Made by a program: the position numbers and the translations under genes | Notes under the pieces: model-generated | Seen by the model: only the letters and a program-made list of their open reading frames with translations | Databases searched by the model: none | What the model was told of the DNA's origin: nothing | Shown: positions 1 to 64,000 of the stretch, piece by piece | How the letters are laid out: each line of letters begins with the position of its first letter | Position numbering within the stretch: position 1 is the first letter of the stretch | Origin: Marinilongibacter aquaticus | GTDB lineage: Bacteria; Bacteroidota; Bacteroidia; Cytophagales; Spirosomataceae | DNA length: 64,000 nt | Reading direction: 5' to 3' | Assembly (NCBI RefSeq): GCF_020149935.1 | Contig: NZ_CP083757.1 | Coordinates: 2,877,501-2,941,500 of the forward strand

Positions 1-352
1 ATTTGCGTGCGAACGCCACCCTGAAGTGGAAGTCATTGAGTTTACGGTGGCTCCGATAGTGACCCCGAAAGAAGGTTTGCCTTATCACGAATGGCTTGTT
101 GAGTTTGCTCGCGAGCCCCATGATTTGGAAGCTTTTGCAAAAGACCTCGACGACAAGATGGTGGAGTTGAACGTGTATTACGAAGACTTGATTGTGGGCA
201 GTATCCTGAGGCCTTTGGTACTTGAGCCGCTCGAGCGGAATGCGTTTATCAATTACATGAAATCTGAAGGGAAATTGGGCGGGCAAAACAAGGTGCCTAG
301 ATTGTCGAATGATAGAAAAATTGCCGACGCCTTGGCAAAAACTTCAAAATAA
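1..352 (+). CDS. GH3-family (auxin-responsive GH3-like) protein, 3' end
   Basis: This is the C-terminal part of an open frame already running at the window edge (codons read from base 2), so the true start lies outside. The visible ~117 residues end with a block containing KLGGQNKVPRL and SNDRKIAD. I recognise this as the conserved tail of bacterial GH3-like adenylating enzymes common in Bacteroidota. GH3 proteins are ANL-type enzymes that activate a carboxylate and conjugate it, usually to an amino acid; the substrate of the bacterial versions is unknown to me. A start at the GTG at base 26 would only give an artificial fragment. The assignment rests on the tail alone, because the adenylation motifs are not in view. 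Confidence 0.75.
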   Translation, partial: FACERHPEVEVIEFTVAPIVTPKEGLPYHEWLVEFAREPHDLEAFAKDLDDKMVELNVYYEDLIVGSILRPLVLEPLERNAFINYMKSEGKLGGQNKVPRLSNDRKIADALAKTSK

Positions 353-392
353 GATGAGTAGTCTGGCTGAATTACGCAATGCGGTTAAATAA

Positions 393-424
393 GCAAAATT
401 TTGCGAAATTGCTCAAATATGAGC
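393..424. terminator. Possible bidirectional terminator region between convergent genes
   Basis: The 223-base gap between the GH3-like gene and the convergent amidase gene holds no convincing gene. It contains a perfect 12-base palindrome (GCAAAATTTTGC, 393-404) and a small hairpin with a 5-bp stem (GCTCA/TGAGC, 411-424), followed a few bases later by a short T run. The position suits termination of one or both genes, but the stems are weak. Confidence 0.3.
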
Positions 425-575
425 AGAATCAACTTTTTCCGATGCGGCATTTTCCTGCATTTGTAAATATTTTGTGTTCGGCTTTAAAAGTGTTGGGTTT
501 TCGTTTTCCGCCCGAAATTATCGACAATCCTTAAGATCAAAAACAAAAAGCGAAACCGATTCGTGGTTTTGGAGG

Positions 576-1352
576 TTACTCCACAGAAAAACGATCCGCG
601 TCTTTCCATACGGGAAATTTTGCCCTAAAGTCTTTCAGGCGGTTCAGGCTGATCTTCGTTTGCAAAGTTTGGGCAGTGTTGTCGGCGATGGCAATGGGTC
701 GACCTTTGAAGTCTATTAATGTAGAGCCGCCATTGTATTGTATGCCAGCCCCGTCTTCGCCAACTCTATTCGAACCGAAAACATAAGCCTGATTTTCGAC
801 AGCTCGTGCAGCGAGAAGAATATCCCAGACGTGCTGACGTTTTGCGGGCCAGTTGGCACTGTAAATCAGTATGTCGTACTCGAGTTCTTTGTTTCGGCTC
901 CACACAGGGAAACGCAAGTCGTAGCAGATTTGAGGGCGAATTCTCCAACCTTTGTATTCTATTGTAATGTTCTCTTTCCCCGCCTCGATTTGGTCGCCTT
1001 CACCACCAAGCGAAAAACGATGCCTTTTATCGTAATGATGAGTTTTTCCCTTGGGTTCTACAAACAGAAAGCGGTTGTACACTTTGCCATTTTCTTGAAT
1101 GAGCAAGCTCCCGCAAATCGCAGCCTGTGTTTGGGCCGCTATTTGCTTCATCCATTTGTGCGTATGGAAATTCATCGGTTCAGACAGCTCGCTTGCTCGG
1201 GCAGAGAAGCCGGTACTGAAGGTTTCGGGCAGGACAATTAAATCTGTGCTTTGCTCCATGGCCATTATTTTTTCTTCCAAATCGGCCAAGTTTGCCACAG
1301 GGTTTTCCCAGTAAGTATTGGTTTGAACCAGCGAAACCTTCAGTTCTTCCAT
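576..1352 (-). CDS. Nitrilase-superfamily amidase (omega-amidase/YafV-like)
   Basis: The 258-residue product has the carbon-nitrogen hydrolase fold signature. The catalytic triad is visible as Glu43 (LPETF), Lys109 (DKRHRF) and Cys143 (QICYDLRFP). Length and the CYDLRFP motif fit the omega-amidase/YafV group, which hydrolyses alpha-ketoglutaramate or related omega-amides in metabolite repair. The enzyme should be cytoplasmic, as no signal peptide is present. Its ATG overlaps the stop of the upstream deformylase gene by one base (TAATG on the minus strand), so the two are probably translationally coupled. The exact substrate is inferred from the family. Confidence 0.82.
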   Translation of the reverse strand: MEELKVSLVQTNTYWENPVANLADLEEKIMAMEQSTDLIVLPETFSTGFSARASELSEPMNFHTHKWMKQIAAQTQAAICGSLLIQENGKVYNRFLFVEPKGKTHHYDKRHRFSLGGEGDQIEAGKENITIEYKGWRIRPQICYDLRFPVWSRNKELEYDILIYSANWPAKRQHVWDILLAARAVENQAYVFGSNRVGEDGAGIQYNGGSTLIDFKGRPIAIADNTAQTLQTKISLNRLKDFRAKFPVWKDADRFSVE

Positions 1353-1930
1353 TATTTTTTTGCGAATCGCATTTTATAGTCGGCGTTTACCACACCCTTC
1401 GAAATGTTGGTGAGCTTTTTCTTGAGCAACTGCTTTTTCAAAGGGCTGATCAGATCGGTAAAGAGAATGCCGTCGATGTGATCGTACTCGTGTTGAATGA
1501 TGCGTGCGGCGATGTCTTCGTATTCTTCGATGTGTTCATTCCAATCGGTATCGAAATATTTGATTTTCACCTTTTCGGGGCGGTATACTTCTGCCCGTAC
1601 ATCGGGAATGCTGAGGCAGCCTTCTTCGTAGGCCCAATCATCTCCATCCTCTTCCAGTATTTCGGCATTGATGAAAACCTTTTTGAAACCAACCAGCGAT
1701 GGATTCGGTTCTTCGTCCTCGTCGAGATTTTCGTTTATGGGTTGACCATCGACAACGAAAATACGGATGTCTTTGCCAATCTGAGGAGCGGCCAGGCCTA
1801 CTCCAGAGGCTGCGTACATCGTTTCGAACATGTCTTCGGCCAGTTGTTTTACATCCAGTTCGCCTTTTTCAATATCACGGCATTCTTTTCTGAGCACCGG
1901 GTCGCCGTATGCCACAATCGGATAGATCAT
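1352..1930 (-). CDS. def: Peptide deformylase
   Basis: The 192-residue product removes the N-formyl group from nascent proteins. All three family motifs are present: GVGLAAPQIG at residues 43-52, EGCLS at 103-107 with metal ligand Cys105, and HEYDH at 147-151 with ligands His147 and His151 and catalytic Glu148. An acidic insert (about residues 65-76 and 93-99) separates motifs 1 and 2, as is usual in Bacteroidota forms. It is the first gene of a two-gene minus-strand unit with the amidase and is transcribed divergently from the secreted protein gene at 2121. Confidence 0.95.
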   Translation of the reverse strand: MIYPIVAYGDPVLRKECRDIEKGELDVKQLAEDMFETMYAASGVGLAAPQIGKDIRIFVVDGQPINENLDEDEEPNPSLVGFKKVFINAEILEEDGDDWAYEEGCLSIPDVRAEVYRPEKVKIKYFDTDWNEHIEEYEDIAARIIQHEYDHIDGILFTDLISPLKKQLLKKKLTNISKGVVNADYKMRFAKK

Positions 1931-1955
1931 AAATCTGCACTTTAGTATAGGAGCA

Positions 1956-1963
1956 CAAAATTA
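1956..1963 (-). promoter_or_regulatory. Candidate -7 box for def
   Basis: Read on the minus strand this is TAATTTTG, an exact match to the Bacteroidota -7 consensus TAnnTTTG, 25 bases upstream of the def ATG. No clear TTG lies about 20 bases further upstream, so only half of the promoter is supported. Confidence 0.4.
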
Positions 1964-2120
1964 AGCATATCTTTTAAGCGGATTGGGCTTTTCGATCTAA
2001 TTTGCGGCCAAAAGGCGTATTTCTATTAAATTGTAAATAATTAAAGTGCCTATACGTTTATAATGAGCCTGCATTTTGTCAAAAGTGCACGTTTTAGGAT
2101 GTTTTTTCGTATAATATTAC

Positions 2121-4778
2121 ATGATGTCAAAGGTTTCCATATTCTTGTGTGTGTTGGTTTTGCTGAGCTTGGGGGCGAAGCAAACGCGTGCCCAGATTTA
2201 TGCGGGCAAGGCTTGTGCCACGGAGGCCGGAGGGGCAGCTGGAGGAACGGGAGGCACAAGCAGTACAAGTTGTCCTCAGCCGGTGTATTTTTTCGATGAA
2301 GATCCAGACAATAAAGATTGGACTTGGGATTTTGCCGATGGGCAATCCGAAAATCCAGATGTACGTAATCCACAAGTTTATTTCAATTCACCCGGACCAA
2401 GGACTATCACACTTACTCGTGCCGATGGAAGCACCGAATCAAAATCGATTAATGTGGGTAGTGGGCCCAATCAGCCCATGTTCAATAAATCTACCGAAGC
2501 GGATACGACAGTATGCGAGGGCTCGAGTTTAACATTGGATCCTTTCAAGGGTTTAAGCTCATGTAGCAATTGCGATTATTTGTGGTTTCCGGGGGGAGAA
2601 AATACACCAACAATCGATGTCGACGTTTCGGGATGTTATTCTGTAGAGGTTTTTGACCAGACTTCGCGTTGTTCCAAGACAGCAAAAATCAATGTCAAAT
2701 TTTGTTATAAACCCGGAAGTGCTGGCGGTGGTAGTGGAGAAGACTGGTATTTCGGGCATGGGGCCGGGCTTACTTTTGATGTGACCACTATTCCAGCAAA
2801 ACGCGACTACTTGGACGAAAATGGTGAGATTTTCAACAATGTGGACAGGGATAGCTTGACCAACTCGCCAATTCAAGGAAGTTCCAATAAAATGAATACC
2901 GATGCAGCTACCGCAATGGTTTATGGGCCGAATGGCCTTGCATTTTATACAGACGGAAAAGCGATTTACAATGGTAATGATGATGAGATTCAATATTCTG
3001 CTGGAGTTACGCCTATTCCCGATAGTGAGGCTTCTCAGCTTTTGGCCATTGTGCCCAAGAATGATTGCGTGGAGTGTCCGCACCATCAATATTATGTATT
3101 CAGCAAGGATCCATCAAATGGCTTGGTTTCATATTCGATTATAGATCTAAGGTACAATGCTCCTACGGGCGAAATTATCAAAACTGGCATTCCCGTCGCC
3201 TTTAATGTCACCGACAAGATGAGCGTGATCCAAACAAACGATGGATTGTCTTACGACATATATCTGCACAACGACTACGACAGTGGATTCACCCGCATGA
3301 GTTTGGATTCTACAGGTTTGAATGCAACGAACATGTCGACAGGAATGGGTCTGGATGAGCCCGCCGACGCTTCAGGTTATATGGCCACCAATTTGGAGGG
3401 CACCATGATGGCACAAGGGGTGGTGATTGGTGGAGAGAATTATTTGGATGTGTATCTACGCGACCCCGATACGGGCGAATTGCAAGGAATATTGACTGTA
3501 GACCTCGGTTTTGCTGCTCCGCCCGAGGTGTATGGTGTGGCATTTAGCGAAAGCAGTAATTATGTATATGTCACACTCAGCGGTACAGGGCAAACTTCAC
3601 ATCTTTTGCAAGTGCCGATCTATTTAGGTACAGGGGCTGCGGTAGAAGCCGGTATTGAGGAGATTGAAAGCTCGACGAACAAACGATTTGGGGCTTTGCA
3701 ACTGGGCCCTATCGGACCGAATTCGAGCCCGAACAAATATATGTATATGGCCGTGGAAGGGGCAACGAAATTGCCTTATATTCAGGAACCAGATCAAGAC
3801 GCAGGGGCAGGAGTGAATGCAGTGTCATTTACGGGGCTATCGAATGGTGTGAACGTAGGTGGTACGATTGGGCTTGGCTTGCCGACCATTGTTTTTGACA
3901 ACAGCGATAGCGACGGAGATGGGGTTTCGGCTCAATATACAGGAAACTGTTTTAATGCAACCACGAACTTAAATTTAAATGAACTGTGCAGTCCCATGCG
4001 GAATGAAGTGGAGTGGTCTTTTGAAGACGGAAGCAGCATGAAAGGGACGAACGTGAATTACACCTTCCCGCATACGGGATGGAATCCGGTAAAGGTGACT
4101 GTTCGTGTTTTCAATAAGTCGGCATTGAGTAAGATAGTCAATTCGCAAATTTTACAGAAGATAGTAGAGCAGACCGAATCGGCCTGTACAGAAGTTTCTT
4201 TCGAAGATTCGGTGTATATAAAACCAGCACCTCAAATTGCGATGCCCGATACAGTCTATAATTGTATAAGAGGGGGTATTGTTACACCAGCCCCAGTTGA
4301 GCCAGTGGTGACAGGAGAGGGAGCACCCTTTACCTATCTATGGACGACGATTTTCGATGTGCCCGTAGCAAACTCGGGCGATCCGATACTGGTTACGCCT
4401 GTTCTGAGCACGTATAAATTAAAGGTAACGAATTCTTTTTCTTGTGAAACTACCGATACGGTAAGTGTAAAACCAGGTTGTTTACCTGAGGTTGAATTTC
4501 CTACCGCCTTTACGCCGCAAGGGGCTAATCCCGACTTTGAATTTTACAATAAATACCTCTACAAGCCTATACTTCGAATTTATAACCGTTGGGGCGAAAT
4601 CATTTATGAATGGCGAGGTGGCGACGATACGGCCCCTTTGCAATACTGGAACGGTAAAACGAGCAAAGGTACCTTTGTGCCCACGGGCCTTTATCCATAT
4701 CAACTGACCTATTATGCCAAAGACTTCCCTTGGTGGGGTAAGCAGAAAAAATCGGGAGCGGTGTGGGTCTTGTATTGA
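2121..4778 (+). CDS. Secreted PKD-domain protein with type IX (CHU_C/gliding-motility) C-terminal sorting domain
   Basis: The 885-residue product starts with a signal peptide (hydrophobic core about residues 5-18, likely cut before Gln25). It has a PKD-like segment near residues 55-110 (WDFADG) and a second near residues 640-690 (WSFEDG), with a long central part of WD/beta-propeller-like character that I cannot classify further. The last ~90 residues (from FPTAFTPQGANP through IYNRWGEIIYEW to the end) match the gliding-motility-associated C-terminal domain used as a type B signal by the type IX secretion system. The protein should be secreted or cell-surface anchored. ATG codons at 2121 and 2124 are both usable starts. 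A second protein with the same tail is encoded at 38473-40521. The function is unknown. Confidence 0.85.
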   Translation: MMSKVSIFLCVLVLLSLGAKQTRAQIYAGKACATEAGGAAGGTGGTSSTSCPQPVYFFDEDPDNKDWTWDFADGQSENPDVRNPQVYFNSPGPRTITLTRADGSTESKSINVGSGPNQPMFNKSTEADTTVCEGSSLTLDPFKGLSSCSNCDYLWFPGGENTPTIDVDVSGCYSVEVFDQTSRCSKTAKINVKFCYKPGSAGGGSGEDWYFGHGAGLTFDVTTIPAKRDYLDENGEIFNNVDRDSLTNSPIQGSSNKMNTDAATAMVYGPNGLAFYTDGKAIYNGNDDEIQYSAGVTPIPDSEASQLLAIVPKNDCVECPHHQYYVFSKDPSNGLVSYSIIDLRYNAPTGEIIKTGIPVAFNVTDKMSVIQTNDGLSYDIYLHNDYDSGFTRMSLDSTGLNATNMSTGMGLDEPADASGYMATNLEGTMMAQGVVIGGENYLDVYLRDPDTGELQGILTVDLGFAAPPEVYGVAFSESSNYVYVTLSGTGQTSHLLQVPIYLGTGAAVEAGIEEIESSTNKRFGALQLGPIGPNSSPNKYMYMAVEGATKLPYIQEPDQDAGAGVNAVSFTGLSNGVNVGGTIGLGLPTIVFDNSDSDGDGVSAQYTGNCFNATTNLNLNELCSPMRNEVEWSFEDGSSMKGTNVNYTFPHTGWNPVKVTVRVFNKSALSKIVNSQILQKIVEQTESACTEVSFEDSVYIKPAPQIAMPDTVYNCIRGGIVTPAPVEPVVTGEGAPFTYLWTTIFDVPVANSGDPILVTPVLSTYKLKVTNSFSCETTDTVSVKPGCLPEVEFPTAFTPQGANPDFEFYNKYLYKPILRIYNRWGEIIYEWRGGDDTAPLQYWNGKTSKGTFVPTGLYPYQLTYYAKDFPWWGKQKKSGAVWVLY

Positions 4779-4890
4779 CAGTTTCTGAACCAAACTGAGC
4801 CTCGGCCAATCGAATAGCAAATTACTTTGCAAGAATTGTTATTTATCAATAAATATTTGTCCGAAAACTAGCAGCGTTGAGTACAATTTG

Positions 4891-4898
4891 TATTTTTG
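4891..4898 (+). promoter_or_regulatory. Candidate -7 box for ruvB
   Basis: TATTTTTG matches TAnnTTTG exactly and lies 22 bases before the ruvB ATG. No well-spaced TTG was found upstream. Confidence 0.4.
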
Positions 4899-4920
4899 AA
4901 AAATTCAACGTGTGTACCGA

Positions 4921-5946
4921 ATGCGAGAAGACTATCTAAATGCCAATCCTGAACATTTGAATGCAATGGACAGGGAAATCGAGCGGGCTTTGCGGCCGAT
5001 ATCGTTCGAGGACTTTACAGGGCAGGATAAAGTTTTGGAAAATCTGAAAGTCTTCGTGCTCGCGGCCAAACAAAGAGGAGAGGCATTGGACCATGTGCTT
5101 TTGCACGGCCCCCCAGGTTTGGGAAAAACCACATTGTCTTATATCGTGGCCAATGAATTGCAGGCCAATATCAAAGTTACTTCGGGGCCGGTTTTGGATA
5201 AACCCAGCGATTTGGCAGGTTTGTTGACGAATCTGGAAGAAAATGACGTGCTGTTTGTCGATGAGATTCACCGATTGAACCCCATCGTGGAAGAGTACCT
5301 GTACTCGGCCATGGAAGACTACAAAATCGACATCATGCTCGATTCCGGGCCCAATGCGAGAAGTGTACAGATTTCTTTGAACCCCTTCACTTTAGTCGGG
5401 GCCACTACGCGGGCCGGGCTTTTGACAGCCCCTTTACGGGCCAGGTTTGGAATCAATGCACGTTTGGAATATTACGATGCTCAATTGCTCAGCGATATTG
5501 TGAAACGTTCAGCCTATATCCTGAAAACGCCGATCAACGAAACCGGGGCTTACGAAATTGCCAGAAGAAGCCGCGGCACGCCGCGTATTGCAAACAACCT
5601 TTTGCGACGTACACGCGACTTTGCACAGGTGCGAGGAAATGGGAAAATTGATCTGGATATTGCCAAAGTGGCATTGAAGGCCCTTGATGTCGATGAGCAT
5701 GGACTGGACGAAATGGACAACCGTATCCTGTTTACCATTATCGATAAATTTAAGGGCGGGCCAGTTGGTTTGTCTACCATTGCCACGGCATGTGGCGAAG
5801 AGGCCGAAACCATCGAAGAGGTTTATGAGCCATTTTTGATTCAAGAGGGATTTATCAAACGAACTTCTCGAGGAAGAGAAGCCACAGAAAAAGCATATAC
5901 ACATTTGAACATTGTTCCCAAATACCGAACGGGAGAACTCTTTTAA
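4921..5946 (+). CDS. ruvB: Holliday junction branch migration helicase RuvB
   Basis: The 341-residue AAA+ ATPase drives branch migration of Holliday junctions with RuvA. Walker A is GPPGLGKTT at residues 63-71, Walker B is LFVDEIH with Asp114 and Glu115, and the family signature [18 protein letters not shown] follows. The C-terminal winged-helix part ends with the usual GR...A...YRTGELF-type tail. I chose the ATG at 4921 over an in-frame GTG at 4912 because it gives the normal family N-terminus and sits at a sensible distance from the -7 box. No ruvA or ruvC lies next to it; glycogen synthase follows after 20 bases. Confidence 0.96.
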
Positions 5947-5966
5947 CCTCATAAATACCACTCACA

Positions 5967-7823
5967 ATGGAAGCAAAAAAATATTATCAGGCTTCTTCAG
6001 AAACCATAAAAATACAACCTCGCGAACAGACAAAGGAAATTTTATTCGAACTGGCTTGGGAAGTCTGCAATCAAGTTGGAGGAATTTATACGGTAATCCG
6101 CTCGAAAGTACCCGCAATGGTGGAAAAATGGGGAGACGACTATTGTCTTATCGGGCCATATTTTCCACAAACTGCCTCTGTAGAATTTGAATCTGTCACC
6201 GACGATTCGCCCTACTGCAAAGCCGCCGAAGCCCTGCGAAAGGAAGGCATTGAAGTGCATTATGGCCGTTGGCTCGTAACCGGAAGGCCAAGAATTATTT
6301 TGCTCGATTTTCACCCGATGCTTGGGGAGGTCGATAATCTGAAATTTGAACTTTGGGAAAAACACGAAATAAGCACACTGAATGCCGAGCCTTTGGTCAA
6401 CAATGTGATTGCTTTCAGTGCTCTAGTCGAAAGGTTTCTTGAAGAATTTGTGCAAAATTATGCCAAGAAAAAGGGTGTAACGGCTCATTTCCACGAATGG
6501 ATGTCGGCATTGCCAATAATCAATATTTCGAAGAAAAATCTGCCAATTGCTACGGTATTTACCACGCACGCTACAATGCTCGGCAGGTATATTGCAGGAA
6601 ACGTCGACAATTTCTATGAGCTTTTACCGTCATACAATTGGCGAGAGCAAGCCAAAAATTACGGTATTGAAGCCCAAGCGGGGATAGAGTATTTTGCCGC
6701 ACAACATTGCCAAGTGCTCACGACGGTGAGCGATGTGACGGCCCGCGAATGTGAGGTGTTTTTTGAACGAAAATGCGATTTGATTCTGCCAAATGGTTTG
6801 AACATTACGCGGTTTGCGGCCACGCACGAATTTCAGAATTTGCACTTGGAATACAAACGAAAGATTAATCAGTTTGTAATGGGGCATTTTTTCCAAAGTT
6901 ACAGCTGGGATCTCGACAATACGCTCTATTTTTTCACTTCGGGAAGATATGAGTATAAAAACAAAGGCTACGACCTTACTTTGGAGGCCTTGAAACGCCT
7001 CAATTATAAATTGGTAAAGAACAATATCGACACGCGAGTGGTCATGTTCATTATCACCAGAAACCCCGTGAAGTCCATCAATCCCGATGTGTTGCAGTCG
7101 CGTGCGGTAATGGAGGAAATTCGCGAAACCTGTGAGTCGATTCAGAAGCAAATTGGCGAGCAGTTGTTTTACTCTTCGGCTGCGAGCGAAGACCCGCACT
7201 TGCCCAATCTGAACAGCTTTGTAGATGAATATTGGCGATTGAGGCTGCGGAGGACCATTCAGTCGTGGAAAACCAAAAACCTTCCGCATACGGTCACGCA
7301 TTTGTTGCAGGGGCCAGACGACATCACACGTTTTTTGGATGATTCGAATCTTAGGAATCACGAAAAAGACAGGGTGAAATTTGTTTACCATCCCGACTTT
7401 ATCAGTCCGACAAACCCTTTATTCGGCTTAGAATACGGACAATTTGTGCGGGGTTGCCATTTGGGTGTTTTTCCGAGCTATTATGAGCCTTGGGGTTATA
7501 CGCCTTTGGAGTGCGTCATTCGGGGTATACCTACGGTTACGTCTGATCTTTCGGGCTTTGGCGATTTCATGATGCAATTGATGAAGGACTTTGAAAATGT
7601 GGGTGTTTATGTAGTGAACCGCAAGAGTAAAAACTATGATCAAGCTGCGGATCAACTGGCCAATTTGCTCTACAAATTTGTGACAATGAATCGCCGCGAC
7701 CGCATTATGCAAAGAAACAGGGTGGAGAATTTCTCGGATATTTTCGATTGGACAAATCTTCGTTCTTATTACGATACAGCCCATGATTTGGCGACTAAAA
7801 AGCGAGGCGTAAAATTGAAATAG
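5967..7823 (+). CDS. Glycogen synthase, GT3 (eukaryote-like) family
   Basis: The 618-residue product resembles the GT3 glycogen synthases of fungi and animals rather than bacterial GlgA (GT5). Visible hallmarks are the N-terminal EVCNQVGGIYTVIRSK, HFHEWM, the TTHAT...GR block, and the C-terminal SYYEPWGYTPLE motif carrying the two acidic residues typical of GT-B retaining enzymes. It should elongate alpha-1,4-glucan from a nucleotide-glucose donor in the cytoplasm. GT3 enzymes are known in Bacteroidota, so this is a lineage trait rather than fresh transfer. No branching enzyme or phosphorylase is adjacent. The regulatory N- and C-terminal tails of animal enzymes are not evident. Confidence 0.88.
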   Translation: MEAKKYYQASSETIKIQPREQTKEILFELAWEVCNQVGGIYTVIRSKVPAMVEKWGDDYCLIGPYFPQTASVEFESVTDDSPYCKAAEALRKEGIEVHYGRWLVTGRPRIILLDFHPMLGEVDNLKFELWEKHEISTLNAEPLVNNVIAFSALVERFLEEFVQNYAKKKGVTAHFHEWMSALPIINISKKNLPIATVFTTHATMLGRYIAGNVDNFYELLPSYNWREQAKNYGIEAQAGIEYFAAQHCQVLTTVSDVTARECEVFFERKCDLILPNGLNITRFAATHEFQNLHLEYKRKINQFVMGHFFQSYSWDLDNTLYFFTSGRYEYKNKGYDLTLEALKRLNYKLVKNNIDTRVVMFIITRNPVKSINPDVLQSRAVMEEIRETCESIQKQIGEQLFYSSAASEDPHLPNLNSFVDEYWRLRLRRTIQSWKTKNLPHTVTHLLQGPDDITRFLDDSNLRNHEKDRVKFVYHPDFISPTNPLFGLEYGQFVRGCHLGVFPSYYEPWGYTPLECVIRGIPTVTSDLSGFGDFMMQLMKDFENVGVYVVNRKSKNYDQAADQLANLLYKFVTMNRRDRIMQRNRVENFSDIFDWTNLRSYYDTAHDLATKKRGVKLK

Positions 7824-7920
7824 GTAAATAGAATCTTTCGTATTGCATATATAAAATGTTAAATAAAAGCGAGTTATGATTTTGAGGTAAAATTATTTTC
7901 TTCAAAACATACAATTTTAT

Positions 7921-7928
7921 TACCTTTG
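7921..7928 (+). promoter_or_regulatory. Candidate -7 box for plsY
   Basis: TACCTTTG is an exact TAnnTTTG match, 29 bases upstream of the plsY ATG in a 134-base intergenic region. The -33 element is not convincing. Confidence 0.45.
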
Positions 7929-7957
7929 CCGCTCGTTTTGTAATTTAACAAGAAGAA

Positions 7958-8554
7958 ATGCTTCAGTTTTCCCTTTACCTTATTCTCGCTTATTTGCTTG
8001 GGTCTATACCTTCGGCTGTATTGTATGGAAGAATTTTTCATGGTGTCGATGTGCGAGAACACGGTTCGGGAAATGCGGGAGCCACAAACTCGCTTCGCGT
8101 ATTGGGAAAGAGAGCGGGTTTGGCCGTTTTGATCATCGATGTGCTCAAGGGCGTGTTAGCCGTACAGATTCCTCATTTTTTCTTTACCAATGAAGCCGAT
8201 ACACTGATCATTTTTGGTTTTGCAGCGGTAATCGGGCATTTGCTTCCTGTTTTTGCCAATTTCAGAGGAGGCAAGGGCGTGGCCACATCTTTCGGTATCA
8301 TTTTGGCCCTTCAACCTTTGGCCGCCGTATTTGTACTGGTGGTTTTTCTGGCGGTTGTGTATACCTCAAAATACGTTTCGCTAGCTTCTTTGTCAGCCTC
8401 ATTTTCCTTTTTGGTTTATTGCTTTTGGCAAATGCCGGGTCAGCGATTTTATCATCTGATGTGTTTGGTGCTCTTTTTGCTTTTGGTTTTTACCCATCGC
8501 CAAAACATCAAAAGGCTTGTGCGTGGCGAAGAGAACAAATATCCGCCCAAATAG
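7958..8554 (+). CDS. plsY: Acyl-phosphate:glycerol-3-phosphate acyltransferase PlsY
   Basis: The 198-residue, strongly hydrophobic integral membrane protein makes lysophosphatidate from acyl-phosphate and glycerol-3-phosphate, the first step of phospholipid synthesis. The family motifs GSGNAGATNSLR (loop 1) and FRGGKGVATSFG (loop 2) are intact. About five membrane segments can be seen, and the length is normal. It appears to be a single-gene unit with its own -7 box upstream and an M20 peptidase downstream. Confidence 0.93.
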   Translation: MLQFSLYLILAYLLGSIPSAVLYGRIFHGVDVREHGSGNAGATNSLRVLGKRAGLAVLIIDVLKGVLAVQIPHFFFTNEADTLIIFGFAAVIGHLLPVFANFRGGKGVATSFGIILALQPLAAVFVLVVFLAVVYTSKYVSLASLSASFSFLVYCFWQMPGQRFYHLMCLVLFLLLVFTHRQNIKRLVRGEENKYPPK

Positions 8555-8641
8555 GAGAAGCGAAAAGGACTTGTAAGTTGGCCGAATTCTGACTCGTGCG
8601 AATCTTAGCGGCCGCAATAAATCATCTTCTATAAAAAGCCG

Positions 8642-8649
8642 TAAATTTG
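8642..8649 (+). promoter_or_regulatory. Candidate -7 box with overlapping palindrome upstream of the M20 dipeptidase
   Basis: TAAATTTG matches TAnnTTTG and lies 23 bases before the ATG at 8673. It overlaps a perfect 8-bp inverted repeat (TTTGTTTT, TCG loop, AAAACAAA; 8646-8664) that covers the expected transcription start. This could be an operator or a 5' hairpin. No matching regulator gene is nearby. Confidence 0.4.
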
Positions 8650-8672
8650 TTTTTCGAAAACAAACGGTTTGA

Positions 8673-10070
8673 ATGAACAAATACATAGAAGAGAACAAGC
8701 AGCGGTTTTTGGATGAGTTGATTGAATTTCTGAAAATCGCATCCGTCAGTGCAGATCCGAAATTCAATAATGAAATGCAGGAAGCGGCCCAGTGGGTGAA
8801 AGGCAAATTGCTCGATGCGGGAATGGATTCCGCAGAAATTTGCCAAACAAAGGGTCATCCGGTTGTGTATGCCGAAAAGCAAGTGGACGCCAGTTTGCCT
8901 ACTGTACTGGTATACGGGCATTATGATGTTCAGCCCGCAGATCCCTACGAACTTTGGAACAGCCCACCCTTTGATCCCGTAATCAAGAAAACGGCTGCTC
9001 ATCCCGACGGAGCTATTTTTGCTCGCGGAGCATGCGATGACAAAGGTCAAATCTACATGCATGTCAAAGCCGTTGAAATGATGCTTGCCCAAAATCAATT
9101 GCCTTGCAATGTGAAAGTGATGTTTGAAGGAGAAGAAGAGGTTGGTTCTGAAAATTTGGAAACGTTTATCAAGGAAAATAAAGAGCGTTTGGCAGCGGAT
9201 ATCATTCTGATTTCTGACACTTCGATTATTGGGAACGATATACCTTCAGTAGAAACGGGTCTTCGTGGATTGGCTTACATGGAAGTTGAAGTGACTGGCC
9301 CGAACAGGGACTTGCACTCTGGTGTTTACGGCGGAGCAGTGGCCAATCCAGCCAATGTGTTGGCTAAAATGATTGCCTCTTTGCACGACGAAAATGGCAA
9401 GGTTACCGTAAAGGGTTTCTACGATAAAGTAGTGGAATTGAGTGTGGAAGATAGAGCGGCTTTGGAAGCGGCTCCATTTGACGAGGCTGCGTACAAGTCA
9501 GATTTGGATGTGAAGGAAGTGGACGGAGAAAGAGGCTATACAACCCGAGAGCGATCTTCTATTCGCCCCACATTGGATGTAAACGGGATGTGGAGTGGAT
9601 ACACTGGTGAAGGTTCTAAAACAGTGTTGCCCTCAAAGGCATTTGCCAAAATCTCCATGCGTTTGGTTCCTGATCAAGATTGGAAGGAAATATCCGGCCT
9701 TTTCGCCGAGCATTTTAAATCCATCGCTCCAGATACGGTTAAAGTGAAAGTGAGCAGGCACCATGGAGGGCAACCGTATGTAACGCCAATGGACTCTCTA
9801 GGATATAAGGCAGCTTATGCGGCAATGAAAGAATCTTTCGGCAAAGAGCCTGTGCCCACTCGTGGTGGAGGAAGTATCCCCATCGTTTCCCTTTTCGAAG
9901 AGGTGTTGGGGTTAAAGTCTATTTTGTTTGGTTTTGGTTTGGATTCCGACGCCCTGCACTCGCCCAATGAGCACTATGGACTTTTCAATTTCTATAAAGG
10001 AATTGAGGCAATCCCTTTGTTTTATTCACATTATGCCGCATTAAAAAAGGATGAGCATGTCAATCAATAA
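8673..10070 (+). CDS. M20-family dipeptidase
   Basis: The 465-residue metallopeptidase has the usual M20 layout. A metal-binding HYDVQP motif is followed by ARGACDDKGQ (bridging Asp) and EGEEEVGS (catalytic Glu plus ligand). A lid/dimerisation domain contains SGVYGGAVANP, and the C-terminal ligand motif is HSPNEHY. It belongs to the dipeptidase group (carnosinase/DapE-like 'dipeptidase'), normally about 450-460 residues. It should be cytoplasmic, hydrolysing dipeptides with two metal ions. Its stop codon overlaps the start region of murQ, so it may be co-transcribed with that peptidoglycan-recycling gene, which would suit turnover of murein-derived dipeptides; that link is inference. Confidence 0.9.
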   Translation: MNKYIEENKQRFLDELIEFLKIASVSADPKFNNEMQEAAQWVKGKLLDAGMDSAEICQTKGHPVVYAEKQVDASLPTVLVYGHYDVQPADPYELWNSPPFDPVIKKTAAHPDGAIFARGACDDKGQIYMHVKAVEMMLAQNQLPCNVKVMFEGEEEVGSENLETFIKENKERLAADIILISDTSIIGNDIPSVETGLRGLAYMEVEVTGPNRDLHSGVYGGAVANPANVLAKMIASLHDENGKVTVKGFYDKVVELSVEDRAALEAAPFDEAAYKSDLDVKEVDGERGYTTRERSSIRPTLDVNGMWSGYTGEGSKTVLPSKAFAKISMRLVPDQDWKEISGLFAEHFKSIAPDTVKVKVSRHHGGQPYVTPMDSLGYKAAYAAMKESFGKEPVPTRGGGSIPIVSLFEEVLGLKSILFGFGLDSDALHSPNEHYGLFNFYKGIEAIPLFYSHYAALKKDEHVNQ

Positions 10071-10875
10071 TATGACGACCGAGCAGAGCTCGAATTACGA
10101 AGATTTGGACAAGATGTCTGTGCACGAAATATTGACAGGCATTAACAATGAAGATCAAACCGTACCCTTGGCTGTGGCCAAAAGTATGGGGCAGATAGAA
10201 GCTTTGATCGAGCAGGTGGTACCCAGAATGCAGCAAGGCGGAAGGCTTTTTTATATAGGAGCGGGAACAAGTGGACGATTGGGTATTGTGGATGCTTCTG
10301 AGTGCCCCCCAACCTATGGCGTGCCGCACGGATTGGTTGTAGGAATAATGGCCGGTGGAGATTCGGCGATTCGTAAGGCGGTCGAATTTGCAGAAGATGA
10401 TCCCGAGCAAGCTTGGAAAGATTTGGAAGAATATCATCTGACAGAAAAGGACACCTTGGTGGGGATTGCGGCCAGCGGGCGAACACCTTATGTTATTGGT
10501 GGTTTGCAAGCTGCCAATGCTGCAGGCTTGCTGACAGGCTGTATTGTCTGCAATGCGGGTAGCGATGTGGCCAAAAACGCTCAATATCCTGTGGAGGTTG
10601 TGGTTGGCCCAGAGTTTGTGACCGGCAGCACGAGGATGAAATCAGGGACGGCACAAAAATTGGTCTTGAATATGCTATCGACCACAGTGATGATTCGTTT
10701 GGGTAAAGTGCGAGGGAATAAAATGGTGGATATGCAGCTTTCGAATGAAAAACTTGTGGATCGTGGCACAAAAATGATCATGCAGGAAGTCGAAGGTATA
10801 GCATACGAAGAGGCTAATGCCCTTTTGCTCAAATATGGCAGTGTGCGTGCGGCTGTCGCGAATTATTCAAAATGA
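10057..10875 (+). CDS. murQ: N-acetylmuramic acid 6-phosphate etherase
   Basis: The 272-residue product cleaves the lactyl ether of MurNAc-6-phosphate to GlcNAc-6-phosphate and lactate in peptidoglycan recycling. It shows the SIS-type sugar-phosphate fold with IGAGTSGRLGIVDASECPPT, the IAASGRTPYVIG segment and the ending GSTRMKSGTAQK. The start is uncertain: ATG codons occur at 10051, 10057 and 10072. I took 10057 because AGGA lies just upstream. The gene overlaps the end of the dipeptidase gene, and its stop overlaps the next start (ATGA), so the three genes may form one transcript. No muropeptide transporter or AnmK is in the window. Confidence 0.93.
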   Translation: MSINNMTTEQSSNYEDLDKMSVHEILTGINNEDQTVPLAVAKSMGQIEALIEQVVPRMQQGGRLFYIGAGTSGRLGIVDASECPPTYGVPHGLVVGIMAGGDSAIRKAVEFAEDDPEQAWKDLEEYHLTEKDTLVGIAASGRTPYVIGGLQAANAAGLLTGCIVCNAGSDVAKNAQYPVEVVVGPEFVTGSTRMKSGTAQKLVLNMLSTTVMIRLGKVRGNKMVDMQLSNEKLVDRGTKMIMQEVEGIAYEEANALLLKYGSVRAAVANYSK

Positions 10876-11867
10876 ACAACTGGCCAGACTGGATAGCACT
10901 GAATTGGTTTTTGCCCAGCACGATTAAAAGTTTTTCGTGGGCCAATCCCATGTATTTGTATGCCATTGCTGGTCTGCCCATTGTTTTTCTTTTTAGATGG
11001 TTTGTATTCAGCAGCAACCGGCAAGACCTGAAGCTGAGTATTTCGGCACAATGGATTCGCGGGTATTGGCTGCGTTGGTTTCGTTGGTGGCCATCTTTGT
11101 TTTTTGGTTTGGGCCTCACGTTCTGTTTGATCGCCCTGGCTAGACCGCAAAGGGCTGTGCCTCAGGAGGAAGCCCTGTCAGAAGGCTTGAGTCTGGTTTT
11201 AGCCTTGGACATTTCAGAATCTATGGAAACCAAAGACCTTTTGCCCAATAGGCTAGAGGCGGCCAAAACCGTTGCTCGCCAGTTTATTCAGGCGAGGGTG
11301 AACGATAAGCTGGGCCTGGTTATTTTTGCTGGCGAGGCTTTTAGCCTATGTCCACTTACTTCAGATTATCAATTGTTGCAAAGCTTTTTATCTGAAGTGC
11401 ATGGGGGTCAGATAAAAGCTTCGGGTACGGCCATTGGCTCGGCAATTGCCACTTCAATCAACCGGCTTCGTGACGATCCGGGCAAAAGTAAGGCGATTAT
11501 TTTATTGAGTGATGGCGACAATACAGCCGGAACAATTGGCCCAGAAACGGCTACTGAATTGGCAAAGTCTTTTGGCATTCGTATCTATACCATTGCTATT
11601 GGCAAAAAAAGAGCGGGCGAAGTGGATTTCGGTACTTTGCGAAAAATGGCATTGGATAGTCGAGGAGCATTCTTTTCTGCGGTATCGGGTTCGGCATTGA
11701 GTAATGTTTTCACCGAAATAGATCTGCTCGAACGTAGCCGTTTCGACGAGCTGGGCCTTCGCGAAATGTCGGATTATTACTATGTCTACCTCAACTGGGC
11801 TATTTGCTTTTTGTTGATATATCTCGTTTTGAAAAACACCCCAATTGGCAATGTCCTTGAAGATTAA
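10872..11867 (+). CDS. BatA-like membrane protein with von Willebrand factor A domain
   Basis: The 331-residue product has membrane segments at about residues 27-45 and 73-92, a VWA domain in the middle and a C-terminal membrane helix near 305-322. The metal-dependent adhesion site is complete: DISES at residues 113-117, a Thr/Ser in SGTAIGSA and an Asp in LLSDGDN. This is the BatA (aerotolerance-locus) layout. Such proteins usually sit beside MoxR ATPase, DUF58, BatB and BatC genes; none is present here, so this is a solitary copy. Its start overlaps the murQ stop by 4 bases. The nucleotide-sugar dehydrogenase starts inside its end. Function beyond protein-protein interaction in the envelope is not known. 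Confidence 0.8.
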   Translation: MNNWPDWIALNWFLPSTIKSFSWANPMYLYAIAGLPIVFLFRWFVFSSNRQDLKLSISAQWIRGYWLRWFRWWPSLFFGLGLTFCLIALARPQRAVPQEEALSEGLSLVLALDISESMETKDLLPNRLEAAKTVARQFIQARVNDKLGLVIFAGEAFSLCPLTSDYQLLQSFLSEVHGGQIKASGTAIGSAIATSINRLRDDPGKSKAIILLSDGDNTAGTIGPETATELAKSFGIRIYTIAIGKKRAGEVDFGTLRKMALDSRGAFFSAVSGSALSNVFTEIDLLERSRFDELGLREMSDYYYVYLNWAICFLLIYLVLKNTPIGNVLED

Positions 11868-13086
11868 AGGTAGGGAAATCGTTGTGGTCGGTCTAGGATA
11901 TGTAGGCTTGCCTGTGGCTATGGCCTTCCAAGAGCATTTCGATGTGCTCGGTTACGATATAGATAAAGAAAGGCTAAAAGAGCTAAGAAAGGGTTTTGAC
12001 CGTACGCGTGCTTTTGGCGAAGTCGATATAAAGAAGGCTTCGCGACTCTCTTTTTGTGCCGAAATTCATAAAAGGGAAAGAGAGAGGGTGTTTATTGTTA
12101 CAGTTCCAACGCCAATTGACCAAGAGCAGAAACCGGATTTATCACATCTTTCAAGGGCCTGTAAAGAGGTGGCCTCTTTTTTAAACAAGGGCGATGTAGT
12201 CGTTTTTGAAAGTACTGTCTACCCGGGCTGTACGGATGATCTCTGCATACCTATGATTGAAAATCATAGTGGTTTGAAAATAAATCAAGATTTTTATTGC
12301 GGATATTCGCCTGAACGCATAAGTCCGGGAGATACGATAAATAATTTGAGTTCGGTTGTAAAACTTACTTCGGGATCGAACCCAGAGGCGGCGAACTTCA
12401 CGGATGCACTATACAAACTTATAGTAAAAGCAGGGACTTGCTTGGTCTCGAGTATCAAAGTGGCGGAGGCCGCAAAGCTGGCCGAAAACTGTCAAAGGGA
12501 TGTCAATATATCTTTTGTCAATGAACTATCCATTGTCTTCGACAAGCTGGGCCTAAATGTTTCAGAGGTGCTGAAGGCAGCTGCCACCAAGTGGAATTTC
12601 CTCGATTTTAAACCAGGTCTTGTGGGTGGGCATTGTATTAGTGTAGACCCTTATTACTTAATACACAAAGCCCAAAGTGTTGGGTATGCCCCTAAAGTTA
12701 TCGGGGCCGGTCGCGAAGTAAATGAACTGATGCCAAGTTTTGTGGCCGCAAAATGTGCAAAGAAGTTGTTGAAAGAGGGCATAGAGCTTCAAGGTGCGAA
12801 GGTCTTGATTTTAGGAGTTTCTTATAAATCCAACTGTCCAGATTTGCGAAATAGCAAAGTCCCCAACTTAAGACAAGAGCTGCTGGAGTTTGGCGTGAAA
12901 GTCGATGTGTATGACCCTTTGGCAAGTAAAGGAGAGGTGATAGAACAATTTGGTTTCAAATTGGAAGAAGAAAAGAGTTTGTCCAATTATGAGCTTGTTT
13001 TACTCATTGTTCCACATGAAGAGATTTTAAAGGAGTTGACTTTTTTCAGGAGTAAAGGAGACATTTTTATGCAGTGGCCAGAGTAA
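11851..13086 (+). CDS. UDP-sugar (GlcNAc/ManNAc type) 6-dehydrogenase, slightly short C-terminus
   Basis: The 411-residue product is a nucleotide-sugar dehydrogenase of the WbpA/WecC/TviB branch, oxidising C6 of a UDP-HexNAc to a uronic acid. The Rossmann motif is GLGYVG (14-19). Catalytic Cys262 sits in GLVGGHCISVDPYYL, and Lys209 lies in AEAAKLAEN. The ATG at 11851 fits the family N-terminus better than an upstream TTG, and the gene overlaps the VWA gene by 17 bases. The protein ends in MQWPE, roughly 15-20 residues earlier than I would expect, so the last strand and helix of the nucleotide-binding domain look clipped. It opens the polysaccharide locus. The precise substrate cannot be decided from sequence. 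Confidence 0.85.
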   Translation: MSLKIKGREIVVVGLGYVGLPVAMAFQEHFDVLGYDIDKERLKELRKGFDRTRAFGEVDIKKASRLSFCAEIHKRERERVFIVTVPTPIDQEQKPDLSHLSRACKEVASFLNKGDVVVFESTVYPGCTDDLCIPMIENHSGLKINQDFYCGYSPERISPGDTINNLSSVVKLTSGSNPEAANFTDALYKLIVKAGTCLVSSIKVAEAAKLAENCQRDVNISFVNELSIVFDKLGLNVSEVLKAAATKWNFLDFKPGLVGGHCISVDPYYLIHKAQSVGYAPKVIGAGREVNELMPSFVAAKCAKKLLKEGIELQGAKVLILGVSYKSNCPDLRNSKVPNLRQELLEFGVKVDVYDPLASKGEVIEQFGFKLEEEKSLSNYELVLLIVPHEEILKELTFFRSKGDIFMQWPE

Positions 13087-13202
13087 GGTAATGCCATTGC
13101 TTTATTATCCATATAATAACAATTGGATTCCATCAATTGAATCGTGCATTTTTTTCCGTAAACTTGCCAAAATTTAGATACCAAAGGATTCATCAAGACA
13201 GT

Positions 13203-15506
13203 ATGATTCTACGCCAACTTCTGCCCTTCATTGTGTTGTTCTCCCTTACTTTCTCGGTATTGGCTCAGCGGCCGTCCACTCAGAAAGTGGATGACTTATC
13301 AGATGTCCAAATCGAACAATTCCTGAAAGAAGCCCAAAAACGAGGACTTTCCGAATCGGAAATCGAAACCATTGCTTTGTCGCAAGGCTATTCCGCTCAG
13401 GATATATCCAAAATGCGGAACAGGATTCAAGAATTGAAATACGGAAGTGTAAAGGAAATTAAGCAGGATACAGTAACAGCTCGTCAACAATTGGGCGAAT
13501 TGGCTCAAAGGACGGTGACCGAAGTAGAAGAAGAGGACGAAGAAGTAGAAAAGAAAAAGAAAGTTTTTGGTAAAGAACTTTTCAAAAATGAAAAACTCAC
13601 TTTTGAGCCGAGTTTGAATATTCCAACGCCAGAGGGTTATGTCTTGGGTGCCGGAGACGAGCTCAGAATTGATATTTCGGGTTATGCCTATCAGCATTAC
13701 GATGCGAAAGTTTCGCCAGAGGGTACAATTCGTTTGGAAAGCCTGGCTCCAATATATGTGAATGGCCTTACAATTGTGGAGGCAAAAAAGCAGATTGTCG
13801 ATCGTTTGAAAGTGCTTTTCGGAGGCTTGAAAAACGGAAGCTTGACCGCGGATGTAACCTTGGGGAACGTGAGGAGTATTCAGGTTACTGTGCTTGGCGA
13901 AGCTGAAGTGCCTGGTACATATACGCTTTCGTCGTTGTCGCGAATGTTCAACGCCCTTTATCTCTGCGGAGGGCCGACGAGAAAGGGTTCTTTTAGGAAT
14001 GTAAAATTGATCAGAAACAATAAAGAGATTGGGGAACTCGATCTCTACGGTTTTTTAACGAAAGGCATCGCCGATGGCAATTTGATGCTTCAGGATCAAG
14101 ATATGATCTTTATCCCATTGGCCAATATCCAGATTGAAGTAGAGGGGCAAGTGAAAAGGGAAGGCCTTTTTGAGATGAGGTCGGATGAAACTTTGGCTGA
14201 TGCCATACTTTATGCCGGTGGTTTTGCTGATGATGCCTTTAAAGGGGCGGTAAATGTAGAGAGGCGAACAGCTCGCGAGAAAAGATTGATTTCCGTGGAA
14301 GAAAGGGATTACGATTTGCAGAGCTTGCAAAATGGCGATTTGATAAGCGTGTCGGCCATTTTAGACAGATTCGAAAATAAGGTAGAAGTGCTTGGTGCCG
14401 TTTTCAGGCCCGGGGGATATGCATTGGGAGACAATCTTAAAACACTGAAGCAGCTTATTCAGAGGGCGGAAGGCTTAAGAGAAGATGCGTTCAAAGATCG
14501 TGCAGTTTTGATACGACAAGATGAGAATCTTGATCCATATACGCAATCCATCAACTTGAATAAGCTTTTGGAGGGTTCTGCGGCTGACATCGAGCTTCGG
14601 AGGAACGACAAATTGATTGTAAAGTCGGTTGTCGAGCTCAGGGAAATTCGAAAGGTTGAAATTTCAGGAGCCGTGAATATACCCGGGGAGTATGATTTTG
14701 TGGAGCACACCACAGTTAACGATTTGATTTTGATGGCCGGAGGCTTTACTGAAGGGGCGACTACAAAACGGATAGAAATTGCAAGAAGAGTGTATAAGGA
14801 TGAGACCTCTTCTCAAACGGTTGAGGTTTTGAATTTTGAGTCGACAAAAAACCTGACTGACGAATCTATTGAACTGGAACCATTTGATAAGGTTTTTATA
14901 CGGGAATTGCCCAATTATGAAGTGCAGAAGACCGTGAAGGTGGTTGGGGAAGTAAATTATCCTGGTGAATACTCCATAGAAAGGCGTAATGAGCGGGTGA
15001 CAGACTTGATCCGAAAGGCAGGTGGTTTAAGAGACGAGGCGTTCTTGAGTGGTATTCGTTTTTACAGAGACAGTTCTTTGATTGCCATCGATTTGGAATC
15101 CGTACTGAAAAAAGGTGAAGGGTATGGAAATATTATTGTACAAGATGGAGACAGTTTGGTAGTACCCAAGATTTCTGGTATTGTAAAAGTTTCCGGTCAG
15201 GTATTGAGTCCTACATCAGTTGCATATGACCCCTCTTTTTCTTTTTCCGACTATATTGCTCAAGCTGGCGGCTATACCGATTCGGCTTTTGTGAAAAGAA
15301 CATTCGTCCGCTATGCAAACGGACTGTCGAATAAAACACGGACATTTTTGGGGGTGAAGAACTTTCCTGAAGTGAAGGAAGGGATGGAAATCATAGTGCC
15401 AGAGAAAAAGAAACACGTATGGTCTACATCTGAAAGAATTGCAGTGGTGACGGCTTTGGTTTCGATGGTTTCTCTCACGGCCACAATTGTGCGTCTATTC
15501 AATTAG
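13203..15506 (+). CDS. Polysaccharide export outer-membrane protein with multiple SLBB domains (Wza-like)
   Basis: The 767-residue product begins with a clear signal peptide (MILRQLLPFI..., cut near Ala21-Gln22). An upstream TTG would place 22 extra residues before that signal, so ATG 13203 is preferred. A charged Glu/Lys-rich stretch (about 105-125) precedes a poly-export domain (GYVLGAGDELRIDISG), followed by at least five SLBB-type repeats, each with a VxVLGEVxxPGxY-like strand and an AGG motif. A C-terminal hydrophobic helix (about 745-762) ends the protein. It should form the outer-membrane channel for the polysaccharide made here, working with the Wzz-like protein encoded 5 bases downstream. 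It lacks a lipobox, unlike enterobacterial Wza. Confidence 0.88.
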   Translation: MILRQLLPFIVLFSLTFSVLAQRPSTQKVDDLSDVQIEQFLKEAQKRGLSESEIETIALSQGYSAQDISKMRNRIQELKYGSVKEIKQDTVTARQQLGELAQRTVTEVEEEDEEVEKKKKVFGKELFKNEKLTFEPSLNIPTPEGYVLGAGDELRIDISGYAYQHYDAKVSPEGTIRLESLAPIYVNGLTIVEAKKQIVDRLKVLFGGLKNGSLTADVTLGNVRSIQVTVLGEAEVPGTYTLSSLSRMFNALYLCGGPTRKGSFRNVKLIRNNKEIGELDLYGFLTKGIADGNLMLQDQDMIFIPLANIQIEVEGQVKREGLFEMRSDETLADAILYAGGFADDAFKGAVNVERRTAREKRLISVEERDYDLQSLQNGDLISVSAILDRFENKVEVLGAVFRPGGYALGDNLKTLKQLIQRAEGLREDAFKDRAVLIRQDENLDPYTQSINLNKLLEGSAADIELRRNDKLIVKSVVELREIRKVEISGAVNIPGEYDFVEHTTVNDLILMAGGFTEGATTKRIEIARRVYKDETSSQTVEVLNFESTKNLTDESIELEPFDKVFIRELPNYEVQKTVKVVGEVNYPGEYSIERRNERVTDLIRKAGGLRDEAFLSGIRFYRDSSLIAIDLESVLKKGEGYGNIIVQDGDSLVVPKISGIVKVSGQVLSPTSVAYDPSFSFSDYIAQAGGYTDSAFVKRTFVRYANGLSNKTRTFLGVKNFPEVKEGMEIIVPEKKKHVWSTSERIAVVTALVSMVSLTATIVRLFN

Positions 15507-15511
15507 TAATT

Positions 15512-16558
15512 ATGCAAGAAGAACACGTTAACGATAATCTAATAACTATAGACTTTCGGGCTCTTTTAAAAGTTTTATGGAAGGAGAAGTTTCTGATCGC
15601 GGGCATTACACTGCTTTTTACGGCTCTGGGTGCGTGGTATGCTTTCACCGCTCGTGAGGAGTTTTCTTCAGAAGGTAAGATTTTGCCCGAATTGAGCAGC
15701 GGGGGAGGTTCTACGCTTGGTGGGTTGGCGAATTTGGTAGGTATTGGAGGCTTTGAGTTGGGCATAAAAAACAATACCGATGCCATTCGCCCGGATTTAT
15801 ATCCTGATGTTTTACAAAGTACCCCGTACTTTTTGTCTTTGTTGCAAGCGACTGTTCGGACAAGAAACAATGATAGTTTGCGTTTTGAGGACTTTTATCA
15901 CCAAGCAATAGAAGAAGGTAAGGAGCCAGAACAGAAATCCTTATCGAAATACCCTGTAGACATTTCAGGAGTTATTGTGTTGAATAAGTTGACAGAGGAC
16001 AGGATTAAGGATTTGAAAGACCGGATCAACGGGTCGATCGACAAAAAGAGTGGCGTAATAACAATTAGTGCGAAAATGCCTGATCCGGTGGTTGCGGCAG
16101 AGGTGGCCCGTTTTTCCATGGATTACTTAACAAACTACGTGACAGCGTACCGCACGGAGAAGAGCAAACAGGAAGTCGACTTTTTGGGTAAGAAAGTGGC
16201 GGCGGCGAGAGGGGAGTTTTATGAAGACCAGGCAAAAAAGGCGAGATATGCCGATCAATATTCTGCTCCCACAATTCGTTTAAAGTCGGCAGATGTACAG
16301 AGAGAAAGAATTGAATCGGAGTATCAAATGTCTTCTGCTCTATACAATGAACTGTTGAAGAAATACGAAGAAGCAAAAATTAAATTACAACAGAACACAC
16401 CTGTTTTTCAGATAATGAATCCACCACTCACGCCAACAAAGAAGTCGGAACCAAGGAAGGCTGTTATTGTCTTTTTTTTCCATATTTTCGGGATTTTTTT
16501 TTCCTTGATGGCGGCCATTATCCGCAAGGGGAATTTTAAGCTAGTTTCAGAGAGTTAA
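15512..16558 (+). CDS. Wzz/chain-length determinant protein without kinase domain
   Basis: The 348-residue inner-membrane protein has the classic Wzz topology: a membrane helix at about 27-45, a large periplasmic part with coiled-coil character (about 205-300), the proline-rich motif PPLTPTKKSEPRKA and a second membrane helix at about 317-337. The C-terminus stops right after that helix, so there is no BY-kinase domain, and no Wzc-type kinase or phosphatase gene is in the window. It probably sets polymer length together with the flippase and polymerase encoded downstream. It is the last gene before base composition becomes clearly AT-rich. Confidence 0.88.
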   Translation: MQEEHVNDNLITIDFRALLKVLWKEKFLIAGITLLFTALGAWYAFTAREEFSSEGKILPELSSGGGSTLGGLANLVGIGGFELGIKNNTDAIRPDLYPDVLQSTPYFLSLLQATVRTRNNDSLRFEDFYHQAIEEGKEPEQKSLSKYPVDISGVIVLNKLTEDRIKDLKDRINGSIDKKSGVITISAKMPDPVVAAEVARFSMDYLTNYVTAYRTEKSKQEVDFLGKKVAAARGEFYEDQAKKARYADQYSAPTIRLKSADVQRERIESEYQMSSALYNELLKKYEEAKIKLQQNTPVFQIMNPPLTPTKKSEPRKAVIVFFFHIFGIFFSLMAAIIRKGNFKLVSES

Positions 16559-16573
16559 TGAATTAGGTTAGTT

Positions 16574-16990
16574 ATGAAGGATATTTTAAGACCAAAAGTA
16601 ATTGAGTTGCCAAAAAAATTGGATGACAGGGGGAACTTGTCATTTTTTGAGAATAAAAATCAAATCCCCTTTGAAATTAAAAGGACTTATTGGATTTACG
16701 ATGTGCCTGGCGGCGAACTTAGAGGAAGCCATGCATTTAAGAAACAGAGAGAGTTCATTATTGCTTTGTCGGGAAGTTTTGATATTATATTAAATGATGG
16801 ATATCGAGAAGAAAAGTTCTCAATGGTTAGATCATATTATGGACTTTATGTACCTCCAATGTATTGGAGAAGGATTGAGAATTTTTCAACTAATTCATTA
16901 GCACTTATAGTTTCAGATCGACATTTTGAAGAAGAAGACTATATCAGAGACTTTGAAGAGTTTAAAGAGCGTACAAATGGGTACAATTAG
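16574..16990 (+). CDS. FdtA/QdtA-like cupin (sugar 3,4-ketoisomerase family), altered active-site histidines
   Basis: The 138-residue product is a WxcM/FdtA-type cupin, the family converting dTDP-4-keto-6-deoxyglucose to its 3-keto isomer. The fold is clear (RGSHAF...ALSGSFDIILNDG...LYVPPMYWR). However, the active-site run that reads His-Ala-His then His in active relatives is His53-Ala-Phe55 and Arg59 here. One of the catalytic histidines and a further histidine are therefore replaced. Its neighbour at 16977 keeps all three. It may be a non-catalytic partner or have shifted substrate or stereochemistry. The two genes overlap by 14 bases. Confidence 0.75.
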   Translation: MKDILRPKVIELPKKLDDRGNLSFFENKNQIPFEIKRTYWIYDVPGGELRGSHAFKKQREFIIALSGSFDIILNDGYREEKFSMVRSYYGLYVPPMYWRRIENFSTNSLALIVSDRHFEEEDYIRDFEEFKERTNGYN

Positions 16991-17396
16991 TGATTGTAAA
17001 TACTTGAATTTTTCGAAAATAAAGAATAGGGCTGGAAATATTACTATTTTAGAGAATGGTGATGGTCGTGTATTGCCTTTCGACGTTAAGAGGGTGTTTT
17101 ATTTGTTTGATATTCCTTCCGGGCAATCGAGGGGGGCACACGCTCATATGGAATGTCATCAACTGCTCATAGCGGCTAGCGGAAGCTTTGAAGTACATTT
17201 AAATGATTCTAAAGGAGAAAAGGTAGTGTACCTTAATAGGCCAGATATGGGCTTGTATGTGCCTCCGGGTATTTGGGCATCCGAAAGAGGGTTTTCCTCT
17301 GGCTCAATATGCCTTGTATTAGCTTCTCATTTGTATGATGAGAGAGATTATATTCGAGAATATGGTGAGTTTTTGATTTATTGTGGTAATGAGTAA
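16977..17396 (+). CDS. FdtA/QdtA-like dTDP-4-keto-6-deoxyglucose 3,4-ketoisomerase
   Basis: The 139-residue cupin has the intact family motif with His55, His57 and His61 (RGAHAHMECHQ), followed by SGSFEVHLND and LYVPPGIWA. It should isomerise dTDP-4-keto-6-deoxyglucose to the 3-keto sugar used for Fuc3NAc or Qui3NAc. The start at ATG 16977 overlaps the previous cupin gene by 14 bases and gives the expected N-terminus; longer in-frame starts would lie inside the neighbour. The acyltransferase and aminotransferase that complete an Fdt/Qdt-type pathway follow directly. The dTDP-glucose synthesis genes (rmlA, rmlB) are not in this window. Confidence 0.82.
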   Translation: MGTISDCKYLNFSKIKNRAGNITILENGDGRVLPFDVKRVFYLFDIPSGQSRGAHAHMECHQLLIAASGSFEVHLNDSKGEKVVYLNRPDMGLYVPPGIWASERGFSSGSICLVLASHLYDERDYIREYGEFLIYCGNE

Positions 17397-17940
17397 TTTA
17401 AATATACATCGGTTATCAGATGTACAGACTTCTAGGATTGGTCAAGGCACCACAATATGGCAGTACTGTATTATTTTACCTAATGCTATTATTGGAAAAG
17501 AGTGTAATATATGTTCGCATGTGTTTATTGAGAATGATGTGGAAATAGGCAATCGAGTAACTATTAAATCTGGGGTGCAGCTATGGGATGGGTTAAGAAT
17601 AGAGGATGATGTTTTTGTGGGGCCAAATGTTACATTTACAAATGATTTAATTCCAAGGTCCAAACAGTTTCCATCTAGCTTTTTAAAAACTTTTATTAAA
17701 AGAGGGGCTTCAATAGGAGCGAATTCAACAATTATTGCAGGTAATTCCATTGGAGAGTATTCTCTAATTGGGGCTGGAAGCGTTGTGACATGCGATATTC
17801 CACCATTCCATCTTTTCTATGGCAATCCGGCTAGACATATGGGGTATTTGACCAAAGAGGGGATCTCGGTGGGGCTTGATTTTAAATCTGCTGACGGAGC
17901 AAAGTATAATTTTTTTAAAGGTGAATTAATAAAAAAGTGA
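17389..17940 (+). CDS. Left-handed beta-helix sugar N-acetyltransferase (FdtC/QdtC/WbbJ-like)
   Basis: The ~183-residue product carries hexapeptide repeats ([20 protein letters not shown]..., then [25 protein letters not shown]) and the closing YGNPARHMG loop, typical of acyl-CoA dependent sugar N-acyltransferases. Lying between a 3,4-ketoisomerase and a sugar aminotransferase, it most likely acetylates the 3-amino group of the dTDP-sugar. The ATG at 17389 overlaps the cupin gene by 8 bases, and its stop overlaps the next start (GTGA). Confidence 0.83.
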
Positions 17941-19037
17941 TTAAATTTTTGGACCTAAAAAAGGTTAATCTTCAGTATCAACAAGAAATCGAAGAATCTA
18001 TTTTGCGAACTTTTAGAAGTGGGTGGTACCTTCTAGGTGAGGAGGTCCAAAGGTTCGAAAAAAAGTTGTGTGCATATTTAGGAGTTGAGTTTGCTGTTGG
18101 AGTTGGAAACGGCTTGGATGCTCTTCGGTTGATATACAGAGCATATATAGAATTGGGTGAAATGAAGCAAGGAGATGAAGTTATTGTCCCTGCAAATACA
18201 TACATAGCCTCGATTTTGGCCATCTCAGATAATGGTTTAACACCTGTTTTTGTAGAGCCTGACCCTGATACTTTCAATATTGACCTAAAAAGAATAGAAG
18301 AAAGGATAACCTTGAAGACAAGATCAATCCTGATGGTTCATTTATATGGACAAGCTGTATTTTCAGAAAAATTGAAAGAGCTTGCCGAGCGATACAATCT
18401 AAAATTGGTGGAAGATAATGCCCAAGCAATTGGAGCTTCTTATGCAGGGAAAAAGACTGGAGGGTTGGGGGATGCTGCTGGGCTGAGCTTTTACCCAGGG
18501 AAGAATTTAGGAGCACTTGGAGATGCGGGTGCGGTAACAACTAACAATTCTGAATTGGCAGAAGTTGTTAGGATATTGGCAAATTATGGCTCGAATAAAA
18601 AATACAATAATCTTTATAAAGGACTGAATAGTAGACTTGATGAAATTCAAGCAGCCGTATTGAGTGTTAAACTCAAATATTTGGACCAAGAAAACCAAAG
18701 AAGGCGTGAAATCGCGGGCCTATATGGGGACTATATAAACAATAAGAAAATTATTTTACCTTCTTACCCAGAGGCTCCCGATAGCCATGTTTGGCACCTT
18801 TACGTAATTAGGACGGAGCACAGAGTTGGGTTAGAAGCATATTTGAAAGGGCGGGGCATTGAAACCTTGATTCACTATCCGATCCCGGCGTCTAAACAGG
18901 CCGCCTATAAAGAATATCAAAACATCTATCTGCCCGTTACCGAAGCGATACACAAGACGGTTCTCAGCTTGCCTATTAGTCCTGTTCTTTCTAATTCTGA
19001 AGTTGAGCAGATTGTGGACGAAGTTAATTGTTTTTAG
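17937..19037 (+). CDS. DegT/DnrJ/EryC1 PLP-dependent sugar aminotransferase (FdtB/QdtB-like)
   Basis: The 366-residue product has the family layout with PLP lysine Lys189 ([16 protein letters not shown]), the cofactor-binding Asp160 (VEDNAQA) and the [10 protein letters not shown]...[10 protein letters not shown] block. It should transfer an amino group from glutamate to the 3-keto dTDP-sugar made by the cupin enzyme. Translation starts at GTG 17937, overlapping the previous stop by 4 bases, and the flippase gene starts immediately after its stop. The 3-position preference is inferred from the neighbouring FdtA-like genes. Confidence 0.87.
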
Positions 19038-20339
19038 ATGGGTTTGGCTTTTAGAGAAATATATTCAACACAAATAGCTAAGGTGTTAACATGGAATTCT
19101 TTAGCTATGTTGATGAAGCTAATTTCTGGTTTTGTAAGCATTAAGGTTGTTGCAGTATTGGTTGGCCCTAATGGGGTGGCCCTTATTGGGCAGTTAAATA
19201 ATTTTATGACAATTGTATTGGCAATTTCCACTGGAGGGGTTTTGAATGGAGTAACAAAATACTTGGCAGAGTACAGGAACAGGCCAGCATGGAAAACATA
19301 TCAAGTTATTTATTCGGCCGTGAGTGCAATAATCTTGATGACGTTGATTATGTCTTTGACCATTGCTTTTGGAAGCAATTTTTTTTCAAATTGGATTCTG
19401 AATTCTGAAAAATTTAAATTGATTTTCCTCCTTTTGGGCTTACTTATATGTTTTAATGTGGCGAATTCTCTTTTTTTGTCAATTTTGAATGGTCTGAAGA
19501 TATTTAAAGTTCATGTAAAAAGTAACATTTCTTCTAGCTGCATTAGTTTAGTACTATCAATATTTTTTACTTATCGCTTTGGGCTTTATGGAGCTATGCT
19601 TTCCATTGTAGTAAGTCAATCGGCAATTTTTATATTTAATCTATTTCTTTTTAGAAAGCATGGTTGGCCTATTATACAAAAGGCTTACTATTTTGGTAGG
19701 TTAAACAAGTATATTCTCAAAAGATTAGGAAGTTATTCTATTATGACCTTAATGGGGATTGTTGCATTACCAATAAGCCAAATGATAATCAGGAAATTTT
19801 TGGTAGAACATTATTCCCTTTTCAGTGCAGGGTTATGGGAGGCTATGAATCGCTTGTCTTCAGTTTATTTGATGTTAATAACAACATCTTTAAGTGTCTA
19901 TTATTTGCCTAGGCTAGCTGAAATTGATAGCTATTATGATTTAAGAAGGGAAATTTTTTTGATTGCTAAGCTTGTTTTCCCAATTTTAATTGGGGGGCTG
20001 TTTTTTGTGTTTTTTTTTAGAGAAGTGGTTATTACTCTGCTATTTAGCTCGGAATTTGAACGGATGGAAGTTCTTTTTAAGTATCAATTAATTGGAGACT
20101 TTTTTAAAATTGCAAGTTGGTTGCTGGCTTTTCTGATGGTTGCAAAAAAGATGACAGGAGTTTACATAGCGAGCGAAATATTTTTTAACCTTTTACTTAT
20201 AGGGTTTTCCTATATGCTCATAGGAAGGATAGGCGTTTTAGGGGCATCAATCGCCTATTGTGTTTCTTATATAATGTATTTTTTGCTAATGCTTTGGGTT
20301 TTCAGGGGAGTAGTGTTTAATAATAAATTTTTTGAATAA
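19038..20339 (+). CDS. O-antigen/repeat-unit flippase (Wzx-like)
   Basis: The 433-residue protein is almost entirely hydrophobic with about 12 membrane segments. It resembles the Wzx/WzxE branch of the MOP superfamily: GFVSIKVVAVLVGPNGVALIGQLNNF at the start and GVLNGVTKYLAEY shortly after. It would move undecaprenyl-linked repeat units across the inner membrane. Its ATG directly follows the aminotransferase stop with no spacer. The pairing with an EpsG-like polymerase at 21427 supports a Wzx/Wzy-type assembly route. Confidence 0.85.
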   Translation: MGLAFREIYSTQIAKVLTWNSLAMLMKLISGFVSIKVVAVLVGPNGVALIGQLNNFMTIVLAISTGGVLNGVTKYLAEYRNRPAWKTYQVIYSAVSAIILMTLIMSLTIAFGSNFFSNWILNSEKFKLIFLLLGLLICFNVANSLFLSILNGLKIFKVHVKSNISSSCISLVLSIFFTYRFGLYGAMLSIVVSQSAIFIFNLFLFRKHGWPIIQKAYYFGRLNKYILKRLGSYSIMTLMGIVALPISQMIIRKFLVEHYSLFSAGLWEAMNRLSSVYLMLITTSLSVYYLPRLAEIDSYYDLRREIFLIAKLVFPILIGGLFFVFFFREVVITLLFSSEFERMEVLFKYQLIGDFFKIASWLLAFLMVAKKMTGVYIASEIFFNLLLIGFSYMLIGRIGVLGASIAYCVSYIMYFLLMLWVFRGVVFNNKFFE

Positions 20340-20341
20340 AT

Positions 20342-21397
20342 ATGAGAATTCTTATTCCCATATTGGATTTTACGAAATCGGGAGGATTTAGGGTTTTGTC
20401 TTACTTAGCTGATGGTTTAATAGAGAAGGGGCATGATGTGACTTTTCTTTGTTCTGGGTTAGCGGAGCCATATTACCCAACTAAGGCAAAAGTTATTTAT
20501 ACCCCTTCAAAATATGGTCTAAAACCTGAAAGCTTGTTTTCTAAACTTTGTTGTCTAACAATGGCTTTGATCTCAGCGAGAAAGCATGAATATGATTTGG
20601 TTGTGGCAAACCATAGTTTCACCACTATACCTATAGTATTATCATCCTTTCGGGCAATGAGATTTTATTATATTCAGGCCTATGAGCCTGATTATTACCG
20701 CTTAAAGAAGGGGTTATTCTCCTGGATTTTGTGTCAAGCTTCCAAGGTTTCATATCACCTTTCTTTTTTCCAAATTGTTAATGCTGAAATCTATGTAAGA
20801 TATAAATCGATAAGAGCTATTGGGGTGGTTCCCCCTGGTGTTAATTTGGAAATTTTTAATTCAAGGGGGCGGAAGGAATATGGAGAAAAAAAAATTATTA
20901 TCGGATCAATTTTACGTGGAGAAGAGTCAAAAGGTTCGAAGTATATAATTGAGGCGTTTAGGGAGTTAAAAAACAAAAGGCCTGAAATTGGGTGGAAATT
21001 TGCATTTGTAGATGAGAGATTTCTTAATAAAATATATGGTGCGGAAATAGTGAATCCGCATGGGGATGAAAGTTTGTCAGAGTATTATAAAGGACTAGAT
21101 ATATATATATCCGCAGGGGTATCTCAATTTGGTGCAATCCATTATCCTGTTATCGAGAATATGGCATGCGGGACACTTGTTATAACCACGCCTTATTATC
21201 CGGCCAACGGGAGCAATTCAATAATCATTGAACCCTTCTCCTCGTCTAAAATTGTGGAGGCGATTGAAGGGGCCCTTAAACTAGGTCGGGATGGGGTGAT
21301 TCCACTAAGAAAAATGGCATTAAAAGAGGCGGCGTGCTTTAGTCAAGAGCGTCAAGTCGACAAGTTTGAAGAGATTTTGTTAGATAGAATGTTTTAG
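20342..21397 (+). CDS. Family 4 (GT-B) glycosyltransferase
   Basis: The 351-residue cytoplasmic protein has the GT-B two-domain shape. An N-terminal acceptor domain starts with a GGFRVLSYLADGL loop, and a C-terminal donor domain has VVPPGVNLEIF, GSILRGEESKGSKYIIEAF and YPVIENMACGTLVITTPYYP. The last corresponds to the E-x7-E-like region of GT4 enzymes, although the first Glu position is less standard. It adds one sugar of the repeat unit; donor and linkage cannot be read from sequence. Confidence 0.82.
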   Translation: MRILIPILDFTKSGGFRVLSYLADGLIEKGHDVTFLCSGLAEPYYPTKAKVIYTPSKYGLKPESLFSKLCCLTMALISARKHEYDLVVANHSFTTIPIVLSSFRAMRFYYIQAYEPDYYRLKKGLFSWILCQASKVSYHLSFFQIVNAEIYVRYKSIRAIGVVPPGVNLEIFNSRGRKEYGEKKIIIGSILRGEESKGSKYIIEAFRELKNKRPEIGWKFAFVDERFLNKIYGAEIVNPHGDESLSEYYKGLDIYISAGVSQFGAIHYPVIENMACGTLVITTPYYPANGSNSIIIEPFSSSKIVEAIEGALKLGRDGVIPLRKMALKEAACFSQERQVDKFEEILLDRMF

Positions 21398-21426
21398 CAG
21401 CTTCTTGACTTGGAATAAATAATTTT

Positions 21427-22584
21427 ATGATTTATTTTTTTTTAATATTTATTTTTTTGGGATTGACATTATTATATGATGTTCTGGGCCTTAGGGGCGG
21501 CAGAGGTGTGGCTTATATCCTATTGTGCTTTGCCTTGATACTTCTAGCAGGCTTAAGGTACCGGGTCGGGGGAGACACTTCAAATTATATGCATACTCAT
21601 GAAATTTTCCCTAAACTTACTTCAATCCTTACATACGACTATGCAAGCCAAAGGTCGATTGAGATAGGATGGGTGATCTTTTCATCCGCATGCAAGATGC
21701 TTTCTGACGATTTTGTTGTTTTGCAGTTAATCCACGCACTCTTTGTTAATGTTATAATATTTAAATTCATTTATCGTTATACTAGGCACATTTTTCTAGC
21801 TGCAACGTTATATTTTATTTTATTATTTCCCTATCTAAATTTCGAAATTTTGCGACAAGCGGTTTCTATCACGATTTTTTTAGGTTTTGGTTTAAAATAT
21901 TTAATCGAAGGGAAATGGTTTCGATACCTTTTAATGTCTTTGCTAAGCTTGGCTTTTCATTACTCTGCATTAATATTGTTTTGTTTTCCTTTTGTTATGG
22001 TTTTGTTGAAGCAAAGGTTAATTATAATTGCAATGATTTCAAGTACAGTATTTGCCTCTGGTATTTTTTTAAATAACCTTTTGTCAAACATCGTACTTTT
22101 TAACCCTTTTGAAATGGCGGTACTAAAAAAAATGCAATTTTATGGAGAATACAATTTGTCTAACTTAGGTCTTTTGCTATCCTTTATTCAATATATCGTG
22201 GTTCCGATAATTATTTACGCTTTCTTGAAAAGGTTTAATAGGCTAACAGATGTTAATTCTTTAGTGATCATTTATGTGTTTATAGCTGCGGTTTCGTCAT
22301 CTTTCCCTATTTTATTTAGAATGATTTATTTTATATTTCCTTTATATATTATTTCGTTGGCGGATTCAATCTTCTTATTACTGATAAGGATTAAATCGAC
22401 ATTTTGGTTTAAAATGGCCTTTCTAAATGCAATTTTGGCAGTTATCTTGTTGATGCATACATATGAATGGTTTAAGAAGATTGAGGGAGGGTATGGAGCT
22501 AGATGGTATGTTAGGTGGTATCCATACCATTCTGTTTTTACACGAGAAATTAGCCCAGAAAGAGAGGCACTATTGACATTTTAA
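21427..22584 (+). CDS. EpsG-family polysaccharide polymerase (Wzy-like)
   Basis: The 385-residue protein has about 10-12 membrane helices and the features of the EpsG/Wzy-like family: GLRYRVGGDTSNYM in an early loop, FEILRQAVSITIFL in the middle and an SLAFHYSAL motif. It probably polymerises the lipid-linked repeat units in the periplasm. The gene is one of the most AT-rich in the window. Assignment as polymerase rests on family features and position, since Wzy proteins are poorly conserved. Confidence 0.8.
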   Translation: MIYFFLIFIFLGLTLLYDVLGLRGGRGVAYILLCFALILLAGLRYRVGGDTSNYMHTHEIFPKLTSILTYDYASQRSIEIGWVIFSSACKMLSDDFVVLQLIHALFVNVIIFKFIYRYTRHIFLAATLYFILLFPYLNFEILRQAVSITIFLGFGLKYLIEGKWFRYLLMSLLSLAFHYSALILFCFPFVMVLLKQRLIIIAMISSTVFASGIFLNNLLSNIVLFNPFEMAVLKKMQFYGEYNLSNLGLLLSFIQYIVVPIIIYAFLKRFNRLTDVNSLVIIYVFIAAVSSSFPILFRMIYFIFPLYIISLADSIFLLLIRIKSTFWFKMAFLNAILAVILLMHTYEWFKKIEGGYGARWYVRWYPYHSVFTREISPEREALLTF

Positions 22585-22585
22585 A

Positions 22586-23542
22586 ATGAATATCGTTTAC
22601 TCTTGTGATCGTAATTATCTTGAGCATACAGGTATCTCGATAATTTCATTGTTAGAAAATAATAGTGATAATCCGGATATTCATGTGTTCCTAATTTCTA
22701 TTGATATTCCCCAAAGGGAATTGGATCAAATAAAAGGAGTATGCGATTCTTATAATTGTAATTTTAGTGTAATCTCATTTGAAAACTTAGCAAGGAATTT
22801 AAATGTTTCCCATACTGGAAGGCATATAAAGTCGGTCTATTCCAAGCTTTTTTTTGGGTTTTTACCTGTGGATAGAGCCATTTATTTAGACAGTGATACA
22901 ATTGTAGTTGATACTTTAAAAGAAATGTGGCAGATTGACCTGGAGGATAATTATTTTTGTTTATTAAAGACTATATCAAAAAGTAGTGCAGGATTGCTAG
23001 GATTTAGTAGAGAAGAGCCTTTTTTTAATGATGGAGTAGCAGTTGTTAATTGTTCAAAACTTCGTAAAGATAATTTACATATTAAGTTTTTGAACGCAAT
23101 TAACGATTATGACGGGGTTCCCCCGTGTCTAAGTGAAGGGGTTATTAATTTGGTATGTCGTGGGAAGATTTCGGTTCTACCTCCAAGGTTTAATTTCGTT
23201 TCTGCTTTTTTCTTATTTTCCAATAAGGGTTTGAGGGTTCTATCAGAGGAAAGAGATTATATTTCCGATGCAGATCTTGAATTTGGGCGACAGTCTCCAG
23301 TAATTATTCACTATTTGTCTGAATGGTTGCATAGGCCGTGGAACTCGAATTGTACTCACCCAAGAGCGAATCATTATCTCTATTATAAAGGGAAGTCGCC
23401 CTGGAAGAGTAAAAAGCTGTCAAAAGGCGATCTAAATAGATCTCAAATTGTTTTAAAAGGTATATATAATTTATTGGGTAGCGAAGGCTTTGTCAAAGCT
23501 GTTTTCATTTACCGTAAATTAAAGGAAAAGTTTAAGATATGA
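22586..23542 (+). CDS. Family 8 glycosyltransferase (LgtC/GspA-like)
   Basis: The 318-residue product begins MNIVYSCDRNYLEHTGISIISLLENN, the nucleotide-binding start typical of GT8. The metal-binding DxD is Asp102-Ser-Asp104 (IYLDSDTIV). A conserved FFNDGVAVVNC segment and a late HYLSEWLHRPWN motif (GT8-like H...KPW) follow. It is a GT-A, retaining enzyme, commonly a galactosyl- or glucosyltransferase. Donor identity is not determined. Confidence 0.88.
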   Translation: MNIVYSCDRNYLEHTGISIISLLENNSDNPDIHVFLISIDIPQRELDQIKGVCDSYNCNFSVISFENLARNLNVSHTGRHIKSVYSKLFFGFLPVDRAIYLDSDTIVVDTLKEMWQIDLEDNYFCLLKTISKSSAGLLGFSREEPFFNDGVAVVNCSKLRKDNLHIKFLNAINDYDGVPPCLSEGVINLVCRGKISVLPPRFNFVSAFFLFSNKGLRVLSEERDYISDADLEFGRQSPVIIHYLSEWLHRPWNSNCTHPRANHYLYYKGKSPWKSKKLSKGDLNRSQIVLKGIYNLLGSEGFVKAVFIYRKLKEKFKI

Positions 23543-24579
23543 CTTTATTCAAAAAGACACTTCTGATAACGGGGGGGACGGGTTCTTTTGGAATGGCGAC
23601 CCTAAATAGGTTTTTAGAGACGGATCACTTTAGGGAGATTCGTATTTTTTCTAGAGACGAAAAAAAGCAAGATGATATGCGTAATGCATATAAACATGAT
23701 CGGGTAAAGTTTTATTTAGGAGATGTTAGAGATTATGATAGCGTAGAACCTGCAACACGCGGCGTTGATTTTATTTTTCATGCAGCGGCTCTAAAGCAGG
23801 TGCCGTCGTGCGAGTTTTTTCCTGTTGAAGCAGTAAAGACAAATGTTTTAGGGACTCAGAATGTAATTCGTGCGGCTGGCAATAACAGGGTTGAAAAGGT
23901 TATATGTTTAAGTACAGATAAGGCTGCCTACCCTATTAATGCTATGGGAATATCAAAAGCGATGATGGAAAAGGTGGCAATTGCAGAATCTAGAAACCTT
24001 AAAGAGACTGTGGTTTGCCTAACTAGATATGGCAATGTAATGGCGTCAAGGGGATCTGTTATACCTCTTTTTCTTTCTCAAATCTTAAGCGGTCAACCTA
24101 TAACAATTACAGACCCTAATATGTCACGCTTTTTTATGTCTTTAGATGATGCAATTGACCTTGTCTTGTTTGCGTTTGAAAAAGGAAATTCGGGAGATTT
24201 ATTTGTCAATAAGGCTCCCGCTGGAAAAATAGGGGATCTGGCAGAGGCTTTGATACAATTGTCTGGAAAAGAGGGGCAAGAGGTGAAGATCATTGGAACA
24301 AGACATGGAGAAAAGTTATATGAAACGTTGTGTACACGGGAAGAAATGCTTAGAGCCGACGATTTGGGGAGTTTTTATAGAATTCCTGCTGACAATAGAG
24401 ATCTAAACTATTCAAAATATTATTCTGAAGGGGAAGAAAGTGTTTCGAGAGAAGAGGACTATCATTCTCATAATGCGAATCAAAAGGATATTGAAGGTTT
24501 GAAAGGTCTATTAAGAAAGCTTCCATTGGTAAGAAATAAGTTATTTGGAGAAGTGTATGATCAAAGGTATGTCTTTTAA
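23539..24579 (+). CDS. fnlA: UDP-GlcNAc 4,6-dehydratase/5-epimerase (FnlA/CapE-like)
   Basis: The 346-residue SDR carries out the first step from UDP-GlcNAc towards UDP-L-FucNAc. The Rossmann motif is GGTGSFG (12-18). Asp127-Lys128 (LSTDKAAYP) and a Met136-x3-Lys140 pair (MGISK) stand where most SDRs have Tyr-x3-Lys, as is usual for this branch of dehydratases. The segment RFFMSLDDAIDLVLFAF is typical of FnlA/CapE. It overlaps the GT8 gene by 4 bases and is followed by FnlB and FnlC, which makes the assignment firm. Confidence 0.9.
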   Translation: MTLFKKTLLITGGTGSFGMATLNRFLETDHFREIRIFSRDEKKQDDMRNAYKHDRVKFYLGDVRDYDSVEPATRGVDFIFHAAALKQVPSCEFFPVEAVKTNVLGTQNVIRAAGNNRVEKVICLSTDKAAYPINAMGISKAMMEKVAIAESRNLKETVVCLTRYGNVMASRGSVIPLFLSQILSGQPITITDPNMSRFFMSLDDAIDLVLFAFEKGNSGDLFVNKAPAGKIGDLAEALIQLSGKEGQEVKIIGTRHGEKLYETLCTREEMLRADDLGSFYRIPADNRDLNYSKYYSEGEESVSREEDYHSHNANQKDIEGLKGLLRKLPLVRNKLFGEVYDQRYVF

Positions 24580-24606
24580 TTATCAATTGCGACAAGCTAG
24601 ATAAAA

Positions 24607-25737
24607 ATGACAAGTTTGAAAAGGATTGGTATTACTGGTGTTTCTGGCTTTATTGGAGGACATTTAAAGCGGAACTTGGAGATTAGAAAGGAACTTTATG
24701 AAGTGATTCCATTTGATAAGCACTTTTTTTCAAATCATTCATTGTTGGAAATTTGGGTTTCAAAATGTGATGTAATTGTTCATTTTGCAGCTCTCAATAG
24801 GCATAATAGTGAGTCCACGATTTATTCCGAGAATGTTGCTCTAGTAGAGCAATTAATAAATGCTTTGGAAAGGTCGGGTGCTACTCCCCATTTAATATTT
24901 GCATCCTCTATTCAAGAATCAAAGGATAACATGTATGGTAAATCGAAGGCTGAAGGAAGAAGAAAGTTTGAAGAATGGGCTCATAGAAATGGTGCAAGGT
25001 TAAATGGATTGATAATTCCCAATGTCTTTGGTCCCTTTGGAAAGCCGAATTATAATTCCTTCATTTCTACTTTTTGTTTTAAGTTGATAAATGAAGATGC
25101 TGGCAGAATTGTTGCTCAAGATGGGCGAGTTAAATTGATTTATGTTCAAGACCTTATTAAAATAATACTAAAGTTAATAGACGAACCCAGGGAGTCCAAG
25201 AAAATCAAAATACCTTATTCAATAGAAGTTGGGGTTTATGAGGTTTTGGAAAGGCTGGAATACTTCCATCGAGTTTATATACTAAAGGGAGAGATACCCT
25301 GTTTAAAATCCAAATTTGATTATGACCTGTTTAATACTTTTAGGTCGTTTATCTCCTTGGAGAGGAGTTACCCGTTTTTTTTAAGAAAAAATGAAGATAA
25401 CCGAGGTGTTTTTGTTGAGTTGGTAAGATTAGGAGTTGGTGGCCAAGTCTCTTTTTCAACAACAAAGGAGGGTGTGATTAGAGGAAATCATTTTCATACT
25501 AGAAAGATTGAAAGGTTTGCTGTGATTCAAGGCAAGGCTCAAATTAAATTAAGGAAAATTGATGAGCAAAAGCTATACAGCTTTGATTTAGATGGAGACA
25601 ATCCCGCATTCGTAGATATGCCCATTTGGTATACGCACAGTTTGAAAAATATAGGGGAAGGGGATTTATATACTATTTTTTGGATAAATGAGGCGTTTGA
25701 CCCCAATGATCCGGACACATTTTTAGAGCAAGTATGA
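24607..25737 (+). CDS. fnlB: Bifunctional reductase/cupin of UDP-L-FucNAc synthesis (FnlB/CapF-like)
   Basis: The 376-residue product has the two-domain CapF plan. An N-terminal SDR reductase (GVSGFIGGHL, MYGKSKAEG as the Tyr-x3-Lys motif) is joined to a C-terminal cupin (about residues 255-376) with a metal-binding RGNHFHTRKIERF stretch. It epimerises and reduces the FnlA product. It sits between FnlA and FnlC and overlaps FnlC by 4 bases. Confidence 0.9.
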   Translation: MTSLKRIGITGVSGFIGGHLKRNLEIRKELYEVIPFDKHFFSNHSLLEIWVSKCDVIVHFAALNRHNSESTIYSENVALVEQLINALERSGATPHLIFASSIQESKDNMYGKSKAEGRRKFEEWAHRNGARLNGLIIPNVFGPFGKPNYNSFISTFCFKLINEDAGRIVAQDGRVKLIYVQDLIKIILKLIDEPRESKKIKIPYSIEVGVYEVLERLEYFHRVYILKGEIPCLKSKFDYDLFNTFRSFISLERSYPFFLRKNEDNRGVFVELVRLGVGGQVSFSTTKEGVIRGNHFHTRKIERFAVIQGKAQIKLRKIDEQKLYSFDLDGDNPAFVDMPIWYTHSLKNIGEGDLYTIFWINEAFDPNDPDTFLEQV

Positions 25738-26870
25738 AAAAGTTGAAAGTGATTTCTGTTATTGGCACTAGGCCGGAAATAATTAGACTATCACGTGTAC
25801 TCTCCGTTTTGGATCAATCCGCAGCGATTGATCATATAATCGTACATACAGGGCAGAATTACGATTACGAGCTAAATCAAATTTTTTTTGAAGAGTTGAA
25901 CCTAAGAAAGCCGGATTTCTTTCTTGAAGCTGCAGGTGTTTCCCCGGCAGAAACAATTGGGAATATTCTTATAAGGATTGACCCAATATTAGAAGCGGCT
26001 TCCCCTGATGCGTTTTTAGTTCTGGGTGACACGAACTCTTGCCTTTGTGCTATTCCTGCAAAGAAAAGAAAAATTCCAATTTTTCATATGGAGGCTGGAA
26101 ATCGGTGCTTCGATCAGCGTGTTCCAGAGGAAACCAATCGCAAAATAGTTGATCATATTTCGGATATTAATATGCCCTACAGTGATATAGCTAGAGAATA
26201 CCTCCTTAATGAAGGGCTTTCTCCTGATAGGATAATCAAAACGGGCTCTCCCATATTTGAGGTTTTGAACTTTTATAAGGATGAGATAGACAACTCAAAA
26301 ATTCTTTCAGAACTAAACTTAACTAGGGGAGCTTTCTTTGTTGTTTCTGCGCATCGAGAAGAGAATATAAACTCTGAAAGAAATTTTTCTCGCTTAATAA
26401 GATGCCTAAATGTTGTGGCAGATCAATATCAATTGCCAATAATAGTGTCCACTCATCCAAGGACAAGAAACAAGGTAGATGAGGCCAAAGTTGAAGTGAG
26501 CGGTTTGGTGTCATTTTTGAAGCCTATGGGTTTTTATGATTACAATGCTTTGCAGAAAAATGCTTTGGCCGTGCTCTCAGATTCTGGAACTATTTCTGAA
26601 GAATCTAATATATTAAATTTTAGAGCACTGAATATTAGGGAGACTCATGAAAGGCCAGAATCTATGGAGGAGGCGGCAGTAATGATGGTCGGGTTGTCTT
26701 CAGATCGGATTCTTCAAGGGCTTAAGGAGCTTTTGAACCAAAGTGTTGGTATTGAAAGAAATTACAGATTGGTTTCGGACTATTCAATGCCGAATGTTTC
26801 AAGTAAGGTGGTACGTATAATCCTTTCATACACGGACTATATTAAGAGGGTTGTCTGGAATGAGAATTAG
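25734..26870 (+). CDS. fnlC: UDP-N-acetyl sugar 2-epimerase (FnlC/CapG-like)
   Basis: The 378-residue product belongs to the WecB family of hydrolysing/non-hydrolysing UDP-HexNAc 2-epimerases. It shows IGTRPEIIRLSRV at the start, HTGQNYDYELNQIFFEEL, MEAGNRCFDQRVPEETNRKI and SAHREENI. Located last in an FnlA-FnlB-FnlC set, it should convert UDP-L-PneNAc (the talo form) to UDP-L-FucNAc. The next glycosyltransferase begins 11 bases before its stop. Confidence 0.9.
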   Translation: MKKLKVISVIGTRPEIIRLSRVLSVLDQSAAIDHIIVHTGQNYDYELNQIFFEELNLRKPDFFLEAAGVSPAETIGNILIRIDPILEAASPDAFLVLGDTNSCLCAIPAKKRKIPIFHMEAGNRCFDQRVPEETNRKIVDHISDINMPYSDIAREYLLNEGLSPDRIIKTGSPIFEVLNFYKDEIDNSKILSELNLTRGAFFVVSAHREENINSERNFSRLIRCLNVVADQYQLPIIVSTHPRTRNKVDEAKVEVSGLVSFLKPMGFYDYNALQKNALAVLSDSGTISEESNILNFRALNIRETHERPESMEEAAVMMVGLSSDRILQGLKELLNQSVGIERNYRLVSDYSMPNVSSKVVRIILSYTDYIKRVVWNEN

Positions 26871-28029
26871 GGGGAAAAAGATTATATATATAGGGGGGTT
26901 TGAGTTGCCAGATAAAAATGCTGCTGCCCATCGTGTGCTTTCAGTTGGGAAGATATTGAGATCTTTGGATTGTGAGGTTATTTTTTTTGGGATTTCCAAG
27001 AACGATAAAGATTTTGATGACACAAAAGAGGTAGAAGGTTTTAAAACGTTTAGTGTTAAATATCCTCAGAATGGATTTGAATGGTTAAGGTATCTGACAT
27101 CCGTGAGTAGGGTATGTGAAGTTATATCTTTGGAAGAGCCAGATTTGATAATTTGCTATAATTATTTTAGCATACCCCTTTTTAGGCTTTTTATGGCATC
27201 GCGTTCATTAGGGTTTAAGGTAGTTGGAGATATTTCAGAATGGTACCTGCCAAATGGAAATGTTTTCTTTAGATTGTTGAAATCGCTTGATGTCAATTTA
27301 AGAATGCGTTTCATAAACCCTAAACTGGACGGGCTGATTGTCATAAGCGACTTTTTAGAAAATTACTATCAGAAGCATTTCAATGCTAACATGATTAACT
27401 TGCCCCCTTTGATCGATTTTGGAGATAAAAAATGGAGGGTGGCTGAAACCACCACGATATCTGACCGGTCTTTACGTTTAATTTTTTCAGGAACACTTGG
27501 CAGAAAAAAGGACACTCTTTCAACCCTATTTAGGGCCATAGATAACCTATCTGTTGAAGAAAGAAAAAGGGTCGTTTTAGATATTGTTGGAGTGACTGAG
27601 GAAGAGTTTAAAAAGCAATCTGGCTCCTTTAACTTTAATGAATCAGGAAGTATAAGATTTCATGGACGAGTTGGTCATACTGAAGCCTTGAGATTCTTAC
27701 GGAACGCAGACTTCTCGATTTTTTTTAGAGAAAACAATTTGGCAAATATGGCAGGGTTTCCCACAAAATTTGTTGAGGCGATATCTTCTGGAGTACCTGT
27801 TATTACTAATCGATCTAGTAATTTAGAAAAGTATTTCAAAATGCGGAGTATTGGCTTTCTTTTGAATGACTTAAGCGAAGAGAGCGTATTGAAGGTTATT
27901 AGGAAAGCATTGGAAATGGGCAGTGAGAACATTGCTGTTATGAAGGGTAATTGTAAAGAATTAGGGGTTTTTAATTTCGAAGGCTATGAAGGAGAAATGG
28001 GACGGTTTCTTTCGAGCTTGGATTTGTGA
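26860..28029 (+). CDS. Family 4 glycosyltransferase
   Basis: The 389-residue GT-B enzyme has an N-terminal GGFELPDKNAAAHRVLSVGKIL loop and a C-terminal donor domain with FSGTLGRKKDTLSTL and GFPTKFVEAISSGVPVITN, the equivalent of the E-x7-E motif. The ATG at 26860 is preferred to an upstream TTG and overlaps fnlC by 11 bases. Its place right after the FucNAc genes makes it a candidate FucNAc transferase (WbuB-like role), which is inference from order only. Confidence 0.8.
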   Translation: MRIRGKKIIYIGGFELPDKNAAAHRVLSVGKILRSLDCEVIFFGISKNDKDFDDTKEVEGFKTFSVKYPQNGFEWLRYLTSVSRVCEVISLEEPDLIICYNYFSIPLFRLFMASRSLGFKVVGDISEWYLPNGNVFFRLLKSLDVNLRMRFINPKLDGLIVISDFLENYYQKHFNANMINLPPLIDFGDKKWRVAETTTISDRSLRLIFSGTLGRKKDTLSTLFRAIDNLSVEERKRVVLDIVGVTEEEFKKQSGSFNFNESGSIRFHGRVGHTEALRFLRNADFSIFFRENNLANMAGFPTKFVEAISSGVPVITNRSSNLEKYFKMRSIGFLLNDLSEESVLKVIRKALEMGSENIAVMKGNCKELGVFNFEGYEGEMGRFLSSLDL

Positions 28030-29159
28030 TCGTGAAAAAGAAAGTACTGCTGATTGAAAATTTTGGAGAAGATTTTTTTAGGGCCAGATTGCCATTTGTC
28101 AAATTCTTAAGCAATAAGGGCTATCGAGTTTTCGCACTAATACCTGAGGGGGAATATGCTGATAATGTAAGACGCGAAGGAGTAGAGGTGATAACCTATA
28201 AATTGGATAGAAGAAATAAAAGTGTTCTACAGATATTAAGATTGGCGAGAATTTACAGGCGTATAATTGTTGAGCATAACTTCGATATAACGCATTCTTT
28301 TAGGTTTCAACCGAATTTAATCCATTCCTTTGCCAGCATATTTGCAAATAACAGGGTGGTTTTGCATGTTACTGGTTTAGGTATTGCATTTTCTATCTCA
28401 TCTATAAAATATTGGTTTTATCGAAACATTTCGAGAATCTTGTATCTCTTTCAGTTTTTGATCGCGGATACAGTTATAGTGCAGAATCCTGATGACATCG
28501 ATGATTTTTTCCTTACCGAACGACTCAAACGAAAGGTAGTGGTTATAAAGGGTAGCGGAGTCGATATTGAGAAATTTTGTTCTCTTCGTGAAACTTTTGA
28601 AGAAAGGGTGTCAGAAAACCTTACATTTGTTTGCGTTACACGGTTGATATGGGAGAAGGGTATTTTTGAATTGACTCAGGCCTTTAAACAGGTGATTGAA
28701 GAATATGGTAGTGGGATAACTCTGAATATTATTGGTTGGGTTGACGAAGATAACCCAAGAGCTGTAGATAACGAGTTTATAAAACTTTTTGAATCTAATA
28801 ATCAGATAAACTTTTTAGGGAAGAGGGATGGTGTTTTAGATTTTTTAAGGACCTCGGATGTATTTATCTACCCAACTTATTATCGAGAGGGTATTCCTAG
28901 GGGAATTCTTGAGGCTCTTGCCGTAGGATTGCCTATAGTTACTACCAGTACTCCTGGTTGTAATCTAACTGTTATTGAGGGGGTTAACGGCTTTTTTGTA
29001 CAGCCAAAGAGTGTGGATTCGCTTGTTGCCGTTTTGCACCGAATTTTATTGAATAGGGGGGCATTGAAAGGAATGGGAAACAAAAGTCGCGAACTTGCCG
29101 TAAGTACGTTTGCGGAATCCGTTGTGTTTACAGAGATTGAAAAAGAGTATTTAAAATGA
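28026..29159 (+). CDS. Family 4 glycosyltransferase (PglA/WbnK-like)
   Basis: The 377-residue product has a GT-B fold with strong donor-site motifs: GSGVDIEKF, TRLIWEKGIFELTQAF and the E-x7-E run in EGIPRGILEALAVGLPIVTT. This pattern is close to the PglA group of HexNAc transferases. It starts at GTG 28026, overlapping the previous stop; a second GTG two codons later is also possible. It overlaps the next gene by 4 bases. Confidence 0.85.
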   Translation: MIVKKKVLLIENFGEDFFRARLPFVKFLSNKGYRVFALIPEGEYADNVRREGVEVITYKLDRRNKSVLQILRLARIYRRIIVEHNFDITHSFRFQPNLIHSFASIFANNRVVLHVTGLGIAFSISSIKYWFYRNISRILYLFQFLIADTVIVQNPDDIDDFFLTERLKRKVVVIKGSGVDIEKFCSLRETFEERVSENLTFVCVTRLIWEKGIFELTQAFKQVIEEYGSGITLNIIGWVDEDNPRAVDNEFIKLFESNNQINFLGKRDGVLDFLRTSDVFIYPTYYREGIPRGILEALAVGLPIVTTSTPGCNLTVIEGVNGFFVQPKSVDSLVAVLHRILLNRGALKGMGNKSRELAVSTFAESVVFTEIEKEYLK

Positions 29160-30166
29160 AAGTATTAGTTACAGGAGCAGCGGGCTTTATTGGTTTTCAC
29201 CTAACAAAAAGCCTCTTGGATCAGGGGCATATGGTTGTAGGAGTTGATAATCTAAGTGATTATTATTCTGTTGAATTAAAAAGGGCCCGTTTGGAGCAAT
29301 GTGGTATATTCATTAACAGTTCGCTTGAAGGACATAGTTTTAGAAGTGAAAGGTATGCGGACTACTTTTTCTTTTTGATAGACATTACTAATAAATTTAA
29401 ATTGGATAGCATTTTTGTAGAATTTAGTTTTGATGTCGTCGTAAATCTGGCGGCTCAGCCAGGCGTTAGATATAGTTTGGAGAATCCTCATTCATATGTA
29501 GAAACTAATATGATGGGTTTTTTAAATGTTTTGGAGTCTTGTAAATGTCATGATGTGAATAAGGTTGTTTATGCAAGTAGTTCTAGTGTTTACGGGACGA
29601 ATAAAAAGCAGCCGTTCTCTGTGGTAGATAGAACCGACGCCCCCCTAAGTATGTATGCTGTAACAAAAAAAGCCAATGAGTTAATGGCTCACGCTTATTC
29701 TAACTTATATGGTATTCAAACTATAGGTTTACGTTTTTTTACAGTTTATGGCCCATGGGGAAGGCCGGATATGGCTCCATTTCTCTTTGCCAAATCCATT
29801 TATTTTGGACGGCCTATCAATGTTTTTAATAATGGAGCAATGAAAAGGGACTTTACATATGTGGATGATATTGTTTCGGGAATAATCTTGCTGATTGACA
29901 AAGACTTGGCTAACCCTTGTCAAGTTTTTAATATTGGAAATGGCAAGGCAATTGATTTGATGTACTTTATCAATTGTTTGGAAAAGTCTTTTGGGAAGGC
30001 TGTGGAAAAGGTCTTTCAAGAGCTCCAAATGGGAGATATTGTGGAAACTTGGGCAGACACTTCTTCACTTAGATCGGAAATAGGATTTAATGGTGAAACA
30101 GAAATAGAGAAGGGCATCATGGAATTTGTAGAGTGGTTTAAAAGTGAAAAGGCATACTTGTTTTGA
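29156..30166 (+). CDS. UDP-glucuronate 4-epimerase-like SDR
   Basis: The 336-residue extended SDR has TGAAGFIGFHL at the N-terminus, VDNLSDYYSVELKRARL, AAQPGVRYSLENPHSYVETNMMGFLNVLE, a Tyr-x3-Lys motif (YAVTK) and the RPDMAPFLFAKSI segment. This combination marks UDP-glucuronate 4-epimerases (UDP-GlcA to UDP-GalA). The locus dehydrogenase at 11851 looks HexNAc-specific, so the substrate could instead be an N-acetylated uronic acid, as in TviC. It is the last gene of the AT-rich block. Confidence 0.82.
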   Translation: MKVLVTGAAGFIGFHLTKSLLDQGHMVVGVDNLSDYYSVELKRARLEQCGIFINSSLEGHSFRSERYADYFFFLIDITNKFKLDSIFVEFSFDVVVNLAAQPGVRYSLENPHSYVETNMMGFLNVLESCKCHDVNKVVYASSSSVYGTNKKQPFSVVDRTDAPLSMYAVTKKANELMAHAYSNLYGIQTIGLRFFTVYGPWGRPDMAPFLFAKSIYFGRPINVFNNGAMKRDFTYVDDIVSGIILLIDKDLANPCQVFNIGNGKAIDLMYFINCLEKSFGKAVEKVFQELQMGDIVETWADTSSLRSEIGFNGETEIEKGIMEFVEWFKSEKAYLF

Positions 30167-30299
30167 AAATAAGAGAAACTTTTAAAAGGATTCCATTTAA
30201 TAAAAAAGATCAAGACGATTTTTTTTGCTGAGGTTGTCTTGGTATTTTTACAATAGACAATGGTAAATTAACGTTTAAGAAAATGAAAATAGTAATGCA

Positions 30300-31628
30300 A
30301 TGAAAAATGTTTACGCAATAGCCATGAGTGCAATTTTGTTCGCCTGTTATGGAGTGAACGCACAACAAAACGTAGGGATAGGAACTAAGGCTCCAGACAA
30401 CTCCGCAGTTTTAGATATTCAATCACAGGATAAGGGTTTGCTGATTCCAAGAATGTCAATGGAACAAAGAGATGCGATTCAAGCTCCAGCCAGTGGTTTG
30501 ATGATTTATCAAACGGATAAGGAGGCAGGTTTTTACTACTTCAATGGTGTGTCTTGGTTACCTTTAGCTGATGGGGAGGCAAAGTCGGTTTCGGGAACAG
30601 ATGGAGATTGGACTTTGACGGGTAACCCTACAGCAACTGCCGCCAATTTTTTGGGTACCCCTGCTGGTGTTCCAATCAACTTTAAGATAGGCGGAGTAAC
30701 AGCAGGAAGTATTACCTCTTCGGATAATTTGTTCGTTGGTTATCAATCAGGAATGGCTGGAGGAAGTGGTTCTACGAATGTTGGTTATGGAAATTTAGCT
30801 TTATCGGAGTTGACTACGGGCTCATCTAATACTGCAGTTGGCGTCGGGGCACTTCGCCGAACTAATTCTGGACAATTAAATCTTGGCGTGGGAAGTTTAT
30901 CTCTAAATTTTAACAACACAGGTTCAGGTAATGTCGCACTTGGGCATGCTGCTCTTTATAGAAATACTATAGGAAGTAATAATTTGGCGATAGGTAAGGA
31001 TGCCTTGTTTAATAGCATTAGTGGATCCGGGAATTTAGCAGTGGGGGCTTCGTCTTTAGTTAATTTAACTTCGGGTAGTAATAATGTAATGTTTGGTTAT
31101 CAGTCAGGTAACTCACTTGTAAATGGCAGTTCTAATATTTTTATTGGCTATAGAGCTGGATTTAGTGAAACAGGTTCTAATAAATTATACATTGCTAACA
31201 ATAATACTACCACTCCCCTTGTTTATGGAGATTTCTCTGCTAAGTTTATTTCTATTGGCGATGTACCTGTGGCGAAACGTGATGCAATTGCTACGGCAGG
31301 TGAATATGGATTGTTGGTTAAGGGAGGTATCTTGACTGAAAAGGTGAAGGTAGCCCTTTCGACCACTGGTGATTGGGCTGATTATGTATTTGAGCCCAAT
31401 TATGCTTTAATGCCTTTGGAAGAGGTGGAGCGTTTTACTACTGAAAATAAGCATCTCCCTAATGTGCCCTCTGCAGAAGAAATGGCGAATAATGGCTTGG
31501 ATGTGAGCCAGACGTCTAAAATTTTCATGGAAAAAATAGAAGAGTTGACGCTCTATATGATTGAAATGAATAAGGAAATTCAAACCCTTAAAGCTGAAAA
31601 TGAAGCGTTGAAAGGTAATTTGAAATAA
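30300..31628 (+). CDS. Exported tail-fibre/adhesin-head-repeat protein with C-terminal coiled coil
   Basis: The 442-residue product has a signal peptide (about 1-21, cut after NAQ) and a Bacteroidota-type start of the mature part (NVGIGTKAPDNSAVLDI). Residues ~145-300 consist of short repeats of the form GxxNxAxGxxALxx..GSxN, like the beta-roll heads of trimeric autotransporter adhesins and phage tail fibres. The C-terminus has a WADYVF...HLPNVPS segment seen in Bacteroidota tail-fibre-domain proteins and then a coiled coil (about 405-440). It is probably an extracellular trimeric fibre. It lies between capsule genes with 133 bases upstream and a strong terminator downstream, so it may be expressed separately. 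How it crosses the outer membrane is not evident. Confidence 0.78.
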   Translation: MKNVYAIAMSAILFACYGVNAQQNVGIGTKAPDNSAVLDIQSQDKGLLIPRMSMEQRDAIQAPASGLMIYQTDKEAGFYYFNGVSWLPLADGEAKSVSGTDGDWTLTGNPTATAANFLGTPAGVPINFKIGGVTAGSITSSDNLFVGYQSGMAGGSGSTNVGYGNLALSELTTGSSNTAVGVGALRRTNSGQLNLGVGSLSLNFNNTGSGNVALGHAALYRNTIGSNNLAIGKDALFNSISGSGNLAVGASSLVNLTSGSNNVMFGYQSGNSLVNGSSNIFIGYRAGFSETGSNKLYIANNNTTTPLVYGDFSAKFISIGDVPVAKRDAIATAGEYGLLVKGGILTEKVKVALSTTGDWADYVFEPNYALMPLEEVERFTTENKHLPNVPSAEEMANNGLDVSQTSKIFMEKIEELTLYMIEMNKEIQTLKAENEALKGNLK

Positions 31629-31631
31629 GAT

Positions 31632-31688
31632 TTTTGAGCTTTCTCAAAATTAAATGCAATTTGAGCCGTCATTTGACGGCTCTTTTTT
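31632..31688 (+). terminator. Double-hairpin Rho-independent terminator
   Basis: Two consecutive perfect hairpins follow the fibre gene. The first is TTTTGAG/CTCAAAA with a 4-base loop (31632-31649). The second is GAGCCGTC/GACGGCTC with an ATTT loop (31663-31682), followed by six T residues (31683-31688). This is the strongest terminator in the window. The start codon of the next gene is the very next base (31689). Confidence 0.9.
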
Positions 31689-32594
31689 ATGGATGTACTA
31701 ATAACCGGAGCGTCAGGCTTTGTGGGCGTAAACCTGATAAATTATTTGAATTCCGCAGAAGGGGTAAAACACTCTTCTATTTCTTTGCGTAAAGTATCTG
31801 ATTTTACAATTCGACCAGAGGTGAACGCCATTGTACATTTGGCAGGTAAAGCCCACGATTTAAAAGGTGTTTCTTCCGAGGATGAGTATTATACAGTGAA
31901 TACGGATTTGACAAAAATGGTCTTTGATGCCTTTCTTGAGTCTAAGGCCGAAGTTTTCATTTTTGTTAGTTCAATTAAAGCCGTGATAGACAAACTTGAA
32001 GATGGAGTGTTGACCGAGGGGATGAAGGAGAATCCGCAGACTCCGTATGGGAAATCTAAACTCTTGGCGGAACAATATATTGTGAGCAAAGAACTGCCGT
32101 CAGATAAAAGAGTTTATGTGTTGAGGCCCTGTATGGTTCATGGACCTCGGAACAGAGGGAACCTTAGCTTGCTTTATGCCTTTGTAAATAAGGGTCTGCC
32201 TTATCCATTGGGAGCATATGACAATAAAAGGTCTCTTTTAGGGGTTGAAAATCTGGCTTTTGTAATGAAAGAATTGTTGTTTAGGCGGGATGTGGAATCG
32301 GGCATTTATCACGTATCTGATGATGAAGCAATTTCTACACTGGCTATTGTTGAACTTTTCGCCAAGCAAATGACAAAGAACATCACCGTGCTCAAATTGC
32401 CCAAGGGTATAATTCGGTTTATTGCAGGTATTGGGGACAAATGGAAGTTTTTTCCTCTGAACTCGGAAAGGCTGGACAAGCTCACGTCCAATTACGTAGT
32501 ATCGAATGAAAAGTTGATGCGAGCCCTAGGGAAAGAATTGCCATTTTCAGTGAAAGAATCATTATTGAAAACTGTTAAGTCCTTTAAAGAGTGA
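31689..32594 (+). CDS. NAD-dependent epimerase/reductase (WbpV-like, UDP-QuiNAc pathway)
   Basis: The 301-residue extended SDR begins MDVLITGASGFVGVNL, so the ATG at 31689 must be at or very near the real start; the Rossmann motif leaves no room for a later one. YGKSK (Tyr-x3-Lys) follows. Together with a WbpL-like and a WbpM-like gene downstream, it fits WbpV, which reduces the 4-keto sugar made by WbpM to UDP-D-QuiNAc. The start codon abuts the T-run of the upstream terminator, so any ribosome-binding region would lie within the terminator stem. Confidence 0.78.
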   Translation: MDVLITGASGFVGVNLINYLNSAEGVKHSSISLRKVSDFTIRPEVNAIVHLAGKAHDLKGVSSEDEYYTVNTDLTKMVFDAFLESKAEVFIFVSSIKAVIDKLEDGVLTEGMKENPQTPYGKSKLLAEQYIVSKELPSDKRVYVLRPCMVHGPRNRGNLSLLYAFVNKGLPYPLGAYDNKRSLLGVENLAFVMKELLFRRDVESGIYHVSDDEAISTLAIVELFAKQMTKNITVLKLPKGIIRFIAGIGDKWKFFPLNSERLDKLTSNYVVSNEKLMRALGKELPFSVKESLLKTVKSFKE

Positions 32595-33538
32595 ATCTAA
32601 TAAACATTGCTGTCTTTTTTTTCTTGTCTTTCTTGCAAGTTGCTTACCTCTTTCTTGCCAAGAAATTCAATATTGTGGACAGGCCCAATGAACGCAGTGC
32701 ACATCAGGAATTGACTATTCGAGGTATAGGCATTGTTATTCTCTTCGCTGGATTGCTTACTTATTTTATTTCTGGGCTCAATCCGTACTTTACACTTGGC
32801 CTGTTTTTTATTGGCTCAATTAGTTTTCTGGATGACATTTTCACGCTTTCGAATCGACTGCGTATTTTGTTTCATTTTGTTGGGATAGCTTTGCTGCTCT
32901 ACCAAGTTCTTGGAGATGAAGCCTTGGGCCTGTACGCCTTGCCCTTGGCTGTTCTGAGTGTGGGCGTAATAAACGCGTTCAATTTTATGGACGGGATTAA
33001 TGGAATTACAGGTCTTTACGGAGTGGTGGCTTTGCTTTCGGCTCTTTTTGTGAATTATTTTTATGGCCATTTCATTGAACTTGAATTGATTTATAATGTG
33101 CTCATTGGTCTTTTCATTTTCTTGTTTTTGAATTTTCGCAAAAGGGCCGTAGGTTTTGGTGGCGATGTGGGCAGTATCAGCTTGGCATTCATTGTCTTGT
33201 TCGTTCTCTATAAAATGATATTCGGCTTGGACAATTGGAAATATTTGTTTCTCATAAGCCTATATGGTCTGGATACAGTCTATACGATTTTGTATCGTTT
33301 ATCTATCCGAGAGAACATTTTCAAGGCCCATAAGCTGCATTTTTTTCAAATCTTGGTGCACGATTATAAGTGGAAGCATTTGCCCGTGTCTCTTCTTTAT
33401 GCGGGTGTTCAACTGCTGCTCAATTGTTGGGTCTTCAGTTTTGAAATGGATCAATGGCTGTTTTATTTACCATTTTGTCTCATCTTGTTTGTCATGCACA
33501 GTTATAGATTTCGTGTTCAGAAGGCCGTTTTGAGCTAG
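32591..33538 (+). CDS. Undecaprenyl-phosphate N-acetylaminosugar-1-phosphate transferase (WbpL/WecA-like)
   Basis: The 315-residue polytopic membrane protein has the polyprenyl-phosphate HexNAc-1-P transferase motifs: DRPNERSAH in the first loop, FLDDIFTL (metal-binding Asp pair), NAFNFMDGINGI and GFGGDVGSI. It should start the repeat unit by loading a sugar-1-phosphate onto undecaprenyl phosphate, probably QuiNAc or FucNAc given the neighbouring WbpV/WbpM-like genes. It starts at GTG 32591, overlapping the preceding stop (GTGA). Confidence 0.87.
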   Translation: MNLINIAVFFFLSFLQVAYLFLAKKFNIVDRPNERSAHQELTIRGIGIVILFAGLLTYFISGLNPYFTLGLFFIGSISFLDDIFTLSNRLRILFHFVGIALLLYQVLGDEALGLYALPLAVLSVGVINAFNFMDGINGITGLYGVVALLSALFVNYFYGHFIELELIYNVLIGLFIFLFLNFRKRAVGFGGDVGSISLAFIVLFVLYKMIFGLDNWKYLFLISLYGLDTVYTILYRLSIRENIFKAHKLHFFQILVHDYKWKHLPVSLLYAGVQLLLNCWVFSFEMDQWLFYLPFCLILFVMHSYRFRVQKAVLS

Positions 33539-33564
33539 CCAAATAATAAAATTGTATGGGTTTC

Positions 33565-33596
33565 TTGTTTTTTTACAAATGGAACCTTTAGCTTTA
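33565..33596 (+). promoter_or_regulatory. Candidate promoter for the WbpM-like gene
   Basis: TTG at 33565-33567 is followed, after 21 bases, by TAGCTTTA (33589-33596), one mismatch from TAnnTTTG. The ATG of the downstream gene is 23 bases further on. Spacing fits the Bacteroidota primary-sigma promoter. Confidence 0.45.
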
Positions 33597-33619
33597 TATT
33601 CCGTTTGAACACTGCACAT

Positions 33620-35545
33620 ATGATCAAATTTCTACGCAAACATTCCAATACTTTTGTTTCGAAATGGCTTGTCTTGTTGATCGACTTGCTTGTGGTAAGT
33701 GCCTCTTTCATGGTGGCTACCTTTGTGCGGTTCAATTTTGATTTAGATTATATTGAACCGGGAGTGTTCAGGATTCACCTTTTTTTGGCCGTACTTTTTC
33801 GTCTCGTTTCATTTTTGATTTTCAATTCCTATTCGGGGATTGTTCGTCACACAAGTTTAGAGGATGTGAATATTCTCTTGAAGGCCACGTTTAGTTCTTC
33901 AATGGCTTTGGCTTTCATGTCTTCCATGGAACTTACTTTTTTCGGGAAACCCTTAGATATACCGTATTCCATTCTTTTAATCGACTTTTTTATTGCCTCA
34001 TTTACCTTGGTGCTTATTCGATTTGTTGTAAAAATGATTTATGACAAACTGATATCCAGCTATAAGGCAGAAAAGCAAGTGTTGATTTATGGTGCGGGAC
34101 ATCTGGGCAGGGTCACGAAAAATTCGCTTTCTAGCGATAAGCGATTGAAATACAACATCCTAGGCTTTATTGACGACAACCCTCATTTGGTTGGAAAGAG
34201 CGTGGAGGGGATTGGGGTTTATAAAATGGAGCGTGCTCGTGAACGTTTCTTGAATCCCACTTATGCTCACTTCGAGAGTCTTGAAATAATTTTTGCCATC
34301 CAAAGCATCAGCAATTATCGAAAAACTCAAATTGTCGACGAGTTGCTGGAGCTAGGTGTTCCGCTGAAAATTTTGCCCCCAATTAGCCAATGGATGGATG
34401 GAAAACTGCAGGCGAAGCAAATTCATAATATTCGAATTGAAGATTTGTTGCAACGAGAGCCTATTAAGCTGAACAATATGCTTGTGTCAGAATATTTGGG
34501 AGGAAAGGTGATTATGGTAACCGGAGCTGCGGGGTCGATTGGGTCTGAGTTGGTTCGGCAGATCGCTAAATTTCAACCGAAAGAATTGATTTTGGTCGAT
34601 CAGGCAGAGTCGGCACTTTATGATATTGAGACAGAATTAAGGCGTTTAAAGGATGCCAACAATGGCTTTAAATTGTCGGTTTTAATCCGCAATGTGTGTA
34701 ATAAGCAAAGGATGTCTGAGGCGTTTGTACAATTTAAGCCGGAAGTGGTATTTCATGCGGCGGCCTACAAGCATGTGCCTCTAATGGAAAGCGACCCTTT
34801 TAAGTCGGTTGAGGTCAATGTTTTTGGGACAAAGGCGATGGCAGATTTGTCTTTGGAGTACGGCGTCAGTCGCTTTGTGTTCATTTCTACTGATAAAGCA
34901 GTAAATCCCACTAATATAATGGGGGCGACAAAACGTTTGGCGGAGATGTATGTACAAAGCTTGAATGTGCAACAAAATCAAACGCGTTTTATTACAACCC
35001 GTTTCGGGAATGTATTGGGTTCAAACGGCTCCGTAATACCCTTGTTTAAGCGTCAAATACAGAATGGTGGACCTGTTACGGTTACTCACGAGAAAATCAT
35101 TCGCTATTTTATGACGATACCAGAAGCGTGTCAATTGGTTTTGGAGGCAGGAACGATGGGCAAAGGCGGTGAGATTTTTGTTTTTGAAATGGGAGAGCCT
35201 GTGAAAATATTGGATTTGGCGAATCGAATGATTCGACTTTCGGGTTTTGAGCCAGGGGTGAACATGAAGATAGAGTTTACGGGCCTAAGGCCGGGAGAGA
35301 AGCTTTTTGAAGAGCTGTTGAGCGATAAGGAGTCTACTGGCCCCACACACCACCCCAAGATTATGATCGCCCGCGTAAGGCCAGAACCCATCGACTTTCT
35401 AAGAGTTGAAATGGAGGCGTTTGAAAAAGGCTTAGAGCGAATGAAAAATGAGGAAATAGTGCACGCCTTGAAAAAACTAATTCCAGAATACATCAGCAAC
35501 AATTCACCTTACTCTAAATTGGATGCCCCTAAAAAGGTGAGCTAA
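33620..35545 (+). CDS. Membrane-anchored UDP-HexNAc 4,6-dehydratase (WbpM/CapD-like)
   Basis: The 641-residue product has four N-terminal membrane helices (within residues 15-140), a first Rossmann-like domain (YGAGHLGR near 158) and a C-terminal SDR dehydratase domain (TGAAGSIGSE at 301-310). In the active site STDKAVNPTNIMGATK, the usual SDR tyrosine is Met434 with Lys438, which is the known arrangement in WbpM-type enzymes. It should convert UDP-GlcNAc to the 4-keto-6-deoxy intermediate used by the WbpV-like enzyme. ATG 33620 is preferred to TTG 33605. Its last 17 bases overlap the end of the convergent wzi-like gene. Confidence 0.92.
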   Translation: MIKFLRKHSNTFVSKWLVLLIDLLVVSASFMVATFVRFNFDLDYIEPGVFRIHLFLAVLFRLVSFLIFNSYSGIVRHTSLEDVNILLKATFSSSMALAFMSSMELTFFGKPLDIPYSILLIDFFIASFTLVLIRFVVKMIYDKLISSYKAEKQVLIYGAGHLGRVTKNSLSSDKRLKYNILGFIDDNPHLVGKSVEGIGVYKMERARERFLNPTYAHFESLEIIFAIQSISNYRKTQIVDELLELGVPLKILPPISQWMDGKLQAKQIHNIRIEDLLQREPIKLNNMLVSEYLGGKVIMVTGAAGSIGSELVRQIAKFQPKELILVDQAESALYDIETELRRLKDANNGFKLSVLIRNVCNKQRMSEAFVQFKPEVVFHAAAYKHVPLMESDPFKSVEVNVFGTKAMADLSLEYGVSRFVFISTDKAVNPTNIMGATKRLAEMYVQSLNVQQNQTRFITTRFGNVLGSNGSVIPLFKRQIQNGGPVTVTHEKIIRYFMTIPEACQLVLEAGTMGKGGEIFVFEMGEPVKILDLANRMIRLSGFEPGVNMKIEFTGLRPGEKLFEELLSDKESTGPTHHPKIMIARVRPEPIDFLRVEMEAFEKGLERMKNEEIVHALKKLIPEYISNNSPYSKLDAPKKVS

Positions 35546-37034
35546 AGAACTTTTTGTACGTTATCTGGGCACCTACCTGTGAGGGGTAAAGTTTACCTTC
35601 GTCCAAAGCAAAATGACATTTGATCAAATCTCCGTTTCGTAACATTTTGGAGCCGCTTATCCCAACAGAGTTTCGTTTGGCGGAAGAGAAGGGGTAGCTG
35701 TAAGTGCCATAATTTGTGCTGAAAGCATATCTTAGAGCTAGGTTAATTGTTTTGTACTCAGCTTTAATCTTCAAATAATAGGCTTCAATGCGGTTATTGT
35801 AAATATAGTTTGATAAAGGTCGTGAAATGTCTTCGGCCAATTTTTTGGGAAGGTCTTGATAGTTTTGAATAAAGGGAGTGCCAATAACCGTGCCTTTGTA
35901 TGTCCAGCCGTCTCGGTAAATGCTATTGTTGAAATAATTGTCTAGCCCCCTCAACTCAGGAACGAAATTTTCACTATCGGTTGGCCCGCCTTGGCTCATA
36001 GTGTTCAGGTATTCGAAGGTAATTGCTGAGAGCAAGAATCCAGTCTTTTTAGGGTATTTAAACTTTACACTGAGACCATTTAGTCCGTCCCCAATATTAC
36101 TTAAATAGAATAAAGAACCATCCTCATAAATACTTTGACGATAGAGGAGAAGACGTGCTGTTTTGAACTCATATGAAAGGGCCAAGTCTATTGTGCCCAA
36201 ATGATTTCCGGCTCTGTTTAGAGCCTCATTCGCAGGAGCACCATTGGGGTCGTTTATGGCATTAAGGTTTCGATTCAGGCTTACACCCGTGACAACCTTT
36301 ACAAAGGTGGCGAAATCGGAAGAAAATTTTGAAATCATCTGCTTGGTATCTTCATCGTAGAAAGGCACAGTGGGTTTTCCACCCCATTGGACTTGGTGAT
36401 TGAACCCTGCTTGAAATTTGAATTTCCACTGGGGTTTGCCAATGCGTACGTAAAGCGACTTTTGATGCAAGAGTGCGTGTTGCACAGAATCGGTGTTTCC
36501 AAACCAGCCGTGGGCAAAATTGCCTTTAATAGATATTAGGCCACTTTTCACAATCGGCACATAATTTGGAAGGCTCACTTGTAATTTTGGGATTGGAAGG
36601 GCATTTCCAGACCAAATGTAACTTCCAGACGTGCCAGTAGTGTCCATTAGGCCGAAAACTTCTTTACGACGACCTGCGGAGAATTCAAAAATGCCCAATC
36701 TGACTTTTCCATAGATTTCGGGAAGAAGTAACTGATTTGTTTGGCCCACATTCCCTACTGCTCGAATCCCGTATCCATAATTGAAGCCTTTGAGCTTTTT
36801 CTTGTTTGTATAAAGGCTGTCATACTCTTGGTGGTATTCTCCAGCCAGTTGCATTATTGGGGCTTCACGTGGGTTTTCACCATAATGATTGGCTCGTAAA
36901 AAAAAGGGCGTGTTGTTTGTGGAGGAAAGGATTCCTGAGGCTTCTACAGCTATTTCGCCTTTACGAGCACTTTCCTGGGAAAAGGCCAAAATGCTTGAGA
37001 AAAAGAAGAAAAGTCCTAAGATTTTTGATCTCAT
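35529..37034 (-). CDS. Capsule assembly Wzi-family outer-membrane protein (copy 1)
   Basis: The 501-residue product has a signal peptide (about 1-20, ending AFSQ) and the Bacteroidota Wzi pattern: FFLRANHYG, EFSAGRRKEVFGL, SGSYIWSGNALPIPK, HGWFG and HQVQWGG, with alternating beta-strands to the C-terminus. Wzi in enterobacteria is an 18-strand barrel that binds and anchors capsule at the cell surface. This gene follows a paralogue (4-base overlap) and runs towards the WbpM-like gene. Its presence supports a capsule rather than a purely secreted slime. Confidence 0.85.
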   Translation of the reverse strand: MRSKILGLFFFFSSILAFSQESARKGEIAVEASGILSSTNNTPFFLRANHYGENPREAPIMQLAGEYHQEYDSLYTNKKKLKGFNYGYGIRAVGNVGQTNQLLLPEIYGKVRLGIFEFSAGRRKEVFGLMDTTGTSGSYIWSGNALPIPKLQVSLPNYVPIVKSGLISIKGNFAHGWFGNTDSVQHALLHQKSLYVRIGKPQWKFKFQAGFNHQVQWGGKPTVPFYDEDTKQMISKFSSDFATFVKVVTGVSLNRNLNAINDPNGAPANEALNRAGNHLGTIDLALSYEFKTARLLLYRQSIYEDGSLFYLSNIGDGLNGLSVKFKYPKKTGFLLSAITFEYLNTMSQGGPTDSENFVPELRGLDNYFNNSIYRDGWTYKGTVIGTPFIQNYQDLPKKLAEDISRPLSNYIYNNRIEAYYLKIKAEYKTINLALRYAFSTNYGTYSYPFSSAKRNSVGISGSKMLRNGDLIKCHFALDEGKLYPSQVGAQITYKKFFSSPF

Positions 37035-38467
37035 AAAGATTTCTGATAGGTTAGGCTCAGGCCAAAACTGTTGTTGTACAATTGTCCGCTGTCAAAAGCG
37101 AGTTGTAAATTAATCAATTGTTTGTTGTAAAGTGGTTTTTTCAAGCTCAAGAATCCCGAATATTGCCTTTTTAGAAATTCGGCTCCGTACGAGCCAAAGT
37201 TGTTAGAGAAGGCATGTTTGGTATGGTATTGCAAGCCCAGTAAGGTCCCTTCCAGTCCGAGATAAAAGTACTGGATGCGATTGTTATACCTGAGGCGGCC
37301 GTCTTTCTTGAAGATAATAAAAGGAGTGCCAATGATGTGGTTTTTGTACGACCAACTCTGGTATTGCCCATGATAAAAATAGTTATCAACCTCTCCGTAG
37401 TTTGAGGGTTGAAGTTTGCCGAAACGATATCTCCCTTGGCTTTTTGAATTGAAAAACTCGAAAATTATTTTTTGAACATATTCGGCTTCATGAATACGCA
37501 CGCTAATGCCGTGCAGGCCATCTTCGATATTGTTGAGGTGAGCAATCGATCGGGCGAAATCGTAAGGCAATTGCTTGTAAATCAAAATATGCCCCCAATA
37601 AGGGTTAATCTCTGCGGCTATATCCACAGAGCCAAGTTGATTTCCTACTGCTAGCCCACCATCGTAGCTGGGTACTTTGTTTTTGTCAGGAGGGATTATT
37701 TTTTGCAGGAAAGGGAGTAGGAGGTATTGATACGAATACAAAGGGTAGGGGGCCAGCTTGCCGTTGATGGTTGTGGCGTATTCTGGTAAGTCTTCCAATA
37801 TATCCGAATGTCCGCCCCATTGGGCTTGGTGGTTGGCTCCTGCGTAGAATTTAAATGCGGCGTTTGGTTTGCCAAATCTCAAATAGAGCCATTTTTGGTG
37901 TAGCCAAGCTCCTTGCACTACAGAGTCTTTTCCGAACCAACCGTGAGAGATTCCGGCATTAAAAGCCAAACGTTTGTGTTTTCCGAAATAAACGTAGTTT
38001 GGGGTGTGGATTTGCACCTTGGGCATTGGTAATGCATTTCCGGACCAAATGTAAGAGCCCGATGTCGAGGAGCTGTCGACCAAACCAAATATTTCTTTTC
38101 GCCTGCCAACATAAAGCTCTAAAGCCTTGAAACGGATCTTGGCATAGGCTTGGGTTAAGAAAAAGTGGTTTTGGCTTCCTATATTCCCGCTGACATCGAG
38201 GCCGTATCCAAAGGAAAAACGGTTGAGTTGTCCCTGGCGATTGTACAGGCTGTCGTATTCATGTTGGGCCAGGGCCGAAAGTTGAACGAAGTTGGATTGG
38301 TTGGGAACGGTTCCGTATTGGTTTGCCCGAAGCCAAAAGGGTAGGTCTTTTTGTGTGCTTGTGAAAGCCGATGCTTTCAAGCTGTAGAGGTTGTTCTTTA
38401 TCAGGCTGTTTTGGCCAAAAGCATTGAGGCAAAAAAGGCCGAGGAAAAAGCTGTAGATCGGTTTCAT
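37031..38467 (-). CDS. Capsule assembly Wzi-family outer-membrane protein (copy 2)
   Basis: The 478-residue paralogue of the next gene has a signal peptide (about 1-19) and the same landmarks: FWLRANQYG, ELYVGRRKEIFGL, SGSYIWSGNALPMPK, HGWFG and HQAQWGG. The shared motifs and order indicate a tandem duplication, with clear divergence since. It starts 5 bases after the CHU_C protein gene, so the three minus-strand genes look like one operon. Confidence 0.85.
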   Translation of the reverse strand: MKPIYSFFLGLFCLNAFGQNSLIKNNLYSLKASAFTSTQKDLPFWLRANQYGTVPNQSNFVQLSALAQHEYDSLYNRQGQLNRFSFGYGLDVSGNIGSQNHFFLTQAYAKIRFKALELYVGRRKEIFGLVDSSSTSGSYIWSGNALPMPKVQIHTPNYVYFGKHKRLAFNAGISHGWFGKDSVVQGAWLHQKWLYLRFGKPNAAFKFYAGANHQAQWGGHSDILEDLPEYATTINGKLAPYPLYSYQYLLLPFLQKIIPPDKNKVPSYDGGLAVGNQLGSVDIAAEINPYWGHILIYKQLPYDFARSIAHLNNIEDGLHGISVRIHEAEYVQKIIFEFFNSKSQGRYRFGKLQPSNYGEVDNYFYHGQYQSWSYKNHIIGTPFIIFKKDGRLRYNNRIQYFYLGLEGTLLGLQYHTKHAFSNNFGSYGAEFLKRQYSGFLSLKKPLYNKQLINLQLAFDSGQLYNNSFGLSLTYQKSL

Positions 38468-38472
38468 TTACT

Positions 38473-40521
38473 TTATTTTAAGAGTAGAAAAGAACCAGTC
38501 CTTTGGATTAATTCATTGTGGATGTCTGTGGCTTTCAACACATAGTGATACAAGCCAACAGGTGCGATTCGGTTTGACTTCAATCGGCCATCCCAAAAGT
38601 TGTTTTTGTCGTTTGTTTCAAAGATCAATTCGCCCCAGCGATTGAAAATTTTGAAATTAAAATTGTTTAAAGATAGCAGGTTTCCCTTTAATTCAAATTG
38701 TGGATTGGCCCCGTTTGGGGTAAAGGCGTCTGCGATATAAATTTTGGTTGAAATGGGTAAGTCGATATAATTTGATTTACTAATTCTTCCGTTTGAGCTT
38801 TCCACTTCTATAAAATATCGTGCCGAGTTGCTTAAGCCAGTCAAGTCTGGCCTGAAAGAGAAGTTTCCCAATTGTGCTCCGTTGTCAATTTGAAAAACGC
38901 CGCCAGTGGGGTCTTCATAGTAAAGTATATAATTGTTGACTATATCCGGGTTGAAAGGTGCACTATTTGACCAGATCAAATTGGATTGGTCATTGTAGGT
39001 TATTTGAATAGTGCAGACCTCGGGGGAAGGCTCAGATATTCTCCCGCAACTGTCTTGATAGGTTATTTTGTAACAATAGGGACCGTTCGCGGCTGATACT
39101 GGATCGACGAATTGTATAGGGGCTACGGCTGTGTTCGAGCTGTCAGTGGCCATAAAACCTGCACCTTCTTGTTCTGTCAGCAAGTAATATTTTTGACGAG
39201 AGAGTGGCCAGTCGGCATCATCTATGGCGGTTATTTCGGGTTGCTCGTTGTCGTTTACCGTAACGTAGAGGTCGTTAATGGGGGCTGGCATAAACGTACT
39301 GAGGTCTAGGCAAACCTTTCTTGACTTTGAAAAGCTTTCATATGGTATACGGTCGTTTCCTTTTGTAACGCCATCAATTTGGGCTATCATTTGAAAGCAA
39401 ACGCTTTCCGAACAGTCCAATAATTGCTCCTCATAAGGAGAATCACTGACGCCAGCCATTACTGATCCGTTTTTTTCGAGAGTGGGTATGATGTTTTTGT
39501 TAGTGCCCGAGCTGCCAAAGCCAACCCCGCTGGCAAGAAGTGTAAAGTTGTCCGTAGGGTGTGAAATCCACTCCACAATTTTTTTCTGATCCACAACCTT
39601 AATCGGATCAATAGGAATGGTGCAAATCTCTGCAGAGGATTGGTGACAAGTGGCTCCAAAAATACCGTAACAGTATTGCTGTGAGGTATTAATGTTGAAA
39701 TCGTATGTGCCCGGTGTCTCTTTTTTAGTAGGGGAGTCGTAGGCGGGATAGCTACCATTGATAGTCCTTTGGTAAATCGAATATTCTTGATTTAGCCCGC
39801 CCGAAAAACTAAGTGAGACGGTATTCTCGTCCTTTACAACCAAACTGTCAATACTGACATAATCATTGCCTGTTTTCATGTCAACAGTAACAGGTGTAGG
39901 GCTTGAGCACCCCGTGCTACCTGTATTGGACATTCCTTCAATTAAAATGTCTCGAGTTGTTGCATTTACCGAGCTGAAATTCTCACTGTATGGCAGCTCA
40001 GATGCTTGTACGGTAACACTGCTTCCGTCGTCCAAAAAGGATATTTGATAGTAGTCGAAACTGTTTTCCGTTGCATTGGGGATGTTTATAATCATTAAAT
40101 GATTGTCGCACGCATTCACAGAAAATACCGGTTCGGCATCGGGCAAAACACTGACATTCTTGCAAGAGTAAAAAGGGCTTCCGTCGGCCTTGGTTCCGTA
40201 TTGGAGAATAGTGTATGGTGTTATCTCAGGTTCATCAAAGTAAGTGTTTGTTATTGATGAACTGCCCGATGGTCGCCCATCGCCTTGGTAATAAAAATCG
40301 TATTTGATGTTTGAATATCCGGTAAGGTCATTTAATTTGACATTGAAAGGCCCACAGCCAGAACTGGGACCGTCAATTTCGAATCCGTTCGAAACGTAGT
40401 TGGGGTTTGAAAGCGGATCGCAAAGGTTTTGGGCAAGAGTTTCGGTTTTGGGCATACACCAGAAGCCGAGCACGAAAATCAAGCCCATACGAAATACGAC
40501 TGGCAAAATTCTGGTTTGCAT
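38473..40521 (-). CDS. Secreted protein with fibronectin-like repeats and type IX C-terminal sorting domain
   Basis: The ~682-residue product starts best at the ATG at 40521, giving a signal peptide (MQTRILPVVFRMGLIFVLGF..., cut near LAQ). A longer frame back to 40569 would put unrelated residues before it. The body has repeated beta-sandwich-like segments (for instance YCYKITYQDSCGRISEPSPEVC) typical of fibronectin-type repeats. The tail from DAFTPNGANPQFELKG through IFNRWGELIFETNDK to the end is the CHU_C sorting domain. It is the first gene of the operon with two wzi genes, which suggests a role at the cell surface near the capsule; that link is inference. Confidence 0.82.
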   Translation of the reverse strand: MQTRILPVVFRMGLIFVLGFWCMPKTETLAQNLCDPLSNPNYVSNGFEIDGPSSGCGPFNVKLNDLTGYSNIKYDFYYQGDGRPSGSSSITNTYFDEPEITPYTILQYGTKADGSPFYSCKNVSVLPDAEPVFSVNACDNHLMIINIPNATENSFDYYQISFLDDGSSVTVQASELPYSENFSSVNATTRDILIEGMSNTGSTGCSSPTPVTVDMKTGNDYVSIDSLVVKDENTVSLSFSGGLNQEYSIYQRTINGSYPAYDSPTKKETPGTYDFNINTSQQYCYGIFGATCHQSSAEICTIPIDPIKVVDQKKIVEWISHPTDNFTLLASGVGFGSSGTNKNIIPTLEKNGSVMAGVSDSPYEEQLLDCSESVCFQMIAQIDGVTKGNDRIPYESFSKSRKVCLDLSTFMPAPINDLYVTVNDNEQPEITAIDDADWPLSRQKYYLLTEQEGAGFMATDSSNTAVAPIQFVDPVSAANGPYCYKITYQDSCGRISEPSPEVCTIQITYNDQSNLIWSNSAPFNPDIVNNYILYYEDPTGGVFQIDNGAQLGNFSFRPDLTGLSNSARYFIEVESSNGRISKSNYIDLPISTKIYIADAFTPNGANPQFELKGNLLSLNNFNFKIFNRWGELIFETNDKNNFWDGRLKSNRIAPVGLYHYVLKATDIHNELIQRTGSFLLLK

Positions 40522-40533
40522 GACACAAAGAAT

Positions 40534-40541
40534 CAAATCTA
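40534..40541 (-). promoter_or_regulatory. Candidate -7 box for the CHU_C-wzi-wzi operon
   Basis: On the minus strand this reads TAGATTTG, an exact TAnnTTTG match, 12 bases upstream of the chosen ATG at 40521. A TTG lies 25 bases further upstream, slightly too far. The very short leader supports the start at 40521 or implies near-leaderless translation. Confidence 0.4.
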
Positions 40542-40644
40542 AAATTAATGCATTGTGGGCTGAAACCAATGTAAATATTATTTAATGGCGAAATTTGGAG
40601 GGTATTTTTAACGTTCCAAATGAAACGGATTGAGCAATTTCTGC

Positions 40645-40652
40645 TACCTTTG
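40645..40652 (+). promoter_or_regulatory. Candidate -7 box for the SPOR lipoprotein gene
   Basis: TACCTTTG is an exact TAnnTTTG match 24 bases before the ATG at 40677, in the divergent region shared with the CHU_C operon. No TTG at the right distance was found. Confidence 0.45.
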
Positions 40653-40676
40653 CTCTCTTCATAACCATATCTTTTA

Positions 40677-41207
40677 ATGAAGGCAAGAGTTGGATTTGCA
40701 CTTATTTTTTTGTTCGCTTCTTGTGCAAAAAAAATCACGAGTAGAACGCAGTCGAGTAAGGTGGATGGGTATTCGGAAGACCTTTCCATTGTACGTCCAC
40801 ATGTAGACGAGCAAAAGTTGGATGAGCAGCCAAGTGAGAAAAAAGAGACGGACTTGAGCAAATTTAAACTGGAGGAACCCAAAAATGATAACGAGCAAAT
40901 TGATCGGGCGGTAATGTCACTGGCCAATTACAATGCTCGCCTAACCGAAGGGCCGGGTTTCAGAATACAAGTGTTTTCGGGAAATAGCCGCTCCGATTTC
41001 GAATCGGCCAAAGGTTATTTGCTCGAGCATTTTCCGGAGTTGGAGATTTACGAATCGTACAGTCAGCCGACTTACAGAATAAAGGTGGGCGATTTTCTGA
41101 AGAGAATGGATGCCGAAAGGTATTATGCAGCGTTGTTGGATCGCTTCAATTCCTCCAAAGTAGTAATGGACAGAATCGATGTACAAAAAGGTTTTAATAT
41201 CAATTAA
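40677..41207 (+). CDS. SPOR-domain lipoprotein
   Basis: The 176-residue product has a lipoprotein signal (LFASC, Cys16), a charged low-complexity linker (about 25-85) and a C-terminal SPOR-like domain (FRIQVFSGNSRSDFESAKGYL...YRIKVGDF). SPOR domains bind glycan strands stripped of peptide, usually at division or cell-wall turnover sites. It is likely outer-membrane anchored facing the periplasm. It ends 6 bases before gmd, but a functional tie is not obvious. Confidence 0.8.
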   Translation: MKARVGFALIFLFASCAKKITSRTQSSKVDGYSEDLSIVRPHVDEQKLDEQPSEKKETDLSKFKLEEPKNDNEQIDRAVMSLANYNARLTEGPGFRIQVFSGNSRSDFESAKGYLLEHFPELEIYESYSQPTYRIKVGDFLKRMDAERYYAALLDRFNSSKVVMDRIDVQKGFNIN

Positions 41208-41213
41208 AGGTAA

Positions 41214-42314
41214 ATGAAAAAAGCGTTAATTACCGGTGTGACCGGACAAGATGGGGCCTATTTGGCCGAATTCCTTTTGGCCAAAGGGTATGAAGTTCAC
41301 GGCATCAAAAGACGTGCGTCTTTGTTCAACACCGACCGTATTGACCATATTTACAAAGATCTTCATGAAGCCAATGTGCGGTTTGTTTTGCATTACGGCG
41401 ATTTGAGTGATTCGACAAATATTATTCGAATTATTCAGGAAATTCAGCCCGACGAAATCTACAACCTTGGGGCTATGTCGCATGTGAAGGTAAGTTTCGA
41501 TTCTCCAGAGTATACCGCCAATGTCGATGGGATAGGTACATTGAGAATTCTGGAAGCTGTTCGTTTATTGGGCCTGACGGAAAAAACGAGAATTTACCAA
41601 GCCTCTACCTCCGAGCTTTACGGTTTGGTTCAGGAAGTGCCGCAATCTGAAAAAACGCCATTTTATCCACGCTCGCCATACGCTGTGGCCAAGCTTTACG
41701 GGTATTGGATAACCGTAAACTACCGCGAAGCCTACAACATGTTTGCCTGCAACGGTATTTTGTTTAATCACGAATCGCCATTGCGTGGTGAAACTTTTGT
41801 AACACGCAAAATTACGAGAGCGGTAGCTCAGATTGCTTTGGGCGAAGAAAGCTGCCTTTATTTGGGTAACATGGATGCCAAACGCGATTGGGGCCATGCC
41901 AAAGACTATATTGAGGCGATGTGGTTGATTCTTCAACAAGATGAGCCCGAAGATTTTGTAATCGCTACGGGGAAGACCACAACCGTACGCGATTTCGTAC
42001 GATTGGCTTTTGCCGAAATTGGTGTCGAGCTGGAGTTCAAAGGAAAAGAAGATAAAGAAGTGGCTGTTGTGATTTCTTCTTCAAATCCGGAATATGCTTT
42101 AGAAGTTGGGCAGCAGGTTGTAGCGGTCGATCCAAAATATTACCGCCCCACTGAAGTGGAATTGTTGATTGGAGATCCAACGAAATCGAAGGAAAAACTT
42201 GGCTGGGAGCCGAAGTATGACCTTGAGGCTTTGGTGAAAGAAATGGTACAAGCCGACCTGAAGCTTTTTAAGGGGCAATCTGGCCTAAATAAGGCAGGAC
42301 GCCCAATATCGTAA
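41214..42314 (+). CDS. gmd: GDP-mannose 4,6-dehydratase
   Basis: The 366-residue SDR makes GDP-4-keto-6-deoxy-D-mannose, precursor of GDP-L-fucose, GDP-D-rhamnose or GDP-perosamine. Hallmarks are [31 protein letters not shown], the STSELYG motif, Tyr-x3-Lys in [24 protein letters not shown] and [12 protein letters not shown]. No follow-on enzyme (fucose synthase, rmd or per) is in the window, so the final sugar cannot be named. Confidence 0.95.
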
Positions 42315-42422
42315 GGTTTCAGTCGTTTCTTTAGCTGTGCCTTAAGATAAAATCTACTGAAGCGGCCGCCTTCTTTGACCCTTTTCTCGTATATTGTTTT
42401 AGAGAAGGGACAAATTAAATTC

Positions 42423-43466
42423 ATGATTGGAATGAGGATATTGAAGTGCATTGTGATTCTTTGCCTGCTGTGTTTCTGCGGCGGGGAGGCCTTTGCCCAA
42501 GATCCTCAATTTTCCCAATTTTATGCAGCTCCCTTGTATCACAATCCGGCCTTTACCGGAAGTGGCTATGCTCCGAGGGTGATGTTCAATTATAGGAATC
42601 AATGGCCCTCGTTGGATGCAAATTTTTCTTCTTCCGCAATCACTTTGGACAATTACGTCGAAAATATAAACAGTGGTTTTGGGGCGATGTTTGTGTCCGA
42701 CCAGATTTCAACCAATCGACTGACGAATACGCGGTTTTCCTTGTTTTATGCGTATCAAATGAGCTTGTCTGAAGATCATTTCGTTCGTTTCGGGATTCAG
42801 GGCACTTACGGAAACAGGAAATTCGATTTGAATGGATTGACCTTCCCCGGTCAGTTTGGCAACGGCGGCTTTGATCCAAGCTTGCCCACCGACCCAATTG
42901 TGAATGCGTACAATGGAAAGTCATTTTCTCGCATAGATTTCACTCCAGGCGTTTTGTATTATTCACCGAAAGCTTTTTTAGGCGTGTCGGCTCACCATTT
43001 GGCACAAAGCAACGACGGTTCAGGAGAAAGGCTAGCTATGAACTTGATGGTGAATGGTGGCTTTAATGTGCCTTTGGCCAATCCATACACCAATGCGGCC
43101 AATGCCAATAAAGAATTTGTGTTGACACCCGCGTTTTTGTTTAAAACGCAAGGGAAGTTCAAGCAGTTGGATTTGGGGGCTTATGCTACTTACGAGCCCT
43201 TGACGCTCGGCCTTTGGTACAGAGGAATTCCTTTTCTTACCAATGGCACCAAAACGGTCAATCAAGATGCCCTGACAGCTCTCGTTGGTTTTCGGTTCGA
43301 CAGCTTTTCGTTTGGTTATAGCTACGATGTGACCATCAGTGGTCTAGGTGTAGGCTCAGGCGGGTCGCATGAGATTTCCTTATCCTATCAATTCAATCCC
43401 TACAAAAACGAAAAGAATCCTTATCTGAAGAAAAGAAGGAAAGCATTGGCTTGTCCCAAATTTTAA
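42423..43466 (+). CDS. PorP/SprF-family type IX secretion outer-membrane protein
   Basis: The ~347-residue product has a signal peptide (ending EAFAQ) and the family's opening DPQFSQFYAAPLYHNPAFTGS, followed by beta-barrel-like strands and a typical C-terminal ISLSYQF. PorP/SprF proteins occur in many copies in Bacteroidota, often beside CHU_C-tailed surface proteins, and help deliver type B type IX secretion substrates to the surface. ATG codons at 42423 and 42432 are both reasonable starts; the longer frame from 42375 would precede the signal peptide. The nearest CHU_C protein is at 38473-40521. Confidence 0.87.
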   Translation: MIGMRILKCIVILCLLCFCGGEAFAQDPQFSQFYAAPLYHNPAFTGSGYAPRVMFNYRNQWPSLDANFSSSAITLDNYVENINSGFGAMFVSDQISTNRLTNTRFSLFYAYQMSLSEDHFVRFGIQGTYGNRKFDLNGLTFPGQFGNGGFDPSLPTDPIVNAYNGKSFSRIDFTPGVLYYSPKAFLGVSAHHLAQSNDGSGERLAMNLMVNGGFNVPLANPYTNAANANKEFVLTPAFLFKTQGKFKQLDLGAYATYEPLTLGLWYRGIPFLTNGTKTVNQDALTALVGFRFDSFSFGYSYDVTISGLGVGSGGSHEISLSYQFNPYKNEKNPYLKKRRKALACPKF

Positions 43467-43499
43467 AGACTGCCCTCACAATCAAAAATTGTCGAAGTA

Positions 43500-43531
43500 T
43501 TGTAGAGCAAATGGTAATTTGGCTTATTTTG
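43500..43531 (+). promoter_or_regulatory. Candidate promoter for the amino-acid permease gene
   Basis: TTG (43500-43502), a 21-base spacer and TTATTTTG (43524-43531, one mismatch to TAnnTTTG) precede the ATG at 43554 by 22 bases. Confidence 0.45.
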
Positions 43532-43553
43532 CATAAAAACCAAATATAATACT

Positions 43554-45008
43554 ATGGCTTCGACGCTTTGGGCAAAGAAATCCATCGACAAGCTGGTGGC
43601 TTCTGCTTCTACAGAAAACAAACTGAAACGTTCTTTAAGTGCCACAAGCTTAGTGGCTTTGGGTATCGGGGCCATTATCGGGGCCGGGCTCTTTTCGCTC
43701 ACGGGCATCGCCGCTGCCGATCATGCAGGGCCTGCGGTTACACTTTCCTTTGTGCTGGCTGCTGTGGGCTGTGCCTTCGCGGGTTTATGCTATGCAGAAT
43801 TTGCTTCTATGATACCCGTGGCGGGCAGTGCATATACGTATTCCTATGCCACTATGGGCGAGTTTGTAGCGTGGATAATCGGTTGGGACTTGGTCTTGGA
43901 ATATGCCTTGGGAGCGGCTACAGTAGCCGTGAGCTGGTCGCGTTATTTTTTGGAGCTTCTAAGCAATTGGGGCATACATCTTCCGGCAAACTTGGTCTGC
44001 TCGCCTTTTGAAAAGCTTAAACTAGCCGACGGCACTTTGATCGAGGGCGGTCTTATTAACTTGCCTGCGGTAATCATTGTCATTTTACTCTCTTTATTGT
44101 TAATAAAGGGCACAAGTGGATCAGCGAAATTGAATAACTTTTTAGTCGTGCTGAAAGTAGCGGTAGTGCTCTTGTTTATTGTATTGGGTTGGAAATTTAT
44201 CGACCCGGCAAACCATGTACCCTATATTCCTGAAAACACGGGAGTGAAGGGCCAGTTCGGCTGGTCGGGTATTGCGGCAGGGGCGGCTGTGGTGTTTTTT
44301 GCTTTTATTGGGTTTGACGCGGTGTCTACGGCGGCTCAGGAGGCCCGTGATCCGCAAAAGGGTATGCCAATAGGCATTTTGGGCTCTTTGGTGGTTTGTA
44401 CAATTTTATATGTTCTCTTTTCGCATGTGATGACGGGTTTGGTGCCTTATACCGTTTTTGAGAACGACGCAAAGCCTGCGGCCACAGCATTTGCCGTAAC
44501 TGGGTATGATTTTCTACAACAAGGTTTAATATTGGCAATTTTGGCTGGATATACCTCAGTGATGCTGGTGATGCTCTTGGGGCAAAGTCGGGTTTTTTAC
44601 AGCATGAGTTGCGATGGACTGCTGCCTTCCTTTTTCAGTGAAGTGCACAAAAAGTTTCACTCGCCTTGGAAAACAAACCTGTTTTTTATGGTGTTCGTGG
44701 CCCTTTTTGCGGGCTTTGTTCCGGTAAGCGATCTTGGGCACATGGTCAGTATCGGTACTCTTTTCGCCTTCAGTTTGGTATGCATTGGGGTGTGGCTTTT
44801 GCGTGTGAAAAGGCCAGAGCTCGAACGCAAGTTTAAAGTGCCATTGGTGCCTTTAGTCCCCATAATGGGGGTGCTTGTGTGTGTCTATTTAATGACCAGC
44901 TTACCTATTGAAGCTTGGTTTCGTCTCGCACTTTGGTTAGCTTTGGGACTTGCCATATATTTTGGCTACGGAAAAAAACACAGTAAGATCGATTCGGATA
45001 AAGAGTAG
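43554..45008 (+). CDS. APC-superfamily amino-acid permease (cationic amino-acid transporter group)
   Basis: The 484-residue protein has about 12-14 membrane helices. The first helix carries GIGAIIGAGLFSLTG, the substrate-binding unwound region of APC transporters, and FFAFIGFDAVSTAAQEARDPQKGMPIGI is the signature of the cationic amino-acid transporter (CAT/YfnA) group. It probably imports amino acids with protons. Substrate is not determined. Alanine-type symporter and aminotransferase genes lie downstream. Confidence 0.88.
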   Translation: MASTLWAKKSIDKLVASASTENKLKRSLSATSLVALGIGAIIGAGLFSLTGIAAADHAGPAVTLSFVLAAVGCAFAGLCYAEFASMIPVAGSAYTYSYATMGEFVAWIIGWDLVLEYALGAATVAVSWSRYFLELLSNWGIHLPANLVCSPFEKLKLADGTLIEGGLINLPAVIIVILLSLLLIKGTSGSAKLNNFLVVLKVAVVLLFIVLGWKFIDPANHVPYIPENTGVKGQFGWSGIAAGAAVVFFAFIGFDAVSTAAQEARDPQKGMPIGILGSLVVCTILYVLFSHVMTGLVPYTVFENDAKPAATAFAVTGYDFLQQGLILAILAGYTSVMLVMLLGQSRVFYSMSCDGLLPSFFSEVHKKFHSPWKTNLFFMVFVALFAGFVPVSDLGHMVSIGTLFAFSLVCIGVWLLRVKRPELERKFKVPLVPLVPIMGVLVCVYLMTSLPIEAWFRLALWLALGLAIYFGYGKKHSKIDSDKE

Positions 45009-45076
45009 TGAGCTTGTTTTTGCTGGCCTGATATCGACAAACTGAAGAATTTTTAACAAAACACCTTAAATTAACT

Positions 45077-46660
45077 ATGCTTTTAAAAAGTATTGAAAAA
45101 CTTATTCAAACTGCACCAGAAAAAGGGCTGGATGAAACCATAAATGAGTGGTTTACACCCATTTCGGATGCGTGGCAGAATATCGTGCTGTTCAGGATTT
45201 TTGATATCCCGTTTATTCTGATTCTGCTTGTAGGAGGAGCCCTTTTATTCACCGTTGTCTTTTCATTTATAAATCTCCGGCGTTTTCCGCTTGCCATTAA
45301 TATTGTAAGGGGAAAGTATGACGAAATTGAACAGGGAGGCGACCCTGTGACTACGCCAAACCTGAATGTTGTTGATGGAGATATCGTCGATACCATTCGT
45401 AAAGAAGGCCACGCTGGCGAAGTGAGCCACTTTCAGGCTTTGGCTACGGCCGTGTCGGGTACCGTGGGGCTTGGAAACATCGCGGGTGTTGCTTTGGCGA
45501 TTGCCTTGGGAGGTCCCGGAGCTACATTTTGGATGATCGTGTGTGGGTTATTGGGTATGTCGACCAAATTTGTGGAATGTACCCTCGGCGTGAAGTACAG
45601 AGATATGGGAAAGGACGGTACGGTTTACGGAGGGCCAATGTATTATTTGAAAAAAGGGTTTGATGATATTGGAAAAGCCGGCATAGGCAAAGCCTTGGCG
45701 GTTGTTTTTGCGGTATTGTGTATCGGAGCTTCTTTTGGCGGCGGCAATATGGCCCAATCGAATCAAGCGGCCTCGCAATTGGCTTCGCTTATGAATTTGG
45801 AAGGTGGAAGTGCAGGGACGATAATTGGTGTTTTCATCGCGTTCATTATTGGAATTGTCATCATTGGGGGTATTAAGCGTATCGCGAGCGTAACAGAAAA
45901 GATTGTGCCTTTTATGGCCATCATTTATGTAGCGGCTTGCCTTTTCATCATTTTTGCCCATTTCAGCTTTATTGATGATGCCTTTGCATTGATCTTTAAA
46001 AATGCGTTTACTCCCGAAGCCGGACTTGGCGGTATTTTCGGTGTGATGATAGTGGGTTTCCAAAGGGCTGCGTTTTCCAACGAGGCGGGAGCGGGCTCTG
46101 CATCCATTGCCCACTCGGCTGTGAAAACCAAATATCCTGCTTCTGAGGGTTTGGTTGCTCTTCTAGAACCTTTCATCGATACGGTGGTGATTTGTACAAT
46201 GACGGCCTTGGTAATTATCATTTACAATACGGGCAATGTGTTTGAATACGGAGTAGGTGAGGTGATCATCGATGGCCAGCCGGTTGAAGGGTCTGTGCTT
46301 ACATCCATGGCTTTTGCAGATGTGATTCCATGGTTTCCTTATATTCTCACTATCGCGATTGTGCTTTTCGCTATTTCCACAATGATTTCATGGTCGTACT
46401 ACGGTTTGCAAGCTTGGTTTTATTTGTTTGGTAAAAGCAAATTGGCAGACCTTTCTTATAAGATTTTGTTTTTGATCTTTATCGTGATTGGAGCCGCGGC
46501 CAACATGAGTGCAGTTTGGGGTTTTTCGGATGCTATGATTTTGGCTATGGTTTATCCCAACATGATCGGTTTGCTTATACTCTTCCCCAAAGTGAAGCAA
46601 GAACTGAACCGCTATTTGGATGCGATTGGCGTGAGCCGTTTTTTCAATAAAAAGGATTGA
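45077..46660 (+). CDS. AGCS-family sodium:alanine/glycine symporter
   Basis: The 527-residue protein has about 11 membrane helices and AGCS family motifs: ATAVSGTVGLGNIAGVALAIALGGPGATFWM, KFVECTLGVKYR, YGGPMYYL and GFQRAAFSNEAGAGSASIAHSA. It should couple uptake of alanine or glycine to sodium. It is convergent with the class IV aminotransferase gene; a long hairpin separates them. Confidence 0.92.
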   Translation: MLLKSIEKLIQTAPEKGLDETINEWFTPISDAWQNIVLFRIFDIPFILILLVGGALLFTVVFSFINLRRFPLAINIVRGKYDEIEQGGDPVTTPNLNVVDGDIVDTIRKEGHAGEVSHFQALATAVSGTVGLGNIAGVALAIALGGPGATFWMIVCGLLGMSTKFVECTLGVKYRDMGKDGTVYGGPMYYLKKGFDDIGKAGIGKALAVVFAVLCIGASFGGGNMAQSNQAASQLASLMNLEGGSAGTIIGVFIAFIIGIVIIGGIKRIASVTEKIVPFMAIIYVAACLFIIFAHFSFIDDAFALIFKNAFTPEAGLGGIFGVMIVGFQRAAFSNEAGAGSASIAHSAVKTKYPASEGLVALLEPFIDTVVICTMTALVIIIYNTGNVFEYGVGEVIIDGQPVEGSVLTSMAFADVIPWFPYILTIAIVLFAISTMISWSYYGLQAWFYLFGKSKLADLSYKILFLIFIVIGAAANMSAVWGFSDAMILAMVYPNMIGLLILFPKVKQELNRYLDAIGVSRFFNKKD

Positions 46661-46663
46661 TAT

Positions 46664-46704
46664 CCCAAAGCAACTGGGAGGCTTTTAGCCTGCCCAGCTT
46701 TGGG
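46664..46704. terminator. Bidirectional hairpin terminator overlapping the aminotransferase stop
   Basis: A nested inverted repeat runs CCCAAAG / CTTTGGG on the outside (46664-46670 with 46698-46704), then CTGGG / CCCAG and GGC / GCC inside, with a small AT-rich loop. It starts just after the AGCS stop, and the loop contains the minus-strand stop codon (46685-46687). It probably terminates both convergent genes. Confidence 0.65.
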
Positions 46705-47512
46705 TAAGAGCATTGAATTTTGCCAAAATAGAGTGGGTCTTCGGGCCCACTTTTCCTTGTCCGATCGTTTGATTGTCGATTTGGAAAATGCCTAAAACTT
46801 TCTTTGTGGAGGAGGTGGTGAAAACCTCTTCAGCTTGTAAAAGTTCTTGGAAAGTCACAGGCCTCTCTTCGATATTGAAATCGTCTTTGGCCAATTCGAG
46901 CACGGTTTTGCGGGTTATTCCGTGAAGGATATTCTCGCTTGGCGTGATCAGGCTATTGTTGTTGATCAAGAAAATATTGCTTCGGCTCAATTCGCTGATG
47001 TAGCCGTCTTTTACAAAGAGCACATCTTTCGATTCATTTTTGATCAACTCTGGGCGGATTTTCAGCAGGAATTTATAATCCGTCGATTTGATTTCGGGCA
47101 TATCGCGTAAATATTCGCGGCTTTCGACCTTAATTCCTTGGGTATATTCCTTTTCAGAAGGGTCGGAAATTTTCTCGGATAGAATGAAAAATGTGGGCTC
47201 TTCAGAACTGAGGCCGTCGAGGCTTATGCCGCCGGTAAGTACAAAGCGAATGGCACACTCCTTTTCGGGCGAAAGGCCTATCAATTCGGATACTATTTCT
47301 TGGGCTTTCTCTTTGGATATTGGCACAGAAATGCCTAATTTTTGGGCGGAGTTCGCAAACCTATTCCAATACCAATCCCATTGAAAAGGGGACTGGTTGT
47401 AAGTTCTAAAGTAATCGAATAAGCCATATCCGCGTAGAAGACCGAGTTCGTTGACGCCAATTTGTACTTCGTTGAAAGGTTTTATTTGGCCGTTTTTATA
47501 GCAATGATACAT
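46685..47512 (-). CDS. Class IV PLP-dependent aminotransferase / aminodeoxychorismate lyase-like
   Basis: The 275-residue fold-type IV enzyme has Lys147 as the likely PLP lysine (KSTDYKFLL). ELSRSNIFLINN provides the conserved cofactor-binding Glu region, and ITRKTVLELA binds the phosphate. Length fits PabC-like lyases and D-amino-acid or branched-chain aminotransferase relatives; sequence alone does not separate these. It stands alone on the minus strand, divergent from the DUF349 gene. Confidence 0.82.
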   Translation of the reverse strand: MYHCYKNGQIKPFNEVQIGVNELGLLRGYGLFDYFRTYNQSPFQWDWYWNRFANSAQKLGISVPISKEKAQEIVSELIGLSPEKECAIRFVLTGGISLDGLSSEEPTFFILSEKISDPSEKEYTQGIKVESREYLRDMPEIKSTDYKFLLKIRPELIKNESKDVLFVKDGYISELSRSNIFLINNNSLITPSENILHGITRKTVLELAKDDFNIEERPVTFQELLQAEEVFTTSSTKKVLGIFQIDNQTIGQGKVGPKTHSILAKFNALTQSWAG

Positions 47513-47667
47513 GAAGTATTTTTTGATATAAAGAAACGATTTTTTGAATCAACTTACCAAATGAGGGGGATACTAAATAGTATTTGCTTTGCATTCTACG
47601 AAAAAACTGCGAGTTTTACGGCTTACATAACCAAACAACCGTAGCCAAGTCAAATTAAATAAATAAC

Positions 47668-48945
47668 ATGGAGGGGGTAACTATTGAGAATGAATACGCT
47701 TACATAAAAGACGGTAAGGTATTTTTAAAAGGGTATATGGATATGCCCGAAAGACAAATTGGAGAAGTTAAACGCACGGAAGAAGAAGCTTTTCAATACT
47801 TTATCAATCGCTACGAAATTGCGGTTAAAAAAGTAGAACAACTTGAAGAAAGCATTGACGGAGCCCAAAACAAAGGTTCTTATTTGACCAAACTGATCCA
47901 GCTTCGCAAACGCTTGATGAATTTTGATGGGATTGGCGATTTCTTGCCTTTGCTCAAAAGGCTCGATATCAAAGAAGCCTATTTGAACGGGCTCATCGAA
48001 GTGAATCAGAAAAACAATTTCCGCATTAAGAATGAACTCCTACAGGAAGCCAAGAAGCTGAAAGACAGTACGGATTGGGGTCCTGTGTCGGATAAGCTTC
48101 AGGATATCCGTACTCGCTGGATTCGCACCGGCCCGGTATTCAAAGAGCAGAACGACGAAATGGAGCAGGAGTTCAAAGATTGTTTGGATACGTTTTATCA
48201 GAATAGAAAAACCTTCTACGACGAGCAAAACCGCATAATCGACGAGAATAAGGCTCAGTTTGAAGCCTTGATTCAAAAATCGCATGAACTGCATTCCCGC
48301 AGAGATTTGGACGAAGCTTTCGAAGACATGAAAGCCTATCAGAGAGAGTGGAAGAATGTGGGGCAGATTCCGCCGAAATTGCTCAAACACTTGTACCGAA
48401 ATTTCAAAAAGTCGAACTCGGCTTTTTACGATAAGTATTGCAGAATCAAGGGCATCAAAACCAGCCGAAGAGTTGATCCTCGCGTTGAAGCCCAGACCAA
48501 AATGATGAAGGAGGCCGAGCTTTTGGCCAGTGCCAAGAACGAAGCCATTTTCGATTCCACCACCAAAGCCAAGGTTTTGTTGAACCAATGGAAGAATATT
48601 CGTGTACCTTCACATTTGGCCGATCGCAATGTGGCTGAACGTTTCCGTTCGGCTTGCGACAAGATTTTCGAATTGAGCTACCTGATGAAGGTGGTCGGGC
48701 GTAAACACCCCACTTTCAGTTTCTTAGACGACGAGCAGAAGGAAATGGTGAAGTATCGCGAAATGGAAAACATTGTGCGTAGAGCCCGTACCGATCTCGA
48801 CGAATTGGAAATCAGTATGAACCACAGCCGTACTGGAGACAACGATATGGACAGAATGATGCTGAATAATTTGAAAACGCAAAAGCGTAAATTATTGATG
48901 AAAGAGGTCATTCTTGAAGAACTGAGAAGAGGGATAAATAGCTGA
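47668..48945 (+). CDS. DUF349-domain protein
   Basis: The 425-residue, highly charged and probably largely alpha-helical protein carries several DUF349 repeats (about 75 residues each, with W...I..PSHLADRNVAERFR-like cores). The family is widespread in Bacteroidota and its role is unknown to me. No signal or membrane helix is seen. It is followed after 8 bases by the membrane glycosyltransferase-like gene, but no common function is suggested. Confidence 0.85.
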   Translation: MEGVTIENEYAYIKDGKVFLKGYMDMPERQIGEVKRTEEEAFQYFINRYEIAVKKVEQLEESIDGAQNKGSYLTKLIQLRKRLMNFDGIGDFLPLLKRLDIKEAYLNGLIEVNQKNNFRIKNELLQEAKKLKDSTDWGPVSDKLQDIRTRWIRTGPVFKEQNDEMEQEFKDCLDTFYQNRKTFYDEQNRIIDENKAQFEALIQKSHELHSRRDLDEAFEDMKAYQREWKNVGQIPPKLLKHLYRNFKKSNSAFYDKYCRIKGIKTSRRVDPRVEAQTKMMKEAELLASAKNEAIFDSTTKAKVLLNQWKNIRVPSHLADRNVAERFRSACDKIFELSYLMKVVGRKHPTFSFLDDEQKEMVKYREMENIVRRARTDLDELEISMNHSRTGDNDMDRMMLNNLKTQKRKLLMKEVILEELRRGINS

Positions 48946-48953
48946 TCGCCATA

Positions 48954-50969
48954 ATGTTGACGATATTTTCCTCCTTGCTAATTTTGCTGTTTTTTTGGTT
49001 GATTCATAAAAGCAGTTTGTTCTTAACAAAGAGGCCGAGCGATTATTTCAATTATTGGTTTTTGCTGCTTGTCGCTCATGTGATACCCACGGGGTATTTG
49101 CTTTCGGCATTGAATAAAATTGACAAGCCTCTCTTTTGGGGCTTGTTTTTGCTTTTGTTTGGTGGACTTTCTTTTTTCTTCATCCAGAGAAATGCAGAAG
49201 CCCAGTACAAATCGGGCAGTATGCTTTTCAAAGCACTGAAGCAAAACTTTCTTGCCTTTTGGAATGGCTTGTCGAAACTGGAAAGGTGGCTTTTTGGCAG
49301 CTTATTGACCTTTCTGGCGGCTTGTTCGGGTATCAACATTTTGGTCATGTGCATCACCTACCCCAATGAATGGGATAGCATGACAGGCCATTTGGTCAAA
49401 TGTGCATATTATTTGCAAAATGGGAATATGGGGCGTGTGCACGGCACTACCTGGTCGATCGACTATTACCCAAACTCTTTGCCGACCTTACAAATATTGG
49501 GTTTTCATTTGATAGGCGAAAAGGGCTTTAAACTCATCCATTATGTTTCATATTGGGTTTTTGTGAGCACCACCTACAGCATTTCGAAAATATTGTTTTC
49601 GAATACAAAGGGGGCTGTTTTTGCAGCGATTGTTGCCGCATTGTTGCCTTCAGCTTTGATTCAGGCGGTGACGACAGAGACCGATATCGTGCAATCGGCC
49701 TATTTGGGCTTGGTCGTTTGGGCCCTGCTGATGGTGTACAAGACCTTGAACTGGAAAAACATTTCGTTGCTTGTGTTGGCTGTCTCGGTATGGATGTCGC
49801 ACAAAATAACTTTCTTGCTCATTGGTCCCGCAGTTGCGGTCTTGCTTGTTTTTTTGTTGTTCAAAAGAACTGAGCTTTGGTCGAAAGTCCTTCCCACTTT
49901 GGGCTTGTTTTTGATAGGCGTGGCTGTGTTTGTTTTACCAAACGGATATTTGGGAAACTTGAAAGAGGCCGATCATTTTAGTTTGGGAGCCTTGTCGGCC
50001 CCACCCGAAATGATGAAATGGCACGGGATTGAGTCGTATTCGACACACGACAAGCTGAAGAATTTTGCCTTGAATGGCTTGCGGTATTCGTCCGATTTTC
50101 TGCAATTGGATGGCATTCGCAATACGGAATGGGGACAAAAAGTGAATGAAGCTTTTCGTTTTTTACCGAATAAATTGTTTTCTCGTTTCAATTTGGAAAG
50201 AAAGGAGTTTTGGGTGGTTTACCCTTTTGAAACGATGGGGAATTCACGCCTGCATTTCTACAAAGAGCGGCCGTATTGGGGTATTGTCAGTTTCGTGTTG
50301 GTTTTGCCTATAGTTTTGTGGCTTGTATTCGACTTTTTCAGGAAAAGGGAATCGCGAGAAGCCTTGCTTTTGCCCTGTGTTTTTGTTGTGGCGGCGGCTA
50401 TGCACTTTATGTCATTGTGTTATTCGGCTCCTTACGATCCCATCAAAGGGCGGTATTTTATGAATATGGCGGTTTGGTGTGTACCCTTGCTGGCGTATTT
50501 TTTCGTGAAAAAACGAGGGCTTAAGTTTCTGCTGGCCTGCGGTTTTGTGATTGGCATAACGGCTGTTCTGACCTTGAGTCACAGAGGCTTGTACCCTTTA
50601 GTTGGCGAGAATAGTGTGTTCAAACTAAACCGAATTGAGCAATTAAATGTTACACGTCCAGAAGGCACAGAAGCATACGCGAATTTCGATAAGCTCGTGC
50701 CCGAAGATGCGGTAGTGGCTTTGGGAACACAGCAAGAGCACGAAGACTATGTATATCCATTATGGGGCAGGCATTTCAAACGTACACTGATTCCTATTCA
50801 TCCGTTCCGCTCACCGGTGAAACCCGTTCCGAAAGAAGCCGATTTCTTGATTTACTCGGAAGGCGTTTTGCCTTATCAAGAAGGAGACATTCAATTGAAC
50901 AAGGGCAATCAAATAAACGACACGCCCGTGCCCGAAAGCCGTTTCTATCTGAGAAAGCTGAAGGACTGA
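48954..50969 (+). CDS. Large polytopic membrane protein, GT-C-like glycosyltransferase
   Basis: The 671-residue protein has roughly 12 membrane helices and a soluble C-terminal part (about 560-671). A first outer loop with acidic residues (YPNEWDSMTGHLVK near 140-150), then WSIDYYPNSLPTLQIL, is typical of GT-C enzymes that use polyprenyl-phosphate sugars. I cannot place it in a numbered family. It starts the plus-strand set that continues with the acyl carrier protein gene, although a -7 box separates them. A role in decorating a lipid or glycan outside the inner membrane is an inference. Confidence 0.6.
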   Translation: MLTIFSSLLILLFFWLIHKSSLFLTKRPSDYFNYWFLLLVAHVIPTGYLLSALNKIDKPLFWGLFLLLFGGLSFFFIQRNAEAQYKSGSMLFKALKQNFLAFWNGLSKLERWLFGSLLTFLAACSGINILVMCITYPNEWDSMTGHLVKCAYYLQNGNMGRVHGTTWSIDYYPNSLPTLQILGFHLIGEKGFKLIHYVSYWVFVSTTYSISKILFSNTKGAVFAAIVAALLPSALIQAVTTETDIVQSAYLGLVVWALLMVYKTLNWKNISLLVLAVSVWMSHKITFLLIGPAVAVLLVFLLFKRTELWSKVLPTLGLFLIGVAVFVLPNGYLGNLKEADHFSLGALSAPPEMMKWHGIESYSTHDKLKNFALNGLRYSSDFLQLDGIRNTEWGQKVNEAFRFLPNKLFSRFNLERKEFWVVYPFETMGNSRLHFYKERPYWGIVSFVLVLPIVLWLVFDFFRKRESREALLLPCVFVVAAAMHFMSLCYSAPYDPIKGRYFMNMAVWCVPLLAYFFVKKRGLKFLLACGFVIGITAVLTLSHRGLYPLVGENSVFKLNRIEQLNVTRPEGTEAYANFDKLVPEDAVVALGTQQEHEDYVYPLWGRHFKRTLIPIHPFRSPVKPVPKEADFLIYSEGVLPYQEGDIQLNKGNQINDTPVPESRFYLRKLKD

Positions 50970-50995
50970 AAAGCTGCGATTTGAACCTTTTTGAT

Positions 50996-51003
50996 TAATT
51001 TTG
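50996..51003 (+). promoter_or_regulatory. Candidate -7 box for the acyl-carrier-protein gene cluster
   Basis: TAATTTTG is an exact TAnnTTTG match 25 bases before the ACP ATG at 51029. A TTG lies too close upstream (12 bases) to be a normal -33 element. It suggests that the set 51029-57431 can be transcribed on its own. Confidence 0.45.
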
Positions 51004-51028
51004 TCAACGAATAGTAAAACCTCTTTAA

Positions 51029-51259
51029 ATGGATCAAAACGAATTTATTCAACTTTTTGCCGAACAGTTTGACGAAACCGAACCCGATGAGTTTACGCCC
51101 GAAACGGAATTCAGAAGCTTGGAAGAATGGGACTCGATGGTGGCTCTTATGATTATCGCGATGGTAGACGAAGAGTACAATGTGAAGATTAGCGGAGATG
51201 ATATTCGCAATTCCAATACCATATCTGACTTGATGAAGGTGGTCGAATCTAAAAAATAG
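51029..51259 (+). CDS. Stand-alone acyl/peptidyl carrier protein
   Basis: The 76-residue acidic protein is predicted to form the four-helix carrier fold. The phosphopantetheine attachment site is Ser36 in EEWDSMVAL. This differs from the DSLD/DSLS context of housekeeping AcpP and resembles dedicated carriers in secondary or glycan pathways. It lies 3 bases before the first KASIII-like gene, so it is very likely the carrier for those enzymes. The acyl group is unknown. Confidence 0.88.
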   Translation: MDQNEFIQLFAEQFDETEPDEFTPETEFRSLEEWDSMVALMIIAMVDEEYNVKISGDDIRNSNTISDLMKVVESKK

Positions 51260-51262
51260 AAT

Positions 51263-52315
51263 ATGGCTTTTCTTGAAATCCCCAATGTGCGAATAAAAGG
51301 AATGGCGGCCACTTTGCCCGCCAACCGCAAAGACAATTTGACGGATCCATTGGTGCAGGACGGAGAGAAAATCTTGAAAAATACGGGCATTCAGTATCGG
51401 CATGTGGCTTCAGAAACGCTTTGTGCTTCCGATCTTTGTGAAGATGCGGCAAAACGCGTGTTGCAAGGTTTGGGTTGGGAGCCCGAATCGGTAGATTGCC
51501 TCGTATTTGTGCGTCAAACCCCCGACTATATTTTACCCGCAACGGCGGTCTTGCTCCAAGATAGGCTGGGTTTACCCACCACCTCATATGCAATTGATCT
51601 GGCCATGGGCTGCAGTGGCTATGTTTTTGGGCTGAGCAACATTGCGGCTTTGATGCAAACGGGCAGCTTCAAAAGAGGGCTGCTGTTGGTAGGAGATACC
51701 ATTTCGCGAACCTGCTCGCCCAATGACAAAAGCACTTATCCGCTTTTTGGCGATGCGGGAACGGCGACTGCATTGGAATTTGATGAAACTGCAGCCAATT
51801 TGAAGTTTAGTTTTGGCACAGATGGTGCGGGAAAAGATGCGATAATTATTCCAGATGGAGGCTCGCGGAATCCGTTTACGGTTGATTCTTTGAAAGAAGA
51901 AACGATCGAAGAAGGCATTGTGCGATCAAAGCTGCAATTGGTGTTGGATGGGATGGACGTGTTTTCTTTTGGCATCAGCAAAGGGCCAAAGAGCGTGAAA
52001 GAGTTGGCAGAACATTTCGAACTGGATTTGGAAAAGGTGGATAATTTTATTTTTCATCAAGCCAACCTTTTCATGAATGAAAAGATTAGGAAAAAACTAA
52101 AAATCGAAGAGGATAAGGTGCCGTATTGCCTGCAAAAGTTCGGGAACACCAGCTGTGCCACCATTCCACTCACAATGATTTCTGAGCGTGCCGAAATTTT
52201 GAAAAATGCCGAGCAAACACACGTGGCCTGTGGCTTTGGTGTGGGCCTGTCTTGGGCTTCGGTATATTTTGAAACCTCAAAATTGGTCGTTTCGGAAATT
52301 GGGTTTATAAATTAA
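51263..52315 (+). CDS. 3-oxoacyl-ACP synthase III-like thiolase-fold enzyme (copy 1)
   Basis: The 350-residue product has the complete KASIII triad: Cys117 (MGCSGYVFGL), His265 (FHQANLF) and Asn295 (FGNTSCA). The C-terminal GFGVGLSWASV loop is intact. FabH-type enzymes condense an acyl-CoA with malonyl-ACP; homologues in special pathways can instead make esters or start unusual chains. It is unlikely to be the main FabH, because it lies with a paralogue and a private carrier protein. Confidence 0.88.
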   Translation: MAFLEIPNVRIKGMAATLPANRKDNLTDPLVQDGEKILKNTGIQYRHVASETLCASDLCEDAAKRVLQGLGWEPESVDCLVFVRQTPDYILPATAVLLQDRLGLPTTSYAIDLAMGCSGYVFGLSNIAALMQTGSFKRGLLLVGDTISRTCSPNDKSTYPLFGDAGTATALEFDETAANLKFSFGTDGAGKDAIIIPDGGSRNPFTVDSLKEETIEEGIVRSKLQLVLDGMDVFSFGISKGPKSVKELAEHFELDLEKVDNFIFHQANLFMNEKIRKKLKIEEDKVPYCLQKFGNTSCATIPLTMISERAEILKNAEQTHVACGFGVGLSWASVYFETSKLVVSEIGFIN

Positions 52316-52320
52316 AAGTC

Positions 52321-53307
52321 ATGAACACTGCATACCTCAAAGCTGTTTCGTATTATTTGCCCGAAAGGGTAATGACGAATGCCGAACTGGTTCGGGAGTT
52401 TCCTGAGTGGACTGTAGAAAAGGTGGCGAAAAAGGTGGGGATAGACCAAAGGCACATTTCGGCAGAAGACGAATTTGTGTCGGATATGGCGGTGAAAGCG
52501 GCCGAAAAATTATTTGAAGAGCATAAAATCGACCGCAATGTGGTGGATTTTGTCATGCTTTGTACGCAAAGTCCAGACTACTTTCTGCCCACTACGGCTT
52601 GCATAGTGCAAGACCGCTTGGGCTTGCCCACTTCCGCAGGAGCCATCGATTACAACCAGGGCTGTTCGGGTTATGTGTATGGTTTGGCAATGGCCAAGGG
52701 CTTGGTCTCGGCAGGAATTGCCCAGAATATTTTGCTCATTACGTCCGAAGTTTATTCAAAGCACATACATAAAAGCGATAAAGGAAACCGCACGATTTTT
52801 GGAGATGCGGCTTCGGCTTCTTTGATCTCAACCGAAGGTTTGGCCGAAATCGGTCAATTTGAACTGGGGAGTGACGGGAGTGGTTTTGAAAACTTGATCG
52901 TCAAAAATGGAGCAATGAAATCACCGAAGAAGTCGGCGGCTGAAGCCGAAGATATGGACGATTTCTTGTATATGAACGGCTCGGCCATTTTCAATTTCAC
53001 AATCGACGCCGTACCGGGTTTGGTGGAGAATACCTTGAAAAAGAATGGGGTTTCTGAAGTGGATGAAATGGATTGGTTTGTTTTTCATCAAGCCAATGCC
53101 TTTATGTTGAATCACTTGCGGAAAAGAGTGGGCATCGATAGCGAACAGTTTTTGATGCATATGCAGGCATGCGGAAATACAGTATCGGCTACTCTGCCGA
53201 TTGTTTTGAAAAACCATTGGGAACGTTTTCGTTCTGGCCAGAAAGTCATGTTGGTCGGTTTTGGTGTCGGGTATTCTTGGGGAGGAACAGTACTAAGCTT
53301 TAAATAA
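52321..53307 (+). CDS. 3-oxoacyl-ACP synthase III-like thiolase-fold enzyme (copy 2)
   Basis: The 328-residue paralogue of the preceding gene also has a complete triad: Cys115 (QGCSGYVYGL), His256 (FHQANAF) and Asn286 (CGNTVSA). The two copies share many landmark motifs (QTPDY or QSPDY, QDRLGLPT, GCSGYV) but differ in the region between about residues 140 and 230, where KASIII substrate pockets and dimer contacts lie. Two active copies side by side suggest two condensation steps or a heterodimer with different acyl preferences. Confidence 0.88.
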   Translation: MNTAYLKAVSYYLPERVMTNAELVREFPEWTVEKVAKKVGIDQRHISAEDEFVSDMAVKAAEKLFEEHKIDRNVVDFVMLCTQSPDYFLPTTACIVQDRLGLPTSAGAIDYNQGCSGYVYGLAMAKGLVSAGIAQNILLITSEVYSKHIHKSDKGNRTIFGDAASASLISTEGLAEIGQFELGSDGSGFENLIVKNGAMKSPKKSAAEAEDMDDFLYMNGSAIFNFTIDAVPGLVENTLKKNGVSEVDEMDWFVFHQANAFMLNHLRKRVGIDSEQFLMHMQACGNTVSATLPIVLKNHWERFRSGQKVMLVGFGVGYSWGGTVLSFK

Positions 53308-53308
53308 C

Positions 53309-53941
53309 ATGAAAGGATTGGTCATTATTGGTGCCCGCGGTTTTGGCCGAGAGGTATACGATCTCGCAAAAAACACGCTGGCGTATAAAAACGGAGAATA
53401 CCGGATAAAGGGTTTTCTCGACGACAAAGAAGATGCCTTGGCCGCCTACAGCGGATATCCACCAATTCTATCCTCTGTAGAAGAGTACAAAATCGAAGAA
53501 GGCGATGTGTTTGCCTGTGCGTTGGGTGCGGTGCAGCCGAAAAAAAAGTATGCGAAAATTATCCTCAATAAAGGCGGGAAATTTCTGAATCTGGTGGATC
53601 AGCAGGCCAAGGTAAGTTCAGATATCTCGGAATTGCAGGGCGTTTTGATTTTTGCCTTTTCTTTTGTTTCAGTCGATGTCGAACTTTCCAATTTTGTCAC
53701 TTTGCAGCCCTATTCTTGCCTTGGGCACGATTCGAAAGTAGGAGCTTGGTCGCACATCAGTTCATATGCCACCATTACGGGTTTTGTAGAGCTCGAAGAA
53801 GAAGTGATGTTGCAAACAGCCGCAAAGGTTGTACCAAAGAAGAAAATAGGAAGGGGGGCTATGGTTGGAGCAGATTCTTTGGTAATTAAAAATGTAAAAC
53901 CCGGCCAGTCTGTGTTTGGCAGCCCGGCACGTCCAATGTAA
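53309..53941 (+). CDS. NeuD/PglD-like sugar O/N-acyltransferase
   Basis: The 210-residue product has a small N-terminal Rossmann-like PglD_N domain (LVIIGARGFGREVYDL) and a C-terminal left-handed beta-helix with hexapeptide repeats ending in VFGSPARPM. Family members transfer acetyl or longer acyl groups to amino sugars or sialic acids. Next to a carrier protein and condensing enzymes, it is a candidate for transferring the acyl group made by those enzymes onto a sugar. It starts one base after the previous stop. Confidence 0.82.
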   Translation: MKGLVIIGARGFGREVYDLAKNTLAYKNGEYRIKGFLDDKEDALAAYSGYPPILSSVEEYKIEEGDVFACALGAVQPKKKYAKIILNKGGKFLNLVDQQAKVSSDISELQGVLIFAFSFVSVDVELSNFVTLQPYSCLGHDSKVGAWSHISSYATITGFVELEEEVMLQTAAKVVPKKKIGRGAMVGADSLVIKNVKPGQSVFGSPARPM

Positions 53942-53944
53942 TTT

Positions 53945-54919
53945 ATGGTTAAGGTCAGTGTTGTCATGCTTACTTTCAAGCATGAAACATTTATTCGTCA
54001 GGCAATCGAAGGGGTGCTGAATCAGGAAACCGATTTTGAGTATGAACTGATTATCGCAAACGACAATTCGCCCGATTCGACAGACGATTTGGTAAACGAA
54101 ATCATTGCGACACACCCCAAAGCGTACCGTATAAATTATTATCGGAACACAGAGAATATGGGCGTGATGCCCAATTCGAATAAGGCTTTGGAAATGATGC
54201 AAGGCCAATATTTTGCGGCTTGCGAAGGCGACGATTATTGGATTGATCGCCAAAAGCTTCAAAAACAAGTCGACTTTCTCGACAACAACCCCGAGTGCTC
54301 TATCTGTTTTCACAATACCCGAATCGAATATTTCGAAGAGGGAAACAGTCCTTATCTACTGAATGAAGAGATAGAAAAGGATGTATTTACCTTGGATGAT
54401 TTGATCGGGGAAGATGAAATATGGTTTATGGCCACGGCGAGTTTGATGATACGCACTTCGGCCATGTTGCCTTTGCCCAATTGGCTTAGCCAGTCGAAAA
54501 GCGGCGATATTCCTTTGATTATCTTGGCGGCTCGCCAAGGCAATATCAAGTATTTGCCCGATGTAATGGCGGTGTACCGAAAACACGCGGGCGGCGTAAG
54601 CCTAACCGACCACAAGGACGATGAAGTGTTTTTGAGGAACCGTATCTTCATGTACAGCAAATTGAATGCAGAAACGGGCAAAAAATACAATCGACTTTTT
54701 CGACGAAACATTGCCCGATACTATTTTATGCTTTTGAAATCGAGGCAATTTGAAGGACATTATTTCAAGAAATTGCCCGTGGCTTTTAAATATCTTGAAC
54801 TTACTTTCCCCGATGTGCCGCACGGGCGTGAACTCTTACGCGACCATATTTTTCCGCCTTTTATTAAGCTGGCGTATGCTTCGCTAAAAAAGGCCTTGGG
54901 GCTTTGGAAAGAGAATTGA
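53945..54919 (+). CDS. Family 2 (GT-A) glycosyltransferase
   Basis: The 324-residue product starts VSVVMLTFKHETFIRQAIEGVLNQ, the standard GT2 start, with IIANDNSPDSTDD and the metal-binding region AACEGDDYWID. It shows no long membrane anchor. Donor and acceptor are unknown. It lies within the acyl-carrier cluster and so probably acts on the same product. Confidence 0.87.
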   Translation: MVKVSVVMLTFKHETFIRQAIEGVLNQETDFEYELIIANDNSPDSTDDLVNEIIATHPKAYRINYYRNTENMGVMPNSNKALEMMQGQYFAACEGDDYWIDRQKLQKQVDFLDNNPECSICFHNTRIEYFEEGNSPYLLNEEIEKDVFTLDDLIGEDEIWFMATASLMIRTSAMLPLPNWLSQSKSGDIPLIILAARQGNIKYLPDVMAVYRKHAGGVSLTDHKDDEVFLRNRIFMYSKLNAETGKKYNRLFRRNIARYYFMLLKSRQFEGHYFKKLPVAFKYLELTFPDVPHGRELLRDHIFPPFIKLAYASLKKALGLWKEN

Positions 54920-54945
54920 ACATCAATCGTTAAATTGCACGACAA

Positions 54946-56094
54946 ATGGAAGCACATTCTCAGTTCTTGAAGGCCATCGTGCCCAATAAACATTATTATG
55001 CCGAAGCGAGCTTTGATCTTGAAAAGCAAAAAGTTTTTCAAGATAGCTGGTATTATGTGGGCCTCTCCGATGATTTATCGGCACATCAGGATTTTATAAC
55101 CCACGAGATTGGTGGGAAATCTGTGGTTGTGCAGAATTTCAAGGGCGAATTGAAGGCTTTTCACAATGTATGCACCCACCGTTTCAACATAATAAAAAGC
55201 GATAAAAGAGGAAATGGTCCTTTGGCCTGCCCTTATCACAATTGGAACTACAACAAAGACGGAATACCTTTTGGCATTCCTTTGAAAAGGGAGTTTCAGG
55301 GTTTGGATAAGGACAGTTTGCAGGAGCTTTGTTTGCCGCAATTCAATCTGGAAATATGCGGTAAATTCGTTTTTGTGAACGTATCGAATTCGGCTCCTCC
55401 GCTGAAAGATTTTCTCGGCGAAACCTGGGCTGTTCTCGAAGAAATAAGCGGTATGGTTGGCCGTAAAGTGGAATATCATGAAATTCCGAATAAGGCCAAT
55501 TGGAAAATTCTGATCGAAAATACACTCGAAGGCTATCATATCGCCAGCGTGCATCCAACTACCTTTTACAAACAAGGTTTCAATTTGAAATCGGCCGTAG
55601 ATTTCGATATTCAAGGAGATCATTCATCCATGTTGTTGCATTTGGATCCGAAAGCCGAGGAGAACAAAAAGAGAGAACGTTTTCACAAGCTGATTAAAGA
55701 CCGCCCTTTTCAACCGAAAGGATTTTTTCATCAACTCGTTTTTCCAAATTTATCCATCGGTTCGCTTTTTGGCGTAACCGTGTACATTGGCACCATTCAA
55801 GCCGTTTCGGCGACAGAATCGATCTTTGCCTACGATTTGTACGAAACGAATTTGGGTGAAGGTCAACTTTTGGATGAAGCCATTTCGGAAGTGGTGCGGT
55901 ATTCTTCAATTGAATTTACCCGTACCACATTGGCCGAAGACAAGGAAATATGTGAACATGTGCAAGAGGGTATGAGCCAAACAGCAAACGAAAAAGGTGT
56001 ATTGAATTCATCGGAAATTCGCATTTGGGAATTTCAAAAAGCATACATGAAAGCCATTGAAACAGCAATGGCTACGAACAACAGACAAGCATGA
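54946..56094 (+). CDS. Rieske non-haem iron oxygenase, alpha subunit
   Basis: The 382-residue product carries an N-terminal Rieske [2Fe-2S] centre with ligands Cys76, His78, Cys95 and His98 (CTHRF...CPYHNW). The C-terminal catalytic domain has the mononuclear iron ligands His198, His203 and Asp332 in the expected positions (ENTLEGYHIASVHPTTF; EDKEICEHVQEGM). It resembles choline-monooxygenase-like single-component alpha subunits. It should hydroxylate or demethylate a substrate using O2. No dedicated reductase or ferredoxin is in the cluster; the FAD protein encoded next (4-base overlap) does not look like a classical reductase. Substrate unknown. Confidence 0.88.
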   Translation: MEAHSQFLKAIVPNKHYYAEASFDLEKQKVFQDSWYYVGLSDDLSAHQDFITHEIGGKSVVVQNFKGELKAFHNVCTHRFNIIKSDKRGNGPLACPYHNWNYNKDGIPFGIPLKREFQGLDKDSLQELCLPQFNLEICGKFVFVNVSNSAPPLKDFLGETWAVLEEISGMVGRKVEYHEIPNKANWKILIENTLEGYHIASVHPTTFYKQGFNLKSAVDFDIQGDHSSMLLHLDPKAEENKKRERFHKLIKDRPFQPKGFFHQLVFPNLSIGSLFGVTVYIGTIQAVSATESIFAYDLYETNLGEGQLLDEAISEVVRYSSIEFTRTTLAEDKEICEHVQEGMSQTANEKGVLNSSEIRIWEFQKAYMKAIETAMATNNRQA

Positions 56095-57431
56095 AGAAAG
56101 AAAAACTGACGGTGGTTGGCGGTGGAATGACCGGACTGGCCGCAGCGTATTTTGCCGCGAAGGCAGGGCATTCCGTGACATTGCTAGAAGGCTCGGATAA
56201 AGTAGGCGGATTGTTGAACACTTTTGAAATAGGGGGCAATCAGCTGGAGCATTATTACCATCATTTCTTTATGCAGGATGCCGAATTGCATTGGCTGATG
56301 AAGGAGTTGGGTCTTGAAGATGACATCATTTATACGAAAACCTCGATGGGGGTTTTTCGAAACGGAAAGATTTACGGTTTCAATGGGGCTCTCGATCTCT
56401 TGAAGTTTAAGCCCGTGAGCTTTTTCGACAAGATTAGGTTTGGGTTTACTTCGCTTTACTTGGGCAAAGTGGCCGATTGGCGTAAAAGTGAGCATATCCC
56501 GACCTTGAAATGGTTTTACAAATGGGCGGGAAAAGGCATGACAGAAGCCCTTTGGAAACCGATGCTCGACATTAAATTTGGCCCTTATGCGGATAAAGTG
56601 CCCTTGGCCTGGATGATTGGACGATTGGCCCAAAGGCTGAATTCTCGAAACGATGGCGATGAAAAACTGGCCTACATTAAGGGCAGTTGGAAAACGCTAT
56701 TGGACAAGATTGTGAAAGAACTGGAGCTCTTGGGCGTAGAAATCAAAACCCAAGAACCCTTGTTAGAAATACAACATGAAGAGGGCGAAGTAAAGGGCAT
56801 AAAGACGGCCAAAGGAGAATATGTTGGCGGAAAGTACCTGATAACCATTCCATCGGTTTATTTCGAAAAGGTGAAAGGTTTGCCTTTGTCTTTTGGCGGG
56901 AATGGAGTTACCTATTTTGGTGCCGTCTGTACAATCTTGGAAATGAACCGTTCGCTGTCGAATATCTATTGGATGAATGTGGCCGATGAGGGCTTTCCTT
57001 TTGGTGGTGTAATCGAGCATACAAACATGATTCCAAAAGAAGAATACGAGGGTTCGCACATTGTGTATTTGTCGCGGTATTTTGCGATGTCTGAAGATTT
57101 GGCCCAGATGAGCGAAGACGAGATCAAAGAGCGAATGATACCGCCGTTGAAACGCATCAATCCAGCGTTTTCAGAAGATTGGATCAAGAAAGTGTATGTG
57201 TTCAAAACCAGTACTGCCGCCACGGTTTGTGATCTGGATTTCTCGAAACGTGTGCCCTATTGCGAGACAGACCTTAAGAACCTTTATGTGGCGAATATGG
57301 CCCATATATACCCCGACGAACGCAGTACAAACAATTCTATTCGTGTGGCGGCCGAAGCGTGCAAGGTGATGGGGATCGATACGAGTTATGTACCTTATGG
57401 AGCTTCTTTATCCGCAAAGATAGGATTTTGA
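56091..57431 (+). CDS. FAD-dependent amine-oxidase/desaturase-fold oxidoreductase
   Basis: The 446-residue product begins with a dinucleotide-binding GGGMTGLAAAYFA motif (from Gly10) and LLEGSDKVGGLLNTF, as in protoporphyrinogen-oxidase, phytoene-desaturase and amine-oxidase relatives (HemY-like). The C-terminal flavin-contact region reads NLYVANMAHIYPDERSTNNSIRVA. It overlaps the Rieske gene by 4 bases, so the two are probably coupled. Related flavoproteins occur in polysaccharide clusters without a known reaction, as far as I recall. A strong hairpin follows its stop. Confidence 0.78.
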   Translation: MKKEKLTVVGGGMTGLAAAYFAAKAGHSVTLLEGSDKVGGLLNTFEIGGNQLEHYYHHFFMQDAELHWLMKELGLEDDIIYTKTSMGVFRNGKIYGFNGALDLLKFKPVSFFDKIRFGFTSLYLGKVADWRKSEHIPTLKWFYKWAGKGMTEALWKPMLDIKFGPYADKVPLAWMIGRLAQRLNSRNDGDEKLAYIKGSWKTLLDKIVKELELLGVEIKTQEPLLEIQHEEGEVKGIKTAKGEYVGGKYLITIPSVYFEKVKGLPLSFGGNGVTYFGAVCTILEMNRSLSNIYWMNVADEGFPFGGVIEHTNMIPKEEYEGSHIVYLSRYFAMSEDLAQMSEDEIKERMIPPLKRINPAFSEDWIKKVYVFKTSTAATVCDLDFSKRVPYCETDLKNLYVANMAHIYPDERSTNNSIRVAAEACKVMGIDTSYVPYGASLSAKIGF

Positions 57432-57432
57432 G

Positions 57433-57463
57433 GAAAGGGTTTAGCTTAAAGCTAAACCCTTTC
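57433..57463. terminator. Strong bidirectional hairpin between convergent genes
   Basis: A perfect 14-bp stem (GAAAGGGTTTAGCT / AGCTAAACCCTTTC) with a 3-base loop starts one base after the FAD-oxidoreductase stop and ends before the DUF6807 gene stop. It is well placed to end both transcripts, although a long T tract is lacking. Confidence 0.75.
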
Positions 57464-57468
57464 AGTGT

Positions 57469-58515
57469 TTATTCTTTTGCAAAAGCCTTGGCTTGTGCAT
57501 TGAGTGTTTCGTCTGATAAGTGTTCCGAAGCTACCACCATTCTGTATTTGAAAGTCACGGATTCGCCGTCTTTAAGTTTGAAATCGAGGATGTCCTTTCC
57601 GTTGCTGAATGCTTTCTGACCCAGTGGGTTCACGGCAAAAAGGCCATAACCACGGGCATGCCAGTAGGAAGGGTAGCCCACGTTGCTGGGATGATCAATA
57701 ATGCTGATGCTAATCGGTTCCTTTTCGATTTCACCAAAAAGAGAGCACCAAACCGCACGTTTGGCCCAAACGTCTCCGCCTTCTATTCCGTTGCTGTTTC
57801 GGTAATTTCCACTCACGCCTTCGTTGTTCAATTTGGGCACTTTGGTTGCAATTCCACCCGCATCGGTAAAAACTTCAGGTTTGTCCGAAGGCAGTTCGAG
57901 TTGACGAGCCACGCGAATGGCAAACATGCCATCTTTGATATCCGGCATATCCACTTCTCCGTTTACCGCTTTCAAGGTCGTTTCGCGATCCATTACCCAA
58001 AGCGAGCCCTTTTCCGCTCGGAAGGTGTAGGTAGTGGTTTCTTTTAAAATCAGCTTGCGGTCCTTGTCGAGCCAGTCGGCCGTAACGACCAGAGTGGCTT
58101 TTTTCTTTCCCGATTTCAGAGAAGAGATGCCCGTATGCACGATGGTTCCGTAAGCTCTTTTTGCATGGTCTACGGCATTGGAGTTGTTCCAATAATCATT
58201 GCCGTTCACATCTTCATAATTGAGCCAAACACCTACATGGTGTGGATGATCTACGCGTTCTCCGGGGCGAGGATCGAGGGGCCAACCTCGCGTAACGATC
58301 GTTCCTTTCGGGGTGTATACAGGGTAGAGCACGGCTTTTTTCAGTACGTCTTCTCCTGGATAGAAATAGTTTGTAAAAACTTTTCCATCGATCAAAACCT
58401 CCACTTTCTTCTCGCTTGGTTTGTCGATCAATTCTACTTTTTGGGCCCAAGACGAATTTGCAACGGCTAGCATAATAAACAGGCCTTTAATCCAATATTT
58501 ACAATTAAGGTTCAC
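57469..58515 (-). CDS. Exported PmoA-family (DUF6807) protein
   Basis: The 348-residue product has a signal peptide (about 1-24, ending SSWA) and the conserved GWPLDPRPGERVDHPHHVGVW block of the PmoA/DUF6807 family, plus late HARGYGLFAVNPLGQKAF. The name PmoA is historical; no methane-oxidation role is implied. Members often neighbour Gfo/Idh/MocA oxidoreductases in polysaccharide or sugar catabolism loci, as here. The biochemical role is unknown. Confidence 0.83.
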   Translation of the reverse strand: MNLNCKYWIKGLFIMLAVANSSWAQKVELIDKPSEKKVEVLIDGKVFTNYFYPGEDVLKKAVLYPVYTPKGTIVTRGWPLDPRPGERVDHPHHVGVWLNYEDVNGNDYWNNSNAVDHAKRAYGTIVHTGISSLKSGKKKATLVVTADWLDKDRKLILKETTTYTFRAEKGSLWVMDRETTLKAVNGEVDMPDIKDGMFAIRVARQLELPSDKPEVFTDAGGIATKVPKLNNEGVSGNYRNSNGIEGGDVWAKRAVWCSLFGEIEKEPISISIIDHPSNVGYPSYWHARGYGLFAVNPLGQKAFSNGKDILDFKLKDGESVTFKYRMVVASEHLSDETLNAQAKAFAKE

Positions 58516-58538
58516 GATTAATCAGTTTAAAAATGAAT

Positions 58539-58566
58539 AAAACACCACCAGAAGCGGTGGTGTTTT
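58539..58566 (-). terminator. Rho-independent terminator after the Gfo/Idh gene
   Basis: An 11-bp perfect stem (AAAACACCACC / GGTGGTGTTTT) with a 6-base loop sits 20 bases beyond the stop of the minus-strand oxidoreductase gene and before the start of the DUF6807 gene. On the minus strand it ends in a T-rich stretch. Confidence 0.75.
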
Positions 58567-58586
58567 CAATAAAGTATACGGTGTGT

Positions 58587-59927
58587 TTAGGCCGTAACGA
58601 TTTCTTTTTTCGCATTGTCCCAAACGACTCTTTTGCCGGTATGCAAAGCCGTGGTGGCCATGATATTGGCGACAGAGTGATTGAATCCTACACGAGCAGG
58701 GGCATTGGTTTCCTTGCGGCTACGGATACACTCCATCCAGTTGAGCATGTGAAGCGAGGTCATAGGGTCTGAGCCTGTATTGGCATCTGTCGATACTTTC
58801 GCTCCCGATTTCAGCGACATGCTAGGCAGCAAATTAGCTTTCATGCCCATGGAAGCCGCTTGTTTTTCGCTCAAACCGCCTTCTGAGCTGATTTCGTTGG
58901 TATCTAGATTGATCATTCCGCCATTCGAGAAATAATATTCTTTTACGCCTCCGGCAGAATTGTTGAATCGAGAAGAGTAGATCACTTGGAAGCCCTTGCT
59001 TTGGTCGTCGAATGGGCCGTAATCGAAAGCCGCAGAGAATGTGTCGACGTTCGTGCGGCCGTCTTTCCAAGTGTAGATTCCGCCATTGGCTACTACGCTT
59101 CGTGGAGCATCTAAGCCCGAAAACCAGTGTACGGTATCGATTTGGTGAGCCATCCATTGGCCGGGAATTCCAGAAGAATAAGGGTAAAACAAACGGAATT
59201 CCAGATAATAACGTGGATTCCAAGCTACTTTGGGTCTGTTCATCAAGAAACGATCCCAGTCGGTATCTTCTTGGCGAATTTCATCCACCAGTTTCTTTCT
59301 TCTCCATCTGCCCGGCTGATTCACGTTCCAAGTCATTTCAACAGTTGTGATGTCGCCAAACTTGCCCGATTTGATGAAGTCGTAAGCGGCATGATAATTC
59401 GGGGCACTGCGTCTTTGCGAACCAACCTGCACGATTTGCTTGGATGCCTCCACCGCTTTTATGGCCACTTTGGCGTCGTCGAGCGATTCGGCAAATGGTT
59501 TTTCTACATAGACATCGCGACCCGATTTTACCGCTTGGGCACAAATCAAAGCATGTTGAAAATCTGCAGTACTGATGATTACGGCATCGACATCTTTTCG
59601 AGCAAAAAGTTCTTCATTGTTGCGGGCTTTCACGAAATCTTTGGCCGCAAAATCTTTGTTCTTGAAATAATCTTCGGCTTCGTCGCGTCTTCTGTTCCAC
59701 AGATCGGAAACGCCCATAAATTCGAAGTTCATTTTTTTGGCATGGCCACCAAAGCTTGGAGCCAGCGAACTTCTGAATCTATCAGAAAAGCCCACGATGC
59801 CCACACGTACGCGGTCGTTAGACCCGATAATTCTGTTATAACTGGAGGCACTAAACGCTTTGGTGCCTACCGCAAGGCCGGCTGTGGCCAAGGCTGTTTT
59901 TTTGATGAATTCTCTCCTCTCGTTCAT
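58587..59927 (-). CDS. Tat-exported Gfo/Idh/MocA-family oxidoreductase
   Basis: The 446-residue product has a twin-arginine-type N-terminus (Arg4-Arg5, RREFIKK, then a hydrophobic Ala-rich stretch). An NAD(P)-binding domain follows (GIVGFSDR near 43-50) with the family's catalytic EKP motif at residues 142-144 (VYVEKPF). The C-terminal dimerisation domain is of normal length. Such exported members are typical of Bacteroidota and are thought to oxidise or epimerise sugars or inositol-like compounds outside the cytoplasm with a tightly bound cofactor. It lies upstream of the DUF6807 gene but is separated from it by a terminator. Confidence 0.87.
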   Translation of the reverse strand: MNERREFIKKTALATAGLAVGTKAFSASSYNRIIGSNDRVRVGIVGFSDRFRSSLAPSFGGHAKKMNFEFMGVSDLWNRRRDEAEDYFKNKDFAAKDFVKARNNEELFARKDVDAVIISTADFQHALICAQAVKSGRDVYVEKPFAESLDDAKVAIKAVEASKQIVQVGSQRRSAPNYHAAYDFIKSGKFGDITTVEMTWNVNQPGRWRRKKLVDEIRQEDTDWDRFLMNRPKVAWNPRYYLEFRLFYPYSSGIPGQWMAHQIDTVHWFSGLDAPRSVVANGGIYTWKDGRTNVDTFSAAFDYGPFDDQSKGFQVIYSSRFNNSAGGVKEYYFSNGGMINLDTNEISSEGGLSEKQAASMGMKANLLPSMSLKSGAKVSTDANTGSDPMTSLHMLNWMECIRSRKETNAPARVGFNHSVANIMATTALHTGKRVVWDNAKKEIVTA

Positions 59928-60185
59928 TGTCAGGGTTGTTTGTTTTTATGTAAGACAATAGGTTTAAACCCAGCTTGGGTGGATCAGATTGTCACTGAAA
60001 TCCGAAGGCAAGCTTAAGTGTCTGGAAATTAAAAACTTTGAGTGAGATTTATGCAAAGGCGAGTGATAAATTTTGATAAAAAAGTGCAATTTCAACCCAT
60101 TGCATAGCCGCAAAAGCGAACTTTCGGGGCATAATAAGCCCTCCGAAAAGCGTTCATTTTAATTGAAAAAGAAGAAGAATTGAGC

Positions 60186-61007
60186 CTAAGCGGCCTGTTT
60201 CAAACCGTTTTGTTTGGCTCGGTAAAGAAGGAATAAACCCAAAAGAACCATCGGGATACTGAGCCACTGGCCCATGTTCAGGTTCATGTTTTGTTCAAAA
60301 GCCACTTGATCTTCTTTCAGAAATTCGTATACAAACCGAAGGGTGAAAATCCAAGTAAAGAACAGGCCCGATAAAAGGCCATCGGGCAAAGTAGCTTTGT
60401 ATTTCTTCCAAATGGCAAACATGATGACGAAGAGCAGCAGACAAGAAAGAGATTCGTACAGCTGGGAAGGGTGGCGGGGCACTTGGCTGAATTCGAAGTT
60501 TTGTTTGAACACAAAAGCCCAGGGTACATCCGTGGGTTTGCCGACAATTTCAGAGTTCATGAGGTTTCCGAAACGAATGAAGGCTCCGGTTAGGGCTACG
60601 GCCACAGACATGCGGTCGAGCAACCAAATAAAGGGTTGATCTTTGTGTCGTCGGCTATAAAGCCAAAGGCCCAAAAGAATGCCAAAACCACCACCGTGGC
60701 TCGCCAATCCGGCATAGGGCGGAATGAGCATTTCGGTAATGAATTTCAATGGGTCTTCGAAAAAGTGATTGCCTTCGTAGAAAACATAGTGACCGATACG
60801 GGCACCCAATACCGTAGAAATGATCATGGTTAAGAGAAGCGGATCGAGGTCTTTTTCGGGTTTGCCCTCGGTTTTGAATATTTTCACAAAAACTTGATAA
60901 CCCAAAAGGAAGCCACCTGCGAAAAGCAGGCCGTAATACCTCAGTTCGAAACTTCCAATTTTAACTATTGTGGGGTCAATGTCCCAGATTATTTCCGTAA
61001 GTGCCAT
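60186..61007 (-). CDS. lgt: Prolipoprotein diacylglyceryl transferase
   Basis: The 273-residue integral membrane protein with about 7 helices transfers diacylglycerol to the lipobox cysteine of prolipoproteins. Family motifs are present: YYGLLFAGGFLLGY, SHGGGFGILLG (His104) and RFGNLMNSEIVGKPT with Arg145, Asn148 and Glu153. The 258 bases between it and the Gfo/Idh gene hold nothing I can identify. It is divergent from the argC attenuator region. Confidence 0.94.
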   Translation of the reverse strand: MALTEIIWDIDPTIVKIGSFELRYYGLLFAGGFLLGYQVFVKIFKTEGKPEKDLDPLLLTMIISTVLGARIGHYVFYEGNHFFEDPLKFITEMLIPPYAGLASHGGGFGILLGLWLYSRRHKDQPFIWLLDRMSVAVALTGAFIRFGNLMNSEIVGKPTDVPWAFVFKQNFEFSQVPRHPSQLYESLSCLLLFVIMFAIWKKYKATLPDGLLSGLFFTWIFTLRFVYEFLKEDQVAFEQNMNLNMGQWLSIPMVLLGLFLLYRAKQNGLKQAA

Positions 61008-61060
61008 AGTTTCTATTTCTAGGCATAAAAGTAGGCCTTTCTACTAAAACGAAAAAAATC

Positions 61061-61091
61061 TTGTGAATCTTAATTTCAATACTGAATTTTG
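61061..61091 (+). promoter_or_regulatory. Candidate promoter of the argC leader
   Basis: TTG (61061-61063), a 20-base spacer and GAATTTTG (61084-61091, one mismatch to TAnnTTTG) lie immediately before the leader ORF. The -7 box ends only 7 bases before the leader ATG at 61099, so the transcript would have almost no 5' untranslated region before that ATG. Confidence 0.5.
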
Positions 61092-61098
61092 CATTCGA

Positions 61099-61155
61099 AT
61101 GAAACAGCATGCACATACGCTATCTTACTTCTTTCGTCGCTCACGTAGGCGATGA
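61099..61155 (+). CDS. Arginine-rich leader peptide of a probable argC attenuator
   Basis: The ORF ATG AAA CAG ... CGA TGA encodes 18 residues, MKQHAHTLSYFFRRSRRR. Five of its last six codons are arginine (CGT, CGC, CGT, AGG and CGA), and the stop follows directly. It lies between a candidate promoter and a small hairpin with T run, upstream of argC. In the classical scheme, lack of charged arginyl-tRNA stalls the ribosome on these codons and prevents the downstream terminator from forming, switching on arginine synthesis. There is no Shine-Dalgarno sequence, and the start may be at or near the 5' end of the RNA. It is too short for normal gene finders. Confidence 0.8.
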   Translation: MKQHAHTLSYFFRRSRRR

Positions 61156-61167
61156 GTGTATGCACAC

Positions 61168-61193
61168 GCCCATTCTGGGCATTTCTTTTTTTC
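61168..61193 (+). terminator. Attenuator terminator upstream of argC
   Basis: GCCCA-TTC-TGGGC (61168-61180) is followed by a T-rich run with seven consecutive T residues. The hairpin begins 13 bases after the leader stop codon, just outside the expected footprint of a ribosome sitting on that stop. Competing pairings are visible: GGCG (61148-61151, within the Arg codons) with CGCC (61167-61170), and ATGC (61160-61163) with GCAT (61179-61182). Either would disrupt the terminator stem. Folding energies were not computed. Confidence 0.7.
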
Positions 61194-61216
61194 AATCACA
61201 TTCAATTCTTTTTTAA

Positions 61217-62185
61217 ATGCAATCAGTTAAAGTAGGTATTATTGGCGGAGCGGGCTATACGGGCGGTGAACTGCTCAGGATTTTGTTGGGGCATCCCAAA
61301 ATAGAATTCGCTTTTGTCAATTCGGCAAGCCAAACAGGAAAGCATGTTTGGGAAATTCACAAAGATTTGTTCGGCTCAACAGATTTGAAATTCAGCAACG
61401 AAAAGGATTTGGGCAAAGCAGATGTGCTGTTTCTTTGCTCGGGGCATGGCCAATCGCTGAAGTTTTTGAATGAAAATTCTGTACCCGAAAAGGTGAAAAT
61501 TGTGGATTTGAGTACTGACTTTCGTGATGAAAGCAATGGCTTTGTCTACGGTTTGCCAGAGTTGAAGCGTGAAGAAATACGAGGAATGCAGAAAGTGGCC
61601 AATCCGGGCTGTTTTGCAACCAGCATTCAATTGGCCTTGTTGCCATTGGCCCATAAGGGTTTGTTGAAAAACGACGTGCATGTAAGTGCGGTAACGGGCT
61701 CTACAGGGGCAGGGCAATCGCTGAGTGCAACGGGGCATTTTTCGTGGAGAAACAACAACATTTCGGTCTACAAGGCTTTCACGCACCAGCATTTGAAAGA
61801 AATAGGACAGAGTTTGAGGCAATTGCAGGGCGACTTTGTACACGATGTAAATTTCATTCCTTACCGCGGCAATTTCACACGTGGAATAATGGCCAATGTG
61901 TATACTGCCTTCGAAGGTTCGGCAGAGGAGGCTTTGGCATTGTATCAAGAGTATTATCAAGCTCATCCTTTTACGTTTGCAATAGATCAAACGATCGACC
62001 TTAAAATGGTGGTCAATACCAATAAATGTATCGTTCAGGTACAAAAACAAGGCAAGCACATTTTGATTACGAGTATAATCGACAACCTTGTAAAAGGAGC
62101 GTCGGGACAAGCTGTGCAAAACATGAATTTGATTTTTGGTTTGGAAGAAACAACCGGACTCTCACTTAAACCTGTAGGCTTTTAA
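61217..62185 (+). CDS. argC: N-acetyl-gamma-glutamyl-phosphate reductase
   Basis: The 322-residue product catalyses the NADPH-dependent third step of ornithine/arginine synthesis. It shows the GIIGGAGYTGGELLR nucleotide-binding start, catalytic Cys132 in VANPGCFAT and the segment containing HVSAVTGSTGAGQ. Some Bacteroidota use N-succinyl instead of N-acetyl intermediates, and sequence does not settle which is used here. It is preceded by the Arg leader peptide/terminator and followed after 2 bases by argD. Confidence 0.95.
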   Translation: MQSVKVGIIGGAGYTGGELLRILLGHPKIEFAFVNSASQTGKHVWEIHKDLFGSTDLKFSNEKDLGKADVLFLCSGHGQSLKFLNENSVPEKVKIVDLSTDFRDESNGFVYGLPELKREEIRGMQKVANPGCFATSIQLALLPLAHKGLLKNDVHVSAVTGSTGAGQSLSATGHFSWRNNNISVYKAFTHQHLKEIGQSLRQLQGDFVHDVNFIPYRGNFTRGIMANVYTAFEGSAEEALALYQEYYQAHPFTFAIDQTIDLKMVVNTNKCIVQVQKQGKHILITSIIDNLVKGASGQAVQNMNLIFGLEETTGLSLKPVGF

Positions 62186-62187
62186 TA

Positions 62188-63306
62188 ATGAAAACATTCG
62201 ATGTTTACCCGCTTTATGATATTGTCCCCGAAAAGGCATTGTACTCCGATTTATGGGACGTAAACGGCACGCAATATCTCGATTTATATGGAGGGCATGC
62301 GGTCATTTCAATTGGGCATTCGCACCCTGTGTACGTAAAGGCCATTCAAGAGCAAGTAGCCAAATTGGGTTTTTATTCCAATTCGGTTCAGATTCCTTTG
62401 CAGCAGGTTGTTGCCGATCGCTTGACGCGTTTGGCCGGCTTGCCCGAGTATAAGCTGTTCTTTGTAAACTCTGGGGCCGAAGCCAATGAAAATGCCTTGA
62501 AATTGGCTTCTTTTTATACAGGAAGGAAAAAAGTGATTGCGTTCAAAAAGGGCTTTCACGGAAGAACTTCGGCAGCCGTGGCCGCTACTGACAACCCCAA
62601 GATCAAGTCCATGATCAACGACGACAGTCACGTCGAGTTTTTGCCCTTCAATGATGTGGAGGCTTTGAAGGCTGCAGTAAACGGCGAAACCTGTGCGGTG
62701 ATTGTGGAAGGTATTCAAGGTGTGGGGGGCATTCAGGTGGCGTCCGATGAATTTCTTCAAGCCATTCGCTCGGCTTGCGATGAGCACGGGGCGGTGTTTA
62801 TTCACGACAGCGTGCAGTGTGGTTACGGGCGTTCGGGGGCGTTTTTCTCCTTTGCATTCTCGGGCGTGCAGCCGGATATCATTTCAATGGCCAAGGGAAT
62901 GGGCAACGGTTTTCCGGTTGGCGGGATTTTGATTTCTCCGAAATTCAAAGCGGAATACGGCATGTTGGGCACTACTTTCGGAGGAAATCATTTGGCTTGT
63001 GCAGCGGCCAATGCAGTTTTGGAAGTGATTGAGGACGAGCATTTGATAGACAATGCCGCTAAGGTGGGCGAGTATGCAATGGAGCAATTGAAGGCTTTGC
63101 CGAATATCAAAGAAGTGCGTGGCCGTGGTTTGATGATCGGGATCGAATTGGAAGAGCCCGTGAAAGAGATCAGACAAAAGATACTGTTTGAAAATAAGAT
63201 ATTTACAGGGGTTTCGGGCACGCACACAATTCGTCTTTTGCCAAGTTTAGGTATTGGTAATGAGGAGATTGATCGTTTTGTTTCGGCTTTGAAACTTTAT
63301 TTGTAA
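62188..63306 (+). CDS. argD: Acetylornithine (or succinylornithine) aminotransferase
   Basis: The 372-residue class III PLP aminotransferase has cofactor-binding NSGAEANENALKLA, Asp207 (FIHDSVQCGYGRSG) and PLP lysine Lys236 (ISMAKGMGNGFPVGG). It makes the N-acylated ornithine from its semialdehyde. The gene is shorter than typical ArgD (about 400 residues) but complete, matching the compact Bacteroidota form. It is the second gene of the attenuated argCD unit; no further arg genes follow. Confidence 0.92.
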   Translation: MKTFDVYPLYDIVPEKALYSDLWDVNGTQYLDLYGGHAVISIGHSHPVYVKAIQEQVAKLGFYSNSVQIPLQQVVADRLTRLAGLPEYKLFFVNSGAEANENALKLASFYTGRKKVIAFKKGFHGRTSAAVAATDNPKIKSMINDDSHVEFLPFNDVEALKAAVNGETCAVIVEGIQGVGGIQVASDEFLQAIRSACDEHGAVFIHDSVQCGYGRSGAFFSFAFSGVQPDIISMAKGMGNGFPVGGILISPKFKAEYGMLGTTFGGNHLACAAANAVLEVIEDEHLIDNAAKVGEYAMEQLKALPNIKEVRGRGLMIGIELEEPVKEIRQKILFENKIFTGVSGTHTIRLLPSLGIGNEEIDRFVSALKLYL

Positions 63307-63417
63307 GTCTTTTATCGCTTCAAAAGAGGCTTTTATAGAATTGATAAGGGCTTTGGTTGTCTGTAAAGGGATTTTCTTTTTAGATTACATAGGATTAAAT
63401 AACCTATTTGAAATAAA

Positions 63418-64000
63418 ATGAAATCAAACAGACGCAAATTTTTTAAGCAATCGGCTATTGGAGCCATCGGAGTAAGTGCAGGATCGGGCTTTGTGCTGCA
63501 ATCTTGTGCAGAAAGTGCGGCCTCATCTACAGAGAGCAAGAATCCCTTTCTGGAAATCGGAGATGGCATAGCCGAAGTGGATACGCAACACGGCAGGGTC
63601 AGAGGCTTCGTCTTGAACGGCATTCATACCTATTTGGGTTTGCCCTACGGAGCTGATACTTCTGGAAAGAATAGATTTATGCCCCCCAAATCGCCAGAGG
63701 CTTGGGAGGGTGTAAAGGAAACTTTATGGTGGGGCGACACTGCTCCTCAAATTATGGATGGCCGTTTCAGCAATGTAGAAGCGAGCTTTACCGACCATTG
63801 GAACTACGATGCCTTGAGTGAGGATTGCTTGCGTTTGAATATTTGGACACCTGCTACCGATGCCAAGAAAAGGCCTGTGCTCGTTTGGTTGCACGGCGGC
63901 GGTTACCGCAACGGCAACGGCATAGAGCAAGACGGTTATCATGGTGAAAACCTAAGCCGCAAAGGCGATGTGGTTTTTGTTTCACTCAACCACCGCTTGG
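63418..64000 (+). CDS. Carboxylesterase/lipase-family protein, 5' part
   Basis: The gene runs off the window after 194 codons. The N-terminus has a twin-arginine-like RRKFFKQSA and a hydrophobic stretch ending in a lipobox (LQSC, Cys30), so it is probably an exported lipoprotein. The visible part matches the type B carboxylesterase start: YLGLPYGADTSGKNRFMPPK, EDCLRLNIWTP and the oxyanion-hole WLHGGGYRNGNG. The catalytic serine lies beyond the edge. It follows argD after 111 bases in which I see no clear promoter. Confidence 0.85.
   Translation, partial: MKSNRRKFFKQSAIGAIGVSAGSGFVLQSCAESAASSTESKNPFLEIGDGIAEVDTQHGRVRGFVLNGIHTYLGLPYGADTSGKNRFMPPKSPEAWEGVKETLWWGDTAPQIMDGRFSNVEASFTDHWNYDALSEDCLRLNIWTPATDAKKRPVLVWLHGGGYRNGNGIEQDGYHGENLSRKGDVVFVSLNHRL

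Follow-up and report, generated by a model that had tools for sequence, protein, structure and literature searches.

A conserved arginine leader upstream of argC in Bacteroidota, most likely a trp-style transcription attenuator

Ribosome-mediated transcription attenuation is classical in Proteobacteria. The E. coli leaders trpL, thrL, leuL, and hisL combine an open reading frame (ORF) carrying control codons, overlapping hairpins, and a T-tract terminator before the first gene, and the same arrangement is found upstream of argC in the 64,000-nucleotide stretch of the Marinilongibacter aquaticus genome analyzed here (the window). Unlike the E. coli attenuators, the window leader concerns arginine, belongs to Bacteroidota, and is known here from its sequence. 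It also differs in that its predicted antiterminator is not above shuffled sequences and in that the hairpin overlaps the stop codon in several of the window's relatives. Among Arg-codon leaders, orf34 of Salmonella speF resembles the window leader in that its Arg codons sense arginine and the position of the ribosome sets the mRNA fold; it carries a pair of adjacent Arg codons at positions 12 and 13 of 34. Unlike the window leader, orf34 controls a polyamine gene, as the covered part of the paper describes, through Rho, RNase G, and the ribosome-binding site (PMC6386406). S. aureus rbfL is a short ORF with Arg codons (MVLKYRKR) that likewise senses arginine limitation but, in the excerpt covered, acts by translational occlusion of the rbf start and does not control an arginine gene (PMC13009471). 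The carA leader peptide of Pseudomonas aeruginosa precedes a gene feeding arginine synthesis, as in the window; however, carAB serves pyrimidines too, the excerpt of the citing paper ascribes its attenuation to pyrimidines, and the system is gammaproteobacterial (cited in PMC4997734). A further comparable system is uORFC-8-2 (cysS) of Rhodobacterales, a comparative RNA motif interpreted as ribosome-mediated attenuation. Like the window leader it has conserved control codons, a pair of stems, and a 3' end resembling a terminator, but it concerns cysteine and Alphaproteobacteria (PMC8632094, in the part covered).

The original prediction for this locus took leader-peptide attenuation to be established for amino-acid operons in other phyla. 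Such attenuation has also been suggested in Bacteroidota itself, where an excerpt on Flavobacterium psychrophilum speaks of 'strong clues' of it before amino-acid operons (PMC9723704). Short ORFs resembling leaders have been described in B. thetaiotaomicron (PMC7366714, in part), and the Bacteroid-trp RNA motif RF01692 is a Bacteroidetes cis-regulatory motif that takes its name from trp (PMC2864571, in part). The F. psychrophilum clues and RF01692 share their phylum with the window, and the covered portions of both papers name no arginine leader (PMC9723704, PMC2864571). In a largely open-access literature (titles and the beginnings of abstracts, with few subscription papers), no attenuator that controls transcription of arginine-synthesis genes by reading Arg codons came to light, in agreement with the earlier remark that no described arginine attenuator was known in Bacteroidota.

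As shown in Table 1, the leader ORF lies between the divergent gene lgt and argC. Its position, length, and Arg-rich ending are exactly as originally predicted, and the hairpin and T run expected between the leader and argC are present. The hairpin, GCCCATTCTGGGC, occupies 61168-61180 and is followed by ATTTCTTTTTTT, with the T tract at 61182-61192. Twelve bases separate the leader stop codon from this terminator-like hairpin, and the stop codon lies 61 nt upstream of the argC ATG. The leader frame is open also from a GTG at 61063. Folding of the leader region beat all 200 shuffles (z -3.4; 0/200 as good). Hairpin 1:2, formed inside the Arg codons in the minimum-energy fold, would correspond to the 'protector' of the attenuator model. 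The promoter-like stretch ends 7 nt before the leader ATG. No TAnnTTTG box was present within 230 nt upstream of argC in the window; the -7 promoter consensus behind this box is covered in excerpts of PMC7366714 and PMC9723704. Searching Rfam at the gathering score matched no family in the 64-kb window, and across 19 loci with leaders or arginine genes it returned two tRNAs and nothing else. A known Rfam element as the leader's identity was rejected on this lack of matches in the window and the leaders.

Table 1. Coordinates of the leader, its candidate RNA structures, and the neighboring genes in the window
Feature	Position	Strand	Basis
lgt, divergent; marks the conserved lgt-argC junction	60186-61007	-	TIGR00544 above cut-off
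Promoter-like stretch, TTGTG (61061-61065) and TTTTG (61087-61091)	61061-61091	+	Read by inspection; weak candidate
Leader peptide ORF, MKQHAHTLSYFFRRSRRR and stop	61099-61155	+	ATG...TGA, 18 codons, read from sequence
Hairpin 1:2 inside Arg codons, 61134-61141 with 61148-61155	61134-61155	+	Minimum-energy fold
Control codons R R S R R R (CGT CGC TCA CGT AGG CGA)	61135-61152	+	Read from sequence
Possible antiterminator 2:3, GGCG (61148-61151) with CGCC (61167-61170) plus inner pairs	61148-61170	+	Folding
Intrinsic-terminator-like hairpin 3:4, GCCCA-TTC-TGGGC, plus T tract	61168-61192	+	Sequence only
argC, N-acetyl-gamma-glutamyl-phosphate reductase	61217-62185	+	NCBIfam TIGR01850 above cut-off
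argD-like acetylornithine transaminase	62188-63306	+	NCBIfam TIGR00707, 373.6 bits, below cut-off of 410; Pfam Aminotran_3

The run of Arg codons directly before an arginine gene had been judged more than coincidence, and counts of short ORFs bear this out. Among 1530 ORFs of 8 to 40 codons on both strands of the 64 kb, the leader, with 5 Arg among its final six codons, is the sole ORF to reach at least 4. Across 60 mononucleotide shuffles of the window, the mean number of ORFs with at least 4 Arg there was 0.97, and with at least 5 it was 0.017. A degenerate version of the pattern (an Arg or Ser codon twice, any codon, an Arg or Ser codon three times, and a TRA stop) occurs 10 times genome-wide on both strands. 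Of the 8 occurrences examined, only the window leader had a terminator-like hairpin within reach, as called by our hairpin finder.

Conservation in close relatives was the check on which the leader might have been refuted, and it was not. At the divergent lgt-argC junction, recognized in relatives by an Lgt-like motif, an Arg-rich ORF (at least 3 Arg in 7 codons) occupies the same place in 15/15 fetched relatives outside the genus Emticicia and in 0/10 such loci inside it. The Arg-rich ORFs of the 15 distinct relatives end 28 to 62 nt before argC, with endings such as RRIFRV, RRIRRV, LRRIFRR, RRPIRNTLR, and RRPLRGLLRR directly before the stop; beyond this, argC-type leader peptides have little sequence in common. 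For 12 argC regions (the window and 11 relatives), all 12 have at least 3 Arg in 7 codons, compared to 3/12 for the next residue, Ile. The antisense strand of the same regions reaches at least 3 Arg in 7/12, and CG-rich composition therefore explains part of the Arg richness. The hairpin finder reported a terminator before argC in five of these loci (the window, L039, L034, L035, and L009) and none in the other seven (L032, L033, L010, L037, L038, L040, and L041). In the sister argC leaders L032, L039, L009, and L010, a hairpin begins 8 to 10 nt before the end of the stop codon.

A second Arg leader, MIQFSLPISPYRRMRSARTQ followed by a stop, precedes a GNAT acetyltransferase gene 1.1 Mb away in the same genome and carries an AGGTCC-GCAA-GGACC hairpin, as in the family. 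Across much of the family, argC belongs to an operon with the order GNAT-argG-(...)-argC, which in several genera has aat and proBA as neighbors (operon gene names were partly assigned by eye). A typical GNAT leader, HTTPFRFRSVRTI followed by a stop, has one hairpin over its last codons and a second, TTTGCC-TACGT-GGCAAA, behind the ORF. A covariance model built from 11 GNAT leaders (R1) matched 156/222 family genomes at E ≤ 1, in 26/36 genera, and 144/222 at E < 1e-4 (excluding 12 rows above 1e-4). Read by eye, 89/90 R1 matches had a GNAT start downstream. Covariation was measured on an alignment restricted to GNAT-type leaders (38 hand-picked varied sequences, including that of the window genome), in which 95.1% of cells were paired across the two helices. 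Double changes occupied 44 cells versus 11.8 in shuffles (0/500 as high), 8/12 pairs were changed on both sides, and sliding the helix partners lowered pairing to 26-51%. At E ≤ 1, R1 misses the window genome's own GNAT leader. A second model, R2, finds that leader at E 2.7e-7; the leader was among the sequences used to build R2, and the leader's kinship to the family element therefore rests on alignment. The window argC leader was not accepted into the GNAT-type RNA family, its best R1 score being only 6.8 bits with filters off. To judge from their sequences, the argC and GNAT leaders appear to share an idea without a provable common origin. In the window genome, argG is a solitary gene without an Arg-rich ORF upstream.

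Several further observations concern the GNAT loci. At 15 loci (L163, L164, L165, L167, L168, L171, L174, L176, L177, L179, L191, L203, L204, L206, and L207), the leader ORF has no stop after its Arg codons and runs into the 3' arm of the terminator-like hairpin, ending in LPMW and a stop or similarly, which the simple attenuation scheme leaves unexplained. A second conserved stretch, GGATACAGCGTCTCC, was seen by eye about 30 to 50 nt before the GACGATGA start in 8/8 loci (L223-L230, L228 being the window genome), with one base different in L224 and GAGG...CCTC often between it and the start. It lies between the leader hairpin and the GNAT start, has no Rfam match there, and is possibly a further RNA element; on 8 GNAT loci, Rfam gave two sub-threshold matches, both outside the leaders. 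In the small-genome genus g2 of the family (38 genomes, 1.5-3.2 Mb), most members keep argC, and the GNAT-type leader model found 3/38 matches, all weak (E 0.07-0.69). The TAnnTTTG box was rejected as the promoter of GNAT leaders, being exact in 10/93 versus 4/93 in a control stretch.

Beyond the family, R2 matched 72/390 genomes of an order-wide sample at E ≤ 0.01. Eight of these lie outside the family, in a few other families of the order, comprising seven with a GNAT gene downstream (six of them with an Arg-rich ORF) and one false match. In a class-wide sample, 5/395 genomes matched, all inside the family, and the covarying form therefore so far belongs to this order; anything broader depends on the Arg-tail and hairpin-loop counts that follow. 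Independently of the covariance model, we used 30 class-wide GNAT loci, one per genome, drawn from 17 plus 25 genomes with a GNAT match; 28/30 are from outside the order and 8/30 from one family. Second copies (L287, L289, L299, and L313) were excluded, as were L293 (no upstream sequence), L319 (no motif), and L320 and L321 (weak or broken). By a statistic that was picked after inspecting the sequences and is thus post hoc, a short ORF with at least 3 Arg in its last 10 codons lies upstream of GNAT in 21/30 genomes (20 other families), and one with at least 4 in 10/30. Shuffles of the 30 loci gave means of 2.96 (maximum 7) and 0.38 (maximum 3), respectively. The antisense strand gave 6 and 0, stretches inside the gene gave 6 and 0, and the next-best residue, Ser, reached 9/30 and 4/30. 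Arg richness in any 9 codons was discarded as a measure in other families of the class because it was not decisive (Arg 14/16 but Leu 15/16). The family's CCTAYGYGG-type hairpin loop was also found in 5/30 class-wide loci (L285, L286, L288, L301, and L307), compared to 0.18 in shuffles (maximum 2) and 1 on the antisense strand.

The repressor ArgR is the textbook means of bacterial arginine control. Pfam Arg_repressor (PF01316) was detected in 0/222 family genomes, while the same profile was present in 9/14 well-known genomes (8 over the cut-off), including a Bacteroides. The family thus seems to lack the usual arginine repressor, which would give the leaders a reason. Arg leaders across much of the class, including a family in which this profile has no match, would explain how the pathway is controlled. 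We consider the chances about even that, over much of the class Bacteroidia, leader attenuation responding to Arg-tRNA was the ancestral means of controlling arginine synthesis. It would have replaced ArgR in lineages without it (e.g., the window's family), and the leader would have arisen anew or been copied once argC had separated from the GNAT-argG operon, which is the situation in the window.

We then considered whether the RNA could switch between structures. The original prediction had 61154-61167 pairing with the terminator arms; the alternative pairing obtained by folding is instead chiefly that of 61148-61151, in the last Arg codons, with 61167-61170. With a ribosome placed on the first Arg codon, the RNA downstream of it is predicted to form this antiterminator 2:3 at -6.7 kcal/mol. 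We calculated the chance that the terminator 5' arm is paired before its 3' arm has been transcribed, folding the RNA beyond the front edge of the ribosome, which was set at the A site + 13. For the window, this chance was 0.61 with the ribosome on the first Arg codon of the run and 0.75 on the second; it was 0.57 on Ser, took the values 0.27, 0.22, and 0.00 over the three remaining Arg codons, and stayed at 0.00 at the stop; the four codons preceding the Arg run also gave 0.57-0.67. The window leader behaves in this test like trpL (0.71 on control codons versus 0.03 at the stop), thrL (0.82 on most Thr codons versus 0.01), and leuL (0.67 versus 0.01), but not like hisL. The latter, a true attenuator, gave 0.69 and 0.68 without the expected contrast, and the test is therefore imperfect. 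Shuffling the 20-nt spacer equaled the window's contrast in 29% (mononucleotide) or 18% (dinucleotide) of cases. The antiterminator was therefore set aside as proof of attenuation: the proposed folding check did yield an alternative structure, but 18-29% of shuffled spacers match its contrast.

For most Dyadobacter sequences, almost no antiterminator was predicted. The GNAT-type folding set comprised 91 loci, 30 of which were picked for the shuffle test. Among these 30 representatives, whose rows are related, 28 beat the shuffle median, and the mean fraction of shuffles reaching the contrast was 0.21. In the GNAT-type set, L222 was dropped because no GNAT was seen downstream, L143 and L200 lacked hairpin C according to the finder, and L194, L224, and L226 lacked the AGG anchor. 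The finder took a later hairpin in L227 and L228, so their folding rows are unreliable. Equilibrium folding with a masked ribosome was uninformative as a switch test because the terminator was favored almost throughout (P ~0.9 at nearly every position, with one dip to 0.5 on a Tyr codon).

The conserved arginine leader is real, and it is most likely a trp-style attenuator for a new amino acid in a new group. For the window itself, we think it probable that the leader governs argC-argD through ribosome-mediated transcription attenuation in response to charged tRNA-Arg. The attenuation originally proposed is favored by an Arg leader kept before arginine genes, a terminator, and fitting spacing, while its switch is not above shuffled spacers. 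From these features we infer the leader's transcription, translation, termination, antitermination, and response to arginine. Transcription would start near the leader ATG. With ample arginine, the ribosome would pass RRSRRR to the stop and cover segment 2 (61148-61155), the terminator with its T tract would form, and transcription would end before argC. With Arg-tRNA short, the ribosome would stall on the first Arg codons and open hairpin 1:2, freeing its 3' side to pair with the terminator 5' arm, so that RNA polymerase would read into argCD. In several sister genomes, where the hairpin reaches into the final codons, a stalled ribosome would cover the 5' arm, and occlusion would replace the antiterminator.

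Three other readings have to be weighed against attenuation of transcription. The leader could sense arginine starvation but act post-transcriptionally, a ribosome that stalls on the leader or is released from it altering argC translation initiation or mRNA stability, with a hairpin that is no working terminator. The weak T tracts of many GNAT-type elements and the seven argC-type loci without a called terminator point this way, and the known Arg-codon leaders act on translation, RNase G, or Rho, as far as the covered parts of the papers describe (PMC6386406, PMC13009471). However, the window leader ends too far from the argC ATG to block the start site directly, and a good T tract lies between its stop and argC, which makes this reading unlikely. 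The nascent peptide (HTTPFRFRSxRT or PISPxRRMRSARTQ) might instead stall the ribosome itself on binding free arginine or ornithine. SpeFL and the fungal arginine attenuator peptide are nascent-peptide sensors of this sort, and the GNAT-type peptide is indeed conserved outside its Arg codons across many genera (e.g., HTTPF). Yet some of this conservation is imposed by the hairpin that covers the final codons, and a biosynthetic operon requires the opposite sign of response. Furthermore, Arg codons vary in number and place and argC-type peptides share little, as sensing of codons predicts. We therefore regard a peptide sensor as improbable.

It is more improbable still that a chance Arg run merely adjoins an ordinary terminator with no regulatory role. 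That CG-rich codons are read as Arg on either strand would favor chance, as would a window antiterminator no better than shuffled spacers. Against it, the run is unique in the window, recurs before argC in every fetched relative outside Emticicia, and has a counterpart in the second leader of the same genome; the covariation of the GNAT form across the family and the class-wide excess of Arg codons argue likewise. Attenuation by a ribosome reading Arg codons is thus the reading we prefer, and it would make the leader a compact reporter system for probing the coupling of ribosome and RNA polymerase in Bacteroidota. If true, trp-style attenuation would operate in a phylum whose messages, according to an excerpt of PMC7366714, lack classical Shine-Dalgarno sequences.

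By its argC the window genome groups with Jiulongibacter, the gene being 75% identical to that of J. sediminis JN14-9 and 80% identical to that of a Cytophagales MAG. Matches of the argC query to plasmids were all below 60% identity and were set aside. Downstream of the argD-like gene, the start of a carboxylesterase-like gene (named by eye) with a Tat-like signal (MKSNRRKFFKQSAIG...) occupies 63418-63999 and runs off the end of the window.
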